Below are positions 1 through 64,000 of a DNA stretch of 64,000 nt, piece after piece. The DNA comes from an uncultured Pseudomonadota bacterium (GTDB lineage Bacteria > Pseudomonadota > Alphaproteobacteria > RF32 > CAG-239), in contig CASFJS010000002.1 in the NCBI GenBank assembly GCA_949295085.1, forward strand, positions 1-64,000, given 5' to 3'. The translations under genes and the position numbers were made by a program. The notes under the pieces were generated by a model. It saw nothing but the letters and a program-made list of their open reading frames with translations, was not told the origin of the DNA and searched no databases. Every line of letters starts with the position of its first letter. Positions within the stretch are counted from its first letter, which is position 1.

Positions 1-348
1 TGTGCCACGGGTTACAGCACAAGTAAACCGGGATCGGCATTTAAGGCAGATAGTAAAACATCCGGATCGATCACTTGTTACAAGGCAACCGGCTGTGCCA
101 GTGGGTATACTTCAACCAAACCTGATTGCTACAGCGATTCACAGACTGCGGGCGGTATAACCTGCTACAAGGCAACAACTTGTTCCAGCGGTGACTCCAA
201 TCGCAATCCCAGCTCCGGTGGCCCCGGTGTCGAATGGGATCCGTCTATGGATGATCAAATGGTTTCTGATCAAAGCAGTGTTCTGACTGGCAGACCAGAC
301 GGTTGGGTCCCCGGTGGAGCAACCGAATCTTCAAGCGTCCGCCGATAA
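1..348 (+). CDS. Cys-rich repeat protein, C-terminal part (5' end outside window)
   Basis: The reading frame is open from base 1 and stops with TAA at 346-348, giving the last 115 residues of a larger protein. It has at least two copies of a Cys-containing unit of about 30 residues built on the pattern TCYKATxCxSG, with SxKP about 13 residues further on. The non-repetitive tail is Ser/Gly/Pro/Asp-rich and ends SSSVRR. No family is recognised. Such regularly spaced Cys, Thr, Ser and Gly suggest a secreted or surface protein held by disulfides, but that is inference because the N-terminus is missing. A strong terminator follows 53 bases downstream. Confidence 0.75.
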   Translation, partial: CATGYSTSKPGSAFKADSKTSGSITCYKATGCASGYTSTKPDCYSDSQTAGGITCYKATTCSSGDSNRNPSSGGPGVEWDPSMDDQMVSDQSSVLTGRPDGWVPGGATESSSVRR

Positions 349-400
349 CGCTTGAAAAGCTCCGGTCATCGAAATACCAATTTCGATGACAACCACCGGA

Positions 401-436
401 ACGGCGGCGGATTCAATCATCCGCCGCCGTTTTTTA
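401..436 (+). terminator. Rho-independent terminator of the Cys-rich repeat gene
   Basis: A perfect 12-bp GC-rich stem (401-412 with 419-430) with a 6-base loop is followed by a run of T. A second hairpin lies just upstream (366-374 with 381-389). Together they fill most of the 349-555 gap before the convergent ackA; nothing else is evident there. Confidence 0.85.
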
Positions 437-555
437 TAATTAAACCGTCATCGCCTGAGCTTGCTCCAAAAGGCAAGCAAGGCCAGCGATCTTCCGATTT
501 TTTACAACAATAAGAAAGACTCCCGCCCTGTCTCCGACTGCGGTATAGGCCTGTC

Positions 556-1737
556 TTAAGCTGTCAAAGCGACGGTATCTTTAGCAATCATCAGTTCTTC
601 GTTGGTCGGAATAACAAAAGCCCTGACCTGAGAATCCCGCGTGCTGATTTCTTCCGTTTCGCCGCGGCGATTATTGGCCTCTTCGTCAACCTTGATTCCC
701 AGATAACTCAAACGCTCCAGCACCAGCTTACGAATCAGCGGCGAGTTTTCACCAATACCGGCGGTAAACACAATAGCGTCAACCCCGCCCAATGCGGCAA
801 TATAACTGCCGATAAATTTAACAATGGTATAAACATATACCTGCACACCGACAACCGCGTTGGCATCGCCTTTCAAATACGCCGCCTCAACATCACGCAT
901 ATCCGAAAAACCCGTCAACCCGAGCATGCCGCTTTGTTTGTTCAACAACTTGTTGACATCATCAACGCTGAGCCCCTGCTCTTTCATGATATGCAGCGGA
1001 ATATACGGATCAATATCGCCGGAGCGCGTTCCCATCACAATACCGGCCAAAGGCGTAAATCCCATGGAAGTATCGATGCATTTGCCGTCTTTAATGGCCG
1101 ACAACGATGCCCCGTTGCCCAAATGGCAGACAATCAGACGACCGTTCCCGCCCAAAATTTTGGCAGCTTCTTGCGCAATATAGCGATGCGACGTGCCATG
1201 CATACCATAACGCCGGATCTGGTGTTGGGTATATTGTTCCAATGGCAAACCGTAAAGAAAAGCCTCTTTGGGCATCGTCTGATGAAAAGCCGTATCAAAC
1301 ACCGCCACCTGCGCCACATTCGGCAGACTTTTTTGCACTGCCCGGATACCGAGCACCGCCGCCGGATTATGCAACGGCGCCAGCGCCGAAAGGTTTTCAA
1401 TGGCTTTAATGGCCGTCTCATTCAACAAAACCGATTGTTTGAATATTTCACCGCCATGAACCACCCTATGTCCGACTGCGGCAATTTCGCCCAGATCCCG
1501 AATAGCTCCGGCAAGCAGCAATTGAAATACTTCGGTCAATGCCTCATTATGTGTCGGCAACGGTGTCGAAACCTCTTTTTTGGTGCCGTCAACATATTTG
1601 ATATTAACCTTTGACCCGTCAATTCCGATACGCTCGGCCAAACCTTTGGCAACAACCTTATAATCATCCCCCTCAACAGCAAACAACTGATATTTCAGCG
1701 ATGAAGAACCCGAATTAAGCACTAAAACTTTTTGCAT
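556..1737 (-). CDS. ackA: Acetate kinase
   Basis: Converts acetyl phosphate and ADP to acetate and ATP, the energy-yielding last step of acetate fermentation in the cytoplasm. At 393 residues it has normal length. Family signatures are present in order: the N-terminal phosphate loop NSGSSSLK (8-15), RVVHGGE starting at Arg91, FDTAFHQTMP (146-155), HGTSH (179-183) and a C-terminal TNEELMIAKDT. The ATG is preceded by AAGGAT. It lies 17 bases behind pta on the same strand, so the two are almost certainly one operon read from the promoter upstream of pta. With nifJ in the same window this makes pyruvate to acetate with ATP gain. Confidence 0.97.
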   Translation of the reverse strand: MQKVLVLNSGSSSLKYQLFAVEGDDYKVVAKGLAERIGIDGSKVNIKYVDGTKKEVSTPLPTHNEALTEVFQLLLAGAIRDLGEIAAVGHRVVHGGEIFKQSVLLNETAIKAIENLSALAPLHNPAAVLGIRAVQKSLPNVAQVAVFDTAFHQTMPKEAFLYGLPLEQYTQHQIRRYGMHGTSHRYIAQEAAKILGGNGRLIVCHLGNGASLSAIKDGKCIDTSMGFTPLAGIVMGTRSGDIDPYIPLHIMKEQGLSVDDVNKLLNKQSGMLGLTGFSDMRDVEAAYLKGDANAVVGVQVYVYTIVKFIGSYIAALGGVDAIVFTAGIGENSPLIRKLVLERLSYLGIKVDEEANNRRGETEEISTRDSQVRAFVIPTNEELMIAKDTVALTA

Positions 1738-1754
1738 AATTTTTTATCCTTTCT

Positions 1755-2762
1755 CTAAACACACGACATAGCCTGAACCGCCGTCAACGCAACGGCACAA
1801 ACAATATCCTGCGCCGAACATCCGCGCGACAAATCATTAATCGGTGCCCGCAGGCCTTGCAAAATCGGCCCGTAGGCATCATATCCGCCCAAGCGTTGTA
1901 CCAATTTATAGGCAATATTACCGGCATTCAAATCCGGAAAGATCAATACCCTGGCATGCCCGGCGACCTCGCTTCCCGGAGCTTTCAGCGCCGCCACTTT
2001 TTCCACCAGCGCCGCATCGGCCTGCAACTCGCCGTCCAGACGAATGCCGAGATTTTTAAACTCATCGGAAGCCGCCATCTCTTTGGCTATTTTAACCGCC
2101 CGCTGCACCTTTTCGATTGCCTCGCCTTTGCCTGACCCGTAAGAAGAATAAGACAACATCGCGATATCCGGCCTAATCCCGAATTGCACGGCCGTTTGTG
2201 CCGCCTGCATGGCAATATTGGCCAACTCCTGATCCGTCGGATTCGGCGTAATCGCGCAATCGGCAAAGATAAACGTATCATTCCCCTTATTCATGAAGAA
2301 AAACGACGAAACATTCATCTCCTTACGTGCCGACTTAACAATTTGCAAAGCCGGCCGTACCGTATCGGCGGTTGAATGCGCCGCACCGGAAACCATCCCG
2401 TCGGCATCACCGGACTTAATCATCAGTGTCCCGAAATAATTTGGATTTTGCGCCGTCTTCAAAGCATCTTCCGGCGTCACGCCTTTTTCTTTGCGCAGTT
2501 CATAAAACAAATCGGCATATTGTTGCAGTCTGTCGGAAGTCTGCGGATTAATCATCTCAACTCCGGCCGTTGACCACCCTTTATTGGCAAATTCGGCCTT
2601 AATTTTTTCCTCCTCGCCCAGCAGAATAACCTTGGCTATTTTTTCTTCGGTCAAGATATGAGCGGCCTCCAAAACACGCTCATCATCACCCTCCGGCAAA
2701 ACGATTGTCTTCGGCATTTGTTTTGCCTTGGCAATAATGCTATCGATAAAATCCGTCATCAT
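1755..2762 (-). CDS. pta: Phosphate acetyltransferase
   Basis: Transfers the acetyl group of acetyl-CoA to phosphate, giving acetyl phosphate for AckA. The 335 residues match the short, single-domain Pta without the N-terminal regulatory domain of enterobacterial Pta. It starts with the typical KTIVLPEGDDERVLEAA segment and contains GTLMIKSGDADGMVSGA and the glycine-rich LSYSSYGSGKG. Two adjacent ATG codons (2762 and 2759) are possible starts, with GGAAGG upstream. It is the first gene of the pta-ackA operon and diverges from ndk. Confidence 0.95.
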   Translation of the reverse strand: MMTDFIDSIIAKAKQMPKTIVLPEGDDERVLEAAHILTEEKIAKVILLGEEEKIKAEFANKGWSTAGVEMINPQTSDRLQQYADLFYELRKEKGVTPEDALKTAQNPNYFGTLMIKSGDADGMVSGAAHSTADTVRPALQIVKSARKEMNVSSFFFMNKGNDTFIFADCAITPNPTDQELANIAMQAAQTAVQFGIRPDIAMLSYSSYGSGKGEAIEKVQRAVKIAKEMAASDEFKNLGIRLDGELQADAALVEKVAALKAPGSEVAGHARVLIFPDLNAGNIAYKLVQRLGGYDAYGPILQGLRAPINDLSRGCSAQDIVCAVALTAVQAMSCV

Positions 2763-2795
2763 TCAATCCTTCCGTACGGTTAACAAAATTATGAT

Positions 2796-2826
2796 ATAAT
2801 AAACAACTTTCTGCACTAAAAGTCAA
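2796..2826 (-). promoter_or_regulatory. Probable promoter of pta-ackA
   Basis: On the minus strand TTGACT (2826-2821) is followed, after 17 to 19 bases depending on the register chosen, by the AT-rich block TTTATTATA. This fits a housekeeping promoter directed into pta, about 35 bases upstream of its start. The exact -10 register is uncertain. Confidence 0.5.
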
Positions 2827-2901
2827 AATATCTTTTGATTATTTGAATAAAGTATTATATCTTGCTTGTAAATTTCGTCTGTCACTAAGGAGATATTCGT
2901 A

Positions 2902-3315
2902 ATGGAAAGGACATTGTCAATTATCAAACCGGATGCCACAACGCGCAACATCACCGGCAAAATTAATACCATGATTGAAGACGCCGGCCTTAAAATCGTC
3001 GCCCAGAAGATGATTCGTTTGTCGCAAGCTCAGGCCGAAGGTTTTTATGCCGAACATCAGGGCAAATCCTTTTTTGATAATCTGGTACAATTTATGAGCT
3101 CCGCACCGATTATCGTTCAGGTTCTTGAGGGGGATAATGCCATCGCCCGCTACCGCAAAGTCATGGGAGCAACCAATCCCGCCGTCGCGGAAGAAGGCAC
3201 CATCCGCAAAACATTTGCTTTGTCGATTGACAAGAACTCGGTTCACGGTTCGGATTCTCCGGAAAGTGCCGCCCGTGAAATTGCCTATTTTTTCAGCAGT
3301 ATTGATATTTTCTGA
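2902..3315 (+). CDS. ndk: Nucleoside diphosphate kinase
   Basis: Balances NTP and dNTP pools by moving a phosphate from ATP to other nucleoside diphosphates through a phospho-histidine. The 137-residue protein is standard size, begins [11 protein letters not shown] and carries the active-site motif [10 protein letters not shown] with catalytic His115. The start is supported by TAAGGAG ten bases upstream. It diverges from pta, and the next gene (DUF2066) follows after 15 bases, so co-transcription is likely. Confidence 0.97.
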
Positions 3316-3330
3316 GGAGTTTTTTGTTCC

Positions 3331-4386
3331 GTGCGGCAAATCTTCTTTATTTTAAGTTTATGTGTCGGCTTTTTTCTGACCTCGCGGGCTTTGGCGGTTG
3401 ATGAGCGTTTCAGTGTCGAAATTAAAGTCGACGTGACCGATATTGACGCTTCGGTTGCCCGTGAAAAAGCCCTAAACAGCGCCAATCGTGCGGCCATAAC
3501 GGCCGTTGCCCGCCGTATTTCCACTCAGGATGGCGCCGCCGCAATTGCCGCCATGACGGATGCTCAGTTGATTAATTTCATCAAAGAAACATCAGTCATC
3601 AGTGAAAAAAACTCCGATGTTCGCTACATGGCGGATCTCAAAATTATCATCAATGAAGATTTGCTCAAACAATATATGCAGGAGCGTGAAATTCCCCTGT
3701 TGCGAAACAATCTGTCAGTTTTGATCGTTCCTCTGTTTCGCGAGTTTTCCGGTGACACGCCTCTGTTGTGGGAAATAAACAACCCGTGGAAACACGCTTG
3801 GGATAACGCCGTCAGAGATTCGGCCGTCCGCTTTATTCCGATTCGGGATTCGGCCGGCAACACGGCAACCATTACGGCCGAACAAGCCGCAAGCGGAGAT
3901 GCGGAAGCCTTGGAACGGTTACGCCGTCTGACGGCAACGGACGATGTCTATGTGCTGGATGCAACTTACAACGGTGTTGAAGGACTGACCATAACGGCTT
4001 CTTCTTTATCCGGCGATCAACAAACGATTTTAATATCCGGTCCCAAATCATCGGGTGACGCCCTGTTTGCCAAAGCCGTTGATGAAACATGCTCCCGGCT
4101 TGAGCGCCAACTTCTCATCCGCAACGCTTCACAAACGTCCGTCACCGGCGAATTAACCGTTTTATACCCGTTCCGCAACCTGTCGCAATGGATTAATGCC
4201 GAACAGCAAATCAAAAATCTGGACAATATTTCTGCACTCGATGTTCAGGCTATGGCACCGGGAAAGGTGCAATTCAAGCTCATCTTTACCGGCGATTCTC
4301 TCAATTTACGCCGCCGGCTCGAAACAATCGGTTATCGCCTGGAGGATGGCGGTAATTATATGATTTTGCAAAACATCGGAGAATAA
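3331..4386 (+). CDS. DUF2066 family exported protein
   Basis: The function of this family is unknown. The GTG-started product has 351 residues, with a signal peptide of about 22 residues ending SRALA and then a long soluble region, so it is predicted to be periplasmic. The match to DUF2066 rests on overall sequence character and on synteny: in many Alphaproteobacteria a DUF2066 gene sits directly before an AI-2E/PerM permease and near hda. Here the permease follows after 3 bases, while hdaA is 34 kb away. A GAGGAG lies about 11 bases before the GTG, which overlaps the spacer behind ndk. Confidence 0.75.
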   Translation: MRQIFFILSLCVGFFLTSRALAVDERFSVEIKVDVTDIDASVAREKALNSANRAAITAVARRISTQDGAAAIAAMTDAQLINFIKETSVISEKNSDVRYMADLKIIINEDLLKQYMQEREIPLLRNNLSVLIVPLFREFSGDTPLLWEINNPWKHAWDNAVRDSAVRFIPIRDSAGNTATITAEQAASGDAEALERLRRLTATDDVYVLDATYNGVEGLTITASSLSGDQQTILISGPKSSGDALFAKAVDETCSRLERQLLIRNASQTSVTGELTVLYPFRNLSQWINAEQQIKNLDNISALDVQAMAPGKVQFKLIFTGDSLNLRRRLETIGYRLEDGGNYMILQNIGE

Positions 4387-4389
4387 GCC

Positions 4390-5457
4390 ATGACCTCTGC
4401 CGCCAAAACCGAAAACAAAAACTGGATTTTCTGGCTCTGCCTTTTGGGCTTTTTTGTTGCTGCCGTTTATATTTTGCGATCGGTATTGTTGCCTTTTGTC
4501 GCCGGCATCGTCATCGGCTATCTGCTTGATCCGCTGGCCACCCGTTTTCAAAAACTCAAAATGGGACGCACTCTGGCAACTTGTCTGGTACTGTTGTTGG
4601 TAACAATTATTCTGGTACCGGCGGTATTGGCCTTGGTCGGCATGATTGATAACCAACTGTCGCAGTTTATTGAGGCCGTTCCGGGTTATATGGCCTCTTT
4701 GAGCAAAAAACTGGAACCGCTTGTTGCCAATCTGCAGGACAACATTCCCGGTCTGAGCCGTGAAAAAATCCGCGAATATCTGCAAGGCAATCTGTCCAAC
4801 GGTCTAAAACTTTTCGGCAGCGTTCTGCGCAAGCTCATTACCAGCGGCTATGCCTTGTTCAATATTGTGTCATTGCTGCTTATCACTCCGGTTGTGGCTT
4901 TCTATATGCTGCGTGACTGGGACAGTTTTATCAAAAAAATGGACAGCCTGCTACCCAAAGCCTACAAGCGCGAAATTGAGATTCAGGCCAAAGAAATCGA
5001 CAAAATCATCTCATCCTTTATCCGCGGCCAGCTTTCGGTTTGTGTTCTGCTCGGTACGTTTTATGCCGTTGGTCTGAGCTTGGTCGGACTTGACTTGGGG
5101 ATGTTGGTTGGCTTCATCGCCGGCATTATTTCGTTTATTCCCTATGTCGGCTCTATTGTTGGCTTTATCACCGCTATGGCCATTGCTTTTGCCCAGTTTG
5201 ACGGTTGGATTCCGATTGCTCAGGTTGTCGGGGTCTTTGTCGTCGGCCAATTTTTGGAGGGCAACTTTTTGACCCCCAAGTTGGTCGGTGATTCGGTCGG
5301 GCTGCATCCGGTATGGGTCATGTTTGCCTTATTGGCCGGCGGTGTTTTATTAGGCTTTTTGGGGTTGATGATCGCCGTGCCGACAGCCGCGGTCATTGGT
5401 GTTTTGGTACGCTACGCCATCGGCAAATACAAAAAAAGTTCTCTCTACCGTGGCTGA
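4390..5457 (+). CDS. AI-2E family / PerM-type permease
   Basis: A 355-residue inner-membrane protein of the AI-2E exporter (PerM/YdiK/TqsA) family. Two hydrophobic helices near the N-terminus (about 11-60) are followed by a hairpin around 63-85, an amphipathic soluble stretch to about 150, and four or five C-terminal helices that include the family stretch FIPYVGSIVGF and QFLEGNFLTPKLVGDSVGLHP. Family members export signalling molecules or ions; the substrate cannot be told from sequence. It follows the DUF2066 gene by 3 bases and is closed by a bidirectional terminator. Confidence 0.88.
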   Translation: MTSAAKTENKNWIFWLCLLGFFVAAVYILRSVLLPFVAGIVIGYLLDPLATRFQKLKMGRTLATCLVLLLVTIILVPAVLALVGMIDNQLSQFIEAVPGYMASLSKKLEPLVANLQDNIPGLSREKIREYLQGNLSNGLKLFGSVLRKLITSGYALFNIVSLLLITPVVAFYMLRDWDSFIKKMDSLLPKAYKREIEIQAKEIDKIISSFIRGQLSVCVLLGTFYAVGLSLVGLDLGMLVGFIAGIISFIPYVGSIVGFITAMAIAFAQFDGWIPIAQVVGVFVVGQFLEGNFLTPKLVGDSVGLHPVWVMFALLAGGVLLGFLGLMIAVPTAAVIGVLVRYAIGKYKKSSLYRG

Positions 5458-5471
5458 GCTTTCAATATCCG

Positions 5472-5507
5472 AAAAAGGCGCTTGTTCCGCAAAACAGGCG
5501 CCTTTTT
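5472..5507. terminator. Bidirectional terminator between the permease gene and clpX
   Basis: A 14-bp stem (5472-5485 with 5494-5507, one G-T pair) is flanked by A on the left arm and T on the right arm. It can stop transcription from both convergent genes. Confidence 0.85.
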
Positions 5508-5527
5508 AATATTTTCTGTTGCTCCGG

Positions 5528-6775
5528 TTAACCGGCCTTTTTCTTCTGGTAAATAAATTTCGGGTTCTTCTTATCGTTGATGACCTTTTCGTCAATCACG
5601 ATTTCTTCCAAACCTTCCTCATCCGGCACATCATACATCAGGTCAAGCAGCACTTCTTCCATAATTGCCCGCAAACCTCTGGCACCGGTCTTGCGTTCAA
5701 TGGCTTTTTTGGCAATGGCTTTAAGAGCGCCCTCGGTAAAGCTGAGCTTGACCCCTTCCATCCCAAACATGGTCTGATATTGTTTAACCAAAGCATTTTT
5801 CGGTTCGGTCAAGACTCTGATTAACGCGGCCTCGTCCAAATCATCCAACGTGGCAATAATCGGCAACCGTCCGACAAACTCCGGAATCATACCGTACTTG
5901 AGCAAATCCTCCGGCTGTACGTCTTTAATAATCTCGCCGATATTGCGTTCTTCTTTTGAGGCGACCTTGGCGCCAAACCCGATAGATGTTTCTTTGCCGC
6001 GCCGGCCGACAATTTTTTCCAATCCGGAGAATGCGCCGCCGCAAATAAACAAAATATTGGTGGTATCAACGTGCAGAAACTCCTGTTGCGGATGTTTGCG
6101 TCCGCCCTGCGGCGGCACATTAGCCACCGTCCCCTCAATAATCTTCAACAACGCCTGCTGCACACCCTCGCCCGAAACATCGCGGGTAATCGAAGCGCTG
6201 TCGGACTTGCGGGTAATCTTGTCAATCTCGTCAATATAAACAATGCCGCGTTGCGCTTTTTCAATATCGTAATTGGCATTTTGCACCAGTTTCAAAATAA
6301 TGTTTTCAACATCTTCGCCAACATAACCGGCCTCGGTCAAAGTTGTGGCATCGGCAATGGCAAACGGCACATCCAAAATCTTGGCCAACGTTTGTGCCAA
6401 AAGCGTTTTGCCGCTGCCGGTCGAGCCGATAAGAATAACGTTTGATTTGGCAATTTCGACATCGTTATTGGTCTTTTTGGAGTTCAGGCGCTTATAGTGA
6501 TTATACACCGCCACCGCCAAAACCTTCTTGGCCATATCCTGCCCGATAACATATTGGTCAAGAAATTCTTTAATTTTTGAAGGCGAAGGCAACCCGTCAA
6601 ACATAACTTTGCCTTCGTTTTGCTCCATCTCTTTCATCTCGTCGGAGACAATGCTGATACAAACCTCAATACATTCGTCGCAAATATACACGCCGCGACC
6701 GGCCACTAACTTTTTAACTTCATCCTGGCTTTTGCCGCAAAACGAACAATGCAATTTTTCCTTATCATCAGCCAT
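5528..6775 (-). CDS. clpX: ATP-dependent Clp protease ATP-binding subunit ClpX
   Basis: Hexameric unfoldase that recognises tagged or damaged proteins and feeds them to ClpP. The 415 residues include an N-terminal zinc-binding domain (Cys10, Cys13, Cys32, Cys35), Walker A GSTGSGKT (117-124), the Walker B region VYIDEID and a C-terminal AAA+ lid. The order clpP-clpX with a 14-base gap is the usual operon. In Alphaproteobacteria ClpXP degrades the master regulator CtrA under control of the CckA pathway; cckA is in this window. Confidence 0.97.
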
Positions 6776-6789
6776 TTTTTAATTCCTCA

Positions 6790-7404
6790 TTATTTATTTA
6801 AATCATTGCGCGAAACCACTACATGGTCAATCAAACCAAATTTTTTCGCTTCCTGCGGCGACATAAAATTATCGCGCTCCATTGCTTCTTCGATAACACT
6901 CAGTTTTTTACCCGTATGCTGGGCATAAATCTGATTGAGGCGTTTTTTCATATCCAAAATTTCTTTGGCGTGAATCTCGATATCCGTCGCCTGCCCCCTG
7001 AATCCGCCGGACGGCTGATGAATCATGATCCGGGCGTTCGGCAGGGCAAAGCGCTTGCCTTTGGCCCCGCCGGCCAACAGCAACGATCCCATTGAACAGG
7101 CCTGACCGATACACAAAGTATTAACATCACAGGATATATATTGCATCGTGTCATACATGGCCATACCGGAGGTTACCACGCCGCCCGGCGAATTAATATA
7201 GAGAAAAACATCTTTTTTCGGATCTTCTGCTTCCAAAAACAATAATTGTGCGCAAACCAAAGACGACACCTCGTCATTTACTTCGCCTGTCAAAAAGATG
7301 ATTCTTTCTTTTAACAAACGCGAAAAAATATCATACGACCGTTCGCCGCGCGAGGTCTGCTCAATCACCATCGGTATCAGACTGTCTTTGATTTCACTCA
7401 TCAT
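6790..7404 (-). CDS. clpP: ATP-dependent Clp protease proteolytic subunit ClpP
   Basis: Serine protease core of ClpXP. The catalytic triad is visible as Ser104, His129 and Asp178, with the same spacing as in E. coli ClpP, and the product has 204 residues. The frame can be extended upstream to a TTG at 7419, but the ATG at 7404 is preceded by AAGGG at good distance, so the shorter start is preferred. It is followed by clpX 14 bases downstream. Confidence 0.95.
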
Positions 7405-7474
7405 GTTTTTACCCTTCAAAATACGATTCCTTAGCTAATTCATAGTATCATATAATCAATATTTTATTAAGAAA

Positions 7475-7497
7475 AGCTTTTTTTATTAAAAAAAGCT
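7475..7497. other. AT-rich hairpin between prfC and clpP
   Basis: A perfect 10-bp inverted repeat (7475-7484 with 7488-7497) made mostly of A/T with GC at the base. It lies downstream of prfC and upstream of clpP, both on the minus strand, and may be a weak terminator of prfC. The rest of the gap 7405-7560 shows no clear gene. Confidence 0.4.
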
Positions 7498-7560
7498 CAT
7501 CAAAAAAGACGGAAATTCATTCGCTTCGTTAACACGGCGACCGTATCGGATCCTAAAATT

Positions 7561-9135
7561 TTAGTCTTTGACCTTGGCAAATGTCACTTTTGGAAAATCT
7601 TCCTGCGCTTTGTTCAGGTGCCAGGCGTTGCGCGCCAAAAACACCACATCGCCGTCATGATCTTCCGCCAGAGTCAACCGATTGGCATCCGTAAACTTTT
7701 TAAGCTCGTTTTTATCCTCCGCGCTGACCCATCGTGCGGTAAAATACTGCGTCGGTTCAAACATCACCGGCAGGTTAAATTCGTTTTTAATCCGGTCGGC
7801 CATCACTTCAAACTGCAACGCCCCGACCACACCGACAATCCATTCCGCACCGACCACCGGTTTAAAAATACTGGCGCCTCCCTCCTCGGCAATCTGTTTT
7901 AAGGCATCGCCCAAATGCTTTGATTTCAACGGATCCAACGCCCGTACCGATTTTAACAATTCCGGCGCAAACGACGGTATACCGGTAAAGTTGATTTTTT
8001 CGCCCTCGGTCAGCGTATCGCCGATTCTCAACTGTCCGTGGTTGGGTATGCCGATAATATCGCCGGCAAAAGCATCTTCCGCAAGTTCTCTTTCCTGAGC
8101 CATAAACATCACCGGTGTGGCCACCTTGATACTTTTGCCGGTTCTGACCTGATACAAACCCATACCGCGCTTAAAATGCCCCGAGCATATCCGCATAAAG
8201 GCAATCCGGTCGCGGTGTTTCGGATCCATATTGGCCTGAATTTTAAACACAAAACCGCTGACTTTTTCTTCTTCCGGCTTAACCATACGCTCAACTGCCG
8301 GATGCGGCCGCGGCGTCGGCGCAAACTGTGCCAGTCCCTCCAAGACCTCTTTAACGCCGAAGTTGTTAATGGCGCTGCCAAAGAAAACCGGCGTCATCGT
8401 TCCGGCCAGATAAGCCGCCAAATCAAACTTCGGACACAATGCCTCAACCATCATCACGTCTTCGCGCAATTTAGCCGCCTGATGCGCCGGCAAAAGCGCG
8501 TCAAGCTTGGGGTCATCAAGCCCGCTGCAGGTTTCAATCACGCTGTTGATGGTCGATTTATCACCGGTTTTGCTCATCAAAATCATCCGGTTGTTTAAGA
8601 TATCGTAACAGCCCTTAAAATCTTTGCCCGACCCCACCGGCCAGCTCGCAGGTGTGACGTCGAGCGCCAGTGTTTTTTCAATCTCGTCCAGCAGGGCAAA
8701 CGGATCCTGCCCCTCGCGGTCAAGTTTATTGATAAAGGTAATAATCGGCACGTCGCGCAACCGGCAAACTTCAAACAACTTTTTGGTCTGGCTCTCAATA
8801 CCTTTGGCCGAATCAAGCACCATCACCGCCGAATCAACCGCCGTCAACACCCGGTAAGTATCTTCGGAAAAATCCTCGTGCCCCGGCGTATCCAACAAAT
8901 TAAACGTAATGTTTTCATAGTCAAAAGTCATTACTGACGACGCCACCGAAATCCCGCGCTCCTGCTCAACTTTCATCCAGTCCGAACGCGCGCGTCGGTT
9001 CTCACCACGGGCCTTAACCGCGCCGGCTTGTTGAATGGCTCCGCCGAACAACAACAGCTTTTCGGTTAAGGTTGTTTTACCGGCGTCCGGGTGGGAAATA
9101 ATTGCAAAAGTCTTGCGCGGATTAACTTTGTTCAT
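7561..9135 (-). CDS. prfC: Peptide chain release factor 3
   Basis: Translational GTPase that removes RF1 or RF2 from the ribosome after peptide release. The G1 motif SHPDAGKTT lies at residues 14-22, with the DTPGHEDFSEDTYR switch region and NKLDREG further on. The frame is open to a GTG at 9192, but the ATG at 9135 gives 524 residues and an N-terminus (NPRKTFAIISHPDAGK) that matches the usual RF3 start, so it is chosen although its ribosome-binding site is weak. It stands alone; a terminator separates it from ppiC-type gene upstream. Confidence 0.95.
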   Translation of the reverse strand: MNKVNPRKTFAIISHPDAGKTTLTEKLLLFGGAIQQAGAVKARGENRRARSDWMKVEQERGISVASSVMTFDYENITFNLLDTPGHEDFSEDTYRVLTAVDSAVMVLDSAKGIESQTKKLFEVCRLRDVPIITFINKLDREGQDPFALLDEIEKTLALDVTPASWPVGSGKDFKGCYDILNNRMILMSKTGDKSTINSVIETCSGLDDPKLDALLPAHQAAKLREDVMMVEALCPKFDLAAYLAGTMTPVFFGSAINNFGVKEVLEGLAQFAPTPRPHPAVERMVKPEEEKVSGFVFKIQANMDPKHRDRIAFMRICSGHFKRGMGLYQVRTGKSIKVATPVMFMAQERELAEDAFAGDIIGIPNHGQLRIGDTLTEGEKINFTGIPSFAPELLKSVRALDPLKSKHLGDALKQIAEEGGASIFKPVVGAEWIVGVVGALQFEVMADRIKNEFNLPVMFEPTQYFTARWVSAEDKNELKKFTDANRLTLAEDHDGDVVFLARNAWHLNKAQEDFPKVTFAKVKD

Positions 9136-9210
9136 GATCTTGTTCTTACAAAAACGGGTTAAAACTTGAGCCGTTTGTAGCCCAAAACACACCTGCTGTC
9201 AAGCCCGCAT

Positions 9211-9235
9211 CAAAAAAGCCCGCCAAAAGCGGGCT
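9211..9235 (-). terminator. Terminator of the parvulin gene
   Basis: A 7-bp GC stem (9217-9223 with 9229-9235) is followed on the minus strand by six T, just downstream of the parvulin stop codon. Confidence 0.8.
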
Positions 9236-9257
9236 CACAATCGCCGACAACCTAAAT

Positions 9258-10070
9258 CTATTCGCTGATAACCTCGCCTTCGGCATCATATTTAACAATC
9301 GTTGCCTTATCCTGCAAACCTTTGATGATATCACCCATGGTCTTTTGCGCCAGCATCGAACGCAACTGACGCTCAACCTGCTTCAAAGGCTGCGGCTTGG
9401 CGTCGCGGATATCCTCAACCATAATCACATGATAGCCAAACTTGGTTTTGACCGGCTGCTTGGTAAACTGGCCTTTTTTAAGCTTAAAGGCCGCCTCGGA
9501 GAACTCCGGCACCATCATTTCTTTGGTAAAATAACCGAGCTCCGCCGGCTCATCCGAATATTCTTTGGCCAACTTGTCAAAATTGCCTTCTTTATTCAGG
9601 CGGGCAATAATTTCTTTGGCTTTATCCTCGCTGTCGACCAAAATATGTTTGGCTTTGATTTCTTTTTCGCCCTTAAAACTGTTTTTATAATCATTATAGA
9701 GTTTTCTCACCGCACTGTCGGTCACTTGGGCGCGAACCTCTTTTTCAAGGTAAATCTTGCGTGCCAGTTCTTCTTTCAGAGCCTTAAGCTGGATTTTATA
9801 TTCCGGCGTATCGGTCACTTTTGCCTCAACCGCGGCCTGATAAACAATTTCGCCATCAACAAAAATATCCAGCGTCCGACCGTAAAACTCATCAAACGAG
9901 GCTTTTTCCTTAACCACCGGATTGGTCTCATACGCCGCCTCAATATCGGCCACGCTGATATTTTTGCCGTTGACCACGGCCGCCACCCCGTCTTTGCCGG
10001 CAGCCGCGGCATAATCCGCCTGCAAAACGGCCAACCCCATAACGGCCAGAGCCACATATTTTTTATTCAT
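9258..10070 (-). CDS. Exported PpiC-type peptidyl-prolyl isomerase (parvulin)
   Basis: A periplasmic folding catalyst of the parvulin/SurA/PrsA type. The ATG at 10070 is chosen because GGAGG lies directly upstream and it begins a clean signal peptide (KKYVALAVMGLAVLQ... ending AAAA near residue 24); the 23-residue upstream extension of the frame is not needed. An N-terminal SurA-like helical region is followed by the PpiC domain at about 130-225 with KAKHILV, DEPAELGYFTKE and TKFGYHVIMVED. Its substrates are probably outer-membrane or secreted proteins. It diverges from secA, which is functionally apt for an export helper. Confidence 0.9.
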   Translation of the reverse strand: MNKKYVALAVMGLAVLQADYAAAAGKDGVAAVVNGKNISVADIEAAYETNPVVKEKASFDEFYGRTLDIFVDGEIVYQAAVEAKVTDTPEYKIQLKALKEELARKIYLEKEVRAQVTDSAVRKLYNDYKNSFKGEKEIKAKHILVDSEDKAKEIIARLNKEGNFDKLAKEYSDEPAELGYFTKEMMVPEFSEAAFKLKKGQFTKQPVKTKFGYHVIMVEDIRDAKPQPLKQVERQLRSMLAQKTMGDIIKGLQDKATIVKYDAEGEVISE

Positions 10071-10109
10071 GCTTTCCTCCTTAAAAATAACAAACGCACT
10101 TATTTGAGA

Positions 10110-10139
10110 GTTATATAATAAAAGCGCAAAATTTTCCAA
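10110..10139 (-). promoter_or_regulatory. Possible promoter of the parvulin gene
   Basis: On the minus strand TTGGAA (10139-10134) and TATAAC (10115-10110) are 18 bases apart and lie 40 bases before the start codon. Confidence 0.4.
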
Positions 10140-10177
10140 CTTATTTTTTTTTGCTGGTTTATAACTTCGTACGGCTC

Positions 10178-10206
10178 TTGACTCCGCGCCCGTAAAACAC
10201 TAAATG
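10178..10206 (+). promoter_or_regulatory. Probable secA promoter
   Basis: TTGACT (10178-10183) and TAAATG (10201-10206) are 17 bases apart, about 50 bases before the secA ATG. Confidence 0.45.
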
Positions 10207-10255
10207 TAAAACGTTAAACTATTGAATAATTGATAACTCTTAAGGATAAGAACAC

Positions 10256-12985
10256 ATGATAGGTAGCCTTGCCCGCAAACTTTTCGGCTCTGCCAACGAC
10301 CGTTATATCAAAAGACAATACAAAACTGTAGAAAAAATCAACGCGCTGGAGCCGGAAATTTCCAAGCTGAGCGATACTGAGCTCAAGGCCAAAACCGACG
10401 AGTTCCGCACCCGCCTCAAACAAGGCGAAACTTTAGACGACCTCCTGCCGGAAGCTTTTGCCGTCGTCCGTGAGGCTGCCAAGCGCACGTTGGGCCAACG
10501 CCATTACGACGTCCAGCTCATCGGCGGTATTGTTTTGCACCACGGCCAGATTGCCGAGATGAAAACCGGCGAAGGCAAAACCCTGGTTGCCACCCTGGCG
10601 GCCTATCTTAACGCCCTTGATGGCAAAGGCGTTCATATCGTCACCGTCAACGACTATCTGGCCAAACGCGACGCCGAATGGATGGGACAGGTCTACCGCT
10701 TTTTGGGCTTGACGGTTGACTATATTATTCATGAGAAAGACGACGAAGCCCGCCGCACCGCTTATAATGCCGATATTTTGTATGCCACCAACAACGAGCT
10801 TGGTTTTGACTACCTGCGCGATAACATGAAATTTCGCTTGGCCGATCTGGTACAGCGTCCGTTTAACTACGCCATTGTCGACGAAGTTGACTCGATTCTG
10901 ATTGATGAAGCCCGCACCCCGCTGATTATCTCCGGCGCTGCCGAAGACAGCTCGGAAAAATACATCCTCGTCAACCGCATTATTCCGCAACTGAACGATG
11001 ATGATTATGAAAAAGACGAAAAAGCCCGTCAGGTTACCTTAACCGAAAAAGGCATGGTTCATGTCGAGGAGCTCTTAAAACAGGTTGGTCTGATTACCGA
11101 GGGCGGCTTATACGATCTCGCCAACGTCAGCCTGGTACACCATGTCAATCAGGCTCTGCGGGCGCATAAAATGCACACCCGCGATGTTGACTACATTGTC
11201 AAAGACGGCAAGGTGATGATTATTGACGAATTCACCGGCCGCATGATGGAGGGCCGACGCTATTCCGATGGTCTGCACCAGGCGATTGAGGCCAAAGAAA
11301 GCGTCCAGATTCAGTCCGAGAACCAAACGCTTGCCTCCATCACTTTCCAAAACTACTTCCGTCTTTATCCGAAACTGGCCGGCATGACCGGCACCGCCAT
11401 GACCGAAGAAGCCGAGTTCAACGATATTTACAATCTGTCTTGTGTTGAGATTCCGACCAACCGGCCGGTTGTCCGTCAGGATCTGCATGATGAGATTTAT
11501 CGCACCGCGCGCGAGAAATACGACGCTATTATCAAAACCATTATTGAATGCCATGACAAAGGCCAGCCGGTTTTGGTCGGCACCGCCTCAATCGAAAAAT
11601 CCGAGCTGGTGGCCGATATGCTGGCAAAAAAAACCAACCTCAAGTTTGAGGTCTTGAACGCCCGTCACCATGAGCGCGAGGCGGCCATTGTCGCACAGGC
11701 CGGTGTTTCCGGCGCCATCACCATTGCCACCAACATGGCCGGTCGCGGCACCGATATTCAGCTCGGCGGCAACGTCGATATGCGCCTGAAACAAATGCTC
11801 AAAGGCGACGAAACGCCCGAGCAGATTGAGACCTTGCGTGAAAAAATAAAACAGGAGGTTGAGGCCGACAAAGAAAAGGTCAAAGCCGCCGGCGGCCTGT
11901 ACATCCTGGGCACCGAGCGCCACGAAAGCCGCCGTATCGACAACCAGTTGCGCGGCCGTTCCGGTCGTCAGGGCGACCCCGGAACATCAAAATTCTTCCT
12001 CTCGCTGGAAGACGACCTGATGCGTATTTTCGGCTCTGAGCGCATGAGCATTATGCTACAGCGTTTGGGTCTGCCCGAGGGCGAACCTCTGGTTCACCCC
12101 TGGATCAGCAAGGCGCTGGAAAAAGCCCAGCAAAAAGTTGAAGAACGCAACTTTGACATCCGCAAAAACCTGCTCAAATACGACAACGTCATGAACGAGC
12201 AACGCAAAGTTATCTACGAACAGCGCCGCGAATTGATGGAAGCCGATGACGTTTCCGAAACCGTAGCCGATATGTGCCACGACCAGATTCGCAATCTGAT
12301 TTACAAAAACATTGCCTACGGCTCTTCACCCAAAGACTGGAATGCCGAAGCTATCCGTCAGGATCTGGCACGCTTGAGCGGCGTGTTGCTGCCGGTTGAC
12401 GAATGGATAAACGAGCCGGAAATGGATTCGGAAAAGCTGGTTGACAAAGCCACCGAAGCTCTTGATGCAGCGCAAAAAGCCAAAAATGCCGAAGTTCCGG
12501 CCGACATTGTCCGCATGGTCGAAAAGTCTATCCTGTTGCAGGAGTTGGATGTTTTGTGGAAAGACCACATCGCCACACTGGATTATATGCGCCACACCAT
12601 TGTTTTGCGCGCCTATGGCCAAAAAGACCCGCTCAACGAATATAAAAAAGAGGCATTTAACCTGTTTTCCGAGATGTTGAATCAGCTTGGCGAAAAGGTT
12701 GCGTTTATTTTAATGCGCACGGTCATTCAACAAAACGCCGCCAGCGATCTGGAGGAAAAGAACGCTCGTCAGGCCAAAATGCAGGCTGTGCACGAAAGTC
12801 CGGTCAATTTGCTTTCGGGCAAACCGACTTCCGAAACACCGACACCGGAAAAACAAACGCCGTTCAGCTACGGTAAACAGGCCGTTGATCCCAAAGACCC
12901 GTCGACTTGGGGCAAAGTGGCGCGCAACGACTTATGCCCATGCGGCAGCGGCAAAAAATACAAACATTGCCACGGCCAGGTATAA
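10256..12985 (+). CDS. secA: Preprotein translocase ATPase SecA
   Basis: Motor that drives unfolded preproteins through SecYEG. The 909 residues carry Walker A in MKTGEGKT (102-109), the DEAD-type helicase motifs ([16 protein letters not shown]), the preprotein-binding insert, the second nucleotide-binding fold ([26 protein letters not shown]) and a C-terminal zinc-binding SEC-C motif with Cys894, Cys896, Cys905 and His906, which contacts SecB. AAGGA precedes the ATG. It is monocistronic, with its own promoter and terminator. Confidence 0.98.
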
Positions 12986-12995
12986 TCTGAAAGAG

Positions 12996-13021
12996 CCTCC
13001 GTCAAAAACGGAGGTTTTTTC
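12996..13021 (+). terminator. secA terminator
   Basis: A 7-bp stem CCTCCGT/ACGGAGG (12996-13002 with 13008-13014) is followed by a T-rich tract. Confidence 0.85.
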
Positions 13022-13027
13022 TTTTTT

Positions 13028-13146
13028 TGTCATTCTGATCTTTTCTTTTTCTGTCATTCTGATCTTTTCTTTTTCTGTCATTCTGAGCGTTATTTTTCTG
13101 TCATTCTGATCTTTTCTTTTTCTGTCATTCTGATCTTTTCTTTTTC
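13028..13146 (+). repeat. Tandem repeat, 24-bp unit, five copies
   Basis: Four identical 24-bp units start at 13028, 13052, 13099 and 13123. They begin TGTCATTCTGATC and end in a C/T-rich stretch. One diverged 23-bp unit (TGTCATTCTGAGCG...) starts at 13076. The unit head TGTCATTCTGA is the same as the left edge of the adjacent palindromic element, as if the array grew out of it by slippage. Because the unit is 24 bp, an open frame runs through it on the minus strand, but it has no features of a gene. Confidence 0.9.
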
Positions 13147-13147
13147 T

Positions 13148-13210
13148 GTCATTCTGAGGGACGAACGTCCCGAAGAATCTCTGAGATGTTTCGCTCCCGC
13201 TCAACATGAC
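13148..13210. repeat. REP-like imperfect inverted repeat
   Basis: A 63-bp element whose ends are inverted copies (GTCATTCTGAGGG... against ...GCTCAACATGAC) with the inner arms GAATCTC and GAGATG meeting near 13181. This edge sequence (CATTCTGAG...AGAATCTC) resembles intergenic REP or MITE-like elements known from many bacterial genomes. No open reading frame is carried, so it would depend on an enzyme elsewhere if mobile. Confidence 0.65.
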
Positions 13211-13409
13211 GAGATATTGTCATCGCTCATCGGGAGGTATTTCTCTACTCACAAACTGTCATCGCTGCGCAAGTGTTTTTTGACAAAATTTCGAAAAAAG
13301 CCGTTTTTTCTTTTCCGTCACACCAAAAATAATTGGCTAAGCATCATTTTTTTCTGGATTTTTTATCTGCCCGATGATATAAAGCGCTCAGGTATAAGTT
13401 TATTACCCG

Positions 13410-13458
13410 AAAAGCCGGTAGATCAGGCGTAAAACCGTCTAATTTAACAACGGCTTTT
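13410..13458 (+). other. Terminator-like hairpin in the nifJ leader
   Basis: AAAAGCCG (13410-13417) and CGGCTTTT (13451-13458) can pair, and the right arm runs into seven T. It ends 35 bases before the nifJ start. The placement suggests an attenuator or the terminator of a short upstream transcript. A 12-bp perfect palindrome GTTAACGTTAAC (13467-13478) follows just before the ribosome-binding site AAGGA. I do not recognise a known riboswitch in the gap 13211-13492, and no coding sequence is convincing there. Confidence 0.45.
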
Positions 13459-13492
13459 TTTATTTTGTTAACGTTAACTTTAAGGATGAAAT

Positions 13493-16400
13493 ATGTCTGA
13501 AGTAAAGATGAAAATGATGGACGGTAACGAAGCTGCCGCTTCGGTTGCCCACCGCATGAACGAAGTCTGCGTCATCTACCCGATTACCCCGTCCTCACCG
13601 ATGGGCGAATGGGCCGATGCGTGGTCTGCCGCCAAACAAAAAAATATCTGGGGCGTTATCCCAGAGGTTCAGGAGATGCAGTCCGAGGCCGGCGCTGCCG
13701 GTGCCTGCCACGGCTCGATTCAGGCCGGTTCTTTAACCACCACTTTTACCGCCTCGCAAGGCCTCCTGTTGATGATCCCGAACATGTACAAAATCGCCGG
13801 TGAATTGAGCCCGTTTGTTATGCATGTTGCCGCGCGTTCTCTGGCCTATCATGCTTTGTCGATTTTCGGCGACCACTCCGACGTCATGTCCTGCCGTCAG
13901 ACCGGCTTTGCCATGCTCTGCTCCAACTCGGTGCAGGAAGCGCACGACTTTGCGGCCATCGCTCAGACATCAACTTTGCGTTCGCGCGTACCGTTTATGC
14001 ACTTTTTTGACGGTTTCCGCACCTCGCACGAAATCAAAAAAATCAAACTCTTGTCCGATGACGACCTGCGCGCCATGATGGAAGGCATTGATTATACCTT
14101 CAATGCCGAACACGCCCTGCGTCCGGAAAAACCGGTTATTCGCGGCACGGCGCAAAACCCCGATGTTTTCTTCCAGGGTCGTGAAGCCTGCAACAAATAC
14201 TATCATCAGGTTGAGGGCATCGTTCAGGAAGAAATGGACAAATTTGCCAAGATCTCCGGCCGCCAGTACAAGGTTGTCGAATACGTCGGCCCCGAGGACG
14301 CCGAACAGGTTATCGTCATCATGGGTTCCGGCGCCGAAACGGTTGAAGAAACCATCAATTACTTAAACAACAACGGCTACAAAGTCGGCTTGATGAAAGT
14401 CCGCCTCTATCGTCCGTTCCCAGAAAAATCCTTTGTTAAGGCCTTGCCGGCTTCGGTCAAGGTTGTCAATGTTTTGGACCGCACCAAAGAATCCGGATCC
14501 ATCGGCGAACCTCTGTATCTGGATGTCGTCGCCACATTGACTCAGGCTTTTGCCAATGGCGAAATCGCCGCTATGCCGCGCATTTTCGGCGGCCGTTACG
14601 GCTTGTCGTCCAAAGAATTTACCCCCGGTATGGTTCGCGCCGTTTATGACAACGGTGCCTCAATGAAACCGATTAACGGCTTCTCGGTCGGCATTAACGA
14701 TGACGTCAACAACACCTCGCTGCCGTTCTCGGACGATATTGACACCGAGGGCAAAGACGTTGTCCGCGCCGTGTTTTACGGCCTGGGTGCGGACGGCACC
14801 GTCGGCGCCAACAAAAACTCGATTAAGATTATTGCTGAAGACGCCGGCAAATACGGTCAGGGCTATTTTGTTTACGATTCACGCAAATCCGGCTCCATGA
14901 CCACGTCGCACCTGCGTTTCTCTGATAATCCGATTAAAGCGGCTTATCAGATTAACAAGGCCGATTTCGTTGCCTGCCACCAGTTCCCGTTTATGGCCAA
15001 GGTTGATATCTTAAAGATTGCCAAACCGGGCGCAACCTTCCTGTTAAATGCGCCTTATCCGGCGGACGAAGTATGGAATCATCTGCCGATTGAGGTTCAG
15101 GAAGAAATCATCAACAAAAAGCTCAACTTCTACACCATCAACGCGGTAGAGGTTGCGCGCGAAACCGGCATGGGCCAGCGTATCAACACCATTATGCAGG
15201 CCTGCTTCTTCGCCATTTCCAACATTCTGCCCAAAGACGAAGCCATTGAGCAGATTAAGAATGCGATTAAGAAGACCTATTCCAAAAAAGGCGATGCCAT
15301 TGTTCAAAAGAACTTTGCCGCCGTTGACGCTTCTTTGGCACATCTGCACAAGGTAGAATATCCGCATGAGGTTACCTCAACCGTCCATCGGCTGCCGCCG
15401 GTTCCGGAAGACGCGCCGGAATTCATCAAAAAGGTTACCGGCGAGATTATCGCCGACCGCGGCAACGAGCTGCCGGTTTCGGCTTTTGCCGAGGTTGCCG
15501 ACGGCACCTGGCCGACCGGTACCACGCAGTACGAAAAACGCTGCATCGCGACCGAGGTTCCGGTTTGGGATCCGGAAACCTGCATCCAATGCGGCAAATG
15601 CTCGCTGGTTTGCCCGCACGGCGTTATCCGTATGAAAGTCGCCAGTGAAGAAGAACTGAAAAACGCGCCGGCTTCATTCAAATCAGCCGCCTACAAAGGC
15701 AAAGAGTTTGCCGGCAAGCGCTTTATCTGGCAGCTTTCGCCGGAAGACTGCACCGGCTGCGGCATCTGCACTTCGGCCTGCCCGGCCAAGAATAAGGCCA
15801 ATCCGGAACTTAAGGCTATCAATATGGATCATATTGAAAACCATCTGGAAGCCGAAAAAGCCAACTGGAAGTTCTTTGAGACCCTGCCTTACGTAAAACG
15901 TACCGAGGTTGTCAAGAACCTGCCCAAGACCACGCAGATGATTCAGCCGTTGTTTGAATTCTCCGGCGCCTGCGCCGGCTGCGGCGAAACGCCTTATGTC
16001 AAACTGCTGACCCAGTTGTTCGGCGACCGCATGGTTGTGGCCAACGCCACCGGCTGCTCGTCTATTTATTCGGGCAACCTGCCGACCACGCCTTATGCCA
16101 AAGACGAAAAAGGCCATGGTCCGGCCTGGTCAAACTCGCTGTTTGAAGACAACGCCGAGTTCGGCCTGGGTATGCGTTTTTCGATTGATCAGCAAAACGG
16201 CTTTGCCAAACAGCTGCTTGAAGGCTTAAAAGACAAAGTCGGTGCCGATTTGGTAGAAAAGCTTTTGAACAACCCGCAGAAAACCGATGTTGAAATCGAC
16301 GAGCAGCGCGAACTGGTTAAACAACTGCGTGCCAAACTCGCCGGCATCAACACCGCCGAAGCCAAACACCTTGACAAACTGGCCGATTACCTGATTAAGA

Positions 16401-17053
16401 AATCGGTTTGGATCTTGGGCGGCGACGGCTGGGCTTATGATATCGGTTTCGGCGGTTTGGATCACGTCATTGCTTCCGGCAAAAACGTCAATATTCTGGT
16501 TATGGATACCGGCGTTTACTCCAACACCGGCGGCCAACAGTCCAAAGCGACCCCGATGGGGGCTTCGGCCAAGTTTGCCACGGCTGGTAAATCATTGCCA
16601 AAGAAAGATCTGGGCATGATTGCCATGTCTTACGGCAATGTCTATGTGGCGCAGGTTTCCATTGGCGCCAATGACAGCCAGGTTATCAAAGCCATGAACG
16701 AAGCCGAGGCTTATGACGGCCCGTCCATCATCATTGCCTACTCACATTGTATTGCGCAGGGCTTTAACCTGATTGACGGTCTTGCCCACCAGAAAGCGGC
16801 CGTTGAATCCGGCTCATGGCCGTTGTACCGTTACAATCCGGAAAACATTCACGAAGGCAAAGCGCCGCTTTCTCTGGACTCCAGAGCACCGAGCAAGCCT
16901 TTGGCCGACTACATGGCTAACGAAACCCGTTTCCAGATTGTCAACAAACAAAATCCGGAGCGCTACAACACCTTGTTGAACAAGGCGCAGGAAAACGTTA
17001 ATGAAAAACGTTCGCTTCTGGAACACATGGCCGAATTCAAGGTTGCCGAGTAA
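13493..17053 (+). CDS. nifJ: Pyruvate:ferredoxin (flavodoxin) oxidoreductase
   Basis: Oxidises pyruvate with CoA to acetyl-CoA and CO2 and reduces ferredoxin or flavodoxin. The 1186-residue single chain has the full domain order: N-terminal pyrimidine domain (CVIYPITPSSPMGEWAD), transketolase C-terminal-like domain, an EKR-type linker, a two-cluster ferredoxin domain with CIQCGKC (from 697) and CTGCGIC (from 753), the third-cluster CAGCGE (from 827), and the thiamine diphosphate site GDGWAYDIGFGG. This enzyme is oxygen-sensitive and replaces pyruvate dehydrogenase in anaerobes, which anchors the fermentative reading of the genome. It is monocistronic with its own terminator. Confidence 0.97.
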   Translation: MSEVKMKMMDGNEAAASVAHRMNEVCVIYPITPSSPMGEWADAWSAAKQKNIWGVIPEVQEMQSEAGAAGACHGSIQAGSLTTTFTASQGLLLMIPNMYKIAGELSPFVMHVAARSLAYHALSIFGDHSDVMSCRQTGFAMLCSNSVQEAHDFAAIAQTSTLRSRVPFMHFFDGFRTSHEIKKIKLLSDDDLRAMMEGIDYTFNAEHALRPEKPVIRGTAQNPDVFFQGREACNKYYHQVEGIVQEEMDKFAKISGRQYKVVEYVGPEDAEQVIVIMGSGAETVEETINYLNNNGYKVGLMKVRLYRPFPEKSFVKALPASVKVVNVLDRTKESGSIGEPLYLDVVATLTQAFANGEIAAMPRIFGGRYGLSSKEFTPGMVRAVYDNGASMKPINGFSVGINDDVNNTSLPFSDDIDTEGKDVVRAVFYGLGADGTVGANKNSIKIIAEDAGKYGQGYFVYDSRKSGSMTTSHLRFSDNPIKAAYQINKADFVACHQFPFMAKVDILKIAKPGATFLLNAPYPADEVWNHLPIEVQEEIINKKLNFYTINAVEVARETGMGQRINTIMQACFFAISNILPKDEAIEQIKNAIKKTYSKKGDAIVQKNFAAVDASLAHLHKVEYPHEVTSTVHRLPPVPEDAPEFIKKVTGEIIADRGNELPVSAFAEVADGTWPTGTTQYEKRCIATEVPVWDPETCIQCGKCSLVCPHGVIRMKVASEEELKNAPASFKSAAYKGKEFAGKRFIWQLSPEDCTGCGICTSACPAKNKANPELKAINMDHIENHLEAEKANWKFFETLPYVKRTEVVKNLPKTTQMIQPLFEFSGACAGCGETPYVKLLTQLFGDRMVVANATGCSSIYSGNLPTTPYAKDEKGHGPAWSNSLFEDNAEFGLGMRFSIDQQNGFAKQLLEGLKDKVGADLVEKLLNNPQKTDVEIDEQRELVKQLRAKLAGINTAEAKHLDKLADYLIKKSVWILGGDGWAYDIGFGGLDHVIASGKNVNILVMDTGVYSNTGGQQSKATPMGASAKFATAGKSLPKKDLGMIAMSYGNVYVAQVSIGANDSQVIKAMNEAEAYDGPSIIIAYSHCIAQGFNLIDGLAHQKAAVESGSWPLYRYNPENIHEGKAPLSLDSRAPSKPLADYMANETRFQIVNKQNPERYNTLLNKAQENVNEKRSLLEHMAEFKVAE

Positions 17054-17074
17054 TCGGGCTTTGTAACGCCAAAA

Positions 17075-17105
17075 ACGCTCCGTCGAAATTGACGGAGCGT
17101 TTTTT
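17075..17105 (+). terminator. nifJ terminator
   Basis: A perfect 10-bp stem (17075-17084 with 17091-17100) is followed by T residues. Confidence 0.9.
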
Positions 17106-17111
17106 GTAAAT

Positions 17112-17154
17112 AAAAAAACAAACCCCTCACCGAGAAAAAACGGTAAAGGGTTTG
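17112..17154 (-). terminator. Terminator of the leftward gene ending at 17161
   Basis: CAAACCC/GGGTTTG and CACCG/CGGT arms pair (17119-17132 with 17141-17154), and on the minus strand the hairpin is followed by a run of T (17118-17112). Confidence 0.75.
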
Positions 17155-17160
17155 CTGTTT

Positions 17161-18075
17161 TTAGACCGCATCGACATACTGTTTAACCAGTTTGTCGACC
17201 TGATACCGGACACGGCGGCAAACATCGTCGCCGCTCAGGCATTCGGCCTTTCTTTCTGCAATCAGGTCGGCATAATCTTCGGCATACAGGCCGAGATATT
17301 CCCAGTCGCGATCATTTTCCAGTCCCAGAACATATCCTTTTTCGACCAGATTGCGTAAATGCAGCTTTTTCGGAGCCGTATAGCGGGATTCGCTGCTCAA
17401 TTTGTAGCGCACGATATCCCAATCCTGACGGGCATGGATAATACTGCCGATCATGATATCAACCGCGATACCGCCGGAAAAAACGTTTTCCGCGTCGAAG
17501 ATTCGCTCCTCAACCTGCACCACGGGATTATCATAAAACACCCATCTGACTTGGGGTATCCGCTGATAAAGCTCCTGCGCCACCGCCATCGAATAGCCGC
17601 GGGAAGAAAAGACGACCGCCGTTCTGATATCAGGCTTTTCTGCCAACATATCCTCCAGAGTCTCACACGGATCCCTCCGGTCGAACACCGGTTTGGGATG
17701 CCTTTTGAGCACCTTTTTCGGAATACCGAGCCGCATCAGGATAACCTTAAGCCACCACTCGGCCGAATAACCGAGATCAATTATCGGTGCCGTGGTAAAA
17801 CCGGGCATACAAACCACCTCGGGATACGCCTCCTCCATCCGTTGATAATGCCGCAAAAAAGCGGCTGCCTCGGCCGCGGCACGCAAACTGTCGCCGACAA
17901 CCAGAACAATATCGGGTTTCAGTTTCGGTCCGCCGAAGATGGAAACCGTTGGCAGGGGTATTTGCCTGCTTCCGTATTCACAACGAAATCCACTGGTGGC
18001 TGTCAGCCATGTCTCCCAGCGCATAACCTCTCTTTGTTCGGATAAAGAAAGGACTCTTTTGACATCTTTTGCCAT
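17161..18075 (-). CDS. Uncharacterised protein, tentative YdcF/SanA (DUF218)-like
   Basis: A 304-residue cytoplasmic protein without signal peptide or membrane helix. Its middle part recalls the DUF218 fold: a strand DIVLVVGDS followed by a helix rich in Ala, VVCMPGFTTAP, a helix ending ILMRLGIPKKVL, and VVFSSRGYSMAVAQELYQR followed by WVFYDNP. The characteristic glycine-rich start of YdcF is weak, so the family call is tentative. No strong ribosome-binding site precedes the ATG. It is flanked by nifJ and diverges from another unrecognised gene. A role cannot be assigned. Confidence 0.6.
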   Translation of the reverse strand: MAKDVKRVLSLSEQREVMRWETWLTATSGFRCEYGSRQIPLPTVSIFGGPKLKPDIVLVVGDSLRAAAEAAAFLRHYQRMEEAYPEVVCMPGFTTAPIIDLGYSAEWWLKVILMRLGIPKKVLKRHPKPVFDRRDPCETLEDMLAEKPDIRTAVVFSSRGYSMAVAQELYQRIPQVRWVFYDNPVVQVEERIFDAENVFSGGIAVDIMIGSIIHARQDWDIVRYKLSSESRYTAPKKLHLRNLVEKGYVLGLENDRDWEYLGLYAEDYADLIAERKAECLSGDDVCRRVRYQVDKLVKQYVDAV

Positions 18076-18158
18076 AATATAAAAATTTAGGGGTTAATAA
18101 TAAGTTCTCATCTACCTCATTCATATAAGACATTTAGACAAAAAGCAAGACAAAAAAC

Positions 18159-18188
18159 TTTACAAATAAAAATTTTTCGTTGTATATT
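18159..18188 (+). promoter_or_regulatory. Probable promoter of the 230-residue hypothetical gene
   Basis: TTTACA (18159-18164) and TATATT (18183-18188) are 18 bases apart in a very AT-rich region, 35 bases before the ATG. Confidence 0.5.
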
Positions 18189-18222
18189 AACGATAGAAAC
18201 AAAATTATTAAAAATAAGAATT

Positions 18223-18915
18223 ATGAAAAAAGAAGAAAAGTATTTAAAAACACCGGAATGGCCTTATGCATCGCAACATCAGGCCAAGCAGGCTTTGGAC
18301 AGTATCAAAAAGACCGACCTTTGGCCGGAACCGTATCTGGTTTCGTATAAAACGAAAAAATCTGATGAGCCAAAAGTTGTTTTCTGTTGGATATTTACCG
18401 ACAACAAAACAACCGAAGCGCTCCTGCCGGCATACCCCATACCGGAAGATGTGCAATTCCGTTACAAAGGGCGTCACTTGCAACATCTGTCGGAAAACGA
18501 ATTTTTTTTGATAGATAACCTGCTTTACGTCTTGCAAAAAACGCCGGAGGACGGATACATCGTCAAGAAGATCTCTTACTTCTTTGATATGGAACTGGCC
18601 GGACATTATGCCATGCTAAAATACGGGAAAAAAATGTTCTGGCGTCTGAGATACTCCACCTGCGGCAATCAACCTTTGGGGATTATCTGGGATGGCGCCG
18701 TAAATCAGGACGACAAATACCCGGACATCATGCTGTCGGTTTGGCCGGAAGATAAACAAAACTTCGTCGGCTGCCGCTTTGGCGATATCCAGCTCCAAAA
18801 CATTCCCTCAAACAGCATTATAAGCCACTACGACGACTACTATGTTGTTGAGGAGGATGAAGAGACAATCCGTATCATTCCGGCTGAAGAAAAATTCGGA
18901 AACCTGCACTTTTAA
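18223..18915 (+). CDS. Hypothetical protein
   Basis: A 230-residue soluble protein with no recognised family. It is rich in Tyr, Trp and charged residues, has no signal peptide or membrane helix, and ends in an acidic stretch (VVEEDEET) before a short basic/aromatic tail. The codon use looks like that of neighbours. It has its own promoter, and the stop codon sits inside the terminator hairpin. It diverges from the tentative DUF218-like gene, with 147 AT-rich bases between them. No function is proposed. Confidence 0.75.
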   Translation: MKKEEKYLKTPEWPYASQHQAKQALDSIKKTDLWPEPYLVSYKTKKSDEPKVVFCWIFTDNKTTEALLPAYPIPEDVQFRYKGRHLQHLSENEFFLIDNLLYVLQKTPEDGYIVKKISYFFDMELAGHYAMLKYGKKMFWRLRYSTCGNQPLGIIWDGAVNQDDKYPDIMLSVWPEDKQNFVGCRFGDIQLQNIPSNSIISHYDDYYVVEEDEETIRIIPAEEKFGNLHF

Positions 18916-18935
18916 CCAAGTGCAGGTTTCCTGCT
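18899..18935. terminator. Terminator overlapping the end of the hypothetical gene
   Basis: AAACCTGCACT (about 18900-18910) pairs with AGTGCAGGTTT (18919-18929). A T-rich tract follows on the plus strand and a shorter one on the minus strand, so it may also end the convergent aminopeptidase operon. Confidence 0.7.
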
Positions 18936-18937
18936 TT

Positions 18938-20065
18938 TTATTTCAACCTGTCCGGATTAAGCCCTTCGAGCTCTTTGATAACAAACAAACCGTCTTTGCG
19001 CACCAAAATATCGTCAAACCAAATCTCGCCGCCGCCGTGCGCCTTGTCCTGAATCAGCACCAAATCCCAATGCATGCTGGAACGATTCCCGTTAAACGTA
19101 ATATCATCATACGAATTGCCGATAGCCATATGCAGCGAACAGGCAATTTTTTCATCAAACAAAATATCCATCATTTCCTTGCGGATATACGGATTAACGC
19201 CGAGGGCAAATTCTCCCGTATAGCGCGCGCCGGCGTCAACATCCAGTTGTTTTTGCAATTTGTCGTTATTGGCGCGGGAAGACGCTTTAATGATTTTACC
19301 GTTCTTAAACTCCAGACAAACATTGGAATAAAACACGCCGCCGTAAACCGTATCGGTATTAAACCGAATCTTTCCGTTAAGAGATTCTCTGACCGGAGCG
19401 GTATAGACCTCACCGTCGGGAATATTCATGGCTCCGTCGCAAACCACCGCTTTGAGCCCCTTAATCGAAAAGCTCAAATCGGTTTCCGGCCCTTTGATAC
19501 GCACTTTATCGGTCTTGTCCATCAGTTTTTTCAACGGCACCATAGCCTTACCCATCTTCCGATAATCCACCAGACAGGCCTCAAAGAAAAAATCCTCCAA
19601 TGCTGCCCGCGACATCTTTGATACCGCCGCCATGGTGTCGTTCGGATAGCGCATGATACACCAGCGCGTTTTGGCGATTCGCCGGTCAAAATGCACCTTA
19701 TTGTAATAAATGTTGTTATAAAGTTTCATTTTCGCAGCCGGAACATCCGCCAAAGCAAACAAATCATCATAACCGCGCACCGCCACATAGCAATCCATTT
19801 CATCCATCAGCGCCGCATGCCACTTGGCGTATTGTTCAATCTGTTCGGCCGACGCCGTCATAATCAAATTTTTAACAAAAGCATTGTCATTATAAAAATA
19901 AAACGGCGTTGCCCCAAGTTTTACGGCGATTCGGATAAATTCTTCAAACAGTTCCTTTGTCGATTCGCTAAAAGCCTCAATATAAATTTTTTCACCTTTT
20001 TTAAGTTTGACGGAATTTTTCAAAACGCTTTCCGCCAATTTGGTAATTCTCTCATCTTTTCTCAT
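18938..20065 (-). CDS. M29 family metallo-aminopeptidase
   Basis: Removes N-terminal amino acids from peptides in the cytoplasm, using two metal ions. The 375 residues fit the M29 (AmpS/PepS/aminopeptidase T) family: an N-terminal alpha/beta region (VKLKKGEKIYIEA, KLGATPFYFYND) and a C-terminal catalytic part with DGAMNIPDGEVYTAPV, GEFALGVNP, the helix leading to CSLHMAIG and SSMHWDLVLIQ, which carry the expected Glu, His and Asp ligands. It begins 1 base behind pepA and is therefore in one operon with it. Confidence 0.9.
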   Translation of the reverse strand: MRKDERITKLAESVLKNSVKLKKGEKIYIEAFSESTKELFEEFIRIAVKLGATPFYFYNDNAFVKNLIMTASAEQIEQYAKWHAALMDEMDCYVAVRGYDDLFALADVPAAKMKLYNNIYYNKVHFDRRIAKTRWCIMRYPNDTMAAVSKMSRAALEDFFFEACLVDYRKMGKAMVPLKKLMDKTDKVRIKGPETDLSFSIKGLKAVVCDGAMNIPDGEVYTAPVRESLNGKIRFNTDTVYGGVFYSNVCLEFKNGKIIKASSRANNDKLQKQLDVDAGARYTGEFALGVNPYIRKEMMDILFDEKIACSLHMAIGNSYDDITFNGNRSSMHWDLVLIQDKAHGGGEIWFDDILVRKDGLFVIKELEGLNPDRLK

Positions 20066-20066
20066 C

Positions 20067-21482
20067 TCACAATTCCTTAATCAATTCATCAAGCAACCGC
20101 ACGCCAAACCCGGAAGCCAAACCGGTTTTGGCGCGTCTGACACCGCTGATATCAATATGTGCCCACCTGACACCCTTTTCAATAAACCGGTTTAAAAACG
20201 CCGCCGAAGCAATAAGACCTTTACCGTCCGCCTCCAGATTACGCATATCAGCCACCGGCGATAAAAGCATCTGTTCGTAGCGCCGGTCCAAAGGCATTCG
20301 CCACAGACTTTCGCCGCTCTTTTCGCCGGCCGCCAGGAGCTGTTTAGCCAGCTTGTCGTCATTGGCAAACAATCCGGCATAAAAACTCCCGAAAGTACTT
20401 TTAAGCGACCCGAACGTCGCCATATCAACAATCTTTTTAACCGGATAATTTTTTTGCAAATAGGCCAGACAATCCGCCACAACCAGACGCCCCTCGGCAT
20501 CAGAATTGATAATTTCCACCGTTTTACCGCTAAACGACGTATAAATATCGCCGATTTTCATCGCTGCCGGCCCCGGCATATTTTCCGCCAGCCCGACCAC
20601 GGCAATCAGATTTTTGCGCACTCTCTGCAAAGCGGCCGCTTTCATGGCGGCCACCACTGCCGCCGCACCGCTCATATCCATTTTCATCTCAAGCATACCG
20701 TTGCTGTTTTTAAGACTTATTCCGCCGGCGTCAAAACAAATCCCCTTGCCGACCAAACCCAGATCATACGTTTTCTGTTGCCGCCTGCCTCGCCAGGATA
20801 CAACGACCACCCGCGGCGCCTCGGCCGCACCTTTGGCCACCGCTTCAACCAGGCCCAATCCTTTAAGATGCAGAGCTTTTTCATCCAAAACTTCAACATC
20901 AAGTCCCAGATATTCCAGTCGCTTGATATCAGCGGCAAACACCGCCGGTGTCAAATAACTTGCCGGCTCGTTACACAAATCTTTGGCATAGCGCAACACC
21001 GTTGCCACGGCCACACAGGGCTTAAAATCTTCTTTTGATTTTGCCTCGTCTTGCGCCTTAACGATAATCTGCTCCAATTTCGGAAAATCTTGCGCTGTTT
21101 TTTCGGTTTTATATTTGTCAAAACTGTATGACCCGATCAAAACACCAAAGGCCAACTGCCGGCCGATATTGTCACTTTCTGCCGCAATATAGGCTTTTTC
21201 ATCATGATACAAACAATTAAACAACTTGGAACCGACTCGTTGCAAAATCAGATCGTTTTCACCATCGCCGATTCCTGTCAGAACAATTTTGCTTCGTCCC
21301 CCGAACACCTCAAGCGTTGTCCCGAACTGGCCGGTAAAATCCGCCTGTTTAACCGCTTTTTTGACCAATTTGGCTTCTTCCTCGCTCAAACAATCCGCCC
21401 GCACCGCTTTATCGACAAACATCGGTATAACTTTAACCGTTCCGGCCGGCGCACTCCTACCGCTAAAAACGACCTCCAGCAT
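20067..21482 (-). CDS. pepA: Leucyl aminopeptidase (M17)
   Basis: Zinc/manganese aminopeptidase that completes peptide breakdown. At 471 residues it has normal length. The metal and catalytic motifs are present: VGKGICFDAGGISLK (variant of VGKGxTFDSGG), a Met/Lys/Asp segment MKMDMSGAAAV and the signature NSDAEGRLVVADCLAY, where Ser replaces the more usual Thr of NTDAEGRL. It is the first gene of a two-gene peptidase operon with the M29 enzyme, which suggests amino acids or peptides are a nutrient source. Confidence 0.93.
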   Translation of the reverse strand: MLEVVFSGRSAPAGTVKVIPMFVDKAVRADCLSEEEAKLVKKAVKQADFTGQFGTTLEVFGGRSKIVLTGIGDGENDLILQRVGSKLFNCLYHDEKAYIAAESDNIGRQLAFGVLIGSYSFDKYKTEKTAQDFPKLEQIIVKAQDEAKSKEDFKPCVAVATVLRYAKDLCNEPASYLTPAVFAADIKRLEYLGLDVEVLDEKALHLKGLGLVEAVAKGAAEAPRVVVVSWRGRRQQKTYDLGLVGKGICFDAGGISLKNSNGMLEMKMDMSGAAAVVAAMKAAALQRVRKNLIAVVGLAENMPGPAAMKIGDIYTSFSGKTVEIINSDAEGRLVVADCLAYLQKNYPVKKIVDMATFGSLKSTFGSFYAGLFANDDKLAKQLLAAGEKSGESLWRMPLDRRYEQMLLSPVADMRNLEADGKGLIASAAFLNRFIEKGVRWAHIDISGVRRAKTGLASGFGVRLLDELIKEL

Positions 21483-21641
21483 ATCCGTATCTCCCCCGAA
21501 AATTACCGTACCGTCCTCATATTAAAGCAGATTGGTTAACATAACACCAAAAAAAACTCGGAAAATGAATAAAAACATATAGACAAAAAAAGCTAATAAT
21601 GCTAATATTTAGACAAATATTTATCTGGATTGGAACAAGTT

Positions 21642-22709
21642 GTGAGCAAAACCAATAAAAAAACAAAAAAACTTTCCGCCCTTCGTCGTGAGGAAGAGGA
21701 AGTTGCCCGCCTTTTTGCGCACAAGCTTCATGCCCTTTTTCAAACCAACTATCGTGAATATAAAAAAAACAACTGCAAAAGCAAAGATACGGGCGGTGAG
21801 CGCAAATCCAACGCCAAAAAAGTCAAAAAAACCTCTTTTAAAAGCCTGCAAAATATTAAAAATGAAATCAAAATTCTCTTGGCTTTCTACGGTATCGGCA
21901 CCCCGCATTTAACACCTCCAAACCAACCCGACCTGTCCCGCGAACAGGTTTCTTTGATTGATATTGATTTTGAAGGACTCTATTTTCCGCCAAACAGCGA
22001 AGACCTTTCTGCCGGTTATCGTGCCCTCCGGGACGCCGCCGATAAATACGACCAACCGCGGCTTTACAAAATGTCAGACTATAATCTTAATGATATTCCC
22101 GTCTGGGCCGAGATGAAAAAATTTAACAGTTTCCGCCACATGTATCGACCAATCTGCGCACAACTGCTAAAAATAAACTATCCGCCCGAAAAACTCAACC
22201 GATTAAGCTACCTCGATATACTAGATACCATCAACCGCCATAACCGCGAACACCCCGAACATCGTATGTCCGGTCAGCGGACCCGTTTCTTAAAAATGTT
22301 CGCCACCTGTTATGGTGAAGAATTTTTGTTCAAAATGTCCCTGCTCGGCAAAGAAAAAATCGCCCGTGATTTTCTGACATATATTCACTATCTGGACAAA
22401 CCCGGACGCCAATGCCCCAAAGAAGTGCGCTATACCGCCAACCTGTTTAACGTTCACCATGTCAAAAACCGCAAACATGCCAATGAGCTTGATGATTATT
22501 CAACAATCAACAACTTTCCCAATTTATCTTTGTGTTTTACCTTTCCGCATCATAAAATTTTGCACACACCGGTTGAGATGGATTTGAATCCGAATATCAT
22601 ATTTTTTGGCAGTTTTGTACGTGATTTTCAAATTACCCGCAATCCCGAAAAAGAACGCCTCTATCAACAAGGCCTCATCAAAACACCCAACTTCAGGAAA
22701 GAACGCTGA
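21642..22709 (+). CDS. HNH-like nuclease domain protein
   Basis: A 355-residue protein with a Lys-rich N-terminus (about 1-65), a middle region without recognised domain and a C-terminal HNH-like segment: VHHVKNRK with His272-His273, Asn294 in NNFPNLSL, His303-His304 in FPHHK and His308. This His-His...Asn...His...His arrangement fits the beta-beta-alpha metal fold of HNH nucleases. There is no signal peptide and no secretion domain. The frame reaches a TTG at 21630, but GTG at 21642 has the better ribosome-binding site (GGAAC). The stop overlaps the next start by one base (TGATG). With the SUKH-like neighbour it may be a nuclease-immunity pair; a housekeeping role is also possible. Confidence 0.6.
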   Translation: MSKTNKKTKKLSALRREEEEVARLFAHKLHALFQTNYREYKKNNCKSKDTGGERKSNAKKVKKTSFKSLQNIKNEIKILLAFYGIGTPHLTPPNQPDLSREQVSLIDIDFEGLYFPPNSEDLSAGYRALRDAADKYDQPRLYKMSDYNLNDIPVWAEMKKFNSFRHMYRPICAQLLKINYPPEKLNRLSYLDILDTINRHNREHPEHRMSGQRTRFLKMFATCYGEEFLFKMSLLGKEKIARDFLTYIHYLDKPGRQCPKEVRYTANLFNVHHVKNRKHANELDDYSTINNFPNLSLCFTFPHHKILHTPVEMDLNPNIIFFGSFVRDFQITRNPEKERLYQQGLIKTPNFRKER

Positions 22710-23128
22710 TGCAAGAATCTTTGCAACATCAAATTAATCAACTCGACGACGCCGCCACCGGCACACCTCTGTCTGAGGCGGATATTACCCTGACCAAGCA
22801 GGAATTTGCCGCCGGCAATCTGCCGGAAATTCCCGAAGATGTTTGGAATTTTTTGCATATTTACAATGGTTTTTTATACGACGGCCGTTGTATCTTCGGC
22901 ATTGATAACGAACACCACTTTATTTACGACATTTTGGGTGAAAACCTGGCCGTCAATAATCCTCAACCGGACAATATTTTGCTGCTTGGCTCGACCGATA
23001 TGACTTATATTGCCTGGTTTCAAAGCGAAAAAAACTACGCCATAATTGACAAATCCTCTTTTATCGTGCTACATAAATTTAAGGATTTTGATGATGCCGT
23101 TAAATATATTTTGAAAATCGATGACTAA
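22709..23128 (+). CDS. SMI1/KNR4 (SUKH)/YrhA-like protein
   Basis: A 139-residue acidic protein. The stretch LPEIPEDVWNFLHIYNGF followed by YDGRCIFGID and, further on, ILLLGSTDMTYIAWF and FKDFDDAVKYIL matches the SUKH superfamily as seen in YrhA-type members. SUKH proteins are often immunity proteins against nuclease toxins, and this one is translated in overlap with an HNH-like gene. It also overlaps sua5 by 8 bases, so all three are one transcript. That the protein neutralises the HNH protein is inference. Confidence 0.65.
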   Translation: MQESLQHQINQLDDAATGTPLSEADITLTKQEFAAGNLPEIPEDVWNFLHIYNGFLYDGRCIFGIDNEHHFIYDILGENLAVNNPQPDNILLLGSTDMTYIAWFQSEKNYAIIDKSSFIVLHKFKDFDDAVKYILKIDD

Positions 23129-24068
23129 CATTTTTGACTGTTCACAAACCAATCTGCAACGCGCCGCCGATGTCATTAAACAAGGCGGACTGGTTGCCTT
23201 TCCGACCGAAACCGTTTACGGTCTTGGCGCCGATGTTTATAACGCCAAAGCCGTGGCCAATATTTTTGCCGCCAAAGGCCGCCCGGCTTTTAATCCGCTG
23301 ATTTCTCACATCGCCGAGCCGGACACTTTCTCAGAACTGGCCGAAACCGACGAACGTGCTTTGGCCTTAGCCAAACAGTTTTGGCCCGGCCCGCTGACCT
23401 TTGTTGTCAGGCGCAAGAATTTAAGCCCCGCACTTGATTTGGTTTGTGCCGGCCTGAAAACCATGACGATACGCATGCCCGATCACCCGATTGCACTTGC
23501 GCTCATCAAACGTGCCGGTGTACCGATCGCCGCGCCTTCGGCCAACCGTTCGCAAAGCATATCGCCGACCACCGCCCGCCACGTTTTCGAGAGTTTAGGC
23601 AACAAAGTTGATATGATTTTAGACGGCGGCGCCTGCACAGTCGGTGTTGAATCAACCATTATCGACCTGACCACGCCGCAAACCGTTATGCTGCGAGCCG
23701 GCGGTTTGGCTAAAGAAACACTTGAAGATTTTTTGGGCGAAAAAATTATCCTTTCACACGGCAATCCGGATATGCCGTCCTCTCCGGGACAAATGCTCAA
23801 GCACTATGCGCCGCAACTTCCCATGCGGATTAATGTCACGCCGGCAGAAAAAAGGCCGCAGGAATTTTATATCGGCTTCGGCTCTATGGACGGCAATCTC
23901 AACCTAAGCAAAAGCGGCGACCTCATCGAAGCCGCCGCCAATCTCTTTGCTTTTATGCATCTGGCCGAAGAACAAACCGAATACCCCGGCATTGCCATGG
24001 CACCGATTCCCGAAACCGGCCTGGGGCTGGCCATCAACGACCGCATTCGCCGCGCCTCATACCGATAG
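23121..24068 (+). CDS. sua5: L-threonylcarbamoyladenylate synthase (Sua5/TsaC family)
   Basis: Makes threonylcarbamoyl-AMP from threonine, bicarbonate and ATP for the t6A37 modification of ANN-decoding tRNAs. The N-terminal YrdC-like domain (about 1-195) shows the signature GGLVAFPTETVYGLGADV, KGRP and APSANRSQSISPTTARHV; the C-terminal Sua5 domain begins after SSPGQMLKHYAPQ. The 315-residue length fits Sua5 rather than the short TsaC. The start overlaps the SUKH-like gene by 8 bases, so expression depends on the HNH-SUKH transcript unless an internal promoter exists. Confidence 0.93.
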   Translation: MTNIFDCSQTNLQRAADVIKQGGLVAFPTETVYGLGADVYNAKAVANIFAAKGRPAFNPLISHIAEPDTFSELAETDERALALAKQFWPGPLTFVVRRKNLSPALDLVCAGLKTMTIRMPDHPIALALIKRAGVPIAAPSANRSQSISPTTARHVFESLGNKVDMILDGGACTVGVESTIIDLTTPQTVMLRAGGLAKETLEDFLGEKIILSHGNPDMPSSPGQMLKHYAPQLPMRINVTPAEKRPQEFYIGFGSMDGNLNLSKSGDLIEAAANLFAFMHLAEEQTEYPGIAMAPIPETGLGLAINDRIRRASYR

Positions 24069-24072
24069 TAAA

Positions 24073-24612
24073 TTATCTTCTTTCAACAAATATTGAATAA
24101 CTGTTGCGCGACATATAGTACTCGGCCAACTGTAAAACACCAAACATCACGGCATACAATCCCGTCACCGTCGAAATCGTTATCGCCCCGACCATCGGAT
24201 AAGCCAAAATAATCAGGCCGAAGATTAAGCCGATAATTCCCATAATTGCCGACCACCCCCACGGCAAACCGTATTTCTTAATCTCAAAAGCACCAATAAG
24301 CTGAACAACGCCAACCGTCAGACACCACAACGCCAGAATCACCGGCAAACTGGCCGCGGTTACCCCGAGATTAAACAACAAAATAAGCCCGACCAGCAAG
24401 TCCAGCACCCCGACTAATAAATACCATCCGGATCTGATACCGGCAAATGCCATGATATAAAATAAGCCGGCCAACATAAAACCAATGCCGATATATGCCG
24501 CCAAAGCCAACATTGTCCCGAACGGATTAAACCAGATAAAAAGCCCCAAAACCAACATCACGATGCCGGCGACCAAATTCCAGCGAGCATTTTTTAATTT
24601 GACTGCAAACAT
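24073..24612 (-). CDS. HdeD-like membrane protein (DUF308)
   Basis: A 179-residue inner-membrane protein with about six hydrophobic helices arranged in repeated pairs, including GIVMLVLGLFIWFNP, VGVLDLLVGLILLFN and GIIGLIFGLIILAYP. This internally repeated pattern is typical of the DUF308/HdeD acid-resistance family; the molecular role is unknown. The ATG at 24612 is chosen for its AGGAG and the more usual N-terminus, rather than an upstream start at 24648. It follows nhaA by 58 bases on the same strand, so joint expression in ion or acid stress is plausible. Confidence 0.8.
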   Translation of the reverse strand: MFAVKLKNARWNLVAGIVMLVLGLFIWFNPFGTMLALAAYIGIGFMLAGLFYIMAFAGIRSGWYLLVGVLDLLVGLILLFNLGVTAASLPVILALWCLTVGVVQLIGAFEIKKYGLPWGWSAIMGIIGLIFGLIILAYPMVGAITISTVTGLYAVMFGVLQLAEYYMSRNSYSIFVERR

Positions 24613-24670
24613 AGCTTTTTCTCCTTGATAACAACCTCTGAGAATCATATAGGCATTATCAGGATCAATT

Positions 24671-25870
24671 TCAAATGCGCATTTTATGTTTGGGCCGTGT
24701 CAGATGATGAATATGCTCGCCAAATCCGAAAATCAATATTCCCCATAAAGCCGACAACAGAGAACCGCACAAAATACCCAGCCGTATTTCTTCCTGCATG
24801 GCACCCGGCAGCGACAATTTACCGACAAACAAAGCCATCGTAAAGCCAATACCGGCAATCGTCGCCACACCATATAAATCAACCGGCCGCACTTCTTTCG
24901 GAAAATTGGCAATTCCGGCCCGGATTAACAGCCAGGTCGTTAAAAATATACCGATTTGTTTGCCGAAAAACAAACCGCAAATAATACCCAGCGTCAAAGT
25001 ATGGGTGAATGTTTCGCCGGTCACGTTTCCGAGATACAACCCTGCCGAGGCAAAAGCAAACACCGGCAAAATAACAATATCAACCCAGGGCTTAAGCTTA
25101 TGACTCAATCTTTCAAGCGGCGAATACTTTTTGATATTAACCCGCATCGGATAAGCCATTGCCACCACCACGCCGGCAATAGTGGTATGAATACCGCCGT
25201 TTAAAAAGCAATACCACAACCCGACACCGCAAATCAGATACGGCACAAAGCTCGTAACCTCCATTTTGTTTAAGAAATACAGAGCAAAACAAATTATTCC
25301 GGCATAACCGAGCAAATCGACCGAAACACCTTGATTATAAAACAAAGCGATAATGACAATGGCTCCGAGATCGTCAAAAATGGCAATCGCCAGCAAAAAT
25401 ATCTTAATTGCCTGCGGCACGGCGCGACCGACCAACATCAGCACACATATGGCAAACGCGATATCCGTTGCCGTCGGAATGGCCCAGCCGTTCATATACT
25501 GCGGAGCATGCCGGTTAAGCAAAGCATAAATAATCGCCGGACAAACAATTCCGCCCAAAGCAGCCAGTGCCGGCACCAAAATTTGCTTGCGTTCGGCCAA
25601 AAACCCCTCTTTCATCTCACGTTTAAGTTCAAAGCCGACCTGCAGAAAAAAGAACACCATCAACACATCGTTAATCCACCACTCCAACGGACGGGCAAAC
25701 TTTATATCGGCCACACCGACAAACAAACTGGTCTCAAAAAAATGAGCCACCGGCTCGCGCCAGGGACTATTGGCCAACAAAATTGAGGCCGTCATGGCTG
25801 CAATCATCAAAACACCGCTGCTCATATCATTGGCGGCAAATTTTTCAAACCATTCACGTATCCGCAACAT
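24671..25870 (-). CDS. nhaA: Na+/H+ antiporter NhaA
   Basis: Exports sodium in exchange for protons. The 399 residues, with ATG at 25870 behind AAGGA, span the usual twelve helices. The family landmarks are visible: NDVLMVFFFLQVGFELKRE, the unwound-helix motif IPTATDIAFAI with the sensing region, and AIAIFDDLGAIVIIALFY, which carries the two adjacent Asp residues of the ion-binding site. An upstream extension to 25897 is unlikely. It probably leads a two-gene unit with the HdeD-like gene. Confidence 0.96.
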   Translation of the reverse strand: MLRIREWFEKFAANDMSSGVLMIAAMTASILLANSPWREPVAHFFETSLFVGVADIKFARPLEWWINDVLMVFFFLQVGFELKREMKEGFLAERKQILVPALAALGGIVCPAIIYALLNRHAPQYMNGWAIPTATDIAFAICVLMLVGRAVPQAIKIFLLAIAIFDDLGAIVIIALFYNQGVSVDLLGYAGIICFALYFLNKMEVTSFVPYLICGVGLWYCFLNGGIHTTIAGVVVAMAYPMRVNIKKYSPLERLSHKLKPWVDIVILPVFAFASAGLYLGNVTGETFTHTLTLGIICGLFFGKQIGIFLTTWLLIRAGIANFPKEVRPVDLYGVATIAGIGFTMALFVGKLSLPGAMQEEIRLGILCGSLLSALWGILIFGFGEHIHHLTRPKHKMRI

Positions 25871-25931
25871 CTTTTTTCCTTCTTTAATACACGGCAAGGG
25901 CTATTTTAACCGCCGACCTCTTAAAATTTAA

Positions 25932-25959
25932 TAAAAAAAGCCGCCTTTTAAAGACGGCT
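25932..25959 (-). terminator. Terminator of the small-secreted-protein gene (stress module)
   Basis: AGCCGCC (25939-25945) pairs with GACGGCT (25953-25959, one G-T pair). On the minus strand the hairpin is followed by seven T. Confidence 0.8.
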
Positions 25960-25978
25960 CGCATTATCTGTGTAAAAC

Positions 25979-26293
25979 TCAGTCAATATAAATAATTTTT
26001 TCGGAAGCATGTTCAACACATTTCTGGATAATTTTGCCTGTTTTACGCGAAATAACGGTATAACACTCACCCTCCGGTTCAACCACATAAATTCGTGGCC
26101 GGGTATGATGTCGATGACCGTCATCCATCATTTCCCGTGCCAGCATGACCCCTGCCGTTGTTCCGATAACCCCGGCAGCAATATCCGCGGCATAATACCC
26201 GGCATCAAAATGGTGACGGCGATGATGCCAACCGGCAAAAGCCGACGTACCACACAGCAATGTAACCAGCAAAATCACAACAAAACGTTTCAT
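25979..26293 (-). CDS. Small exported protein with His-rich and glycine-zipper-like region
   Basis: A 104-residue product with a 20-residue signal peptide (KRFVVILLVTLLCGTSAFA), a His/Arg cluster (WHHRRHHF), a small-residue helix AADIAAGVIGTTAGVMLA and a mixed C-terminal domain with two Cys (GECYTVISRKTGKIIQKCVEH). The family is not recognised. A good ribosome-binding site (AAGGAG) precedes the ATG. It lies 25 bases behind the Spy-like gene and is likely the last gene of the ECF-sigma operon. The His-rich part could bind metal, which would suit that context. Confidence 0.75.
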   Translation of the reverse strand: MKRFVVILLVTLLCGTSAFAGWHHRRHHFDAGYYAADIAAGVIGTTAGVMLAREMMDDGHRHHTRPRIYVVEPEGECYTVISRKTGKIIQKCVEHASEKIIYID

Positions 26294-26318
26294 GCTTTTT
26301 CTCCTTAATTATCCGGAG

Positions 26319-26792
26319 CTATTCCGGCAGCTTATCCTCCAAAGCCGGCGGTGGCGGAAGCTCATCATCGGGCTCGGGCTTCGGCCCCGGACGATGATGT
26401 TTTCCGGGTTTTGGTCCTTTAGGCCCCGGGCGCATTCCCGGCCGCGGTTTCTTATGCTTTTTCATTTCATCAAAAGCCTTTTTTTGCTCCGGTGTCAAGA
26501 TTTTTTCAAATTCCTCCATGTTGGCTTTCCGCACTTCATCCATTTGTTTACGCAGTTCTTTTTGTTCTTCAATCAACGGTTTCATCTTGGCGCGACCATC
26601 CTCACGGATTTTATCGGCTTGCTCGCGCTGTTCTTCAGTCAGGTTAAGCTTGTCAGCCAAGGGTTTGCGCATTCTCATTTCGGCTTTCGGCCGCCCGGCT
26701 TCCGGCACCGGCGGCAAAGGTTCGGCATTGGCATTCAAAATACCGCCGCCAATAAAACTGACACCGACGGCAACTAACAACCATTTTTTCAT
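26319..26792 (-). CDS. Spy/CpxP-like periplasmic LTXXQ protein
   Basis: A 157-residue exported protein with a signal peptide ending ANA (about residue 23). The helical part carries two LTXXQ-type motifs, LTEEQ (51-55) and LTPEQ (99-103), as in the Spy/CpxP/ZraP/CnrX group of periplasmic chaperones and metal sensors. The C-terminal 45 residues are Pro/Gly/Lys/His-rich and probably disordered. The start codon directly follows the stop of the ECF sigma gene (TAAATG), so the two are translationally linked. It may be a sensor or an output of the sigma factor. Confidence 0.8.
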   Translation of the reverse strand: MKKWLLVAVGVSFIGGGILNANAEPLPPVPEAGRPKAEMRMRKPLADKLNLTEEQREQADKIREDGRAKMKPLIEEQKELRKQMDEVRKANMEEFEKILTPEQKKAFDEMKKHKKPRPGMRPGPKGPKPGKHHRPGPKPEPDDELPPPPALEDKLPE

Positions 26793-27290
26793 TTAATCTT
26801 CTCCTTGTAAAAATTTAAGTTTTTCCGCCAAAATTTTGCGAGCATTAAAGAGACGTGATTTTATGGTTCCTTCCGGCTCGCCGAGTTTTTTGGCTATTTG
26901 TTCAATTGTCAGGTCTTCAAATTCAAACAAAACAATCACTTTACGCATTTTGGCCGGCAAAGCGTCGACCGCTCGCAAAATAATTTTTTGTCTTTTTTTG
27001 GCATCGACAACACGTTCCTGTGACGGTGCCACCGAACGGCTGTTCAGCACTTCTTCATCGGTTATTTCGCTTTGTGCCTGTTTGTAACTGGCCGATTTGA
27101 AATAATCCCGACAAACATTCGCGGCAATTGTGGCAATCCAGGCGCCAAACCGGCCGCTTTCATCATATTTTGGCAGATTGCGCCAGGTTTTTATATAAAC
27201 TTCCTGTTCAATATCTTCATTATACGAACCGGTAATTTTTTTAATAACCGCGCGCACCAGGCCCTTGTTTTGTTCGATAATTTCTTTCAT
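26793..27290 (-). CDS. ECF-type RNA polymerase sigma factor
   Basis: A 165-residue alternative sigma factor. Region 2 spans about 10-75 (DIEQEVYIKTWRNLPKYDE, FGAWIATIAANVCRDYFK) and region 4 about 110-160 (ALPAKMRKVIVLFEFEDLTIEQIAKKLG, EGTIKSRLFNARK). The start ATG overlaps the stop of the small membrane protein by one base (TGATG), and the Spy-like gene follows without a gap. It probably drives its own operon, held inactive by the membrane protein. ECF group assignment cannot be made by eye. Confidence 0.93.
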   Translation of the reverse strand: MKEIIEQNKGLVRAVIKKITGSYNEDIEQEVYIKTWRNLPKYDESGRFGAWIATIAANVCRDYFKSASYKQAQSEITDEEVLNSRSVAPSQERVVDAKKRQKIILRAVDALPAKMRKVIVLFEFEDLTIEQIAKKLGEPEGTIKSRLFNARKILAEKLKFLQGED

Positions 27291-27541
27291 CAGCTCACCA
27301 AAAGCAAACCGTAATCATCCACCGGCAACCCCAAATTTTCAACATAAGTCTCACTTTCGGTTCCGGCATACCCCAAATCCCAGTAAACAAGACCTTCCGT
27401 CGACTGTTTCTGCGGCAAAAAGGCAATAACAAACATCGCACAAGTCAACATAACAACACCGGCCTTAATCCGGTTGTGACGTTTTTTTCGTGCCAGATAT
27501 AAAGGTTTGGCTTCTTTCAGCAATTCGGAAATATCTTGCAT
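27290..27541 (-). CDS. Small single-pass membrane protein, putative anti-sigma factor
   Basis: An 83-residue protein: a charged cytoplasmic N-terminus (about 1-26, with RKKRH), one transmembrane helix (about 27-43, AGVVMLTCAMFVIAFLP) and about 40 residues outside. The ATG at 27541 has a near-perfect AAGGAGG. It is the first gene of the ECF/Spy operon and is coupled to the sigma gene by a one-base overlap. This topology and position are those of small anti-sigma factors such as CnrY; sequence similarity was not checked, so the role is inferred. Confidence 0.7.
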   Translation of the reverse strand: MQDISELLKEAKPLYLARKKRHNRIKAGVVMLTCAMFVIAFLPQKQSTEGLVYWDLGYAGTESETYVENLGLPVDDYGLLLVS

Positions 27542-27621
27542 TGTTCCTCCTTTCATACTGCTTAAAACGATGGTAAGACAACAAAGGTTCATTTTTAATT
27601 AAAAAAAATTTTAAAATTACG

Positions 27622-27650
27622 ATTGCATTTTAAAATGAATTGATATATAC
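27622..27650 (+). promoter_or_regulatory. Probable tRNA-Gln promoter
   Basis: TTGCAT (27622-27627) and TATACA (27645-27650) are 17 bases apart and end 21 bases before the tRNA. Confidence 0.55.
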
Positions 27651-27671
27651 AGACACACGAAACATGCCTGT

Positions 27672-27745
27672 TGCGCTATCGTCTAATGGTAGGACAGCGG
27701 ACTCTGACTCCGTTAATCGTGGTTCGAATCCATGTAGCGCAGCCA
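27672..27745 (+). tRNA. tRNA-Gln (CTG anticodon)
   Basis: A complete cloverleaf: acceptor TGCGCTA/TAGCGCA, D-arm, anticodon loop CTCTGAC giving CTG, T-loop TTCGAAT and an encoded CCA. It closely resembles bacterial tRNA-Gln. A terminator follows directly. Confidence 0.95.
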
Positions 27746-27749
27746 ACAA

Positions 27750-27777
27750 AAAAGCCACCCTAGGGTGGCTTTTTTTG
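27750..27777 (+). terminator. tRNA-Gln terminator
   Basis: The palindrome AGCCACCCTAGGGTGGCT (27753-27770), extended by A and T pairs, is followed by seven T. Confidence 0.85.
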
Positions 27778-27840
27778 TTGGCTGTCTGTATCGGCCGAGA
27801 ACCGCGATCCGTGGTTCGGATTCTCACCGCCGTAATTCAT
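27777..27840 (+). repeat. Direct repeat behind tRNA-Gln, copy 1
   Basis: A 64-bp sequence identical to the one at 27969-28032. Its end forms, with following bases, a 9-bp hairpin CTCACCGCC/GGCGGTGAG (27822-27848) that copy 2 lacks. Between the copies lies a GC-rich stretch and a piece matching the 3' end of the tRNA. Confidence 0.9.
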
Positions 27841-27896
27841 GGCGGTGAGAACGCGTCAGCCCCGTTAGGGGTGCGCCGTGGCCTCGCCGCGCGCAC

Positions 27897-27911
27897 AATC
27901 CATGTAGCGCT
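27897..27911 (+). repeat. tRNA-Gln 3' end fragment
   Basis: AATCCATGTAGCGC repeats the T-arm and acceptor 3' strand of the tRNA-Gln gene upstream (27727-27740). It is followed by a degenerate copy of the terminator region (CCACC...GGATGGCTTTTTT) and then by repeat copy 2, which shows that the whole tRNA tail plus downstream segment was duplicated and decayed. Confidence 0.75.
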
Positions 27912-27968
27912 CCTTTTTCTTTCCGGACAACGTCTGTAAAATTTTTTCCACCTCAGGATGGCTTTTTT

Positions 27969-28032
27969 GTTGGCTGTCTGTATCGGCCGAGAACCGCGAT
28001 CCGTGGTTCGGATTCTCACCGCCGTAATTCAT
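27969..28032 (+). repeat. Direct repeat behind tRNA-Gln, copy 2
   Basis: Identical over 64 bp to 27777-27840, preceded in both copies by GGCT and a run of T. It ends 5 bases from the stop codon of the leftward coiled-coil gene. Perfect identity implies a recent duplication or gene conversion. Confidence 0.9.
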
Positions 28033-28037
28033 TTTTC

Positions 28038-28601
28038 TTACTCATCCTGATTCCGCCGCAATCTATCCTCTTTCTCTGCTCTTTTGCGGGCACGCTCCTC
28101 AGCTCTTTTTTTGGCTTTTTCGGTAAAGCGAGATTTTGAAGGTTCCTGTTCTTTTTTTAAGGCTTCCTCTTTCTCACGTTCGGCTTCTTCCATGGCAGCC
28201 TTTTGAAACCTTGACGCTTTTTCTCTTTTACGCTGCATAATCTCTTCATATCTTTTTTCTCTTTTCTCGGTATTGGCAATGGCCTTTTTCTTAAACCGGC
28301 TGGTTTCCTGAGAACGCTCTTTGGCTATTTCCTCGCGGCGTTTTATCAATCGTTTTTCCTTATCACTCAACCATTTTTCTTCAACATCCTCGTCTGCTTT
28401 TTCCTGAGCCGCGGCAGCTTGTTGAGCCGCCTCCTTTGCAGCCTCATCTTCCGCAATCCGGCGTCTTTGTTCATCTTCCCAAAAACCCTTATCTTCTTCA
28501 AACTGCGGCAAAACCCGCATATCATCCGCACCGCTGCTTACTTTTGCCCATACATCACCACTTCCGATGCCGATTAATGCCAGCAACAAAAACACTCTCA
28601 T
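28038..28601 (-). CDS. Exported coiled-coil protein, highly charged
   Basis: A 187-residue protein with a signal peptide (RVFLLLALIGIGSGDVWA) followed by an almost unbroken Glu/Lys/Arg/Ala-rich helix, about residues 45-187, expected to be coiled coil. Short repeats of the type SRF..KA and KREKA recur (SRFKKKAIAN, SRFQKAAMEE, SRFTEKAKKR). The ATG at 28601 is chosen for GGAGG seven bases upstream. The family is not recognised. A periplasmic structural or spacer role is possible. Confidence 0.75.
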   Translation of the reverse strand: MRVFLLLALIGIGSGDVWAKVSSGADDMRVLPQFEEDKGFWEDEQRRRIAEDEAAKEAAQQAAAAQEKADEDVEEKWLSDKEKRLIKRREEIAKERSQETSRFKKKAIANTEKREKRYEEIMQRKREKASRFQKAAMEEAEREKEEALKKEQEPSKSRFTEKAKKRAEERARKRAEKEDRLRRNQDE

Positions 28602-28707
28602 TCTTATCCTCCCGTAATTCAATGATAAGAATAAGTCTATACAAAAACATTTGACTATTCAAGCAAAAGTAACGATAATCGCAGAAATACTTTAGGGAGT
28701 TCTACGC

Positions 28708-29106
28708 ATGAAAAAAATTACCGTTGCCGCCGCAGCTTTGATCCGGGATCACAAATTATTCATCGCTAAACGACCGGCAAACAAGTTACCTCCTCTGGTC
28801 TGGGAATTTCCGGGAGGCAAACCGGAATCCGGCGAGACCTTGCCCGAAGCCCTGCAACGGGAGCTGCGTGAAGAATTGCACATTGACACAAAAATCGGCG
28901 ATTTTATCGCCCGTACCACCCACACCTATGACTTTGCCGAAGTAGAGATCAGTCTTTTCAAAGCCGAAATGGTCGATCCGGCCGCCCCGATCGTTGATAA
29001 CGAACACATTGAAACGGCCTGGGTCCGCCCCGAAGACCTAAATAGCTACGATTTTGCCGCCGCCGATATCGGCTTACTGGACACCCTCAGAAAAATGGCC
29101 GTTTAA
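28708..29106 (+). CDS. mutT: 8-oxo-dGTP diphosphatase (MutT-type Nudix hydrolase)
   Basis: Hydrolyses oxidised dGTP to keep 8-oxoguanine out of DNA. The 132-residue length and the Nudix box (GGKPESGETLPEALQRELREEL) agree with MutT, as does the substrate region KRPANKLPPLVWEFPGG. AGGGAG precedes the ATG. It stands alone between the coiled-coil gene and tRNA-His. Together with mutS it forms the mutation-avoidance set of this window. Confidence 0.9.
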   Translation: MKKITVAAAALIRDHKLFIAKRPANKLPPLVWEFPGGKPESGETLPEALQRELREELHIDTKIGDFIARTTHTYDFAEVEISLFKAEMVDPAAPIVDNEHIETAWVRPEDLNSYDFAAADIGLLDTLRKMAV

Positions 29107-29120
29107 TTGGTTTATATACA

Positions 29121-29143
29121 GAAAAACCGCCCTTATCGGCGGT
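29121..29143 (-). terminator. tRNA-His terminator
   Basis: ACCGCC (29126-29131) pairs with GGCGGT (29138-29143); on the minus strand five T follow. It also lies 20 bases behind mutT and could act in both directions. Confidence 0.75.
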
Positions 29144-29150
29144 ATCTTTA

Positions 29151-29228
29151 TGGGGCGGATTATGAGACTCGAACTCACGACATCTGGTACCACAAACCAG
29201 CGCTCTAACCAACTGAGCTAAATCCGCC
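29151..29228 (-). tRNA. tRNA-His (GTG anticodon)
   Basis: The minus strand folds into a full cloverleaf with anticodon loop TTGTGGT. The extra 5' G of histidine tRNAs is encoded at 29228 and pairs with the C discriminator; CCA is encoded at 29153-29151. Confidence 0.95.
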
Positions 29229-29239
29229 GTCAGATGACA

Positions 29240-29268
29240 CTTTTAATGACAAACGGCACCAAAGTCAA
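29240..29268 (-). promoter_or_regulatory. Probable tRNA-His promoter
   Basis: On the minus strand TTGACT (29268-29263) and TAAAAG (29245-29240) are 17 bases apart, 11 bases before the tRNA. Confidence 0.55.
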
Positions 29269-29361
29269 GCTAAATTTATAAAAATCACCCGACATTAAGA
29301 ATTTATTTTCTTTTTTGCGCTATCATCCGTTTTATAGACAATACGATACGGATAACAAACC

Positions 29362-30540
29362 ATGACATTCAAAATTTCTCGGCGAATTTTTTTAATTGCT
29401 GCCGTGTTGCTGTTGAATCTGAGTTTAACGGCGTCGGCTCAGGCTGCGCGTCGTACGACATCTTCCATAGTGATCGATGCCCTGTCCGGAGAAGTTATCT
29501 CGTCCTCCAATGCCGACGAACGCCGTTATCCGGCCTCCTTAACCAAATTGATGACCCTTTACATCACTTTCAGCGCCCTCGAAAAAGGCGAAATCAAACC
29601 TGACGATTCGCTTAAAATATCGCGTTATGCCGCCAATCGTGAGCCATCACGTTTGGGCCTAAAACCGGGCGATACCATCTCGGTAAAAGATGCCGTAATG
29701 GCCTTGATCATCAAATCTGCCAACGACTGCGCCTCTGTTTTGGCCGAAAATCTCGGTGGCAGCGAAGCCGAATTTGCCAAGCTGATGACACAAACGGCCA
29801 AAGAACTGGGCATGAAAAACACCACTTTCAAAAATGCTTCGGGACTGCCGAACCGCGCCCAAAAAACAACCGCACGCGACATGGCCATTTTGGGCAGCGC
29901 CATCTATCATCATTTTCCGGAATATTACGATCTGTTTTCGGCAGCCAAATTTACTTACAAAGGCCGGACTTACTACACCCATAACCACTTGCTCAAAAAA
30001 TTTGAAGGTGCCGACGGAATGAAAACCGGCTATACTTCCGCTGCCGGCTACAATATCGTGACCTCTGCCGAGCGCAACGGACACCGTGTAATTGCCGTCA
30101 CCATGGGGCACAACAGTATCAAAAACCGTGATTCAAAAATTGCCCGTCTAATGAGCTCCGGATTAAAAAAAATAAGTCAAAAAAATACGGAGGCTCACCA
30201 CCCTGCAACCAAACTTGAAATTCCCGTCCCCACCACCGGTGAGAGCGATGATGACGGCCTGTGGGCGATTCAAATAGGTGCTTTTTCCAATTACATCAAA
30301 GCCCGCAACTATGCTCTTGACATACAGGGGCATATTCACCTTCCTTATGCCCAAAAAACCAAAATCAACGTCGAACCGGCCACTTCCGGCGCAGCACTCG
30401 TCTACCGTTCGCAATTAACCGGATTATCAAAAAATGAAGCGGATAAAACCTGTCATAGCTTGAAAAGAGCCAATAAATCGTGTATCGTCGTGGCCGTATC
30501 AAAACAGAACAAACAACAATTCGTGATGGTGACCAAATGA
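29362..30540 (+). CDS. D-alanyl-D-alanine carboxypeptidase with SPOR domain
   Basis: Low-molecular-weight penicillin-binding protein that trims the terminal D-Ala from peptidoglycan stem peptides. A signal peptide ends SAQA. The S11 catalytic motifs are SLTK, SAN and KTG in GMKTGYTSAAGYN. A C-terminal SPOR domain (about 305-390, WAIQIGAFSNYIKARNYA...) should target denuded septal glycan. The length is 392 residues. The stop codon overlaps mipZ (ATGA), so the wall enzyme and the division-site regulator are made together. No clear promoter is seen in 29269-29361. Confidence 0.92.
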   Translation: MTFKISRRIFLIAAVLLLNLSLTASAQAARRTTSSIVIDALSGEVISSSNADERRYPASLTKLMTLYITFSALEKGEIKPDDSLKISRYAANREPSRLGLKPGDTISVKDAVMALIIKSANDCASVLAENLGGSEAEFAKLMTQTAKELGMKNTTFKNASGLPNRAQKTTARDMAILGSAIYHHFPEYYDLFSAAKFTYKGRTYYTHNHLLKKFEGADGMKTGYTSAAGYNIVTSAERNGHRVIAVTMGHNSIKNRDSKIARLMSSGLKKISQKNTEAHHPATKLEIPVPTTGESDDDGLWAIQIGAFSNYIKARNYALDIQGHIHLPYAQKTKINVEPATSGAALVYRSQLTGLSKNEADKTCHSLKRANKSCIVVAVSKQNKQQFVMVTK

Positions 30541-31328
30541 GCAACGCCTTAAAGTCCAAAGCCCATATTATTGTCATCGGCAATGAAAAAGGGGGAACCG
30601 GTAAGTCAACTCTGGCCATGCACTTAGCCGTCAAGTTGTTGTTGGAAAATTTTAAGGTCGCGGTTATCGACATGGACGGCCGTCAGGGATCACTAACCAA
30701 GTATATTCTGAACCGCCGCAATTTTTGCAACCAAAAATCCTTAAATTTGCCAACTCCCGTTCACTATGTCTTTGAACCTCTGGCCGACGAATCCAACCGC
30801 GCCGAGATTGAAGCTCTTATCTCCGAGCTCGACAACAAATTTGATGCTGTTGTCATGGACACACCGGGCAGTAAAAATTATTTATTCGAGCTGGCTCACC
30901 AGTACCCGCACACGCTGATAACGCCCATAGGCGACAGTTTGGTCGATTTGTCGGCCATTGCCGACTTTTCGCCGGATACGGGAGAGATCATCCGTGCCGG
31001 ACATTACGCCGAATTTGTCTGGGATATTAAGAAAAAATTAGCGGCACAGGGTCTGCCGTATCTTAACTGGGTTGTCTGCGGCAGCAAAATATCTCCGATT
31101 CGCTCAAACAACAAAAACGTTGTTTTTTCAAAACTTGAGAATCTGGCCAAATTATACGGTTTTCGTTTTACGCCTGGCCTGAAAGACCGTGTTATTTATA
31201 AAGAGCTTTTTCTGGACGGCCTCACGGTTCTGGATTTGTCTCATACAGCTCTGCACCGCCGCATGACCTTGTCGCATCTGGCCGCCAAGACGGAACTATC
31301 CGCACTGGCAGAATTTATTTTTCCCTAA
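30537..31328 (+). CDS. mipZ: Division-plane positioning ATPase MipZ
   Basis: ParA-like ATPase that forms a gradient from the cell poles with ParB and blocks FtsZ assembly away from midcell. The deviant Walker A NEKGGTGKST lies at 16-25 and VIDMDGRQGSLTKY follows. The C-terminal part YGFRFTPGLKDRVIYKELF...LTVLDL is a MipZ hallmark that other ParA proteins lack. The ATG at 30537 overlaps the dacA-like stop and gives 263 residues; an upstream start at 30480 lies inside that gene and is rejected. FtsZ, its target, is encoded 23 kb away. Confidence 0.93.
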   Translation: MSNALKSKAHIIVIGNEKGGTGKSTLAMHLAVKLLLENFKVAVIDMDGRQGSLTKYILNRRNFCNQKSLNLPTPVHYVFEPLADESNRAEIEALISELDNKFDAVVMDTPGSKNYLFELAHQYPHTLITPIGDSLVDLSAIADFSPDTGEIIRAGHYAEFVWDIKKKLAAQGLPYLNWVVCGSKISPIRSNNKNVVFSKLENLAKLYGFRFTPGLKDRVIYKELFLDGLTVLDLSHTALHRRMTLSHLAAKTELSALAEFIFP

Positions 31329-31425
31329 ATGCTGATAACTTCGCGATAATGCTTGTTTTTAAGCCTGCCGATGATACATTATAAAACATTGGCAAACAAG
31401 CTTGATGATATTTTAAGGAGATGTG

Positions 31426-33045
31426 ATGATTACCACCGTACAAACAACGCCCTACCAAGACCAAAAAATGGGGACTGCCGGTCTGCGCCGTAAATCTGAT
31501 GTCGTTATGCAGAAAAACTATATCGAAAACTTTATGCAAAGCATTTTTAATGTTATCGGTAAGCTCGATGACAAAGTTTTCTTGCTCGGCGGTGACGGCC
31601 GTTTTTATAATGACGTTGCCATTCAAAAAATTATTAAAATGGCCGCGGCCAACGGCGTCAAAAAACTTATCATCGGACAAAACGGTTTCATCTCAACGCC
31701 GGCCGGCTCCAACGTCATTTTAAAAAACCACCTTAACGGCGGCTTTATTCTGTCGGCGTCTCACAATCCCGGCGGGCCAAAAGGTGATTTTGGCATCAAA
31801 TACTCCAACGAAACCGGCGGACAAATTCCAAGCAGCATCAGCGATAAGATTTATCAGCAAACCCTTACAATAACCGAATACAAAATCTGCAACGGACCGG
31901 ATGTTGACCTGTCTGTTCCGGGACATCAGGAATATTGCGGTATGGAAATTGAAATTATCGATCCGGTAAAAGACTATGTCGAGTTAATGCAGCAGATTTT
32001 TGATTTTCCGGCAATCAAAAAGATGTTTGAGCGCGGTTTTACCATGCGTTTTGACGCCATGAATGCCGTGACCGGTCCCTATGCCGTTGAGATTTTTGAA
32101 CATCTGCTTGGTGCGGCTGCGGGTTCGGTCGTAAATGCCGCGCCCAAGCCGGATTTTGGCGGGCTTCATCCGGATCCTAATCTGGTTTACGCCAAAGATT
32201 TGGTTGATTTTATGTTCTCCGATCAGGCCGCTGATTTCGGGGCCGCCAACGACGGCGACGGCGATCGCAATATGATTTTGGGCAAAAGCTTTTTTGTCAC
32301 GCCGAACGACAGCCTGGCCATCATCACCGATAATTTTGAGCTTATACCCTATTATCGCAAAGGAATTTACGGTGTTGCCAAATCGGCCGCCACATCAACG
32401 GCTGTTGCCCGGGTTGCCGCCGCGCACAACATCGGCTACTATGAAGTGCCTACCGGCTGGAAATACTTTGTCAACCTGATGGATTCCCATCGTATTACTT
32501 TCTGCGGCGAAGAAAGTTTCGGTACCGGGTCGTCGCATATCCGTGAAAAAGACGGCATCTGGGCTGTTTTGTTCTGGCTCAGCATTTTGGCCGCAACCGG
32601 CAAGACCGTTGAGCAAATCACAACCGGGCACTGGCAAAAATACGGCCGCAGCTACTACATTCGTTTTGATTTTGAGGGGGTCGATACCACCGTTGCCGAT
32701 AAATTGATGGCCGATTTGGAAAACCGCCTGCCGTCGCTCAAAGACAAAATTTACGGAAACTTTATCGTCAAAGAGGCCCAACCCTTTGTCTACAATGATC
32801 CCGTAGACGGTTCTTCGACCAAAAACGGGCTGATTATTTACTTTACCGATGGTTCACGCATTGTCTATCGTTTGTCCGGTACCGGATCTTCCGGCGCCAC
32901 CATTCGTGTTTATCTGGAGCGTTTTGCCGCCAAAGATATTTTACAAAATCCGCTGGATATGGTCTCGCCTTTGGCCAAAATAGCTCTTGACGTTGCGGAA
33001 ATTCCCGAAAGGACAGGAAAACACCAAGCCGATGTCGTTACTTAG
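31426..33045 (+). CDS. pgm: Phosphoglucomutase (alpha-D-glucose)
   Basis: Interconverts glucose-1-phosphate and glucose-6-phosphate for glycogen, sugar-nucleotide and envelope polysaccharide synthesis. The catalytic phosphoserine loop LSASHNPGG has Ser112; the metal loop DGDGDR starts at Asp276; the sugar-binding segment CGEESFG and the phosphate-binding RLSGTGSSG follow. AAGGAG sits five bases before the ATG at 31426; a GTG three bases upstream is also possible. It overlaps the GH114-like gene by 14 bases. Confidence 0.95.
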   Translation: MITTVQTTPYQDQKMGTAGLRRKSDVVMQKNYIENFMQSIFNVIGKLDDKVFLLGGDGRFYNDVAIQKIIKMAAANGVKKLIIGQNGFISTPAGSNVILKNHLNGGFILSASHNPGGPKGDFGIKYSNETGGQIPSSISDKIYQQTLTITEYKICNGPDVDLSVPGHQEYCGMEIEIIDPVKDYVELMQQIFDFPAIKKMFERGFTMRFDAMNAVTGPYAVEIFEHLLGAAAGSVVNAAPKPDFGGLHPDPNLVYAKDLVDFMFSDQAADFGAANDGDGDRNMILGKSFFVTPNDSLAIITDNFELIPYYRKGIYGVAKSAATSTAVARVAAAHNIGYYEVPTGWKYFVNLMDSHRITFCGEESFGTGSSHIREKDGIWAVLFWLSILAATGKTVEQITTGHWQKYGRSYYIRFDFEGVDTTVADKLMADLENRLPSLKDKIYGNFIVKEAQPFVYNDPVDGSSTKNGLIIYFTDGSRIVYRLSGTGSSGATIRVYLERFAAKDILQNPLDMVSPLAKIALDVAEIPERTGKHQADVVT

Positions 33046-34138
33046 GAAATTGTGCATAGCCTTTTGGATAGCCATAATATCGACCGCATCTTTTGAGGCC
33101 GAGGCGGGTTTGTACGGCTTCCACCATTACAATCCCTACACCAAAGAAGAACGGATTCTGAATCTGGAAGAAGTGCCTGATACCATTCGCAATTATCGTG
33201 CTCTTATGCGCGAGAATTTGTTAATGCTTATTCGCTATGCCAAAAAACAAAATCCGGATTTTAAGATTATTGCACACGAAGGACAGGATTTACTGACCAA
33301 GAGCCTCTGGGAATATGCCCGAGAAGGTTATAATCGGGCACGGCAGCAGGAAAACGCGCCGGACGATTCTTTCTTGTTTCATGATAATTTTCAAGAGCAA
33401 TTACCGGAGCGTCATACGCCGGCTTACGAATATTTGCACGCTATTGACGCCATCGCCGTCAATAACCTTTACTGTGGCAACGGAAAAGAAAGCCCGGTGA
33501 CGCGAGAGGCCGGTCTCGGATTGATAACCGTTGAGCAATGCCCCACCCGCGATGCGGCAGACAGTGCGGAAATCAGTGCCATGATCGATCACAGGATACC
33601 CTACACATTCACCGAATTATCAAAGGCTTTCAATAATATTGACAAACATGACGAACTCAATGATTCGTCAAAAAATGTTTACAATATTGCCGACGCGCAA
33701 AACATTTTATTTTTAACCGATGACAGTCTCTATGCCCATAAAAATCAGCTGGTTGAGGCTCTGCAAAAAACCAATTATGATATTATAATCATGAAACCTT
33801 TATTTGCCGATAAAGAACGTTTCTCTGCCGAAGACATCCGAAATCTTCACTACAAACATAACGGATCAAAACGACTGCTGATTGCCGAACTCAACGTATC
33901 GGAAACATCTCCGGGCGACTTTTTCTGGCAAAAAGATTGGCACCCCGGCAATCCGTCGTGGCTTGCACGCAAATCCTTTACGTCACCGGATGGCATTATC
34001 GTAAAGTTCTGGCGTGCCGAATGGCAAAAAATTATTTCCCGCTATTTTAAGGATATCATAAACGAAGGCTTTGACGGTATCTTTTTTACCGGGATTGAAA
34101 ATTACCGTTATTTCGAACAACAAAACCCGTTGGAGTAA
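33032..34138 (+). CDS. Secreted GH114/TM1410-like TIM-barrel protein
   Basis: A 368-residue protein with a signal peptide (about 1-25, ending EAEA). The C-terminal half matches the TM1410/GH114 family: LLIAELNVSETSPGDFFW, W..GNPSWLARK, VKFWRAEW and GFDGIFFTG. Characterised GH114 enzymes cleave galactosamine-rich polysaccharides. Here the Asp expected after GFDGxxL is Thr353, so catalysis is doubtful, while the Glu of the SVSET strand remains. It lies in a tight run between pgm and fliQ, which suggests an envelope or flagellar-surface role. Upstream ATG at 32987 would lie within pgm and lack a signal peptide start. Confidence 0.75.
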   Translation: MSLLRKLCIAFWIAIISTASFEAEAGLYGFHHYNPYTKEERILNLEEVPDTIRNYRALMRENLLMLIRYAKKQNPDFKIIAHEGQDLLTKSLWEYAREGYNRARQQENAPDDSFLFHDNFQEQLPERHTPAYEYLHAIDAIAVNNLYCGNGKESPVTREAGLGLITVEQCPTRDAADSAEISAMIDHRIPYTFTELSKAFNNIDKHDELNDSSKNVYNIADAQNILFLTDDSLYAHKNQLVEALQKTNYDIIIMKPLFADKERFSAEDIRNLHYKHNGSKRLLIAELNVSETSPGDFFWQKDWHPGNPSWLARKSFTSPDGIIVKFWRAEWQKIISRYFKDIINEGFDGIFFTGIENYRYFEQQNPLE

Positions 34139-34144
34139 GCGTTG

Positions 34145-34408
34145 ATGAACGAAGCCGAAATTTTTGAAATCACCAGAGAATCCATTTTTACCTTGCTCAA
34201 GGTTGTCACTCCGGTCATTTGTATTGCCCTGGCCGTTGGTCTTATCATTGGTATTTTTCAGGCTTTAACGCAAATCCAGGAAATGACTTTGGCTTTCGTT
34301 CCCAAAATCATTTGCGTTTTTTTGTCCCTGATTTTTTTATTTCCGTTTATGTTCGGGCAAATGCAAAATTTGTCAGATTCTCTTTTTGCTAAAATAGCCG
34401 GCGGTTAG
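34145..34408 (+). CDS. fliQ: Flagellar export gate protein FliQ
   Basis: Small inner-membrane part of the flagellar type III export gate. The 87 residues have the two family helices, VVTPVICIALAVGLIIGIFQALTQIQEMTL and FVPKIICVFLSLIFLFPFM, joined by the conserved QIQEMTLAFVPKI loop. GGAG lies ten bases before the ATG. It precedes fliR by 8 bases. Confidence 0.95.
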   Translation: MNEAEIFEITRESIFTLLKVVTPVICIALAVGLIIGIFQALTQIQEMTLAFVPKIICVFLSLIFLFPFMFGQMQNLSDSLFAKIAGG

Positions 34409-34416
34409 ATACGATC

Positions 34417-35172
34417 ATGACAGAACTGTTTAACATAAGCTTATACAACTGGCTGATGATTTTTTTGCGAACCGGTGCCGTTTTCATGTTGATGCCCGGT
34501 TTTTCTGCGGTATACGTTACGGCACAAATCCGCTTAATTCTGGCTTTAGCCTTGTCTTTGATTTTGGTGCCGCTATTGGCACCGGAGCTTCCGCCGCAGC
34601 CGGAAAACTTCAGTATAATGCTGCAATACATATTTTACGAGCTGAGTATCGGCATATTTTTAGGCATTGTTATGCAGATATTGTTTTTTGCTCTTAATTT
34701 TGCCGGCTCGATAGCTTCTCAGGCTATCGGTTTTTCAAATGCCCAAATGTTTGACCCTGCTTTTCAAACACAAACGATGTTGATTGAAACATTCTTGAGT
34801 ATTATCGCCATAACATTCATTTTTATCACCGATATTCATCACCTGATGATCGGTGCCGTTGTCGACAGCTATCATTTGTTTCGCCCCGGAGAATCTTTGT
34901 TATGGAACGATTTTGCCCAGCACATTACCCAAAGCGTCGGCCGTTCATTCACCATCGGTTTCAAATTGGGTGCTCCGTTTATTGCTTTTACCATTGTTTT
35001 TTATTCCGGCATGGGATTGGTATCACGCCTGATGCCTCAGCTTAATATTTTCTTTTTATCTCTGCCTTTACAAATATATCTTGGCTTAGGCGTTCTTTTA
35101 ATAACCGTCCCGATTATCGTCATAGCCTTTTTCCGCTATTATGACGAGGGACTTTATGTCTTTGCCGGTTAA
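34417..35172 (+). CDS. fliR: Flagellar export gate protein FliR
   Basis: Inner-membrane component that assembles with FliP and FliQ into the export pore. The 251 residues contain six to seven helices and typical segments RTGAVFMLMPGFS, GEIxG-type ASQAIGFSNAQMFDP and the C-terminal DEGLYVFAG. The start codon has no clear ribosome-binding site, so coupling to fliQ, 8 bases upstream, is likely. Confidence 0.95.
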   Translation: MTELFNISLYNWLMIFLRTGAVFMLMPGFSAVYVTAQIRLILALALSLILVPLLAPELPPQPENFSIMLQYIFYELSIGIFLGIVMQILFFALNFAGSIASQAIGFSNAQMFDPAFQTQTMLIETFLSIIAITFIFITDIHHLMIGAVVDSYHLFRPGESLLWNDFAQHITQSVGRSFTIGFKLGAPFIAFTIVFYSGMGLVSRLMPQLNIFFLSLPLQIYLGLGVLLITVPIIVIAFFRYYDEGLYVFAG

Positions 35173-35184
35173 GGAGGTCTGATT

Positions 35185-36267
35185 ATGGTTACTCCCGAAG
35201 ACGAAGACGAAGCCTCCAAAACCGAAGAGCCTTCCGAACGAAAGATATCCAAAGCCAAAGAGGAAGGCGATGTTGCCATATCTCAAGACGCCAAAAGCTT
35301 TATCATGCTTGTCGGCAGCTTGTTTATCGTCTGGCTGTTCATCCCTGTCATGTTTAAGTGGTTTGGCAGCCTCGGCGCCTCTTTTATTGAAAGATCCGGA
35401 GCGACTCATATTGATCCGGCAAACTTTGAGCTTTTGTTTCGTCAGGCTGTCTTTGTCTTTTTTAAACTGATGGCCATCCCTTTTGCCGTTTTTATGGTTC
35501 TGGGTATTTTTGCCTCACTGAGCCAAACCGGCTTTATTTACGCACCGAAAAAAATTGAACCGAATTGGAATAAGTTAAATATTTTTGCGGCCATTCCCAA
35601 ATTCATCAACAAACAAAAAATCGTTGAAAGCTTAAAAGGCATCATTAAAATAGCTGTTGTCACCATTCTGGCTTACAAAGTTATTCAGCCCTATATTCCC
35701 AAATCGGAATTGTTGCCGAATATGTCATCTTACGGTATTTTGGACTTCATTCACCATTTGGTCGTATTGCTGTTGTTCACCGTTACCGTTGCCGTATTGG
35801 TTATTGCTGCCGGCGACTATGCCTGGCAAAAATATTCCCATTTGCAAAAATTGCGCATGACCAAACAAGAAGTCAAAGACGAATACAAACAAATGGAAGG
35901 TGATCCCCTGGTTAAGTCAAAAATCCGTCAAATTCGCATGGAAAGAGCCCGCCGCCGTATGATGGAAAATGTCCCCAAGGCCGATGTTGTTATTGTCAAC
36001 CCGACCCATTATGCTGTAGCATTGGAATATGACATGGCAACCATGCCGGCACCGAAAGTAACCGCCAAAGGTGTTGATACGGTCGCCTTACGCATTAAAT
36101 CCGTTGCTGAGGAAAATGATGTTCCGATTGTTGAAAATCCGCCGTTGGCGCGCGCATTATTTGCCTCAACCGAACTTGATCAAACCATTCCGACCGAACA
36201 TTTTAAGGCCGTAGCCGAGGTAATTAACTATGTTATGCAACTCAAAAACCAACAACAGGCCGGATAA
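35185..36267 (+). CDS. flhB: Flagellar export switch protein FlhB
   Basis: Sets the substrate class of the flagellar export apparatus by autocleavage. The 360 residues include a charged N-terminus (EDEASKTEEPSERK), four transmembrane helices and a cytoplasmic domain with the self-cleaving motif Asn272-Pro-Thr-His275, followed by YAVALEYD and VPIVENPPLARALF. GGAGG precedes the ATG. cckA begins inside the last 38 bases of this gene. Confidence 0.96.
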   Translation: MVTPEDEDEASKTEEPSERKISKAKEEGDVAISQDAKSFIMLVGSLFIVWLFIPVMFKWFGSLGASFIERSGATHIDPANFELLFRQAVFVFFKLMAIPFAVFMVLGIFASLSQTGFIYAPKKIEPNWNKLNIFAAIPKFINKQKIVESLKGIIKIAVVTILAYKVIQPYIPKSELLPNMSSYGILDFIHHLVVLLLFTVTVAVLVIAAGDYAWQKYSHLQKLRMTKQEVKDEYKQMEGDPLVKSKIRQIRMERARRRMMENVPKADVVIVNPTHYAVALEYDMATMPAPKVTAKGVDTVALRIKSVAEENDVPIVENPPLARALFASTELDQTIPTEHFKAVAEVINYVMQLKNQQQAG

Positions 36268-38857
36268 GATTTTACAAAAAGCCCTGCTTAAACTGGCGGC
36301 TTCGTTGGTTCTGCTCACTTTAAGCCTGATTTGTTTTTTCCTGTGGCCGGCATACCATTTCTACAGCACGATATCCACATCGATCATAACGGTTTATTGC
36401 CTCATTCTGGCCATAAAAACACTTAATGCCGGCGAAGCGGCAATCAGCTATGGCGGTTTTGCCAATGAAATCATCCGCAACGACTTCAAACTTCGTCGGA
36501 TTGAAAACCCCGACGGCGAAAGTATTTTACAAAACGATCCGGCCAAATCGCTGCTTAAAGGGCATTCCGTACTGTCCTTTTTAAACAAATATTTGGCAGA
36601 AGGAACCGCCAATCGTGCTGCTCTTTACCGTTTACAAACGGCATGGAAAAATCTCGGTTCGGATAAAGTCACATTGTCCCTGATCCTCAAACAAAGCAAC
36701 GGCCGTATTTTCAATGATCTGGAATATTTTGAAGTGTCGTTACGCCCGATCTATCTGAAAAAGCCCGAAATTTTTAACGGCGCTTTTTCCGTCAAACGTA
36801 TCCGTAAAGAAACTTATTTTTACTGGACTCTGCATAACATTACCGCCAAACAAAACATGGACTATATCTTCAAAGAAGAATGCTCCTCTCTGCATGACTT
36901 TTTGGACCAGCTTCCGGTCGGTCTCTATGTTACGGGGACAGATAATCGCTTGGAATACGTTAACAATAATCTTGCCGATTTTTTAGGCCTGCCGCCGCAC
37001 CAATTCATCGGTCTTTCCCTGCAAAATTTTCTGGCGGCCGATTCATCGTTGCCGCCGCAAAAAGATTTTTGGTTCGGCCCCGTGCATTTTACGAGCCGCA
37101 ACGGCAAAAACACCGCTGCCTATGTTTTTCAAACGGCTTACCGCGAAAAAGAACGTGTCATCATGCGCGGAGCCGTCATCCATCAATTGCCGACATCCGA
37201 AGAATTGCAACGGCAGATTAATCGTTCTTTGGATGAAAACAACTGGCTCTTTGCCAATTCCCCGATCGGCATATTATTTACAAACCGTTCCGGCAAAATT
37301 ATCAAAGCCAATCCCAAAGCTCAAAATTTGTTTCAAATAGACGAAACATCCCAAACATTATCATCCGGATTATCCAAAGAAAATGCCAAATTTTTACAAT
37401 CTGCTTTGGACAAAGCCGCCGCCGACGGTTATCATAACATTGAGCTTAAAAATTCCGACTTGACTTTAAGTCTTTATATTGATGCTTTACGCGGCCTTTA
37501 TCGTGATTCTGACGAAACTAAAGCCGAATTAATCATATATATCATTGATGCGACCAAACAAAAAAATCTGGAAATGCAATTTGCCCAGGCTCAAAAAATG
37601 CAGGCTGTCGGCCAACTTGCCGGCGGTGTTGCTCATGATTTCAACAACCTTTTAACCGCCATTATCGGCTTTACGGATCTTTTGTTGCAACGTCACGGCG
37701 TAGGAGATCCGTCCTTTGCGGATTTAATCCAAATCAAACAAAATGCCAACCGCGCCACCAGCCTGGTCAGACAACTTTTGGCTTTCTCGCGCAAACAACC
37801 GCTCATGCCCAAATTGATAGACATAACCGATAATTTTGCCGATTTAAACCAAATGCTGAAACGTATTTTAGGCGAAAAAATAAAGTTGGTTTTTAAACAT
37901 GAAAGCGATTTAGGTTATGTTAAGGTTGATCCGACCCAGTTTTCTCAGGTCATTATCAACCTGGCCGTTAACGCCAAAGACGCCATGAACGGCAACGGCA
38001 CCCTGACCATTTCAACCCGAACATACCATTTGCCGGATAAATACGCCTTTGGTGATGACATTATCAATCCCGGAGACTTTGTGGTCATTGACGTTACCGA
38101 CACCGGCTGCGGTATTCCGCAAGAAAATCTGTCCCGTATTTTTGATCCTTTTTTCACCACCAAAGAAAATATCGTGGGATCCGGAACAGGTTTGGGTCTG
38201 GCCATGGTTTATGGAATTGTTCGCCAAACCGAAGGTTTTATCCGCGTTGAATCAGCTCTCGGCAAAGGCACGACCTTTTCAATTTACCTGCCTCGGTTTG
38301 AAAATGCTCCGCAAGAAGAAAGCGACGAAAATCCGGCACCCGTTGTCACTGGCCGCTCCGGACAAACAATTCTCAAAGTTCAGGAGACACTCGCCGCACC
38401 GGCCAATATCAACCGTAAGATCATTATGGGGCTCAATATTTCAAACACTATTGATCGTGGTTCCTCCGTAGCCAAAGACGGTAAACCGGCACGAATTTTG
38501 TTTGTGGAGGACGAAGATTCGGTTCGGGCTTTCGGGGTAAGAGCCCTCAAGAAAAAGGGGTATGATGTCGTCGACAGCAATTCGGCCGAAAATGCCCTGC
38601 AGATTATTGAGCAGGATACAGACTTTGATCTGCTCTTGACCGATATGGTTCTCCCCGGTCTGAGCGGAGCTCAGTTAACCAACAAGGTTAAAGAGAAATT
38701 GCCCCGAATAGCCGTTATTCTGGCCTCCGGCTATTCGGAGGATATTGCCCGGCAAGAGGTTCACAACACTCACGAATTTGAATTCATCACCAAGCCCTAC
38801 AGCCTTGGGGACTTGACAGCTAAAGTTTTTGATGTTTTAAATAGAAACAAAACATGA
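36230..38857 (+). CDS. cckA: Cell-cycle hybrid histidine kinase CckA
   Basis: Master kinase/phosphatase that feeds phosphate through ChpT to CtrA and CpdR and so controls division, flagella and ClpXP proteolysis in Alphaproteobacteria. The 875 residues hold two N-terminal helices (about 15-63), PAS regions (about 220-450), the phospho-acceptor His469 in [17 protein letters not shown], an HATPase domain ([32 protein letters not shown]) and a C-terminal receiver with Asp805. The ATG at 36230 has GAGG upstream and no good later start exists, so a 38-base overlap with flhB in another frame is accepted. Synteny flhB-cckA is common in the class. Confidence 0.95.
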
Positions 38858-39582
38858 CAAAATCAACCGATATAACACAACTGGCGCTTGAGTTTCCGCA
38901 TTGCCCGAGTTTAGGACGCGAAGACTTTATGATTGCCGACTGCAATCATGAAGCGGCCGCCACCATCGACATGTGGCCGAACTGGCCGTATTTTGCCGTA
39001 TGTATTTACGGACCGACCGGTTGCGGCAAAACCCATTTGGCCAATGTTTTTGCCCAAAAAGTCGCCGTAACGACCAATCACCCCTACCGCATTCCTTTTA
39101 TTCAGGCCGGGCACATTACCCGTGAAATGGCTCATGATTTATTTGAAACCAGCCCGCAAATTGTTATCGAAGACCTACAAAATCTTCAAAATCAAGAAGC
39201 TTTGTTTCATCTATACAATACATTTCGCGACTTAGGCGGCAATATTTTGTTCACGGCCGAGCAGGCTCCGGCACGTATCAACTTCAGCCTGCCAGACTTA
39301 CGTTCTCGGATGAATATTGTTCCTGCACTGGAAATAAAAGCTCCCGACGATGATCTTTTGCTATCGCTTTTGGTCAAGTTATTCGCCGATCGCCAAATAA
39401 CACCGTCACCGGAGTTACTAACCTACTTATTAAATAATATGCAACGCTCTTTTTCCTACGCCCGCAAGCTGGTAGAAGAAATTGATAATATTTCACTGGC
39501 GCGCAAACGGGCAATCAGCATAAACATTGCCAAAGAAGCCATTGCAACGCTAAACTCCGACCGCCAATTCAGCTTATTTTAG
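38854..39582 (+). CDS. hdaA: DnaA regulatory inactivator HdaA
   Basis: AAA+ protein that works with the DNA polymerase sliding clamp to convert DnaA-ATP to DnaA-ADP and prevent re-initiation. The 242 residues lack the DNA-binding domain of DnaA. An N-terminal clamp-binding motif QLALEF (9-14) is followed by Walker A GPTGCGKT (53-60). The last five residues are QFSLF (238-242), which also fit the clamp-binding consensus; a second such motif is unusual. The start overlaps the cckA stop (ATGA), joining replication control to the CckA switch. Confidence 0.92.
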   Translation: MTKSTDITQLALEFPHCPSLGREDFMIADCNHEAAATIDMWPNWPYFAVCIYGPTGCGKTHLANVFAQKVAVTTNHPYRIPFIQAGHITREMAHDLFETSPQIVIEDLQNLQNQEALFHLYNTFRDLGGNILFTAEQAPARINFSLPDLRSRMNIVPALEIKAPDDDLLLSLLVKLFADRQITPSPELLTYLLNNMQRSFSYARKLVEEIDNISLARKRAISINIAKEAIATLNSDRQFSLF

Positions 39583-39626
39583 TCTTGATTTTGCTTTTTT
39601 TTATAAAATGACAGACCAGCCCATGG

Positions 39627-39695
39627 CGCCGCGTAGCGAAAGCTTAGTCGGAATTGAACGAACCCGTCCGGGTTCGAATCCTGCCCCCTTAAAAC
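39627..39695 (+). other. tRNA/tmRNA-like T-arm fragment
   Basis: The segment ends in a T-arm like sequence, CCGGGTTCGAATCCTGC, preceded by GTCGGAATTGAACG and followed by CCCCCTTA but no CCA. GGAATT before a T-arm recalls the 3' domain of tmRNA. No matching 5' acceptor strand is found nearby and one T-stem pair is mismatched. It could be a decayed tRNA, an integration scar or an incomplete tmRNA acceptor piece. A strong terminator follows, so it may be transcribed. Confidence 0.4.
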
Positions 39696-39699
39696 AACC

Positions 39700-39727
39700 A
39701 AAAGCCTTGTAAAACAAGGCTTTTTTT
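39700..39727 (+). terminator. Terminator behind hdaA and the T-arm fragment
   Basis: A perfect 11-bp stem (39700-39710 with 39714-39724) is followed by further T on the plus strand; it could also end the tRNA-Lys transcript on the minus strand. Confidence 0.85.
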
Positions 39728-39732
39728 AACAA

Positions 39733-39808
39733 TGGTGAGCGCGTCGGGATTCGAACCCGAGACCCTTTGATTAAAAGTCAAATGCTCTACCAACTGAGCT
39801 ACGCACCC
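39733..39808 (-). tRNA. tRNA-Lys (TTT anticodon)
   Basis: The minus strand forms a standard 76-base cloverleaf with anticodon loop CTTTTAA, T-loop TTCGAAT and encoded CCA. Confidence 0.96.
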
Positions 39809-39828
39809 GTTACCCTAAATCGAAGCCA

Positions 39829-39857
39829 TATATAGAAGATAAAAAATTTTTAGTCAA
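39829..39857 (-). promoter_or_regulatory. tRNA-Lys promoter
   Basis: On the minus strand TTGACT (39857-39852) and TATATA (39834-39829) are exactly 17 bases apart, 20 bases before the tRNA. Confidence 0.7.
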
Positions 39858-39890
39858 CTAAAAAAAACAAAAAAGTTAAAAAAAGTGAAA

Positions 39891-39941
39891 ATGTAATACA
39901 TTTATTAATAATTACATGTTACAATGCTTTCAACATTGTAA
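39891..39941 (+). promoter_or_regulatory. Two dyads upstream of the 107-residue gene
   Basis: ATGTAAT/ATTACAT (39891-39897 with 39911-39917, 13-base spacer) and TTACAATG/CATTGTAA (39919-39926 with 39934-39941, 7-base spacer) are perfect inverted repeats sharing the half-site TTACA/TGTAA. They lie side by side 21 bases before the start codon, where an operator would be. The second could also fold as a leader hairpin. Confidence 0.5.
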
Positions 39942-39962
39942 ACAAGAATCTATGAGGACAAT

Positions 39963-40286
39963 ATGGAAAGTAATCAAATTCAGGCAGAAAGCAACGAAGG
40001 AACTTACGAAATTCTGCAAAATGCCGCCGGCGAAATTTTGATTATGATTAAACAACGGCGGGGCGGCCCCGAAAACCCGCGTTTTGTGTATGATGGCGGC
40101 GATACGGCATTGCTGTACCGCAGCCGTGAAAGTTCGGTTTTCTTGAGCAATATTAATCAGGAAGCCCGTCAGCCTCTAAAAGCGGTTGATGAAATTCTGG
40201 TCGCCGAAATTGACGGTGATGAGGTTGCGCGCGAATACAGCGTCCCCGTACGCCTAATCCGTGACTTGAAAGCAGTCCTGAATTAA
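39963..40286 (+). CDS. Hypothetical protein, 107 residues
   Basis: A small acidic soluble protein with no recognised family. It has beta-like segments (TYEILQNAAGEILIMIKQ, RFVYDGGDTALLYRS) and a helical C-terminus. The ATG has GAGGA upstream. It is monocistronic: tandem dyads lie upstream and a good terminator downstream. The separate control region suggests regulated expression, but the stimulus is unknown. Confidence 0.75.
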   Translation: MESNQIQAESNEGTYEILQNAAGEILIMIKQRRGGPENPRFVYDGGDTALLYRSRESSVFLSNINQEARQPLKAVDEILVAEIDGDEVAREYSVPVRLIRDLKAVLN

Positions 40287-40307
40287 TAACTTATGCAGTC
40301 TTGCCTG

Positions 40308-40337
40308 ATAAGGGCTTTAAAAGCCCTTATTTTTTTT
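40308..40337 (+). terminator. Terminator of the 107-residue gene
   Basis: ATAAGGGCT/AGCCCTTAT (40308-40316 with 40322-40330) is followed by a T run. Confidence 0.85.
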
Positions 40338-40375
40338 ATATATTGAGATAGATATTAAAAAAATAAGGTTTTTAT

Positions 40376-42034
40376 ATGATTTTACAGTTGGTTATCTGTC
40401 TTCTCGTGATTGCGGCGGCTTCTCTTTTAATAACTCAGGGACGGCGGCGGCGCATTTGGTCCGCTTTAATTTTTACGGGTCTCAGCGCCATGGCTTATTT
40501 ATTCATGAACAATCTTGGGGCTCCTCAAACGCCGAGCTTTATATATCAATGGTTGCCCTACGATTCTCTGAAAGCAGACATCAACATTTCTTCATCCGCC
40601 CGAATGCAACAAGTCTTTATGCCTCTGGTCTGGCTTCTGGCCGGATTGGTCTATCTCAATACCATTTTCACGTCTGAACGCCATTCGCTCCACTTTAACA
40701 TATTGATGTTGCTAAACTTTATTAGTCTTATCTTGCTGGCTTCAAGCCATGATTTTTTACAATTAATGTTTGCCGGTTGCCTGTTTGCAATTATTGGTTT
40801 TTATATGCCGGACCTGCCGCAACAACGAAAAAAAATATTTATTTTCAATTTTTTAGAAGATATGGCCATATTTATGGCGCTGTCAATTGTTTACGGCAAA
40901 ACAGGCTCCGTCAGTCTGGCATCCTTGTCCGAATACACCGCCGCCGGCAGACATCAGGATATGGTTGCTTTTTTGCTTTTGTTCGCCATCGGTGGCAAAT
41001 GTGGTCTTTTTTTACTAAACGGACAATACTTTAACCTCAAAGACATTTCTTTTAACCGCGTTATTTGCATAATGGCCTTTTCGACCCCGCTCTCCGGCAT
41101 AATTCTGGCAACCAAACTTCGCCCGCTTTTAGAGGCTTCAAACCTGGCCGATGGTATACTGCCTTATTGGCTGCCTTTATCAATTTTCGGCGCTTTGTTA
41201 TGTGCCTTGGTGAATAACAATCTCAAATCAAAAGCAATTGCGTTATCTTTAGCATTATACGCCTTTATGTTGTTCATTTCTTACACGCATCCCGAATTTC
41301 TTTACACCGCAATCCCGGGATTTTTAATCTTAAACACATTCATCGTGATGGCTTTTGTCGTCGCTTCAAACGCCGCCTCCGCCGAAACCGACATATCGCG
41401 ACTTGGCGGATTCTGGAAAATGACCAAAGGTAACTTTGCATTGTGCGCTTTAATGATTCTGGCGCTGTCCGCCGGATTTTCAAATTGGATGACGCCCCCC
41501 GTTTTTGCCGTTTTTTCCATAGCCTACTTGGGAACATTGTCCCTTATTTTCAAAAATATCTATTTAGGACAGCCTCGGGCAGACGAAAAAATTTTGGCTT
41601 TTGCCCAAAACACCGGTTGTCTTTACTGGGGACCGCTTATAGGTACGGCGGCTTGGCTGCTATGGCAACATGACACCTGGAAAAACCCGGAAACCTACGC
41701 TCTCTTTGGGTGGTTTGTTATACTTTTCTTGTTATTTCCGGCACTGTGGCTGACTAAAATTGGTTGTCTTCCTCTGTTTAAAGCCGATATTTTATCCGTT
41801 TTTTACGACCGCTTAATTATCCGGCCGCTGTGGCTTTGCGGACGCATATTGTGGTTGGTACTTGACGTTGTTGTCATCGAGCGCAATATCATAGGCGGAT
41901 TATCGGCAACAACCACGACTCTGATCGGTATAATGCACAAACTGCACGAACCCCGCGCAAGAAATTTCATTCTGAGCATTTTAAGTGGGCTGCTGCTTAT
42001 GTTGATTTACTGGGGATTTTATATCTATGAATAA
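40376..42034 (+). CDS. NuoL-like membrane subunit, diverged
   Basis: A 552-residue inner-membrane protein with about fifteen hydrophobic helices. The NuoL family is recognised from gene order and from the C-terminal part (DRLIIRPLW..., a lateral amphipathic helix, then LSGLLLMLIYWGF). A Lys in FAIGGKCG (Lys208) aligns with the proton-channel Lys of helix 7, but the Glu of helix 5 is replaced (QLMFAGCLFAIIGFY) and the HAATM motif is gone (ICIMAF). The protein is shorter than the usual 610 or more. AAGG precedes the ATG. It leads a five-gene run with nuoM-like, nuoN-like, birA and rnj. Confidence 0.8.
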   Translation: MILQLVICLLVIAAASLLITQGRRRRIWSALIFTGLSAMAYLFMNNLGAPQTPSFIYQWLPYDSLKADINISSSARMQQVFMPLVWLLAGLVYLNTIFTSERHSLHFNILMLLNFISLILLASSHDFLQLMFAGCLFAIIGFYMPDLPQQRKKIFIFNFLEDMAIFMALSIVYGKTGSVSLASLSEYTAAGRHQDMVAFLLLFAIGGKCGLFLLNGQYFNLKDISFNRVICIMAFSTPLSGIILATKLRPLLEASNLADGILPYWLPLSIFGALLCALVNNNLKSKAIALSLALYAFMLFISYTHPEFLYTAIPGFLILNTFIVMAFVVASNAASAETDISRLGGFWKMTKGNFALCALMILALSAGFSNWMTPPVFAVFSIAYLGTLSLIFKNIYLGQPRADEKILAFAQNTGCLYWGPLIGTAAWLLWQHDTWKNPETYALFGWFVILFLLFPALWLTKIGCLPLFKADILSVFYDRLIIRPLWLCGRILWLVLDVVVIERNIIGGLSATTTTLIGIMHKLHEPRARNFILSILSGLLLMLIYWGFYIYE

Positions 42035-43457
42035 TCCGTTTGCCATTTTATCATTAATCATAATCATTCCGTTTATCGGCATGTTGTTTGTTTTAACAGC
42101 CAAAGAAAGCCCCGAAAACAAAACACACAACAGCTCCGATGTGGCTATTTTTTCCGTCTTGGCCAATTTACTGATGATCTGGCGCGTTTTTATGCTGATT
42201 GATGAAACCAAATTAAAATTGCAATTATTTGAAAAATTTGACTGGCTCCCGATTCCGGATATTAATTTGGTTTTTGCCGTGGACAATCTTTCTCTGCTCA
42301 TGATTTTAGCCATACATATCGTTATTCTGATCGGCATTGTTTTCAGTCGCTCCGAGATAACGCGACAAAAACCCCTGATGGTCTTAACACTGCTGTTTTT
42401 AAGCATGACAACCGGCTTTTTTGTTGCCGCCGATATCTTTTCATTTTTTATCTTTTTTGAGGCCATGCTGCTGCCGCTGTTTATGATGATAGGAATGTTC
42501 GGCGAATTTAAACGTCTGGAACGCCTGAGCGGTTTTCTTCTGTATAATCTTACAGGAGCTTTGGTTCTGTTTGCCGCCGTACTGCTGCTTTACAAATCTT
42601 ACGGCAGTCTGACGCTCGACCGTTCCGACGATATTCTTTGGAACGACAATTACGGCGGCTTTATTTGGAGTGCTCTGGCCTTCGGGTTCATTTCCCGTAT
42701 ACCGATATGGCCTTTTCATCATTGGATTTCTTCCGTATCCTCAAAAATTCGCAATCCTTTGGTTTTCATAGCTTCTTCTATTCTGCCTTTGAGCGGGATT
42801 TACGGATTGCTTCGCTTTTGGCCGCAAACAATTCCGCCGCAAATCAGCGAATATTTTATCTGGATCAACATCATCGGTACCGTCACCATGCTGTTCATAA
42901 GCCTCATAAGTTTTATCCATAAAGATCCCCAGTATAAAATTTTTGCTTTTATCACCGTCTGTTACATTATGTATTTGCTCGGTATTTTCAGCGGCGATCC
43001 TTTAATACTGCAAAATATATGCTACGCCTTGTTTGGTTTTTTACTGGTTTTTGGCTCTCTGGAAGCCGTGTCCGCTTATATTTATCATCAGGAACGCCTA
43101 CAGGAAAGTACGTCGGAAGGCTTTTTGTGTCGCGCCAAAAGACTGTCTTTAATCTATTCTTTCTTAACCTTTGCCGCCGCGGGATTTCCTGTTTCGGCCA
43201 TATTCACCAACAATTTTCTTATTTTATCACAATTACTGTCGGTAAACATCCAATTAGGAACCGTGCTCATGCTGTCTTGTATCATTGCCGCAGCGGCTCT
43301 TATCGGCGAAATGTTTCGCCTAAAAACAGACAGCAAGGAATGTTCTTTAGGCAAAGATAATGATCTGCCCTACCCTCAATTCATATTTATGATGTTTGTC
43401 TGCTTTATATTGCTAATGTCGTTTATCAGACCGCTATGGTTTGTGATTGACGAATAA
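42027..43457 (+). CDS. NuoM-like membrane subunit, diverged
   Basis: A 476-residue membrane protein that aligns well by eye with NuoM: AVDNLSLLM near residue 88 and FVAADIFSFFIFFEAMLLP with Glu145, the equivalent of E. coli Glu144. The helix-7 Lys is Arg224 (SRIPIWPFHHW), the helix-8 Lys is Leu255 (before IYGLLRF), and the helix-12 Glu is Asn (TNNFLIL). The proton path is therefore altered. The start overlaps the nuoL-like gene by 8 bases. Confidence 0.82.
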   Translation: MNNPFAILSLIIIIPFIGMLFVLTAKESPENKTHNSSDVAIFSVLANLLMIWRVFMLIDETKLKLQLFEKFDWLPIPDINLVFAVDNLSLLMILAIHIVILIGIVFSRSEITRQKPLMVLTLLFLSMTTGFFVAADIFSFFIFFEAMLLPLFMMIGMFGEFKRLERLSGFLLYNLTGALVLFAAVLLLYKSYGSLTLDRSDDILWNDNYGGFIWSALAFGFISRIPIWPFHHWISSVSSKIRNPLVFIASSILPLSGIYGLLRFWPQTIPPQISEYFIWINIIGTVTMLFISLISFIHKDPQYKIFAFITVCYIMYLLGIFSGDPLILQNICYALFGFLLVFGSLEAVSAYIYHQERLQESTSEGFLCRAKRLSLIYSFLTFAAAGFPVSAIFTNNFLILSQLLSVNIQLGTVLMLSCIIAAAALIGEMFRLKTDSKECSLGKDNDLPYPQFIFMMFVCFILLMSFIRPLWFVIDE

Positions 43458-43468
43458 GGAGAAAACAA

Positions 43469-44893
43469 TTGTTGCAAAATTGGTTTATTTTATTACCCGA
43501 ATTATCCATACTGGCCTTTTTCCTGTTTGCCTGGCCGACAAATATTCTACGCCGAGAAAAGACCGCCAAAACTTTTTTCACGCTTGCGCAATTTTTTTTA
43601 TTAATCACAATCTGCTGTTCCGTATTATTTTACAACAAAAGCGTTTTTCCCGACCATTGGCAGAATACCCCCTTATCCACACTATTTAAAACCTCCGCCT
43701 ATTTACTGACCTGGGCATGGTTTTACTTATCTTCAAAATGGTTTTTATCCAAAAACCGGCCTTCTTTCCGCTTTTATACGGTTTGTTTTGTGGTTTTGCT
43801 CGGTTTTGATACAATAGCTTCGGCGGCCTCCTTATTAACCCTGGGCTTGGCTTTCCCGATTATATGTCTGGGATATTACAACCTTATTTTATGCCATCCG
43901 GATATTGATCAGGTTCGATATCCGGCAAACATTTATGCCCGGAGCGCTTCATTCTTTTGCCTGCTTCTGTGGTGTGGTATTGCCGTTATTTATCAAACAA
44001 CGAACAGCCTGAGCTACGCGGCAATTGCCTCCTTTTTCGCCGAAACACCGATGACACCTCCGCTCATCTTTCTGGCTGTCACGCTGATTTTGGCGGCTTT
44101 CATATTCATAATGTCCATGGTTCCTTTTCATGTCTGGTTGATATCTTTTATTTCTACCGGTATCTTACCGGTCTGCGGCTTTATTATTCTGATTCCTCCG
44201 CTAATTTATATTTGCGCCCTGATTAACCTGATACGTAATTGCCTGCCGGCCTTTATTGATTTCGTTTCACCCCTGTTGGCAATTTTTGCCGGATTATCCT
44301 TATTATTAGCAGCTTTGTCTGCCAACCGCGAAAACAACTTACGACGTCTGTTCGGTTTTATTGCGATTTACTGCCAGAGCTTTGCCCTCATCGGCCTAAA
44401 CGCTTTTTCCGGCAACGATATCTCGGCCGTTTTTGCTTACATTGTCATCGCCGTTTTATCCCTGACCGGCGTTTATACCGTATTTTTAGGATTAAAATCT
44501 CGTGGGGAATATCAAAGCGAACAATGTGCCGTTACCGGTTTTGCCGAAGTAAGGCCTTATATGGCAGCCGCTTTTTTGGTTTTTATGTTTTCACTCATCG
44601 GTTTGGCACCAACCTTGGGCTTTTTTGGTAATCTGTCCGTTATCAGCAATCTGGTTGAGACCGCTTCATGGGGTAAAGCGATTCTGTTGCTTGCCGGTCT
44701 GTTGCTGGTCACAGCCGCCTGTCTGCAGGTTATTCGCACAATATACTTTGAACCCGTTTCAAACAAATTTGATCGCACCGACAAAGCCATTTACATTTGT
44801 TTATTTATAAACATGATAATCATTTTGCTGGCTCTTATCAACCCGGCCTGGCTGTTGCATGATGCCCTCATTATTTTGGGAGCCCTGTCATGA
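43469..44893 (+). CDS. NuoN-like membrane subunit, diverged
   Basis: A 474-residue membrane protein of the NuoN type, starting at TTG 43469 (a second TTG follows directly) with GGAG seven bases upstream. IFIMSMVPFHVW aligns with the GFKLSLVPFHLW of NuoN, with Ile214 in place of the channel Lys; the helix-8 Lys is replaced by Pro, and the GFIGKF of helix 12 reads GFFGNL. None of the classic charged channel residues is retained. The stop overlaps birA (ATGA). Confidence 0.8.
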   Translation: MLQNWFILLPELSILAFFLFAWPTNILRREKTAKTFFTLAQFFLLITICCSVLFYNKSVFPDHWQNTPLSTLFKTSAYLLTWAWFYLSSKWFLSKNRPSFRFYTVCFVVLLGFDTIASAASLLTLGLAFPIICLGYYNLILCHPDIDQVRYPANIYARSASFFCLLLWCGIAVIYQTTNSLSYAAIASFFAETPMTPPLIFLAVTLILAAFIFIMSMVPFHVWLISFISTGILPVCGFIILIPPLIYICALINLIRNCLPAFIDFVSPLLAIFAGLSLLLAALSANRENNLRRLFGFIAIYCQSFALIGLNAFSGNDISAVFAYIVIAVLSLTGVYTVFLGLKSRGEYQSEQCAVTGFAEVRPYMAAAFLVFMFSLIGLAPTLGFFGNLSVISNLVETASWGKAILLLAGLLLVTAACLQVIRTIYFEPVSNKFDRTDKAIYICLFINMIIILLALINPAWLLHDALIILGALS

Positions 44894-45612
44894 TTGAAGA
44901 AAAACGACTTTCATCCTGGCTGTGGCGCGACTACATTGAAATCGATTCCACCAATAACTTGGCTAAGGCGCAAAGCTTGTCCTTTGATGGTCGTCCGGTT
45001 GTTTTTACGGCTGTTACCCAGACTTCCGGCCGCGGCAGACTGGATCGCCGCTGGATATCCGAACCGGGCAACTTATTCATGAGTCAGCTTTTTCACGCTT
45101 CACTGCCAATATCATATCTGGTCTTTATCACGGCCGTCGGTATAGTCAAAACCATCGAAGAACTGACGACAGATCTGGACATCGCCATCAAATGGCCAAA
45201 CGATATTTTAATCTCCGGCGCCAAAATTTGCGGTATTTTAATCGAAAGTGCCGAAAATCAGACTGTTGTCATTGGCTCGGGTGTTAATTTGGTTTCTTCA
45301 CCGGTTGATGGACAACTACTCTACCCGACAACAAACCTGAGCTCTTTGGGGTTTAATATAACGCGTGAAACTTTTCTGACAACCTATCTGCACCATTTTG
45401 ATACTCTGATAAATATTTGCCAAACAAAAGGTTTTTCAACGATTCGCGATATATGGCTGCAATATGCTTACCATCTAAACCGCCCCTTAAGGATTAATTG
45501 CGGCAACAAAATCACCGAGGGCGTCTTCAAAGGTATTGACGAAGAAGGTTTTTTACTGTTAAAACAAGAGCAAACAATAATCCGAGTCACGGCAGGTGAC
45601 GTGTTAACATAA
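44890..45612 (+). CDS. birA: Biotin-[acetyl-CoA carboxylase] ligase
   Basis: Attaches biotin to the carboxyl carrier protein. The 240 residues comprise the catalytic domain and the small C-terminal domain only; the N-terminal DNA-binding domain of E. coli BirA is absent, so it is not a repressor. The biotin/ATP loop SGRGRLDRRW and KWPNDILISGAKICGILIE are intact. It overlaps the nuoN-like gene and is 8 bases before rnj, an order typical of Alphaproteobacteria behind nuoN. Confidence 0.93.
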   Translation: MIEEKRLSSWLWRDYIEIDSTNNLAKAQSLSFDGRPVVFTAVTQTSGRGRLDRRWISEPGNLFMSQLFHASLPISYLVFITAVGIVKTIEELTTDLDIAIKWPNDILISGAKICGILIESAENQTVVIGSGVNLVSSPVDGQLLYPTTNLSSLGFNITRETFLTTYLHHFDTLINICQTKGFSTIRDIWLQYAYHLNRPLRINCGNKITEGVFKGIDEEGFLLLKQEQTIIRVTAGDVLT

Positions 45613-45620
45613 AAAGGCTT

Positions 45621-47291
45621 ATGATGGAAGGTTTTGAAAAAGAAGGAATTTATTTTGTCGCTTTGGGCGGCGCCGAAGAAGTCGGTTTCAATATGTTTGT
45701 TTATATCGTCGACGGAAAAATCATCGTCGTTGACGCCGGCTACGGTTTTTTGAAAGATGATTTCCCCGGTATGGAAATGGGGTTGGTCGATATATCATTT
45801 TTAGAAACTTATCGCGATAATATCGAGGCAATGTTCATAACCCACGGCCACGAAGATCATTACGGAGCCATCGGGCATATTTTGCCGTTGTTACAATGTC
45901 CGGTTTATGCCAATGATTTCACTCTCGGACATATCAAAGAACGCCTGCATGAATACCGTTGGGAAAACTTTGCCGATTTACGTTCAACAACACAAAATCC
46001 GGTTGTCAAGCTGGCTGATTTTGAGGTTGAATTTATTTCGCTGGTACATTCTGTTCCGCAAAGTTCCGGTTTATTTATCCGCACGCGTTACGGCAATATT
46101 CTTCACGCAACCGACTGGCGCTTTGATGATGGCAAGACCTCTGTCCTGCCGACGGATTTTCCGGCTCTGCAAAAAATTGCCGCCGAGGGGGTCAATTTGT
46201 ATGTCGGCGATTCGACCAATATGTCCGACACTTCTCACGAACCGAGCGAATACGAAATTCGCGAAAGTTTGCTGAAATTGGTTCCGACTTTGCCAAACAC
46301 GGTTGTTGCCACTTGTTTTGCTTCCAATATCATGCGGCTGGAAAGCCTCATTTTGGCAGCTTCGGCCGCCGAACGCACGGCCGTTATCGTCGGACATTCG
46401 CTCAATCAAAATTTCAAAATCGCCCGTGAGTGCGGCTATCTTCAAAATTGTCCGCAGGCTTACGACATCAAAGACGCCCAAAGCATCACCTCCGACAAGG
46501 CATTATACATCTGTGCCGGCTCTCAAGGCAACTATCGTTCCACCCTGAGCCGCATAGCCAACGGCGAAAGCAAAGATATTATTTTGGGCAAAGGTGATAA
46601 TATCATTTTTTCTTCCAAAATCATTCCCGGCAATGAAGAAAAAATCGAGCGCATGCAAGAAAAACTGCGCGACGCCGGCGTAACTGTTATTTCGGCCGAA
46701 GACTATCTGGTTCACGCTTCCGGACATGCCACCCCGGAACAAATTCTAACCATGTACCGTTTGCTTAAGCCGCAAACGGTTATTCCCGTCCATGGCGACA
46801 AGCGCAATATTCGCAAACAAAAAAAACTGGCGCTTGAAAATGGTGTCGGCAATGTTTTGATTGTTCGCAACGGCGAAGTTGCCCGGTTATATGATAACAA
46901 AGCCGAAATCACGGCCGAAGTATTTACCCGCAAGCTCGGGGTCGATCGCAAGCAGCTCACCCCGCTTGATTCGCCCCTCGTCAAAAACCGCAAACGTATA
47001 GCCTACAATTGTTCTGTTTTCATCAGTGCTTTTTTTGCCGCTGACTGGCAACTTTTGGATTTGCAAATAGACTCCATTGATATTTTGGAAGAAAACGCCT
47101 TTAACGAACTGCGCGACAAAATTAAAGCGGACATCACCAAAGACATTGACAAAGAAATTATCAAACTAAACCACAACGAAAATCAGGTCAAAGAATATAT
47201 TGCTGCCCGCATCAGACGCCAAATTTTCAAAACAACCGACATCAAACCCGTCGTTTTTATGCACTTTTACAAAATTCCGATACTTGATTAA
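45621..47291 (+). CDS. rnj: Ribonuclease J
   Basis: Metallo-beta-lactamase-fold RNase with 5'-to-3' exonuclease and endonuclease activity in mRNA decay and RNA maturation. The motif HGHEDH begins at His75, followed by a beta-CASP region (SDTSHEPSEYEIR, GHSLNQNFKIARE) and HASGHATPEQI. The 556 residues fit. Two ATG codons (45621, 45624) follow AAGG; the second has the better spacing. The stop overlaps tail to tail with the phoR-type kinase gene. Confidence 0.95.
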   Translation: MMEGFEKEGIYFVALGGAEEVGFNMFVYIVDGKIIVVDAGYGFLKDDFPGMEMGLVDISFLETYRDNIEAMFITHGHEDHYGAIGHILPLLQCPVYANDFTLGHIKERLHEYRWENFADLRSTTQNPVVKLADFEVEFISLVHSVPQSSGLFIRTRYGNILHATDWRFDDGKTSVLPTDFPALQKIAAEGVNLYVGDSTNMSDTSHEPSEYEIRESLLKLVPTLPNTVVATCFASNIMRLESLILAASAAERTAVIVGHSLNQNFKIARECGYLQNCPQAYDIKDAQSITSDKALYICAGSQGNYRSTLSRIANGESKDIILGKGDNIIFSSKIIPGNEEKIERMQEKLRDAGVTVISAEDYLVHASGHATPEQILTMYRLLKPQTVIPVHGDKRNIRKQKKLALENGVGNVLIVRNGEVARLYDNKAEITAEVFTRKLGVDRKQLTPLDSPLVKNRKRIAYNCSVFISAFFAADWQLLDLQIDSIDILEENAFNELRDKIKADITKDIDKEIIKLNHNENQVKEYIAARIRRQIFKTTDIKPVVFMHFYKIPILD

Positions 47292-48718
47292 TCCTCACGA
47301 TTAAAAACGGGCAAATAGATTGTAAAAGTTGTGCCGTTGTAACCGTTTGAATTAACTGTAATATTTCCTTGATGACGGATAATGATATGTTTGGCAATTG
47401 CCAAACCAAGCCCCGTCCCGCGAATATTTTGGTCTTTGTGTTCCTGCAACCGATAAAACCGTTCGGTCAGGCGGGCAAGCTTTTCGGCGCCGATTTTCGG
47501 GCCTTTATTATTCACCGATATGGCAACGGCCTTTCCGGGCAAAATTTTAAGCGTTTTTGAAGACGGGATTTTATCAACATTTTCCGTCCGAATGGTTATT
47601 TCCGTCTCGGGCAAACCGTATTTGATGGCATTATCCGTCAGATTCTGCACAATTTGTCTGATTTGCTGCGCATCCCCCTTAACCGTGTCAATATTTTTGG
47701 CTTTAACCACATGAATCTTCATATGACGTGCTTTGGCCTTAAGGGTCAGCGATTTAGCCACATCACTGACAATCGGCAGAACATTAACCTCATCTTGCGG
47801 ATGTTCATCTTGGCCAAGCTCGATTTTTGAAAGCGACAACAAATTTTCAATCAGGTTCGACATATATTCCGTCTGGTCGGCAATAATCTGCAGAAACTGT
47901 TTTTGCGCCTCAGGATCATCCCTGGCTGTTGTTTGCAATGTCTCCACAAAACCGGAAATGACCGATAACGGTGTCCGCAGCTCATGGCTGGCATTAGCCA
48001 CAAAATCAGATTGCATTTTTTCTATTTTCATTGACTTAGTCAAATCATAAACAGATATGACGGCAACCGCTCGTCCTTTGGACAACCAGGGCAATTGCTT
48101 AATATGGGCATATAATTTTTGATCAATCGGCTCCCCGACATAAAAAATCAGATTCTCCGACGCGCTCTCCTTATTAAGCACCTTTGACACCGCACGAATA
48201 AAATTATTTGACTGAAAAACCTGATCAATATTTTTATCCGTTATTTTTTCTCCGAAAGATGTGCGCGCGGACAAATTGGCTCCCAAAATATTGCCGGCAC
48301 GGTCAATGACCATAATCGGATCCGGCAAACTGTCTAACACGGCCGTATCCGATATTGTCTGAGCCTCTAACAAATCGGTTTTCTGAGCCCAGAAATGATG
48401 CATATTATTGATGACTTCAACCAGCTCTTTGGCCTCATCCTCGGACAACGCCAACAGATCGTTGTCATCTATTTCACCTTTAGCCAGTTTGGCAACATAT
48501 TTTTTAATTTGCTGCAACTCAAAAGTCAGTGGAAACAACAACACGATGTTAAACGTCACCACCGCCGCCAACGAAATAACCGCCAACATCGGATCAACCA
48601 TATTAAATGCAGCCAAAATAATAAATACCAAAGCTGTCGGAAAGCTTAAAAACAAGACTCTTTCGACAAACTGCGTATTTTTTTCAAAGCCCAAAGCTCT
48701 GCGCGATTTTTCAAACAT
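47288..48718 (-). CDS. phoR: PhoR-type sensor histidine kinase
   Basis: A 476-residue kinase with two N-terminal helices (about 20-68), a HAMP-like stretch, a PAS domain (about 125-230, DSLPDPIMVIDRAGNILGANLSA), the HisKA motif FVANASHELRTPLSVISGFV and an HATPase domain with N (LTDNAIKYGLP) and G (GTGLGLAIAKHII) boxes. This order fits PhoR-like phosphate sensors, but no response regulator or phosphate transporter gene is adjacent, so the input is uncertain. It converges on rnj with a 4-base overlap of the stop codons. Confidence 0.85.
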   Translation of the reverse strand: MFEKSRRALGFEKNTQFVERVLFLSFPTALVFIILAAFNMVDPMLAVISLAAVVTFNIVLLFPLTFELQQIKKYVAKLAKGEIDDNDLLALSEDEAKELVEVINNMHHFWAQKTDLLEAQTISDTAVLDSLPDPIMVIDRAGNILGANLSARTSFGEKITDKNIDQVFQSNNFIRAVSKVLNKESASENLIFYVGEPIDQKLYAHIKQLPWLSKGRAVAVISVYDLTKSMKIEKMQSDFVANASHELRTPLSVISGFVETLQTTARDDPEAQKQFLQIIADQTEYMSNLIENLLSLSKIELGQDEHPQDEVNVLPIVSDVAKSLTLKAKARHMKIHVVKAKNIDTVKGDAQQIRQIVQNLTDNAIKYGLPETEITIRTENVDKIPSSKTLKILPGKAVAISVNNKGPKIGAEKLARLTERFYRLQEHKDQNIRGTGLGLAIAKHIIIRHQGNITVNSNGYNGTTFTIYLPVFNRED

Positions 48719-48750
48719 AGGATAATTTCCACTATCGTCAAAAATTGTTC

Positions 48751-48779
48751 TAGACCAATGCCCACAATTGTAATATACT
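48751..48779 (+). promoter_or_regulatory. Possible mutS promoter
   Basis: TAGACC (48751-48756) and TATACT (48774-48779) are 17 bases apart, 42 bases before the start codon. Confidence 0.4.
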
Positions 48780-48821
48780 CCGCGATAAGTTTAAAAACAC
48801 TAAATTTTATTTGGTTTTGAT

Positions 48822-51512
48822 ATGGAAACGAACTTCGATTTTGATAAACTGGCATCTTTAACGCCCATGATGGCACAATATATCGAAATTAAGCGGCAAT
48901 ACCGAGATTACCTGTTATTCTACCGCATGGGTGATTTTTACGAACTCTTTTTAGATGATGCCTTGCAGGCTTCGCGTGCTTTGGACATTGCGCTAACCAA
49001 ACGGGGCAAAATCGAAGGCCACAATATTCCGATGTGTGGCGTCCCTTTTCACGCTTACGAAAGCTACCTTGCCAAATTAATTCGATTAGGCTATAAAGTG
49101 GCTATTTGTGAACAAACCGAAGACCCGAAAGAAGCCAAAAAGCGCGGCGGCAAATCCGTCGTTCGCCGCGAAGTCATTCGTTTGGTAACCGCCGGAACAC
49201 TGACCGAAGAACCGTTACTTGATGCCAAGCGTAACAACTTTTTGCTTGCCGCCTCCAAAATATCCGACAATCTCGGTCTGGCCTGGATTGATATTTCAAC
49301 CGGTGAATTTTTTACCCAGCTTTTTACTCTTGATTCTCAAAATGAAGAAAACGCTTTATCCGGTGCTTTATCCAGATTGCAACCGGTTGAACTGGTTATT
49401 GCCGATTCCTACGTCCGCAACCCGGCTGTCTTCACCGTTTTAAAAAACTACAAAGAACAACTATCCGTCTGGCCGGATACGCGTTTTGACAGCTCTGCCG
49501 CCCAAAAACGGTTGCAAAACATCTTTAAGGTAAAAACACTGGCTTCTTTTGGCAATTTTTCCCGTGCCGAAATCAGTGCTGCCGGTGTTTTGATAGACTA
49601 TGTCGAAACATCGCAAAAAGGACAATTTCCTTTATTACTGCCGCCGCAAAAAATAAATGACGAACAAATTGTTGAAATTGACGGCGCCACGCGGCGTTCT
49701 TTGGAACTGACGGAATCACTCTCCGGTGACAAATCAAACACTTTGCTCAAGGTCATTGACCGCACCGTGACCGGTCCGGGTGGCAGATTACTGGCTTCCC
49801 GCATTGCCAATCCCTTAAAAGATATTACGACCATCAATCACCGTCTGGATATGGTTGAATTTTTTATCAACCGCCCGGAGTTGCGAACGAATATTCGTTC
49901 CCTGCTAAAGGATACGACCGACCTTGGCCGGGCCGTGTCGCGTTTATGTGTCGGACGCGGCGGTCCGCGGGATTTGCTCAACATAAAAAACACTCTGGGC
50001 ATTATTCCCAAACTGCGTAATCTGTTGCATTTCGGCTCACAAGACAAAACCGATATGCTTGCCGATATTCCCCCGTCCTTAAAAACCACCATAACGGGTT
50101 TGGGCGAACATTCGGCGCTGGCAGCCAAATTATCCGATGCTCTTTCCGAAGAAGACCTGCCGCTTTTAAGCCGTGACGGAGGTTTTATCCGGACGGGCTA
50201 TTCCCCGGCGTTGGATGAACTAAAGGCCTTAAAAGAAAACAGTCATAGATTAATTATCGGCTTACAAGACAAGTACATCGGCACAACCGGTATTTCACAC
50301 CTCAAAATCAAATACAACAACGTTATCGGCTATTTTATCGAAGTACCGGTTAAAAATGCCTCTCAGATTATGGAAGACAAATCTTTTATCTTTCGTCAAT
50401 CGGTCCTGAATGCTTCACGCTTTACCACGGTTGAATTAACGGAACTGGAAGACAGGATTCGCGGCGCGGCCGAAAAAGCCCTGGCATTGGAACTGACATT
50501 GTATGATGAATTAGTCAACTTCGTTAAAGCCTCCGCAGACGATATTGTCAAATCGGCCAACGCTTTTGCCGAAATAGATGTTGCCGCCGGTCTTGCAGAC
50601 TTGGCGGCCGAATACGACTATTGCCGACCGGTGGTAGATGATTCCTATGCTTTTGAAATCAAAGAGGGACGCCACCCGGTTGTTGAACAATTTTTACGTC
50701 GGGAAAATGCGGCTCCTTTCGTCGGCAACGATTGCTGCATGGGTGGCAAAGAAGGCAATCTCTGGCTCTTAACCGGTCCGAACATGGCCGGAAAATCAAC
50801 TTACCTGAGACAAAATGCCATCATCGCCATTCTGGCACAAATGGGGTCTTTTGTCCCCTGCCGCAGCGCCCGTATCGGTATAATAGATAAAATATTTTCC
50901 CGCGTCGGTGCTTCGGATGACTTGGCGCGCGGCCGTTCTACCTTCATGGTCGAAATGGTTGAAACCGCCGGTATTTTAAACCGGGCCGATGAACGTTCAT
51001 TTGTTATTTTGGATGAAATAGGCCGCGGCACCGCCACTTTTGACGGACTATCAATTGCCTGGGCCGTTGTTGAATACTTACATGAAATCAACCGTTGTCG
51101 TACCCTGTTTGCCACCCACTACCATGAACTGACCTCCTTAAGCGGAAAATTGGCACGCCTGAGTCTTCACTGCATGAAAATTAAAGAATTTAACGATGAG
51201 GTTATTTTTATGCACGAGGTCGTAAACGGCGCGGCCGACCGCAGCTACGGTATCCACGTCGCAAAATTGGCCGGCATGCCGAAATCGGTTATCTTCCGTG
51301 CCGATCAGGTTTTGCACAATCTGGAACATCAGGGCAAAGGATTATCCGCCAAAGATATTACCGAAGAACTGCCTTTGTTTGCCGCCGCATACACTCCCCC
51401 GAAGCCCGAAAAAGAACCGCCGGCAATAACCGCCCTGGAGCAACTCAACCCCGACGATTTAAGCCCGCGCGAAGCTCTGGAAAAATTATACGAACTAAAA
51501 AAAATGTTGTAA
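48822..51512 (+). CDS. mutS: DNA mismatch repair protein MutS
   Basis: Binds mismatches and starts repair. The 896 residues have the mismatch-reading motif GDFYELF (from 37), connector and lever domains, Walker [10 protein letters not shown] (652-660), the STFMVEMVE and [12 protein letters not shown] motifs and a C-terminal helix-rich region. There is no strong ribosome-binding site before the ATG. The gene is monocistronic with its own terminator. Confidence 0.97.
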
Positions 51513-51514
51513 CC

Positions 51515-51542
51515 AAAAGCCGGATAATCACCCGGCTTTTAT
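51515..51542. terminator. mutS terminator
   Basis: AAAAGCCGG/CCGGCTTTT (51515-51523 with 51532-51540) lies between mutS and the convergent rubredoxin gene and can work both ways. Confidence 0.8.
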
Positions 51543-51547
51543 CAAAA

Positions 51548-51682
51548 TTAAACCTCACGTTGCTCAAAAAACGACTTATCGACACCGCAAACCGGACAAG
51601 TCCAGTCATCCGGCAGTTCTTCAAACGGCGTTTCTCCGTCATAAACATAATTGCAAACGGTGCATACCCATTGTTTAGCCAT
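51548..51682 (-). CDS. Rubredoxin
   Basis: A 44-residue electron carrier with a single iron bound by four Cys: CTVC (Cys7, Cys10) and CPVC (Cys29, Cys32), within the conserved frame [16 protein letters not shown] and [18 protein letters not shown] precedes the ATG at 51682. The start lies inside the end of the flavoredoxin-like gene (8-base overlap), so translation is coupled. Rubredoxins of anaerobes pass electrons to rubrerythrin, superoxide reductase or flavodiiron proteins; the acceptor here is not in the window. Confidence 0.95.
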
Positions 51683-52190
51683 TGGCTTTCTCCTTCATAT
51701 GTTGTTGAAAACTCTTAATAACCTCATCCTTAAAACGGTTGCGATAATCTTCATACAATAAATTATCCGTATCGCGGACATTGACCGCGGCATCAATTTC
51801 GGCAATAAAAACCGTATTACTCTCAAAAGCGTACTGCGACACCACTTTGGCGCTGATATAAGCCGACGCCTGTTTCAAAACCGGCAGATTATTAAACTCA
51901 TCCGCCGCAACATTATCCCATTTATTAACATTTTTGCTGGACTGAAACCCGAAATTTGCCACCACAAACGGATCCACATCTTTCGGCAAAACCGACAAAG
52001 ACAATTCTTTGCTTTTTTCAATACAAGCTTTGGTATAACTGGCATTATTGCATGAAACAACCACGGCGCAAGGCTTGCTGGCCGCAATCATAACGGCATC
52101 AACAATGCTGCCGACCGGACGTTCGCCATCTTTGGCTCCCAAAACATAAAGCCCGAGCGACACTTTGTAAAGAGCATTCCAATCAATCAT
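51675..52190 (-). CDS. Flavin reductase-like (flavoredoxin / Hrb) protein
   Basis: A 171-residue FMN-binding split-barrel protein. The N-terminus [20 protein letters not shown] followed by [14 protein letters not shown] and [18 protein letters not shown] matches the flavin domain of high-molecular-weight rubredoxin and flavoredoxins. The ATG at 52190 with GGAG is preferred over an upstream start at 52274, which would run into the preceding gene. It probably reduces the overlapping rubredoxin, as the two domains are fused in some anaerobes. Confidence 0.88.
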
Positions 52191-52257
52191 TTTTTTCTCC
52201 GCTTTAACTTTTCCATAATATAACACCGCATACCGCCGATGCAAGCCTGCCGACACG

Positions 52258-52707
52258 TCATTTTTTTCCAACAACTTTTGTGCGCTTTCTGACTATAAAA
52301 TTTTTATGCGTTGCCCACAAAATCCCGAGCATTAACATCACAACATATACATAGCTCATATAATAAGCAAACCTCATGCTCGGGGTGGGATGCCCTCGCC
52401 CGCCGTATTGTCCCGTCAAAATTTCATATTCATGTGCAATTCCGCAAAGCCCGAAAACAATAAGCCCAAAATATTTAACGGCTCCCAAAGCCTGCAAATA
52501 ATCAACCGCAACGGGATGCTTTCCCTGAAAGCGCTCAACCGAAATAAATCCCCCCTTAAAATACAAAACAATCAATAACCCGATAAAGCAAATAAAGACA
52601 ACATCATCCGCATGCCACAAATAAAATTCCCTGACATGTGAAAAAATAAAATAAACAATAAAATAAAAACCGGCCAAAATAAGCGCCTGTGACACAAAAA
52701 CTTTCAT
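52258..52707 (-). CDS. Four-helix membrane protein, unknown
   Basis: A 149-residue inner-membrane protein with hydrophobic helices at about 5-27, 35-53, 79-93 and 119-138 and a basic C-terminus (VRKRTKVVGKK). A polar loop with GQYGGRGHPTPSM separates helices 3 and 4. The family is not recognised. The ATG at 52707 has GGAG upstream. It lies between slyX and the flavoredoxin gene on the same strand, so it may belong to that operon. Confidence 0.7.
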   Translation of the reverse strand: MKVFVSQALILAGFYFIVYFIFSHVREFYLWHADDVVFICFIGLLIVLYFKGGFISVERFQGKHPVAVDYLQALGAVKYFGLIVFGLCGIAHEYEILTGQYGGRGHPTPSMRFAYYMSYVYVVMLMLGILWATHKNFIVRKRTKVVGKK

Positions 52708-52735
52708 AAAATCTCCATACCCCAACAACAACACC

Positions 52736-52933
52736 TCAATAATGCGGCGGCGGGGTTTCTTCTGACAACGGCTTGATTGTATCTTTGCTCAACAAATCTG
52801 CCAAATATTTATTAACCTTAACCAACCGATCAATTTCCTTGCCCTGATCATAAACAATTTTACTCAACTCATCCAATGTTCGTTCCTGGTTGGCCAGAGC
52901 CGTTTCAATGGTAATTAATCTTTGCTCGTCCAT
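52736..52933 (-). CDS. slyX: SlyX family protein
   Basis: A 65-residue coiled-coil protein: RLITIETALANQERTLDELSKIVYDQGKEIDRL then a proline-rich end with PPPHY, both typical of SlyX. Its function is unknown. GAGG lies before the ATG at 52933. It is the first gene of the group leading to the flavoredoxin and rubredoxin. Confidence 0.88.
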   Translation of the reverse strand: MDEQRLITIETALANQERTLDELSKIVYDQGKEIDRLVKVNKYLADLLSKDTIKPLSEETPPPHY

Positions 52934-53080
52934 ATTTTTCCTCTTCACACCCCAGCATAACATCGGCTTAAAATTTTTACAACATTTTTTCTGCCGCCAA
53001 AAACATTTGCTTTTTAATTCCGGCCGACTATACTACGAACAAAATATATCATTACATTAAACAATTAATTTATTATAACT

Positions 53081-53401
53081 ATGGACTCTGTTATTTTTAA
53101 AACGGCTCTGTTGATATGGGGAGCCATTGGTATCGCTGCTTGTTTTGCAACGTTGATATACATTCACTACCTGCGGCGCGGTCAAAAATCAAAAGAACAA
53201 CTTGCTGCTAAAGAAAAAAAGATAGCAATTATCTTTTTAAGTGCTTTTTTGGGATACAACATATTATTTATGTTAGTTATGTCCGGTGTATTGGCCTATA
53301 TGGAACACGGCAAACAGCCCTATTTAATATATATCGCCGGCTTATTAATTCTTGTTTATCCCGTTTTGTCCGTTATTGACACGCTGCGAAACCTAAAATA
53401 A
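53081..53401 (+). CDS. Small membrane protein, unknown
   Basis: A 106-residue protein with three predicted helices (about 5-28, 46-70, 79-97) and a charged loop (RRGQKSKEQLAAKEKK). No family is recognised and the ribosome-binding site is weak. It diverges from slyX and is followed by a terminator, which supports it as a real gene. Confidence 0.65.
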   Translation: MDSVIFKTALLIWGAIGIAACFATLIYIHYLRRGQKSKEQLAAKEKKIAIIFLSAFLGYNILFMLVMSGVLAYMEHGKQPYLIYIAGLLILVYPVLSVIDTLRNLK

Positions 53402-53408
53402 CTTTTTA

Positions 53409-53435
53409 ATCGGCGGGCAACTCCTGCCGATTTTT
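53409..53435 (+). terminator. Terminator of the small membrane protein gene
   Basis: A 9-bp stem (53409-53417 with 53423-53431, one G-T pair) is followed by T residues. Confidence 0.75.
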
Positions 53436-53440
53436 CATAT

Positions 53441-53475
53441 AAAAAACCGGCAATGATTTCCAAAATCATTACCGG
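53441..53475 (-). terminator. ftsZ terminator
   Basis: CCGGCAATGATTT pairs with AATCATTACCGG (53447-53475), and on the minus strand six T follow. It ends the whole mraY-ftsZ cluster. Confidence 0.85.
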
Positions 53476-53496
53476 CCTCCCGTGAACAAAATAACC

Positions 53497-55170
53497 TCAG
53501 CGCCGCCGCAAAAACGACGGAATTTCCAAGTTCACCTTATCATCAACATCATCACTGAATGTTGGTGCAACCGGCTCCTGCACTCTGGCGGCATGTTTTT
53601 GTTGATTACGCTTGGCAATTGAGCGCCCTGTCATAATTTCAATAAAATTGCGGCGCCGCGGCTCACTTTCGCTGACGATTAATTCTTCAACTTCCTCGGC
53701 GGGTTTTGCCGCAACCGGCGTCGAACTATGGTTCGGAAACAGCTCCGGTTCTTCTTCCGGCATTTTTAAGGCCGTTTTGGGCACAAAATAATTTTCCTGA
53801 GCCTCAACGGCTTCATTTATCTGTTTTTGTTCTTCATCAACTTTTTCTTCCGCAACCGTTTCTTCTGCCGACTTATTGATAATCGCCTTAAACAAAGCCG
53901 ATGAATTGGGCATACCGTCCAAAATTTCCGATTTCCTTAACTGATCAAAATCCTCAAAACTTCTTTCCTCGACGGGCATTTTGATGGTTGTCTGCGGCAT
54001 GGCCGTTATTGTAGCTGTTTCAACCACCTCATCAACATCCGCCGCTATGTCCGGTTTCTCATCCGCTATTTCATCCGTTACCATCTGCCGGGCAATCTCA
54101 TTCATCCGTTCTGCAGCCGGCACGTCCGCAGCCGTTGCTTCCTTTTCCTGTTCTTTAACCGTTTCGGGCCGGCGCAACTTTTCGCCGCGCGACGGCGCTT
54201 TATCATCAATTCCTGTCGCCACGATGGACACGCGGATTTTACCGTCCAACGATGCGTCAAAACTGGAACCGAAAATAATATTGGCATCCTCATCAACTTC
54301 TTCTTTAATCCGGTTAACGGCATCATCAACCTCCATCAGGGTAATATCCTGACTGGCGGTAATGTTGATCAATACGCCTTTGGCACCTTTCATGGAGCAA
54401 TCATCCAAAAGCGGATTCGCCAAAGCCTGTTCGGCAGCCTTGATGGCACGATCCTCTCCTTCGGCCTCACCGGTGCCCATAATGGCTTTGCCCTTATCCT
54501 CCATAATGGCTTTAACATCGGCAAAATCCAGATTAATCAACCCCGGCATAATCATCAAATCGGTAATAGAGCGCACCCCGTCATACAACACATTATCCGC
54601 CATCACAAAAGCGTCGGCCAATGTCGTGTTTTTATCGGCGATACGAAACAAATTCTGATTCGGAATAACAATAATACTGTCAACCTCGCGGGTAAAATTT
54701 TCCAATGCTTTTTCAGCCGTCTCGGAACGTTTTTTGCCTTCAAACTGAAACGGCTTGGTCACCACGCCGACGGTCAAAATTCCCTGTTCTTTGGCAACTT
54801 TTGCCACAACGGGTGCCGCACCGGACCCCGTCCCGCCGCCCATACCGGCGGTAATAAACACCATATTGGCCCCTTCCAACTCGCGCTTAATATCATCCAA
54901 AGCCTCTTCCGCCGCCTGTTTTCCGATTTCCGGTCTGGCACCGGCGCCAAGTCCTTTGGTCGTTTGCAGCCCCAACTGGATTCGCCGTTGCGTCTTAGAA
55001 TTTTCCAACGCCTGAGCATCGGTATTGGCCACAATAAAATCAACACCTTCAAGTTTTTTGGCAATCATATTATTAACGGCATTCCCGCCGCCGCCCCCGA
55101 CACCGATAACCGAAATCCGCGGCTTAAGTTGAACCATATTTTTCTCCGGTACTGCCAATTTAATGCTCAT
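53497..55170 (-). CDS. ftsZ: Cell division GTPase FtsZ
   Basis: Tubulin-like GTPase forming the division ring. The nucleotide motif [10 protein letters not shown] lies near residue 25, the tubulin signature [19 protein letters not shown] near 105, and [11 protein letters not shown] further on. After the globular part (to about 320) there is a long, acidic, Pro/Glu/Ala-rich linker, usual in Alphaproteobacteria, and the conserved C-terminal peptide EIPSFLRRR that binds FtsA. The 557 residues are long but normal for the class. A 107-base gap separates it from ftsA. Confidence 0.97.
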
Positions 55171-55277
55171 TGTATTTCTTACTCCTTACAAATCCGTCAA
55201 AACGATTACGCTTTTATGAAAAAGTATAAACAAAATACCTTAAGTTTTGGTTACTAAGAAAAATGAAAAGAAAAAAA

Positions 55278-56540
55278 CTATCCCCACAGGGTTTTAAGCC
55301 ACATTCCCAAATTATCTGCCCAGCTGCCGCCGGAAGCCGAAATCGGCTTGTTAATAATTTTTTTGGGGCGCCGCTCGCTGAAATTAACATCAAACAACAA
55401 CATTCCGACACAAGTGGCAAACGCCGGCGCATAAAGACTATCCGGCAAATTTAAAATATTTTTCGGTTTTCCCAAACGGACCTGCTTGTCCAAAACCATC
55501 GCCGCAATATCAACCACGCCTGGCAATTGCGAAGCCCCTCCGGTTAACACCACCCGGTGTGACGAATCGTGCACCAAACCGGCCTCTTGCAATTTACGGT
55601 TAACCATTTCAAAAGTTTCTTCAATTCGCGGCGTAATAATACCGATAAGCTCCGAACGCGGAATCTGTTTGATACAACTGTCATCCTCCTCCCCGACCGG
55701 ATACACATTGATGGTATCAATGCTGTCCTGCGATGTCAAAAAGGCACAACCATGCAATGTCTTTAACCTTTCGGCATGTGAAAAAGATGTTGTCAGTCCG
55801 TAGGCTATGTCATTCGTCACATTATTACCGCCGACGGGAATAGCCGCAAAATAAATCGGATGCCCGTTCTTAAAACTGGTAATGGATGTCGTCCCGCCCC
55901 CCATATCAATGACGGTTGCTCCCATTTCTTTTTCATCATCAACCAGACAAGCCAAACCGGACGCATACGAATCAAAAACTCTTCCGCTGATATCCAAATG
56001 CGCGTTTTCAATCACCGTATTAATATTCTTACAAATATGTTCCGGAATCAGTCCGAGCAAAATATTAATCGACAACTCATCGGCAAATAAATTGCGCGGA
56101 TCTTTCAAAAGCTCTCCGCCGTCAAGACGATAACTATTATGAATACAGTGAATCAGGCTATATTCGCCGACATTAACTTTTGCTGTGGCTTTAAGATAAA
56201 CTTTTTCCAAATCCGAATCGCTGATCGGCTTATTTTTATTAAGAGGAATTGACGTCGTTTTCAAAACGCTGCGTACTTTTTCGCCGCCGACACTGATAAT
56301 AACCTTATCAATCGGCTCATTTGCCATCTGTTCGGCATCCTGCACCGCATTGCCGACGGCAATCGTTGCCAAACCGATATCCGTCACAATACCGTTTTTA
56401 ATCCCGCGTGACGCATTATATCCGTAGCCGACAACTTTGATTCTTTTATCCTTGGAAACCTTGGCAATAATACAACACACTTTGGACGAACCTATATCCA
56501 AAGCGGCAACGGTACTTGCTTTTCCGAATGAATGCTGCAC
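55278..56540 (-). CDS. ftsA: Cell division protein FtsA
   Basis: Actin-like protein that ties FtsZ to the membrane. VAALDIGSSKVCCIIAK (phosphate 1), VIDMGGGTTSITSF (phosphate 2) and LTGGASQLPGV (adenosine) are present, and the C-terminus ends in an amphipathic Trp-containing helix (SWADNLGMWLKTLWG). A GTG at 56540 with GGAGAG seven bases upstream is chosen; a TTG at 56555 would add five residues. It starts just behind ftsQ. Confidence 0.95.
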   Translation of the reverse strand: MQHSFGKASTVAALDIGSSKVCCIIAKVSKDKRIKVVGYGYNASRGIKNGIVTDIGLATIAVGNAVQDAEQMANEPIDKVIISVGGEKVRSVLKTTSIPLNKNKPISDSDLEKVYLKATAKVNVGEYSLIHCIHNSYRLDGGELLKDPRNLFADELSINILLGLIPEHICKNINTVIENAHLDISGRVFDSYASGLACLVDDEKEMGATVIDMGGGTTSITSFKNGHPIYFAAIPVGGNNVTNDIAYGLTTSFSHAERLKTLHGCAFLTSQDSIDTINVYPVGEEDDSCIKQIPRSELIGIITPRIEETFEMVNRKLQEAGLVHDSSHRVVLTGGASQLPGVVDIAAMVLDKQVRLGKPKNILNLPDSLYAPAFATCVGMLLFDVNFSERRPKKIINKPISASGGSWADNLGMWLKTLWG

Positions 56541-56557
56541 CCCAAAACTCTCCAAGA

Positions 56558-57406
56558 CTATATCTGCTGCGCCGGCTTTTTGGCTTTTGGCCTGCTTTTT
56601 CGCAGTTTAACGGTTACTTTGTCTTTCAATCTTAAATCAATGATGGTTAATTTACGTTTAAGAATTCCCTGCGACACATCTAATTTTACCAATTTTTTCC
56701 AGGCATCTTCAACATCATCTTCGGGAAGCTTAATCGTAATACCGTGACGAATATCATCCAAAATGATATTCCAACGACGTTTTGAAATATAGTTGGCCAC
56801 TTTAACCCGCGACAAATATTCCGGACTTATCCGAGCAACCATCCGTAAAAAAGGCAAAATATTTTCGGCCGCACCGGCGCCGACAATCAATAATATCGGC
56901 TTGTCCGGACGATAATCCGCCTCAATGACATACCCGTCCGTATCCAGCGGATAAAAACGATCATTAAGTTGCCATATAGCCAAAACATTTTTTTCTTCAA
57001 TCTCTATCAATAACAAATTAGGCAACAAACTCCGGCTCACGCGCACATCTCTTATCCACGGCAGAGTTTCGAGTTTTTGTTTGAGCTGCCGCACATCAAC
57101 TTTTAAAATATTGTCACCGCGTTTCAAGTTGACAATCTTTTCAATATCGGCCATATCCGTTCGGTTACGACCGGTAACCACAACATCTTCCACCGCAAAT
57201 CCTTTAGCACCGATATAATCCAGAATAGCGCCTTGTGTTTCAATAATTTTTTTATTAACCAAATCATTTTTCAACACCACAATCAGCGCCGCCGCCAACC
57301 CGATAAGACACAACACAAATACCGAAGCCCTGAGGCGGTCCGGCCACTCTTTGGCCGAACGCAAAATTTTACTACCGTTATCTGTTTTATCGTTTTGTTC
57401 CGCCAT
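56558..57406 (-). CDS. ftsQ: Cell division protein FtsQ
   Basis: Bitopic divisome protein: a cytoplasmic N-terminus, one membrane helix (about 29-46), a POTRA domain (about 60-130, GFAVEDVVVTGRNRTDMADIEKIV) and the FtsQ beta domain (LLIEIEEKNVLAIWQLND). The C-terminus is unusually basic (KLRKSRPKAKKPAQ). The ATG overlaps the murB stop by one base (TAATG). The length is 282 residues. Confidence 0.93.
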   Translation of the reverse strand: MAEQNDKTDNGSKILRSAKEWPDRLRASVFVLCLIGLAAALIVVLKNDLVNKKIIETQGAILDYIGAKGFAVEDVVVTGRNRTDMADIEKIVNLKRGDNILKVDVRQLKQKLETLPWIRDVRVSRSLLPNLLLIEIEEKNVLAIWQLNDRFYPLDTDGYVIEADYRPDKPILLIVGAGAAENILPFLRMVARISPEYLSRVKVANYISKRRWNIILDDIRHGITIKLPEDDVEDAWKKLVKLDVSQGILKRKLTIIDLRLKDKVTVKLRKSRPKAKKPAQQI

Positions 57407-58329
57407 TATTGACCGATACCCACTCTTTTAACTTCCCACTCCAAAACAATGGACGTTTCTTTTTTGACATTTTCAACGATTTTATTACCGAGTTCTTCAA
57501 TATCCCGTGCCGTCGCCTTGCCTGTATTCACCAAAAAATTGCAATGCACGTCTGAGACTTCCGCTCCGTTAACCTTAAACAAATTGCTACCGGTTTTCTT
57601 AATTAATTCCCAGGCCCGTAATCCTTCGGGATTCTTAAAAGTCGATCCGGCCGTTTTAACGTTATGCGGCTGGCTTTTGAGTCGATAGGTTTTGTGTTCT
57701 TCAATGATTTGCATGGTCTTTTCCGCCGACTGCGGCTCCGTTTTTAATGTCAGTGCCGTAATAATCCATTCTTCGGGAAAAAAACTGCAACGGTAACCGA
57801 GGTTAAAATCATCCGCTGCCACTTCAATTTCATCACCATTGCCGTTAACCACCGTGGCACTAAGCAAAACATCTTTCAATTCTTTACCAAAACATCCGGC
57901 ATTGGTTTTAATCGCGCCCCCCAGGCTCCCCGGAATGGAAACCAAAAATTCCAAACCGCCTATATTGTGATCGATCATTATTTTTTTAAGTTCACTGTTT
58001 TTCATCCCCGCACCGCAGGTTATCCGGCCTTCCTGAATCGACCATTTCTTATAAAACTTGCTGTTGAGCTTAATGACAACCCCCGGAATACCGCCGTCTC
58101 TGATCAACAGATTTGAACCGCTGCCAATCACAAAGAGCGGCAGATTATAAGGTTTGTTTTTCAAAAACCATCCCAAATCTTCGTTATCCTGCGGCCAAAA
58201 CATGACTTCTGCCGGTCCGCCAACTCCAAACCATGTATATTTTGCCAAAGGCTCGTCCGGCAAATATTTTCCCTTAACCTCCGGCAATAATTCCAACAAG
58301 CGTTTTGTCTCTTTTTTAGGCCCGAACAT
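57406..58329 (-). CDS. murB: UDP-N-acetylenolpyruvoylglucosamine reductase
   Basis: FAD enzyme that reduces the enolpyruvyl group to make UDP-MurNAc. The 307 residues start at ATG 58329 with AGGAG; the frame stays open for 105 more codons upstream inside murG, but that part is Arg-rich shadow. Motifs: YTWFGVGGPAEVMFWP, VIGSGSNLLIRDGGIPGVVI, LEFLVSIPGSLGGAIKTNAG and YRCSFF. The final AGSTFKNP carries the catalytic Ser of the type I/II alignment. It overlaps murG by 14 bases. Confidence 0.95.
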   Translation of the reverse strand: MFGPKKETKRLLELLPEVKGKYLPDEPLAKYTWFGVGGPAEVMFWPQDNEDLGWFLKNKPYNLPLFVIGSGSNLLIRDGGIPGVVIKLNSKFYKKWSIQEGRITCGAGMKNSELKKIMIDHNIGGLEFLVSIPGSLGGAIKTNAGCFGKELKDVLLSATVVNGNGDEIEVAADDFNLGYRCSFFPEEWIITALTLKTEPQSAEKTMQIIEEHKTYRLKSQPHNVKTAGSTFKNPEGLRAWELIKKTGSNLFKVNGAEVSDVHCNFLVNTGKATARDIEELGNKIVENVKKETSIVLEWEVKRVGIGQ

Positions 58330-59440
58330 CGTTTTTCTCCTGAGATATAAGTTGTTCCACGCCGTCCGCCAATCTGGCGGCCGCATCAACAATGGCAATT
58401 TTTTTGGCCTTTTCCGACATTTGCGCCGTCTTAAGCGGCTGGCTGAGCAAATCCCGTAAAATACCGACCAATCGTTGCGGCGTAAAATCCGTTTGTTCCA
58501 CAACAATACCGGCACCGGCCCCGGCAAACTCCGCCGCATTATAATATTGATGATTGTCGGCGGCAATCGGTAACGGCACCAAAACGGCCGGCACCCCCGC
58601 CGCCGCAATTTCATAAACCGACGACGCCCCCGCACGTGAAACAATCAAATCCGCTTTGGCATATAACTCCGGCATATTGTCAAAAAACGCTCTGATAACG
58701 ACTTCGCAACCGCTGTTTTCATATTGTCTGTCAACAACATCTTCTTCACCTTGCCGGCACTGTTGATAAATCTGCAAATTTTGCCGTTCGGCAGCGCCAA
58801 GCATTTTAACAGCCTGCGGCACCACTTCGGCAAAAACCTTGGCACCTTGGGATCCGCCCAAAACAACCAACACTTTTTTGTCTCCCGGAGCTTTATCCTG
58901 TCTTTTTTGTCCGTATAGCGCCGCAATAGCCTCACGTATCGGCATTCCGCTTAAAAAAGTTCTGGCCTGAGTCGGCGTATTTTTAACTTGCCGAAAACTT
59001 TGAGCCGTCAATGCCGCAAAGCGCGCTAAAATCCGGTTCGTGCGACTCATAACCGAATTTTGCTCATGAATCACCAGCGGTATCCGGAGTATTAACGCCG
59101 CCACGGCTGTCGGAAACGAGGCATAGCCGCCAAACCCGACCACGCATCGCGGCCGATATTTCAACAAATATCGGGCAGCCTGTACAATACCATACCCGAC
59201 CTTAATCAAACTGCGCATTTTAGTCATAACCGACTTACCGACGACACTCCCCGAACAAATAGCTCTGTTTTCAATCTCACCGAGCTTTCCCTTATAGTTA
59301 TGCAACCCGCGCGTATCGGTAAACAACATAACCTCATAGCCGCGTCTTTCCAACTCCGTCGCCAACGCATCGGCCGGATAAACATGTCCGCCGGTTCCCC
59401 CCGCGGTCAATACGATTAATTGAGCCCTACCCTTCGTCAT
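58316..59440 (-). CDS. murG: Lipid II synthase MurG
   Basis: Glycosyltransferase that adds GlcNAc to lipid I on the inner membrane face. The 374 residues start at ATG 59440 behind GGAG, 14 bases inside ftsW. Glycine-rich loops LTAGGTGGHVYPA, GFGGYASFP and LGGSQGAKVFAEVVP, IHEQNSV, and the donor-binding RAGASSVYEIAAAGVPAVLVP are all present. An ATG at 59461 is less likely. Confidence 0.96.
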   Translation of the reverse strand: MTKGRAQLIVLTAGGTGGHVYPADALATELERRGYEVMLFTDTRGLHNYKGKLGEIENRAICSGSVVGKSVMTKMRSLIKVGYGIVQAARYLLKYRPRCVVGFGGYASFPTAVAALILRIPLVIHEQNSVMSRTNRILARFAALTAQSFRQVKNTPTQARTFLSGMPIREAIAALYGQKRQDKAPGDKKVLVVLGGSQGAKVFAEVVPQAVKMLGAAERQNLQIYQQCRQGEEDVVDRQYENSGCEVVIRAFFDNMPELYAKADLIVSRAGASSVYEIAAAGVPAVLVPLPIAADNHQYYNAAEFAGAGAGIVVEQTDFTPQRLVGILRDLLSQPLKTAQMSEKAKKIAIVDAAARLADGVEQLISQEKNDVRA

Positions 59441-60572
59441 CCTTATTCTCCGCATAAACATTTTTACGGGTCAGCGCCAGCAACATTCCGATACCGATAC
59501 CGGCCCCCACCAAAGCCGACCCTCCGTAAGACACCAGAGGCAAAGCCATACCTTTGGTCGGGCCGAGCTGCAGAGTCGAGGCCATATTGACAAACGCCTG
59601 AATCCCAATGCTGATTGCCAGCCCGCAAACCGACAACACAATAAACATATTGTCATCCCGCCCCGATAACCACATTGAGCGGATAACCACCAACCCATAG
59701 ACACCGACGATCAACAAACAGAACAACAACCCGTATTCTTCTGCCGCCACCGGAAAAATAAAGTCGGTATGAGCATCGGGAATATGCCATTTAACCACGC
59801 CCTCACCGACCCCGACCCCAAAAAGGCCGCCGTTTTTAAAAGCCTCCAACGAACGCTTAACCTGATAAGACGGCTCGCCGCCGAACATTCCTGCCAACAT
59901 CTGTTCTACCCGAATCTGAACATGCGGCAGCAATAAATAGGCAACCGCAAAAACCGCGACTAATCCGATTCCCGTAATCATTAATTTTTTAAGCGGCAAC
60001 CCGGCGATAAACAATTGCGCAAACCACACCGTTGCCACCACAGCCGTCATACCGTAATCCGGCTGCCGCAACAAGAGCAGACATGTCAACGCACACAACG
60101 CCGTACTGACCAATACGCCGTGAAAATTCTTATATCGACGCTGCATTTCAAACAACCACGCTGTCATCACGATAAAGGTCGGTTTCAAAAACTCGGAAGG
60201 CTGGATTTGCTGACCGAATAGAATCAACCAGCGCCGCGCCCCCTTAATCTCCGGCCCGAAAAACAACGCCAGAATCACCAAAAACATGGCACCGGCATAA
60301 CCCAAGATAGCCAACCGCCGTATCCATTTCAAATTCAATACCGAACAAATCAACACCGCGCCGCCGGCCAAGCAAATATAAAATGCGTGCCGGTAAACAA
60401 AATGATAGGTCTCATAATTAAGCCGTCTGGCCACAGCCGGCGATGCCGAAAGACTTAACATCAAGCCGCAACCCAGCAAAAAAATAACCGCCGCCAACAA
60501 CCATTTATCAACCGTCCACCACCAATTGGCAATGATATTTCTGCTGCTGCGCGAAAAAGATACCCACGGCAC
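59427..60572 (-). CDS. ftsW: Septal peptidoglycan glycosyltransferase FtsW
   Basis: SEDS-family polymerase that works with the septal transpeptidase. The 381-residue, ten-helix protein starts at GTG 60572 with AGGAG eight bases upstream. Conserved segments include GARRWL...QIQPSEFLKP, LLRQPDYGMTAVV, the loop PDAHTDFIFPVAAEEYG and the C-terminal LGPTKGMALPLVSYGGSAL. It begins 16 bases behind mraY; the murD normally between them is absent. Confidence 0.96.
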   Translation of the reverse strand: MPWVSFSRSSRNIIANWWWTVDKWLLAAVIFLLGCGLMLSLSASPAVARRLNYETYHFVYRHAFYICLAGGAVLICSVLNLKWIRRLAILGYAGAMFLVILALFFGPEIKGARRWLILFGQQIQPSEFLKPTFIVMTAWLFEMQRRYKNFHGVLVSTALCALTCLLLLRQPDYGMTAVVATVWFAQLFIAGLPLKKLMITGIGLVAVFAVAYLLLPHVQIRVEQMLAGMFGGEPSYQVKRSLEAFKNGGLFGVGVGEGVVKWHIPDAHTDFIFPVAAEEYGLLFCLLIVGVYGLVVIRSMWLSGRDDNMFIVLSVCGLAISIGIQAFVNMASTLQLGPTKGMALPLVSYGGSALVGAGIGIGMLLALTRKNVYAENKDDEG

Positions 60573-60588
60573 TTACGTTTCTCCTTTT

Positions 60589-61662
60589 TTAACGGCTGAC
60601 AAATGCGACAGCCGCCACAACCGCCAACACAATACCCACAAGCCAAAACCGAAACACGATTTTGGTTTCGGCCCATCCCGATTGTTCAAAATGATGATGT
60701 ATCGGCGCCATCTTAAAAAACCTCTTACCGCTGATCTTAAACCAGCCGACCTGAATCATCACCGATATTGACTCCATCACAAACACACCGCCGGCAATTG
60801 CCAACAAAATTTCCTGTTTAAGCATTACCGCCACAAGGCCCAGAAAAGCGCCTAGCGCCAAGGCGCCGGTATCTCCCATAAACACGGCTGCCGGTTTGGC
60901 ATTAAACCACAAAAACCCCAAACAACCGCCTATAACCGCTGCACACATCACTGCGACCTCTGCCGCCTGCGGAATCACCGGCACATAATACTCCAACGCC
61001 AAAATCGTCCCCGTCACATACGCCGCGACCATAAAAACCGCAAATACCGTCGCCAGCAATCCGGACGCCAATCCATCCAATCCGTCGCTTAAGTTAACAC
61101 CGTTGGAAGCCCCGGCAATCACGATCATCGCAAACGGCACATACCACCATCCCAACGCCAACGTCCAGCCCTCTGTATATGGAATATTCAAAATAAACCG
61201 ATATTCCGCAGGCGTCTCACGACACACCAGCAATATTGCCGCCAAAGCCGTACCGAATTGCAACAACAATTTCATCCTTGCCGTCATGGCCGCCGAGGTC
61301 TGACGAGTTACTTTCAAATAATCATCGGCAAATCCCACCGCACCGAAAATAATCAAAACCGCAACCCCGATCCACACAAACCTTGCCGACCAGTCACAAA
61401 ACAACCCCATAGCCACAACAGCGGCACCGAGAATAAGCAGCCCGCCCATGGTTGGTGTGCCTTTTTTGGTCAGCAAATGCGATTGCGGACCGTCCGCACG
61501 GATCGGCTGCCCTTTAAGCTGATGATGATGCAAACAGGCAATTACCCGCCCGCCAAAACCGAGCGTCAGTCCCAAAGCGATAAAAAATGCCAAAAAACAA
61601 CGAACATACGGACTCAGTAAAAAAGCGGAAACATCAAACATCTCGGCAATATAAACCAGCAT
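60589..61662 (-). CDS. mraY: Phospho-N-acetylmuramoyl-pentapeptide transferase
   Basis: Makes lipid I from UDP-MurNAc-pentapeptide and undecaprenyl phosphate. The 357-residue membrane enzyme contains KKGTPTMGG, GFADDYLKV, NGVNLSDGLDGLA and MAPIHHHFEQSGW, the metal and substrate motifs of the family. It is the first gene of the leftward cluster here. mraZ, rsmH, ftsL, ftsI, murE and murF do not precede it within the window. Confidence 0.97.
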   Translation of the reverse strand: MLVYIAEMFDVSAFLLSPYVRCFLAFFIALGLTLGFGGRVIACLHHHQLKGQPIRADGPQSHLLTKKGTPTMGGLLILGAAVVAMGLFCDWSARFVWIGVAVLIIFGAVGFADDYLKVTRQTSAAMTARMKLLLQFGTALAAILLVCRETPAEYRFILNIPYTEGWTLALGWWYVPFAMIVIAGASNGVNLSDGLDGLASGLLATVFAVFMVAAYVTGTILALEYYVPVIPQAAEVAVMCAAVIGGCLGFLWFNAKPAAVFMGDTGALALGAFLGLVAVMLKQEILLAIAGGVFVMESISVMIQVGWFKISGKRFFKMAPIHHHFEQSGWAETKIVFRFWLVGIVLAVVAAVAFVSR

Positions 61663-61812
61663 CGTAATCCCAACCTCAAAACAAAATTAATCGATTCTTA
61701 TCCGGTAAATTTAGCAAATAAATCTAAACAAATGCTAAAGATAGCCTTTCAATCTCAAAAAAAGCAATCTTGAAAAAACGCAGCAACTTATGATGTCAAA
61801 CGGAAGAATCCA

Positions 61813-61855
61813 CAAAAAAAGAACACTTTTCTCGCTGCCACAAGAAAGGTGTTCT
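61813..61855 (-). terminator. Terminator of the Asp/Gly/His repeat gene
   Basis: A 13-bp stem with one G-T pair (61820 to 61832 region with 61843-61855) is followed on the minus strand by seven T. The rest of the gap 61663-61812 is AT-rich, holds the mraY upstream region, and shows no clear gene. Confidence 0.8.
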
Positions 61856-61865
61856 AAAAGATTAA

Positions 61866-62093
61866 TCAGTGATGTTTTCCCTCAAAATCGCGGCTGCTGC
61901 AATATGTTCCAAACCGGTCGTGACCGCTGAGGTCATAACCGTGGTTGTCATACTTTGCGCAATACGTGCCGCTTCTGTCATACCCGTGACAGTCAAAGCC
62001 ATGAGTATCATATTCAGGATGATAAACTCCGTCACTGTCATGGCCGCCGCTGGAGCCGAAATTACCGCGACCATCTCCTTTAATAGCGCTCAT
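61866..62093 (-). CDS. Small Asp/Gly/His/Cys repeat protein
   Basis: A 75-residue protein of unusual composition. After a Gly/Ser start it has two copies of a 20-residue unit with the pattern YD.HG.D..G.DR.GTYC (about residues 28-47 and 48-67), then a His-rich end. There is no signal peptide. Regular Asp, His and Cys suggest metal binding or an Asp-Gly-Tyr cell-surface type repeat, but no family is recognised. The ribosome-binding site is poor; the strong downstream terminator and the clean repeat in this frame support it. An overlapping frame (61862-62074) lacks both qualities. Confidence 0.5.
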   Translation of the reverse strand: MSAIKGDGRGNFGSSGGHDSDGVYHPEYDTHGFDCHGYDRSGTYCAKYDNHGYDLSGHDRFGTYCSSRDFEGKHH

Positions 62094-62189
62094 AATTTTT
62101 TTAATTTTAAGGTTAGTAATAAATTTTTCGTAATCAACATATTGCCATAAACAAATTCCGTCAAGCTGTATTGAGCCGTTTATTTAAAG

Positions 62190-62222
62190 CAAAGAGCCGG
62201 AATTTTTCAATTTTCGGCTCTT
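62190..62222. terminator. Hairpin terminator behind the Nudix gene
   Basis: AGAGCCG (62193-62199) pairs with CGGCTCT (62215-62221). T residues follow on the plus strand and weaker ones on the minus strand, where the Nudix gene ends. Confidence 0.55.
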
Positions 62223-62231
62223 TTCTACAGA

Positions 62232-62690
62232 CTACAAATCAACAACTTCCCTGACGTGGAAATTTTCATCGTAGAAGTATCTCCTGCGGACGTACTGACC
62301 GGCTAAAATATCCGGCAAAAAGTCCGCATCGGCTTCCCGCATTTCGTGATACGGAATATTATTCGCATCCTGCCAGAAAGCTTCTACCTCGGCACTGTTT
62401 TCTTTGAGAGTGCCGGAAAAATCCGTGCTCTTGAAGACGTGAACATAAAAGTTCATTGTCGGAAATTCAATATAGCCGACCTTTACCGGATTGGTAATCG
62501 TCAAGCCGGTTTCTTCAAAAGTTTCTCTGATGACGCAGGCTTCCATGGTTTCGTCCGGTTCTTTTTTACCGCCGGGAAAATTCACACAGCCCTTATTAAT
62601 TCCGCGATGATTGCGAATCATCAGAAATTTGTGATTTTTGACATCCTCAATAATCGATAACGAGGCTTCTCTTTTGTTTGTGTTTTGCAT
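62232..62690 (-). CDS. Nudix hydrolase
   Basis: A 152-residue nucleoside-diphosphate-linked hydrolase. The Nudix box GGKKEPDETMEAC...RETFEETGL is intact (about 40-62), preceded by NFPGG. The context is close to MutT/YtkD-like dGTP or oxidised-nucleotide hydrolases, but the substrate is not determined. No strong ribosome-binding site is seen. It is a second Nudix gene next to mutT at 28.7 kb. Confidence 0.85.
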   Translation of the reverse strand: MQNTNKREASLSIIEDVKNHKFLMIRNHRGINKGCVNFPGGKKEPDETMEACVIRETFEETGLTITNPVKVGYIEFPTMNFYVHVFKSTDFSGTLKENSAEVEAFWQDANNIPYHEMREADADFLPDILAGQYVRRRYFYDENFHVREVVDL

Positions 62691-62881
62691 ATAATGATGT
62701 GTTCTGTTAATATGTCTTTAATTTAATATCGCCACCATCATAAAACTTTCATTTTAAATTTGCAACAATTTAGCGGCAAAAAACAACACGGTTCACCGAT
62801 CATAGCAACATTTTCCGCATAGCCGCGGTCTGCCGCTTTATATCAATACTTTCAAAAGCTTCACCCTATTGACATACATAC

Positions 62882-62904
62882 AAAAAAAGCACCTTAACCG
62901 GTGC
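62882..62904 (-). terminator. tRNA-Leu terminator
   Basis: GCACC (62889-62893) pairs with GGTGC (62900-62904), followed on the minus strand by seven T. The gap 62691-62881 is otherwise AT-rich without a convincing gene. Confidence 0.75.
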
Positions 62905-62915
62905 GTCCTAAAAAA

Positions 62916-63002
62916 TGGTGCACCTAGCCAGAATCGAACTGGCACGGGATTGCTCCCAACAGATTTTAAGTCTGCAGCGTCTACCTGTTCCGCCATAGGT
63001 GC
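62916..63002 (-). tRNA. tRNA-Leu (TAA anticodon)
   Basis: An 87-base class II tRNA on the minus strand with a long variable arm (TTGGGAGCAATCCC), anticodon loop CTTAAAA, T-loop TTCGATT and encoded CCA. Confidence 0.96.
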
Positions 63003-63020
63003 ATCCGTTTGTCAACGCCT

Positions 63021-63049
63021 TTTATACATTGACTCTTTTATAATTTCAA
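63021..63049 (-). promoter_or_regulatory. tRNA-Leu promoter
   Basis: On the minus strand TTGAAA (63049-63044) and TATAAA (63026-63021) are 17 bases apart, 18 bases before the tRNA. Confidence 0.65.
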
Positions 63050-63214
63050 CACAAAAATTATTTTTCCCGGTACTCTTTGGGGCATTTGGCATTTTGTTGT
63101 TGTGTTTTGAGACAAAATGTGGTTTGGTGTTTCTTGTTATAACATTAATTTTTCGGCCGGGCGGCAGTCGACAGCGTCACGGTTCGGCCGCAAATCAATA
63201 TAAGGAAATAGAAA

Positions 63215-63925
63215 ATGACAAAAACTTTTAATATATCCTGGAAAAATTATGTTTTTCCGAATATTAATCCGGAAGGATGGCGGTTTATCGGCATTTTTGC
63301 GGCAGTAACAGCGTTACTGGCAATTATCTGGGAGCCGCTGGGGTTTATCGGTCTGGTATTGACGGTTTGGTGCTATTATTTCTTTCGTGATCCGCAACGG
63401 ATAACACCGGAGGTTGAAGATATCGTGGTCTCGCCGGCGGACGGTGTGGTACAGATGATTGCCGAAGTTCCGGCGCCGGCAGAACTTAAAATGGGCGATG
63501 CCAAATTTACCCGCGTCAGCATTTTTATGAGCGTGTTCAATGTGCACGTCAACAGAGTGCCGGCCGAGGGCAAAATCACCAACGCGGTTTATGTTCCGGG
63601 GAAGTTTTTTAACGCCACTTTGGATAAGGCCAGCAAAGATAATGAACGCCAATTGCTGGCTATGAAAACCAAAAACGGCAAAGATTTGTGTTTTGTCCAG
63701 ATTGCCGGACTGGTGGCCAGACGAATCGTTTGCAAGGCTCAAATCGGTCAGGAATACAAAGCCGGCGAGCGTTTTGGCATGATTCGTTTTGGTTCAAGGC
63801 TGGATGTTTACCTGCCGGAGGGGGTCGAGCCTCAGGTGGCTTTGGGGCAGACAATGGTGGCCGGTGAGACGGTTATTGCCAATTTGGCCGATGGCAAAAA
63901 GGCGGTTAACGGAGTAATCAGATAA
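63215..63925 (+). CDS. psd: Phosphatidylserine decarboxylase proenzyme
   Basis: Makes phosphatidylethanolamine from phosphatidylserine. The 236 residues match the short (type 2) Psd: one or two N-terminal helices (about 24-55), [26 protein letters not shown] and, near the end, [11 protein letters not shown] with the Gly-Ser site where the proenzyme cleaves itself to form the pyruvoyl group. AAGGAA precedes the ATG. The stop overlaps the next gene (TAATG), which fits a psd-pssA operon. Confidence 0.95.
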
Positions 63926-64000
63926 TGGAAAAGATTAACCAAAAGCTGCAATTGTCGCGGCAGAAGCTGACATCGCTGCCGTTTCGCAAAATTGCTCCGA
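63925..64000 (+). CDS. pssA: Probable phosphatidylserine synthase, N-terminus (runs off window)
   Basis: Only 25 codons are visible ([20 protein letters not shown]...). The basic start followed by LPFRKIAP resembles the N-terminus of alphaproteobacterial PssA, and the one-base overlap with psd is the usual psd-pssA arrangement. The assignment rests mainly on that context. Confidence 0.6.
   Translation, partial: MEKINQKLQLSRQKLTSLPFRKIAP

Follow-up and report, generated by a model that had tools for sequence, protein, structure and literature searches.

A conserved module of an ECF sigma factor, a small membrane protein and a Spy-like exported protein in uncultured gut Alphaproteobacteria: a putative autoregulated envelope-stress switch

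What holds a small ECF sigma factor in check, and what does it switch on when released? The question is raised by four leftward genes at positions 27541–25979 of the window (the whole 64,000-nucleotide stretch of DNA that was analysed), which encode a small membrane protein (here called Y), the sigma factor, an LTXXQ protein and a His-rich protein, and which a first-pass annotation had likened to the Cnr metal-resistance regulators. The layout and tight spacing described there are borne out by the coordinates (Table 1), and the operon-like grouping of an ECF sigma factor with a small membrane protein and an LTXXQ/Spy-like exported protein is supported by the comparisons below. The host genome comprises 1.47 Mb in 37 contigs, with completeness rated at 100%. 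Terminator-like sites number 7 in the region, as compared with 3.2 in shuffled sequence. Beyond the module (24073–25897) lie genes for an NhaA antiporter and for a DUF308 protein of the HdeD type. Among 80 related loci, 18 have an HdeD-like match in the neighbourhood of the module, its order and strand differing between loci, and 10 have NhaA. Upstream, a tRNA-Gln gene lies on the opposite strand (27672–27745), and a stretch of about 70 bases beginning GGCGGTGAGAATCCGAACCACGGATCG was seen by eye in two copies between this gene and the next (27760–28020).

Table 1. Positions of the module genes and their predicted regulatory elements in the window
Feature	Position	Strand	Remarks
Y, single-pass membrane protein, 83 aa	27290..27541	-	ATG preceded by AGGAGG
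ECF sigma factor, 165 aa	26793..27290	-	one base in common with the Y stop codon
LTXXQ/Spy-like exported protein, 157 aa, with Pro/Gly/His-rich tail	26319..26792	-	ATG directly at the sigma stop codon
His-rich exported protein (predicted), 104 aa	25979..26293	-	fourth gene; two Cys conserved in six orthologs
Terminator-like hairpin 3′ of the His-rich gene	25938..25960	-	consensus match only
ECF-type autoregulatory promoter (predicted), TGAACC-N16-CGTTT (17 nt from GAAC to CGTT)	27565..27591	-	upstream of Y

For the sigma factor, Pfam Sigma70_r2 and r4_2 and TIGR02937 all score over their cut-offs, and the protein consists of regions 2 and 4 only, as expected of an ECF factor. Among solved sequences E. 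coli sigma-E is the closest, ahead of CnrH, which aligns at 97.5% probability, as ECF factors do. Four Sigma70_r2 hits were recovered from the genome, of which the window sigma is the only one of ECF size; the other three lie in frames of 299, 342, and 706 aa.

Two overlapping sets of loci show how constant the arrangement is. Y precedes sigma in 57 of the 58 loci analysed in the first set (the window counted once), the exception, L037, being a locus that begins close to sigma. The LTXXQ gene mostly stands immediately 3′ of sigma in this set; among divergent loci, the third gene follows sigma by 17–79 nt in L057, L058, L065, and L072, and no LTXXQ gene was seen 3′ of sigma in L073. The second set was collected by scanning with EAKPLYx[AKQ]RK; alignment of Y gave 99 loci among 102 candidate stretches, and the best 80 of the 99 were kept. 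Because this motif served both as scan pattern and as script filter, the constancy of EAKPLY in the second set is partly by construction. Y adjoins sigma in 78 of these 80 loci, with a spacing of −8 to +8 nt (looked at from −10 to +12 nt only); of the other two, L286 ends early, and L284, in which the sigma frame starts further away, holds Y and the LTXXQ protein with no promoter match upstream. A complete third gene is present in 74 of the 78 loci, −8 to +3 nt from the sigma stop codon (in L283, one of the remaining four, the LTXXQ start runs into masked bases); every one of the 74 encodes an LTxxQ-type motif, and 72 encode two. The fourth gene is less constantly linked: in tblastn, the copy in the window found a match in 17 of 80 loci. 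Many of the loci, for the promoter as for the module, come from close relatives and are not independent. Judged from sequence, Y, sigma, and the LTXXQ protein are a conserved module.

A search with a single Y sequence found the protein in 19 of 39 genomes, its own included, all within the genus, while the window sigma as query matched 103 of 153 genomes of the order, in 16 of 17 genera, leaving 50 genomes without a match. A class-wide draw returned matches in 9 of 385 genomes, four of which belong to three other families; these four loci carry Y, sigma, and promoter with an exported protein behind, which in one of them is truncated where the locus stops. Four records labelled as Gastranaerophilales (three) or Cyanobacteria (one) also have Y and sigma together with the LTXXQ protein and the promoter. 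In the sigma tree, where the midpoint root is for drawing only and the branch to CnrH is very long, the four sigmas from these records form one clade (support 100/100); this clade attaches to five sequences from gut alphaproteobacteria (fork 90/84), within the alphaproteobacterial set. The module probably reached a Gastranaerophilales-type lineage by transfer, a history that the tree fits without proving; it would mean that gut bacteria of different phyla have exchanged a sigma switch together with its promoter. One further record, titled Lactobacillaceae (L230), holds an alphaproteobacterial module on an 829-kb contig and is probably a mislabelled bin.

The first-pass annotation also proposed looking for a shared promoter motif upstream of position 27541 and elsewhere; an ECF-type motif does recur, before Y, before macA-type genes, and before genes for small exported proteins. 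GAAC and CGTT boxes stand upstream of Y in 57/57 loci of the first set (51 with N17, 6 with N16) and in 78/78 of the second, overlapping set (68 with 17 nt between the boxes, 10 with 16), while shuffling the bases of every upstream stretch of the first set 200 times never produced TGAAC-N17-CGTT. Since the boxes precede Y in all 78 loci, the sigma operon is likely autoregulated from a GAAC-type promoter. The window's own genome contains the strict pattern twice, one of them inside an ORF of the other strand (C28:7949), a match that was dropped as chance. A relaxed pattern, RAACYTT-N13-TCGTTW, also has two sites there, one upstream of Y and one upstream of a gene for a MacA-like lipoprotein (C34:1766). 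Pattern counts fell below those of the reversed-pattern control both in this genome (2 vs. 4; 13 vs. 22) and genus-wide (119 vs. 158; 72 vs. 93); as raw counts do not exceed the control, it is position and conservation alone that support the targets. Many loci have an antisense match to the promoter pattern within the sigma gene, where its conserved codons probably make such a match inevitable.

The best-supported candidate targets match MacA first, with the general RND-adaptor model TIGR01730 also over its cut-off. For the group termed macA1, GAAC-N17-CGTT lies within 190 nt upstream in 7/7 loci and within 110 nt in 3/7; four of the seven sites were already known as pattern hits, and the remaining three are independent. 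For macA2, [AG]AAC-N16/17-CGTT lies 52–72 nt before the start in 17/23 loci (L162 and L166 included) and is absent in 6/23. Among control ORFs, the same element was found in 15/608 within 190 nt (6 with GAAC-N17) and in 10/624 within 110 nt, one of the ten being a macA2 locus (L162 or L166); these control rates err on the high side, because several of the other hits come from loci picked for the pattern. The gene at C34:1766 is followed by one for a MacB-like ATPase, both models scoring below their curated cut-offs, and in the one macA2 locus whose neighbour was checked, that of the window's own genome, the next gene encodes an ABC ATPase. Inspection covered 20 of the 119 pattern hits, 20 of the 72, and three further loci; the majority of hits lay inside ORFs and were discarded as targets. 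Three kinds of small exported proteins stand behind intergenic elements: orthologs of the His-rich protein, located elsewhere and with their own GAAC/CGTT-type element (L121, L122, L124); a 133-aa exported repeat protein (L120, L172, L207, L209); and a His-rich small lipoprotein (L180, L218). Other intergenic elements precede genes for a GIY-YIG protein (L123), a 269-aa protein (L213), and a 119-aa protein (L137); in L136 the element precedes a 238-aa protein whose start is very near the site, and in L182 a tRNA-synthetase-like start. The promoter stretch of the 133-aa NSLG-repeat protein (L120:1001, L172:221, L207:221, L209) is near-identical to that of the unrelated GIY-YIG gene, as if promoter and gene had been shuffled. 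Taken by position and conservation, the module probably switches on its own genes together with exporter genes.

We consider it somewhat more probable than otherwise that the locus is an autoregulated envelope-stress module, made up of an ECF sigma factor, a minimal class-II-like anti-sigma factor (Y), and a Spy-like partner. The Spy-like protein of the operon would keep watch on the periplasmic tail of Y, which ends in GLPxD[DE][YF]GLL; once that protein is engaged with misfolded clients, or altered by a ligand, Y would let go of sigma or be destroyed. The freed sigma would then read GAAC-N16/17-CGTT promoters and raise expression of its own operon, of the MacA-like exporters, and of the small exported proteins, until the extra Y and Spy-like protein shut it off again. 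The gene module, the promoter, the autoregulation, and the candidate targets in this account are supported by comparison of sequences; we infer the anti-sigma role of Y, the contact between its tail and the Spy-like protein, and the signal. As the candidate targets are exporters and exported proteins, envelope stress would be the likeliest signal. A more specific version, in which a soluble Spy/CpxP-type chaperone reads the state of folding through a GLPxD[YF]GLL anti-sigma tail in a horizontally transferable minimal ECF switch, is a good deal less probable; if true, the similar tail of CnrY would point to a shared contact, with Spy-fold partners controlling class II anti-sigma factors.

The third protein matches PF07813 (E = 5e-10; 40.4 bits against a cut-off of 24.3), and the profile of its family matches Spy (E = 1.9e-6), though the NCBIfam Spy equivalog model scores far below cut-off (31 of 174 bits). 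CnrX is absent among the 16 matches listed for that profile, and direct comparison with CnrX by hhalign gave a probability of 0.2, no homology. A structural model (pLDDT 79, pTM 0.46) has a long helix at residues 53–98 and short helices at 45–48 and 101–113; Foldseek returned no match to it in the PDB, and this absence was set aside as no evidence for a new fold. The three divergent loci L058, L065, and L072 encode a third protein that starts with a hydrophobic stretch and, by eye, has no obvious cleavage site, and that looks anchored like CnrX. In CnrX itself the metal site is built of His-based ligands. Were the locus a metal module of the Cnr or SigAb kind, periplasmic Cu, Zn, or Ni would free sigma on binding to the third protein or to partners rich in His, and several features lend themselves to this account, which we nevertheless think unlikely: in an alignment of 43 LTXXQ sequences, one His column in the tail is occupied in 23 and Met is found in 27–33 at five positions of the long helix; both the product of the fourth gene and the small lipoprotein found as a candidate target are rich in His, so that metals can be entertained as a signal; and SigAb, which is paired with a small anti-sigma factor, is described as copper-responsive in the available part of PMC12153292. 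Against it, His and Cys stay below 40% of the 43 sequences in every column of the LTXXQ fold (a Cys in 25 of 43 lies in the signal peptide), the closest solved relative of the third protein among the matches listed is Spy rather than CnrX, and MacA-like exporter genes and small exported proteins make up the candidate targets. The proposal of a Cnr-type metal module accordingly found no support.

Y has one hydrophobic stretch, its best 19 residues being 25–43 by hydropathy only, and neither Y nor the His-rich protein has a Pfam match over cut-off. Its consensus runs from MxDIxxLLxEAKPLYxxRK at the N-terminus to GLPxDxYGLLxV in the tail; 88 of 89 distinct Y sequences could be placed on an A-[KR]-P motif, and all 88 have I/L/V at position 4, L/I at 7 and 8, and Pro13. 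An AlphaFold2 read-through model of Y and sigma (pTM 0.40, no contact data) shows recognisable sigma2 and sigma4 folds and places Y helices at 4–10 and 12–41. The likeness to CnrY suggested by the first-pass annotation persists only as weak residue patterns at both ends of the protein, while profile comparison finds nothing (hhalign probability 0.6, no homology; no NCBIfam match for Y). The best CnrY window for the N-terminal profile of Y starts exactly at residue 1 (CnrY 1–13; shuffle P 0.0015), and 0.6% of 1034 other N-termini reach that score; the CnrY tail, SPFGLLIGK, is matched or beaten against the Y tail profile by 9 of 1590 control C-termini, one of them from a CnrY relative. These tests were chosen post hoc, and the CnrY-like N-terminus and [YF]GLL tail are suggestive only. 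According to the part of PMC7406223 at hand, the first helix of CnrY binds sigma4 and the second sigma2. Y is probably a minimal class-II-like anti-sigma factor that holds sigma inactive.

The tail, [YFCM]G[LF][LYV] within the last 12 residues of 80 of the 89 distinct Y sequences, would also suit an arrangement in which Y is sensor and anti-sigma factor in one, its tail being the site at which a protease cleaves or a ligand binds, with the Spy-like protein merely an envelope-protecting product, just as the other candidate targets are exported proteins. We hold this to be improbable: the Spy-like gene is third in all complete loci, as against the sporadic fourth gene, and in Cnr, zinc selection yields mutants in which either cnrY or cnrX is inactivated (PMC4803752, in the portion available), so that loss of cnrX is selected like loss of cnrY. 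This makes a co-inhibitor role for the Spy-like protein plausible. That Y is no anti-sigma factor at all, being an unrelated small membrane protein beside a sigma controlled otherwise, would accord with the absence of detectable homology to named anti-sigma factors and with the low-scoring model of Y and sigma, and is very improbable given the close coupling of Y and sigma in records of two phyla and the CnrY-like N-terminus.

The hosts are uncultured gut alphaproteobacteria with small genomes, and as the only ECF-sized sigma factor in the genome examined, the window sigma may direct its main envelope-stress response. With 89 distinct natural variants of Y, a clear promoter, and candidate targets in hand, the anti-sigma function and the contact between the Y tail and the Spy-like protein are directly testable.

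Among the literature matches listed, judged by title and opening of the abstract, no description of a Y-sigma-LTXXQ module was found. The nearest known arrangement is CnrYXH of Cupriavidus metallidurans pMOL28, which likewise joins a small single-pass protein, an ECF sigma factor, and a periplasmic sensor, has its own sigma-dependent promoter before Y, and encodes a Y with ends of similar residue pattern. The resemblance to Cnr holds for the architecture; membership of Y and the third protein in the Cnr families was dropped after the hhalign and profile searches, and the gene order differs, being Y-X-H in Cnr and Y-H-X in the window. CnrX moreover has a hydrophobic N-terminal stretch, and the RND pump genes cnrCBA follow in Cnr and not in the window. 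As far as the available text of PMC4598750 goes, CnrX responds to Co and Ni, and a conformational switch linking it to CnrY is only thought to occur. SigAb-AabA-AabB of Acinetobacter baumannii, compared here by description rather than by sequence, is likewise a single autoregulated operon that unites an ECF sigma factor, a small one-pass anti-sigma factor, and another partner, in the order sigma-AabA-AabB and with a response to copper; in the accessible part of that description (PMC12153292), AabA has 107 aa and inhibits SigAb with modelled CnrY-like binding, and AabB, which is not called Spy-like there, also lowers SigAb activity. Spy and CpxP share with the LTXXQ protein the LTxxQ motifs, the export, and the helical character; the model of the latter shows one long helix with short ones, and CpxP, as the portion of PMC2912261 at hand describes it, acts on a two-component system, whereas the partner of the LTXXQ protein is an ECF operon. 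The RpoE-RseA-RseB and EcfG-NepR systems follow the same ECF logic, the window sigma being nearest to E. coli sigma-E among solved structures; they differ in the inhibitor, since RseA, in the description available, is a larger class I protein of 217 aa. NepR is soluble, unlike the membrane-spanning Y.
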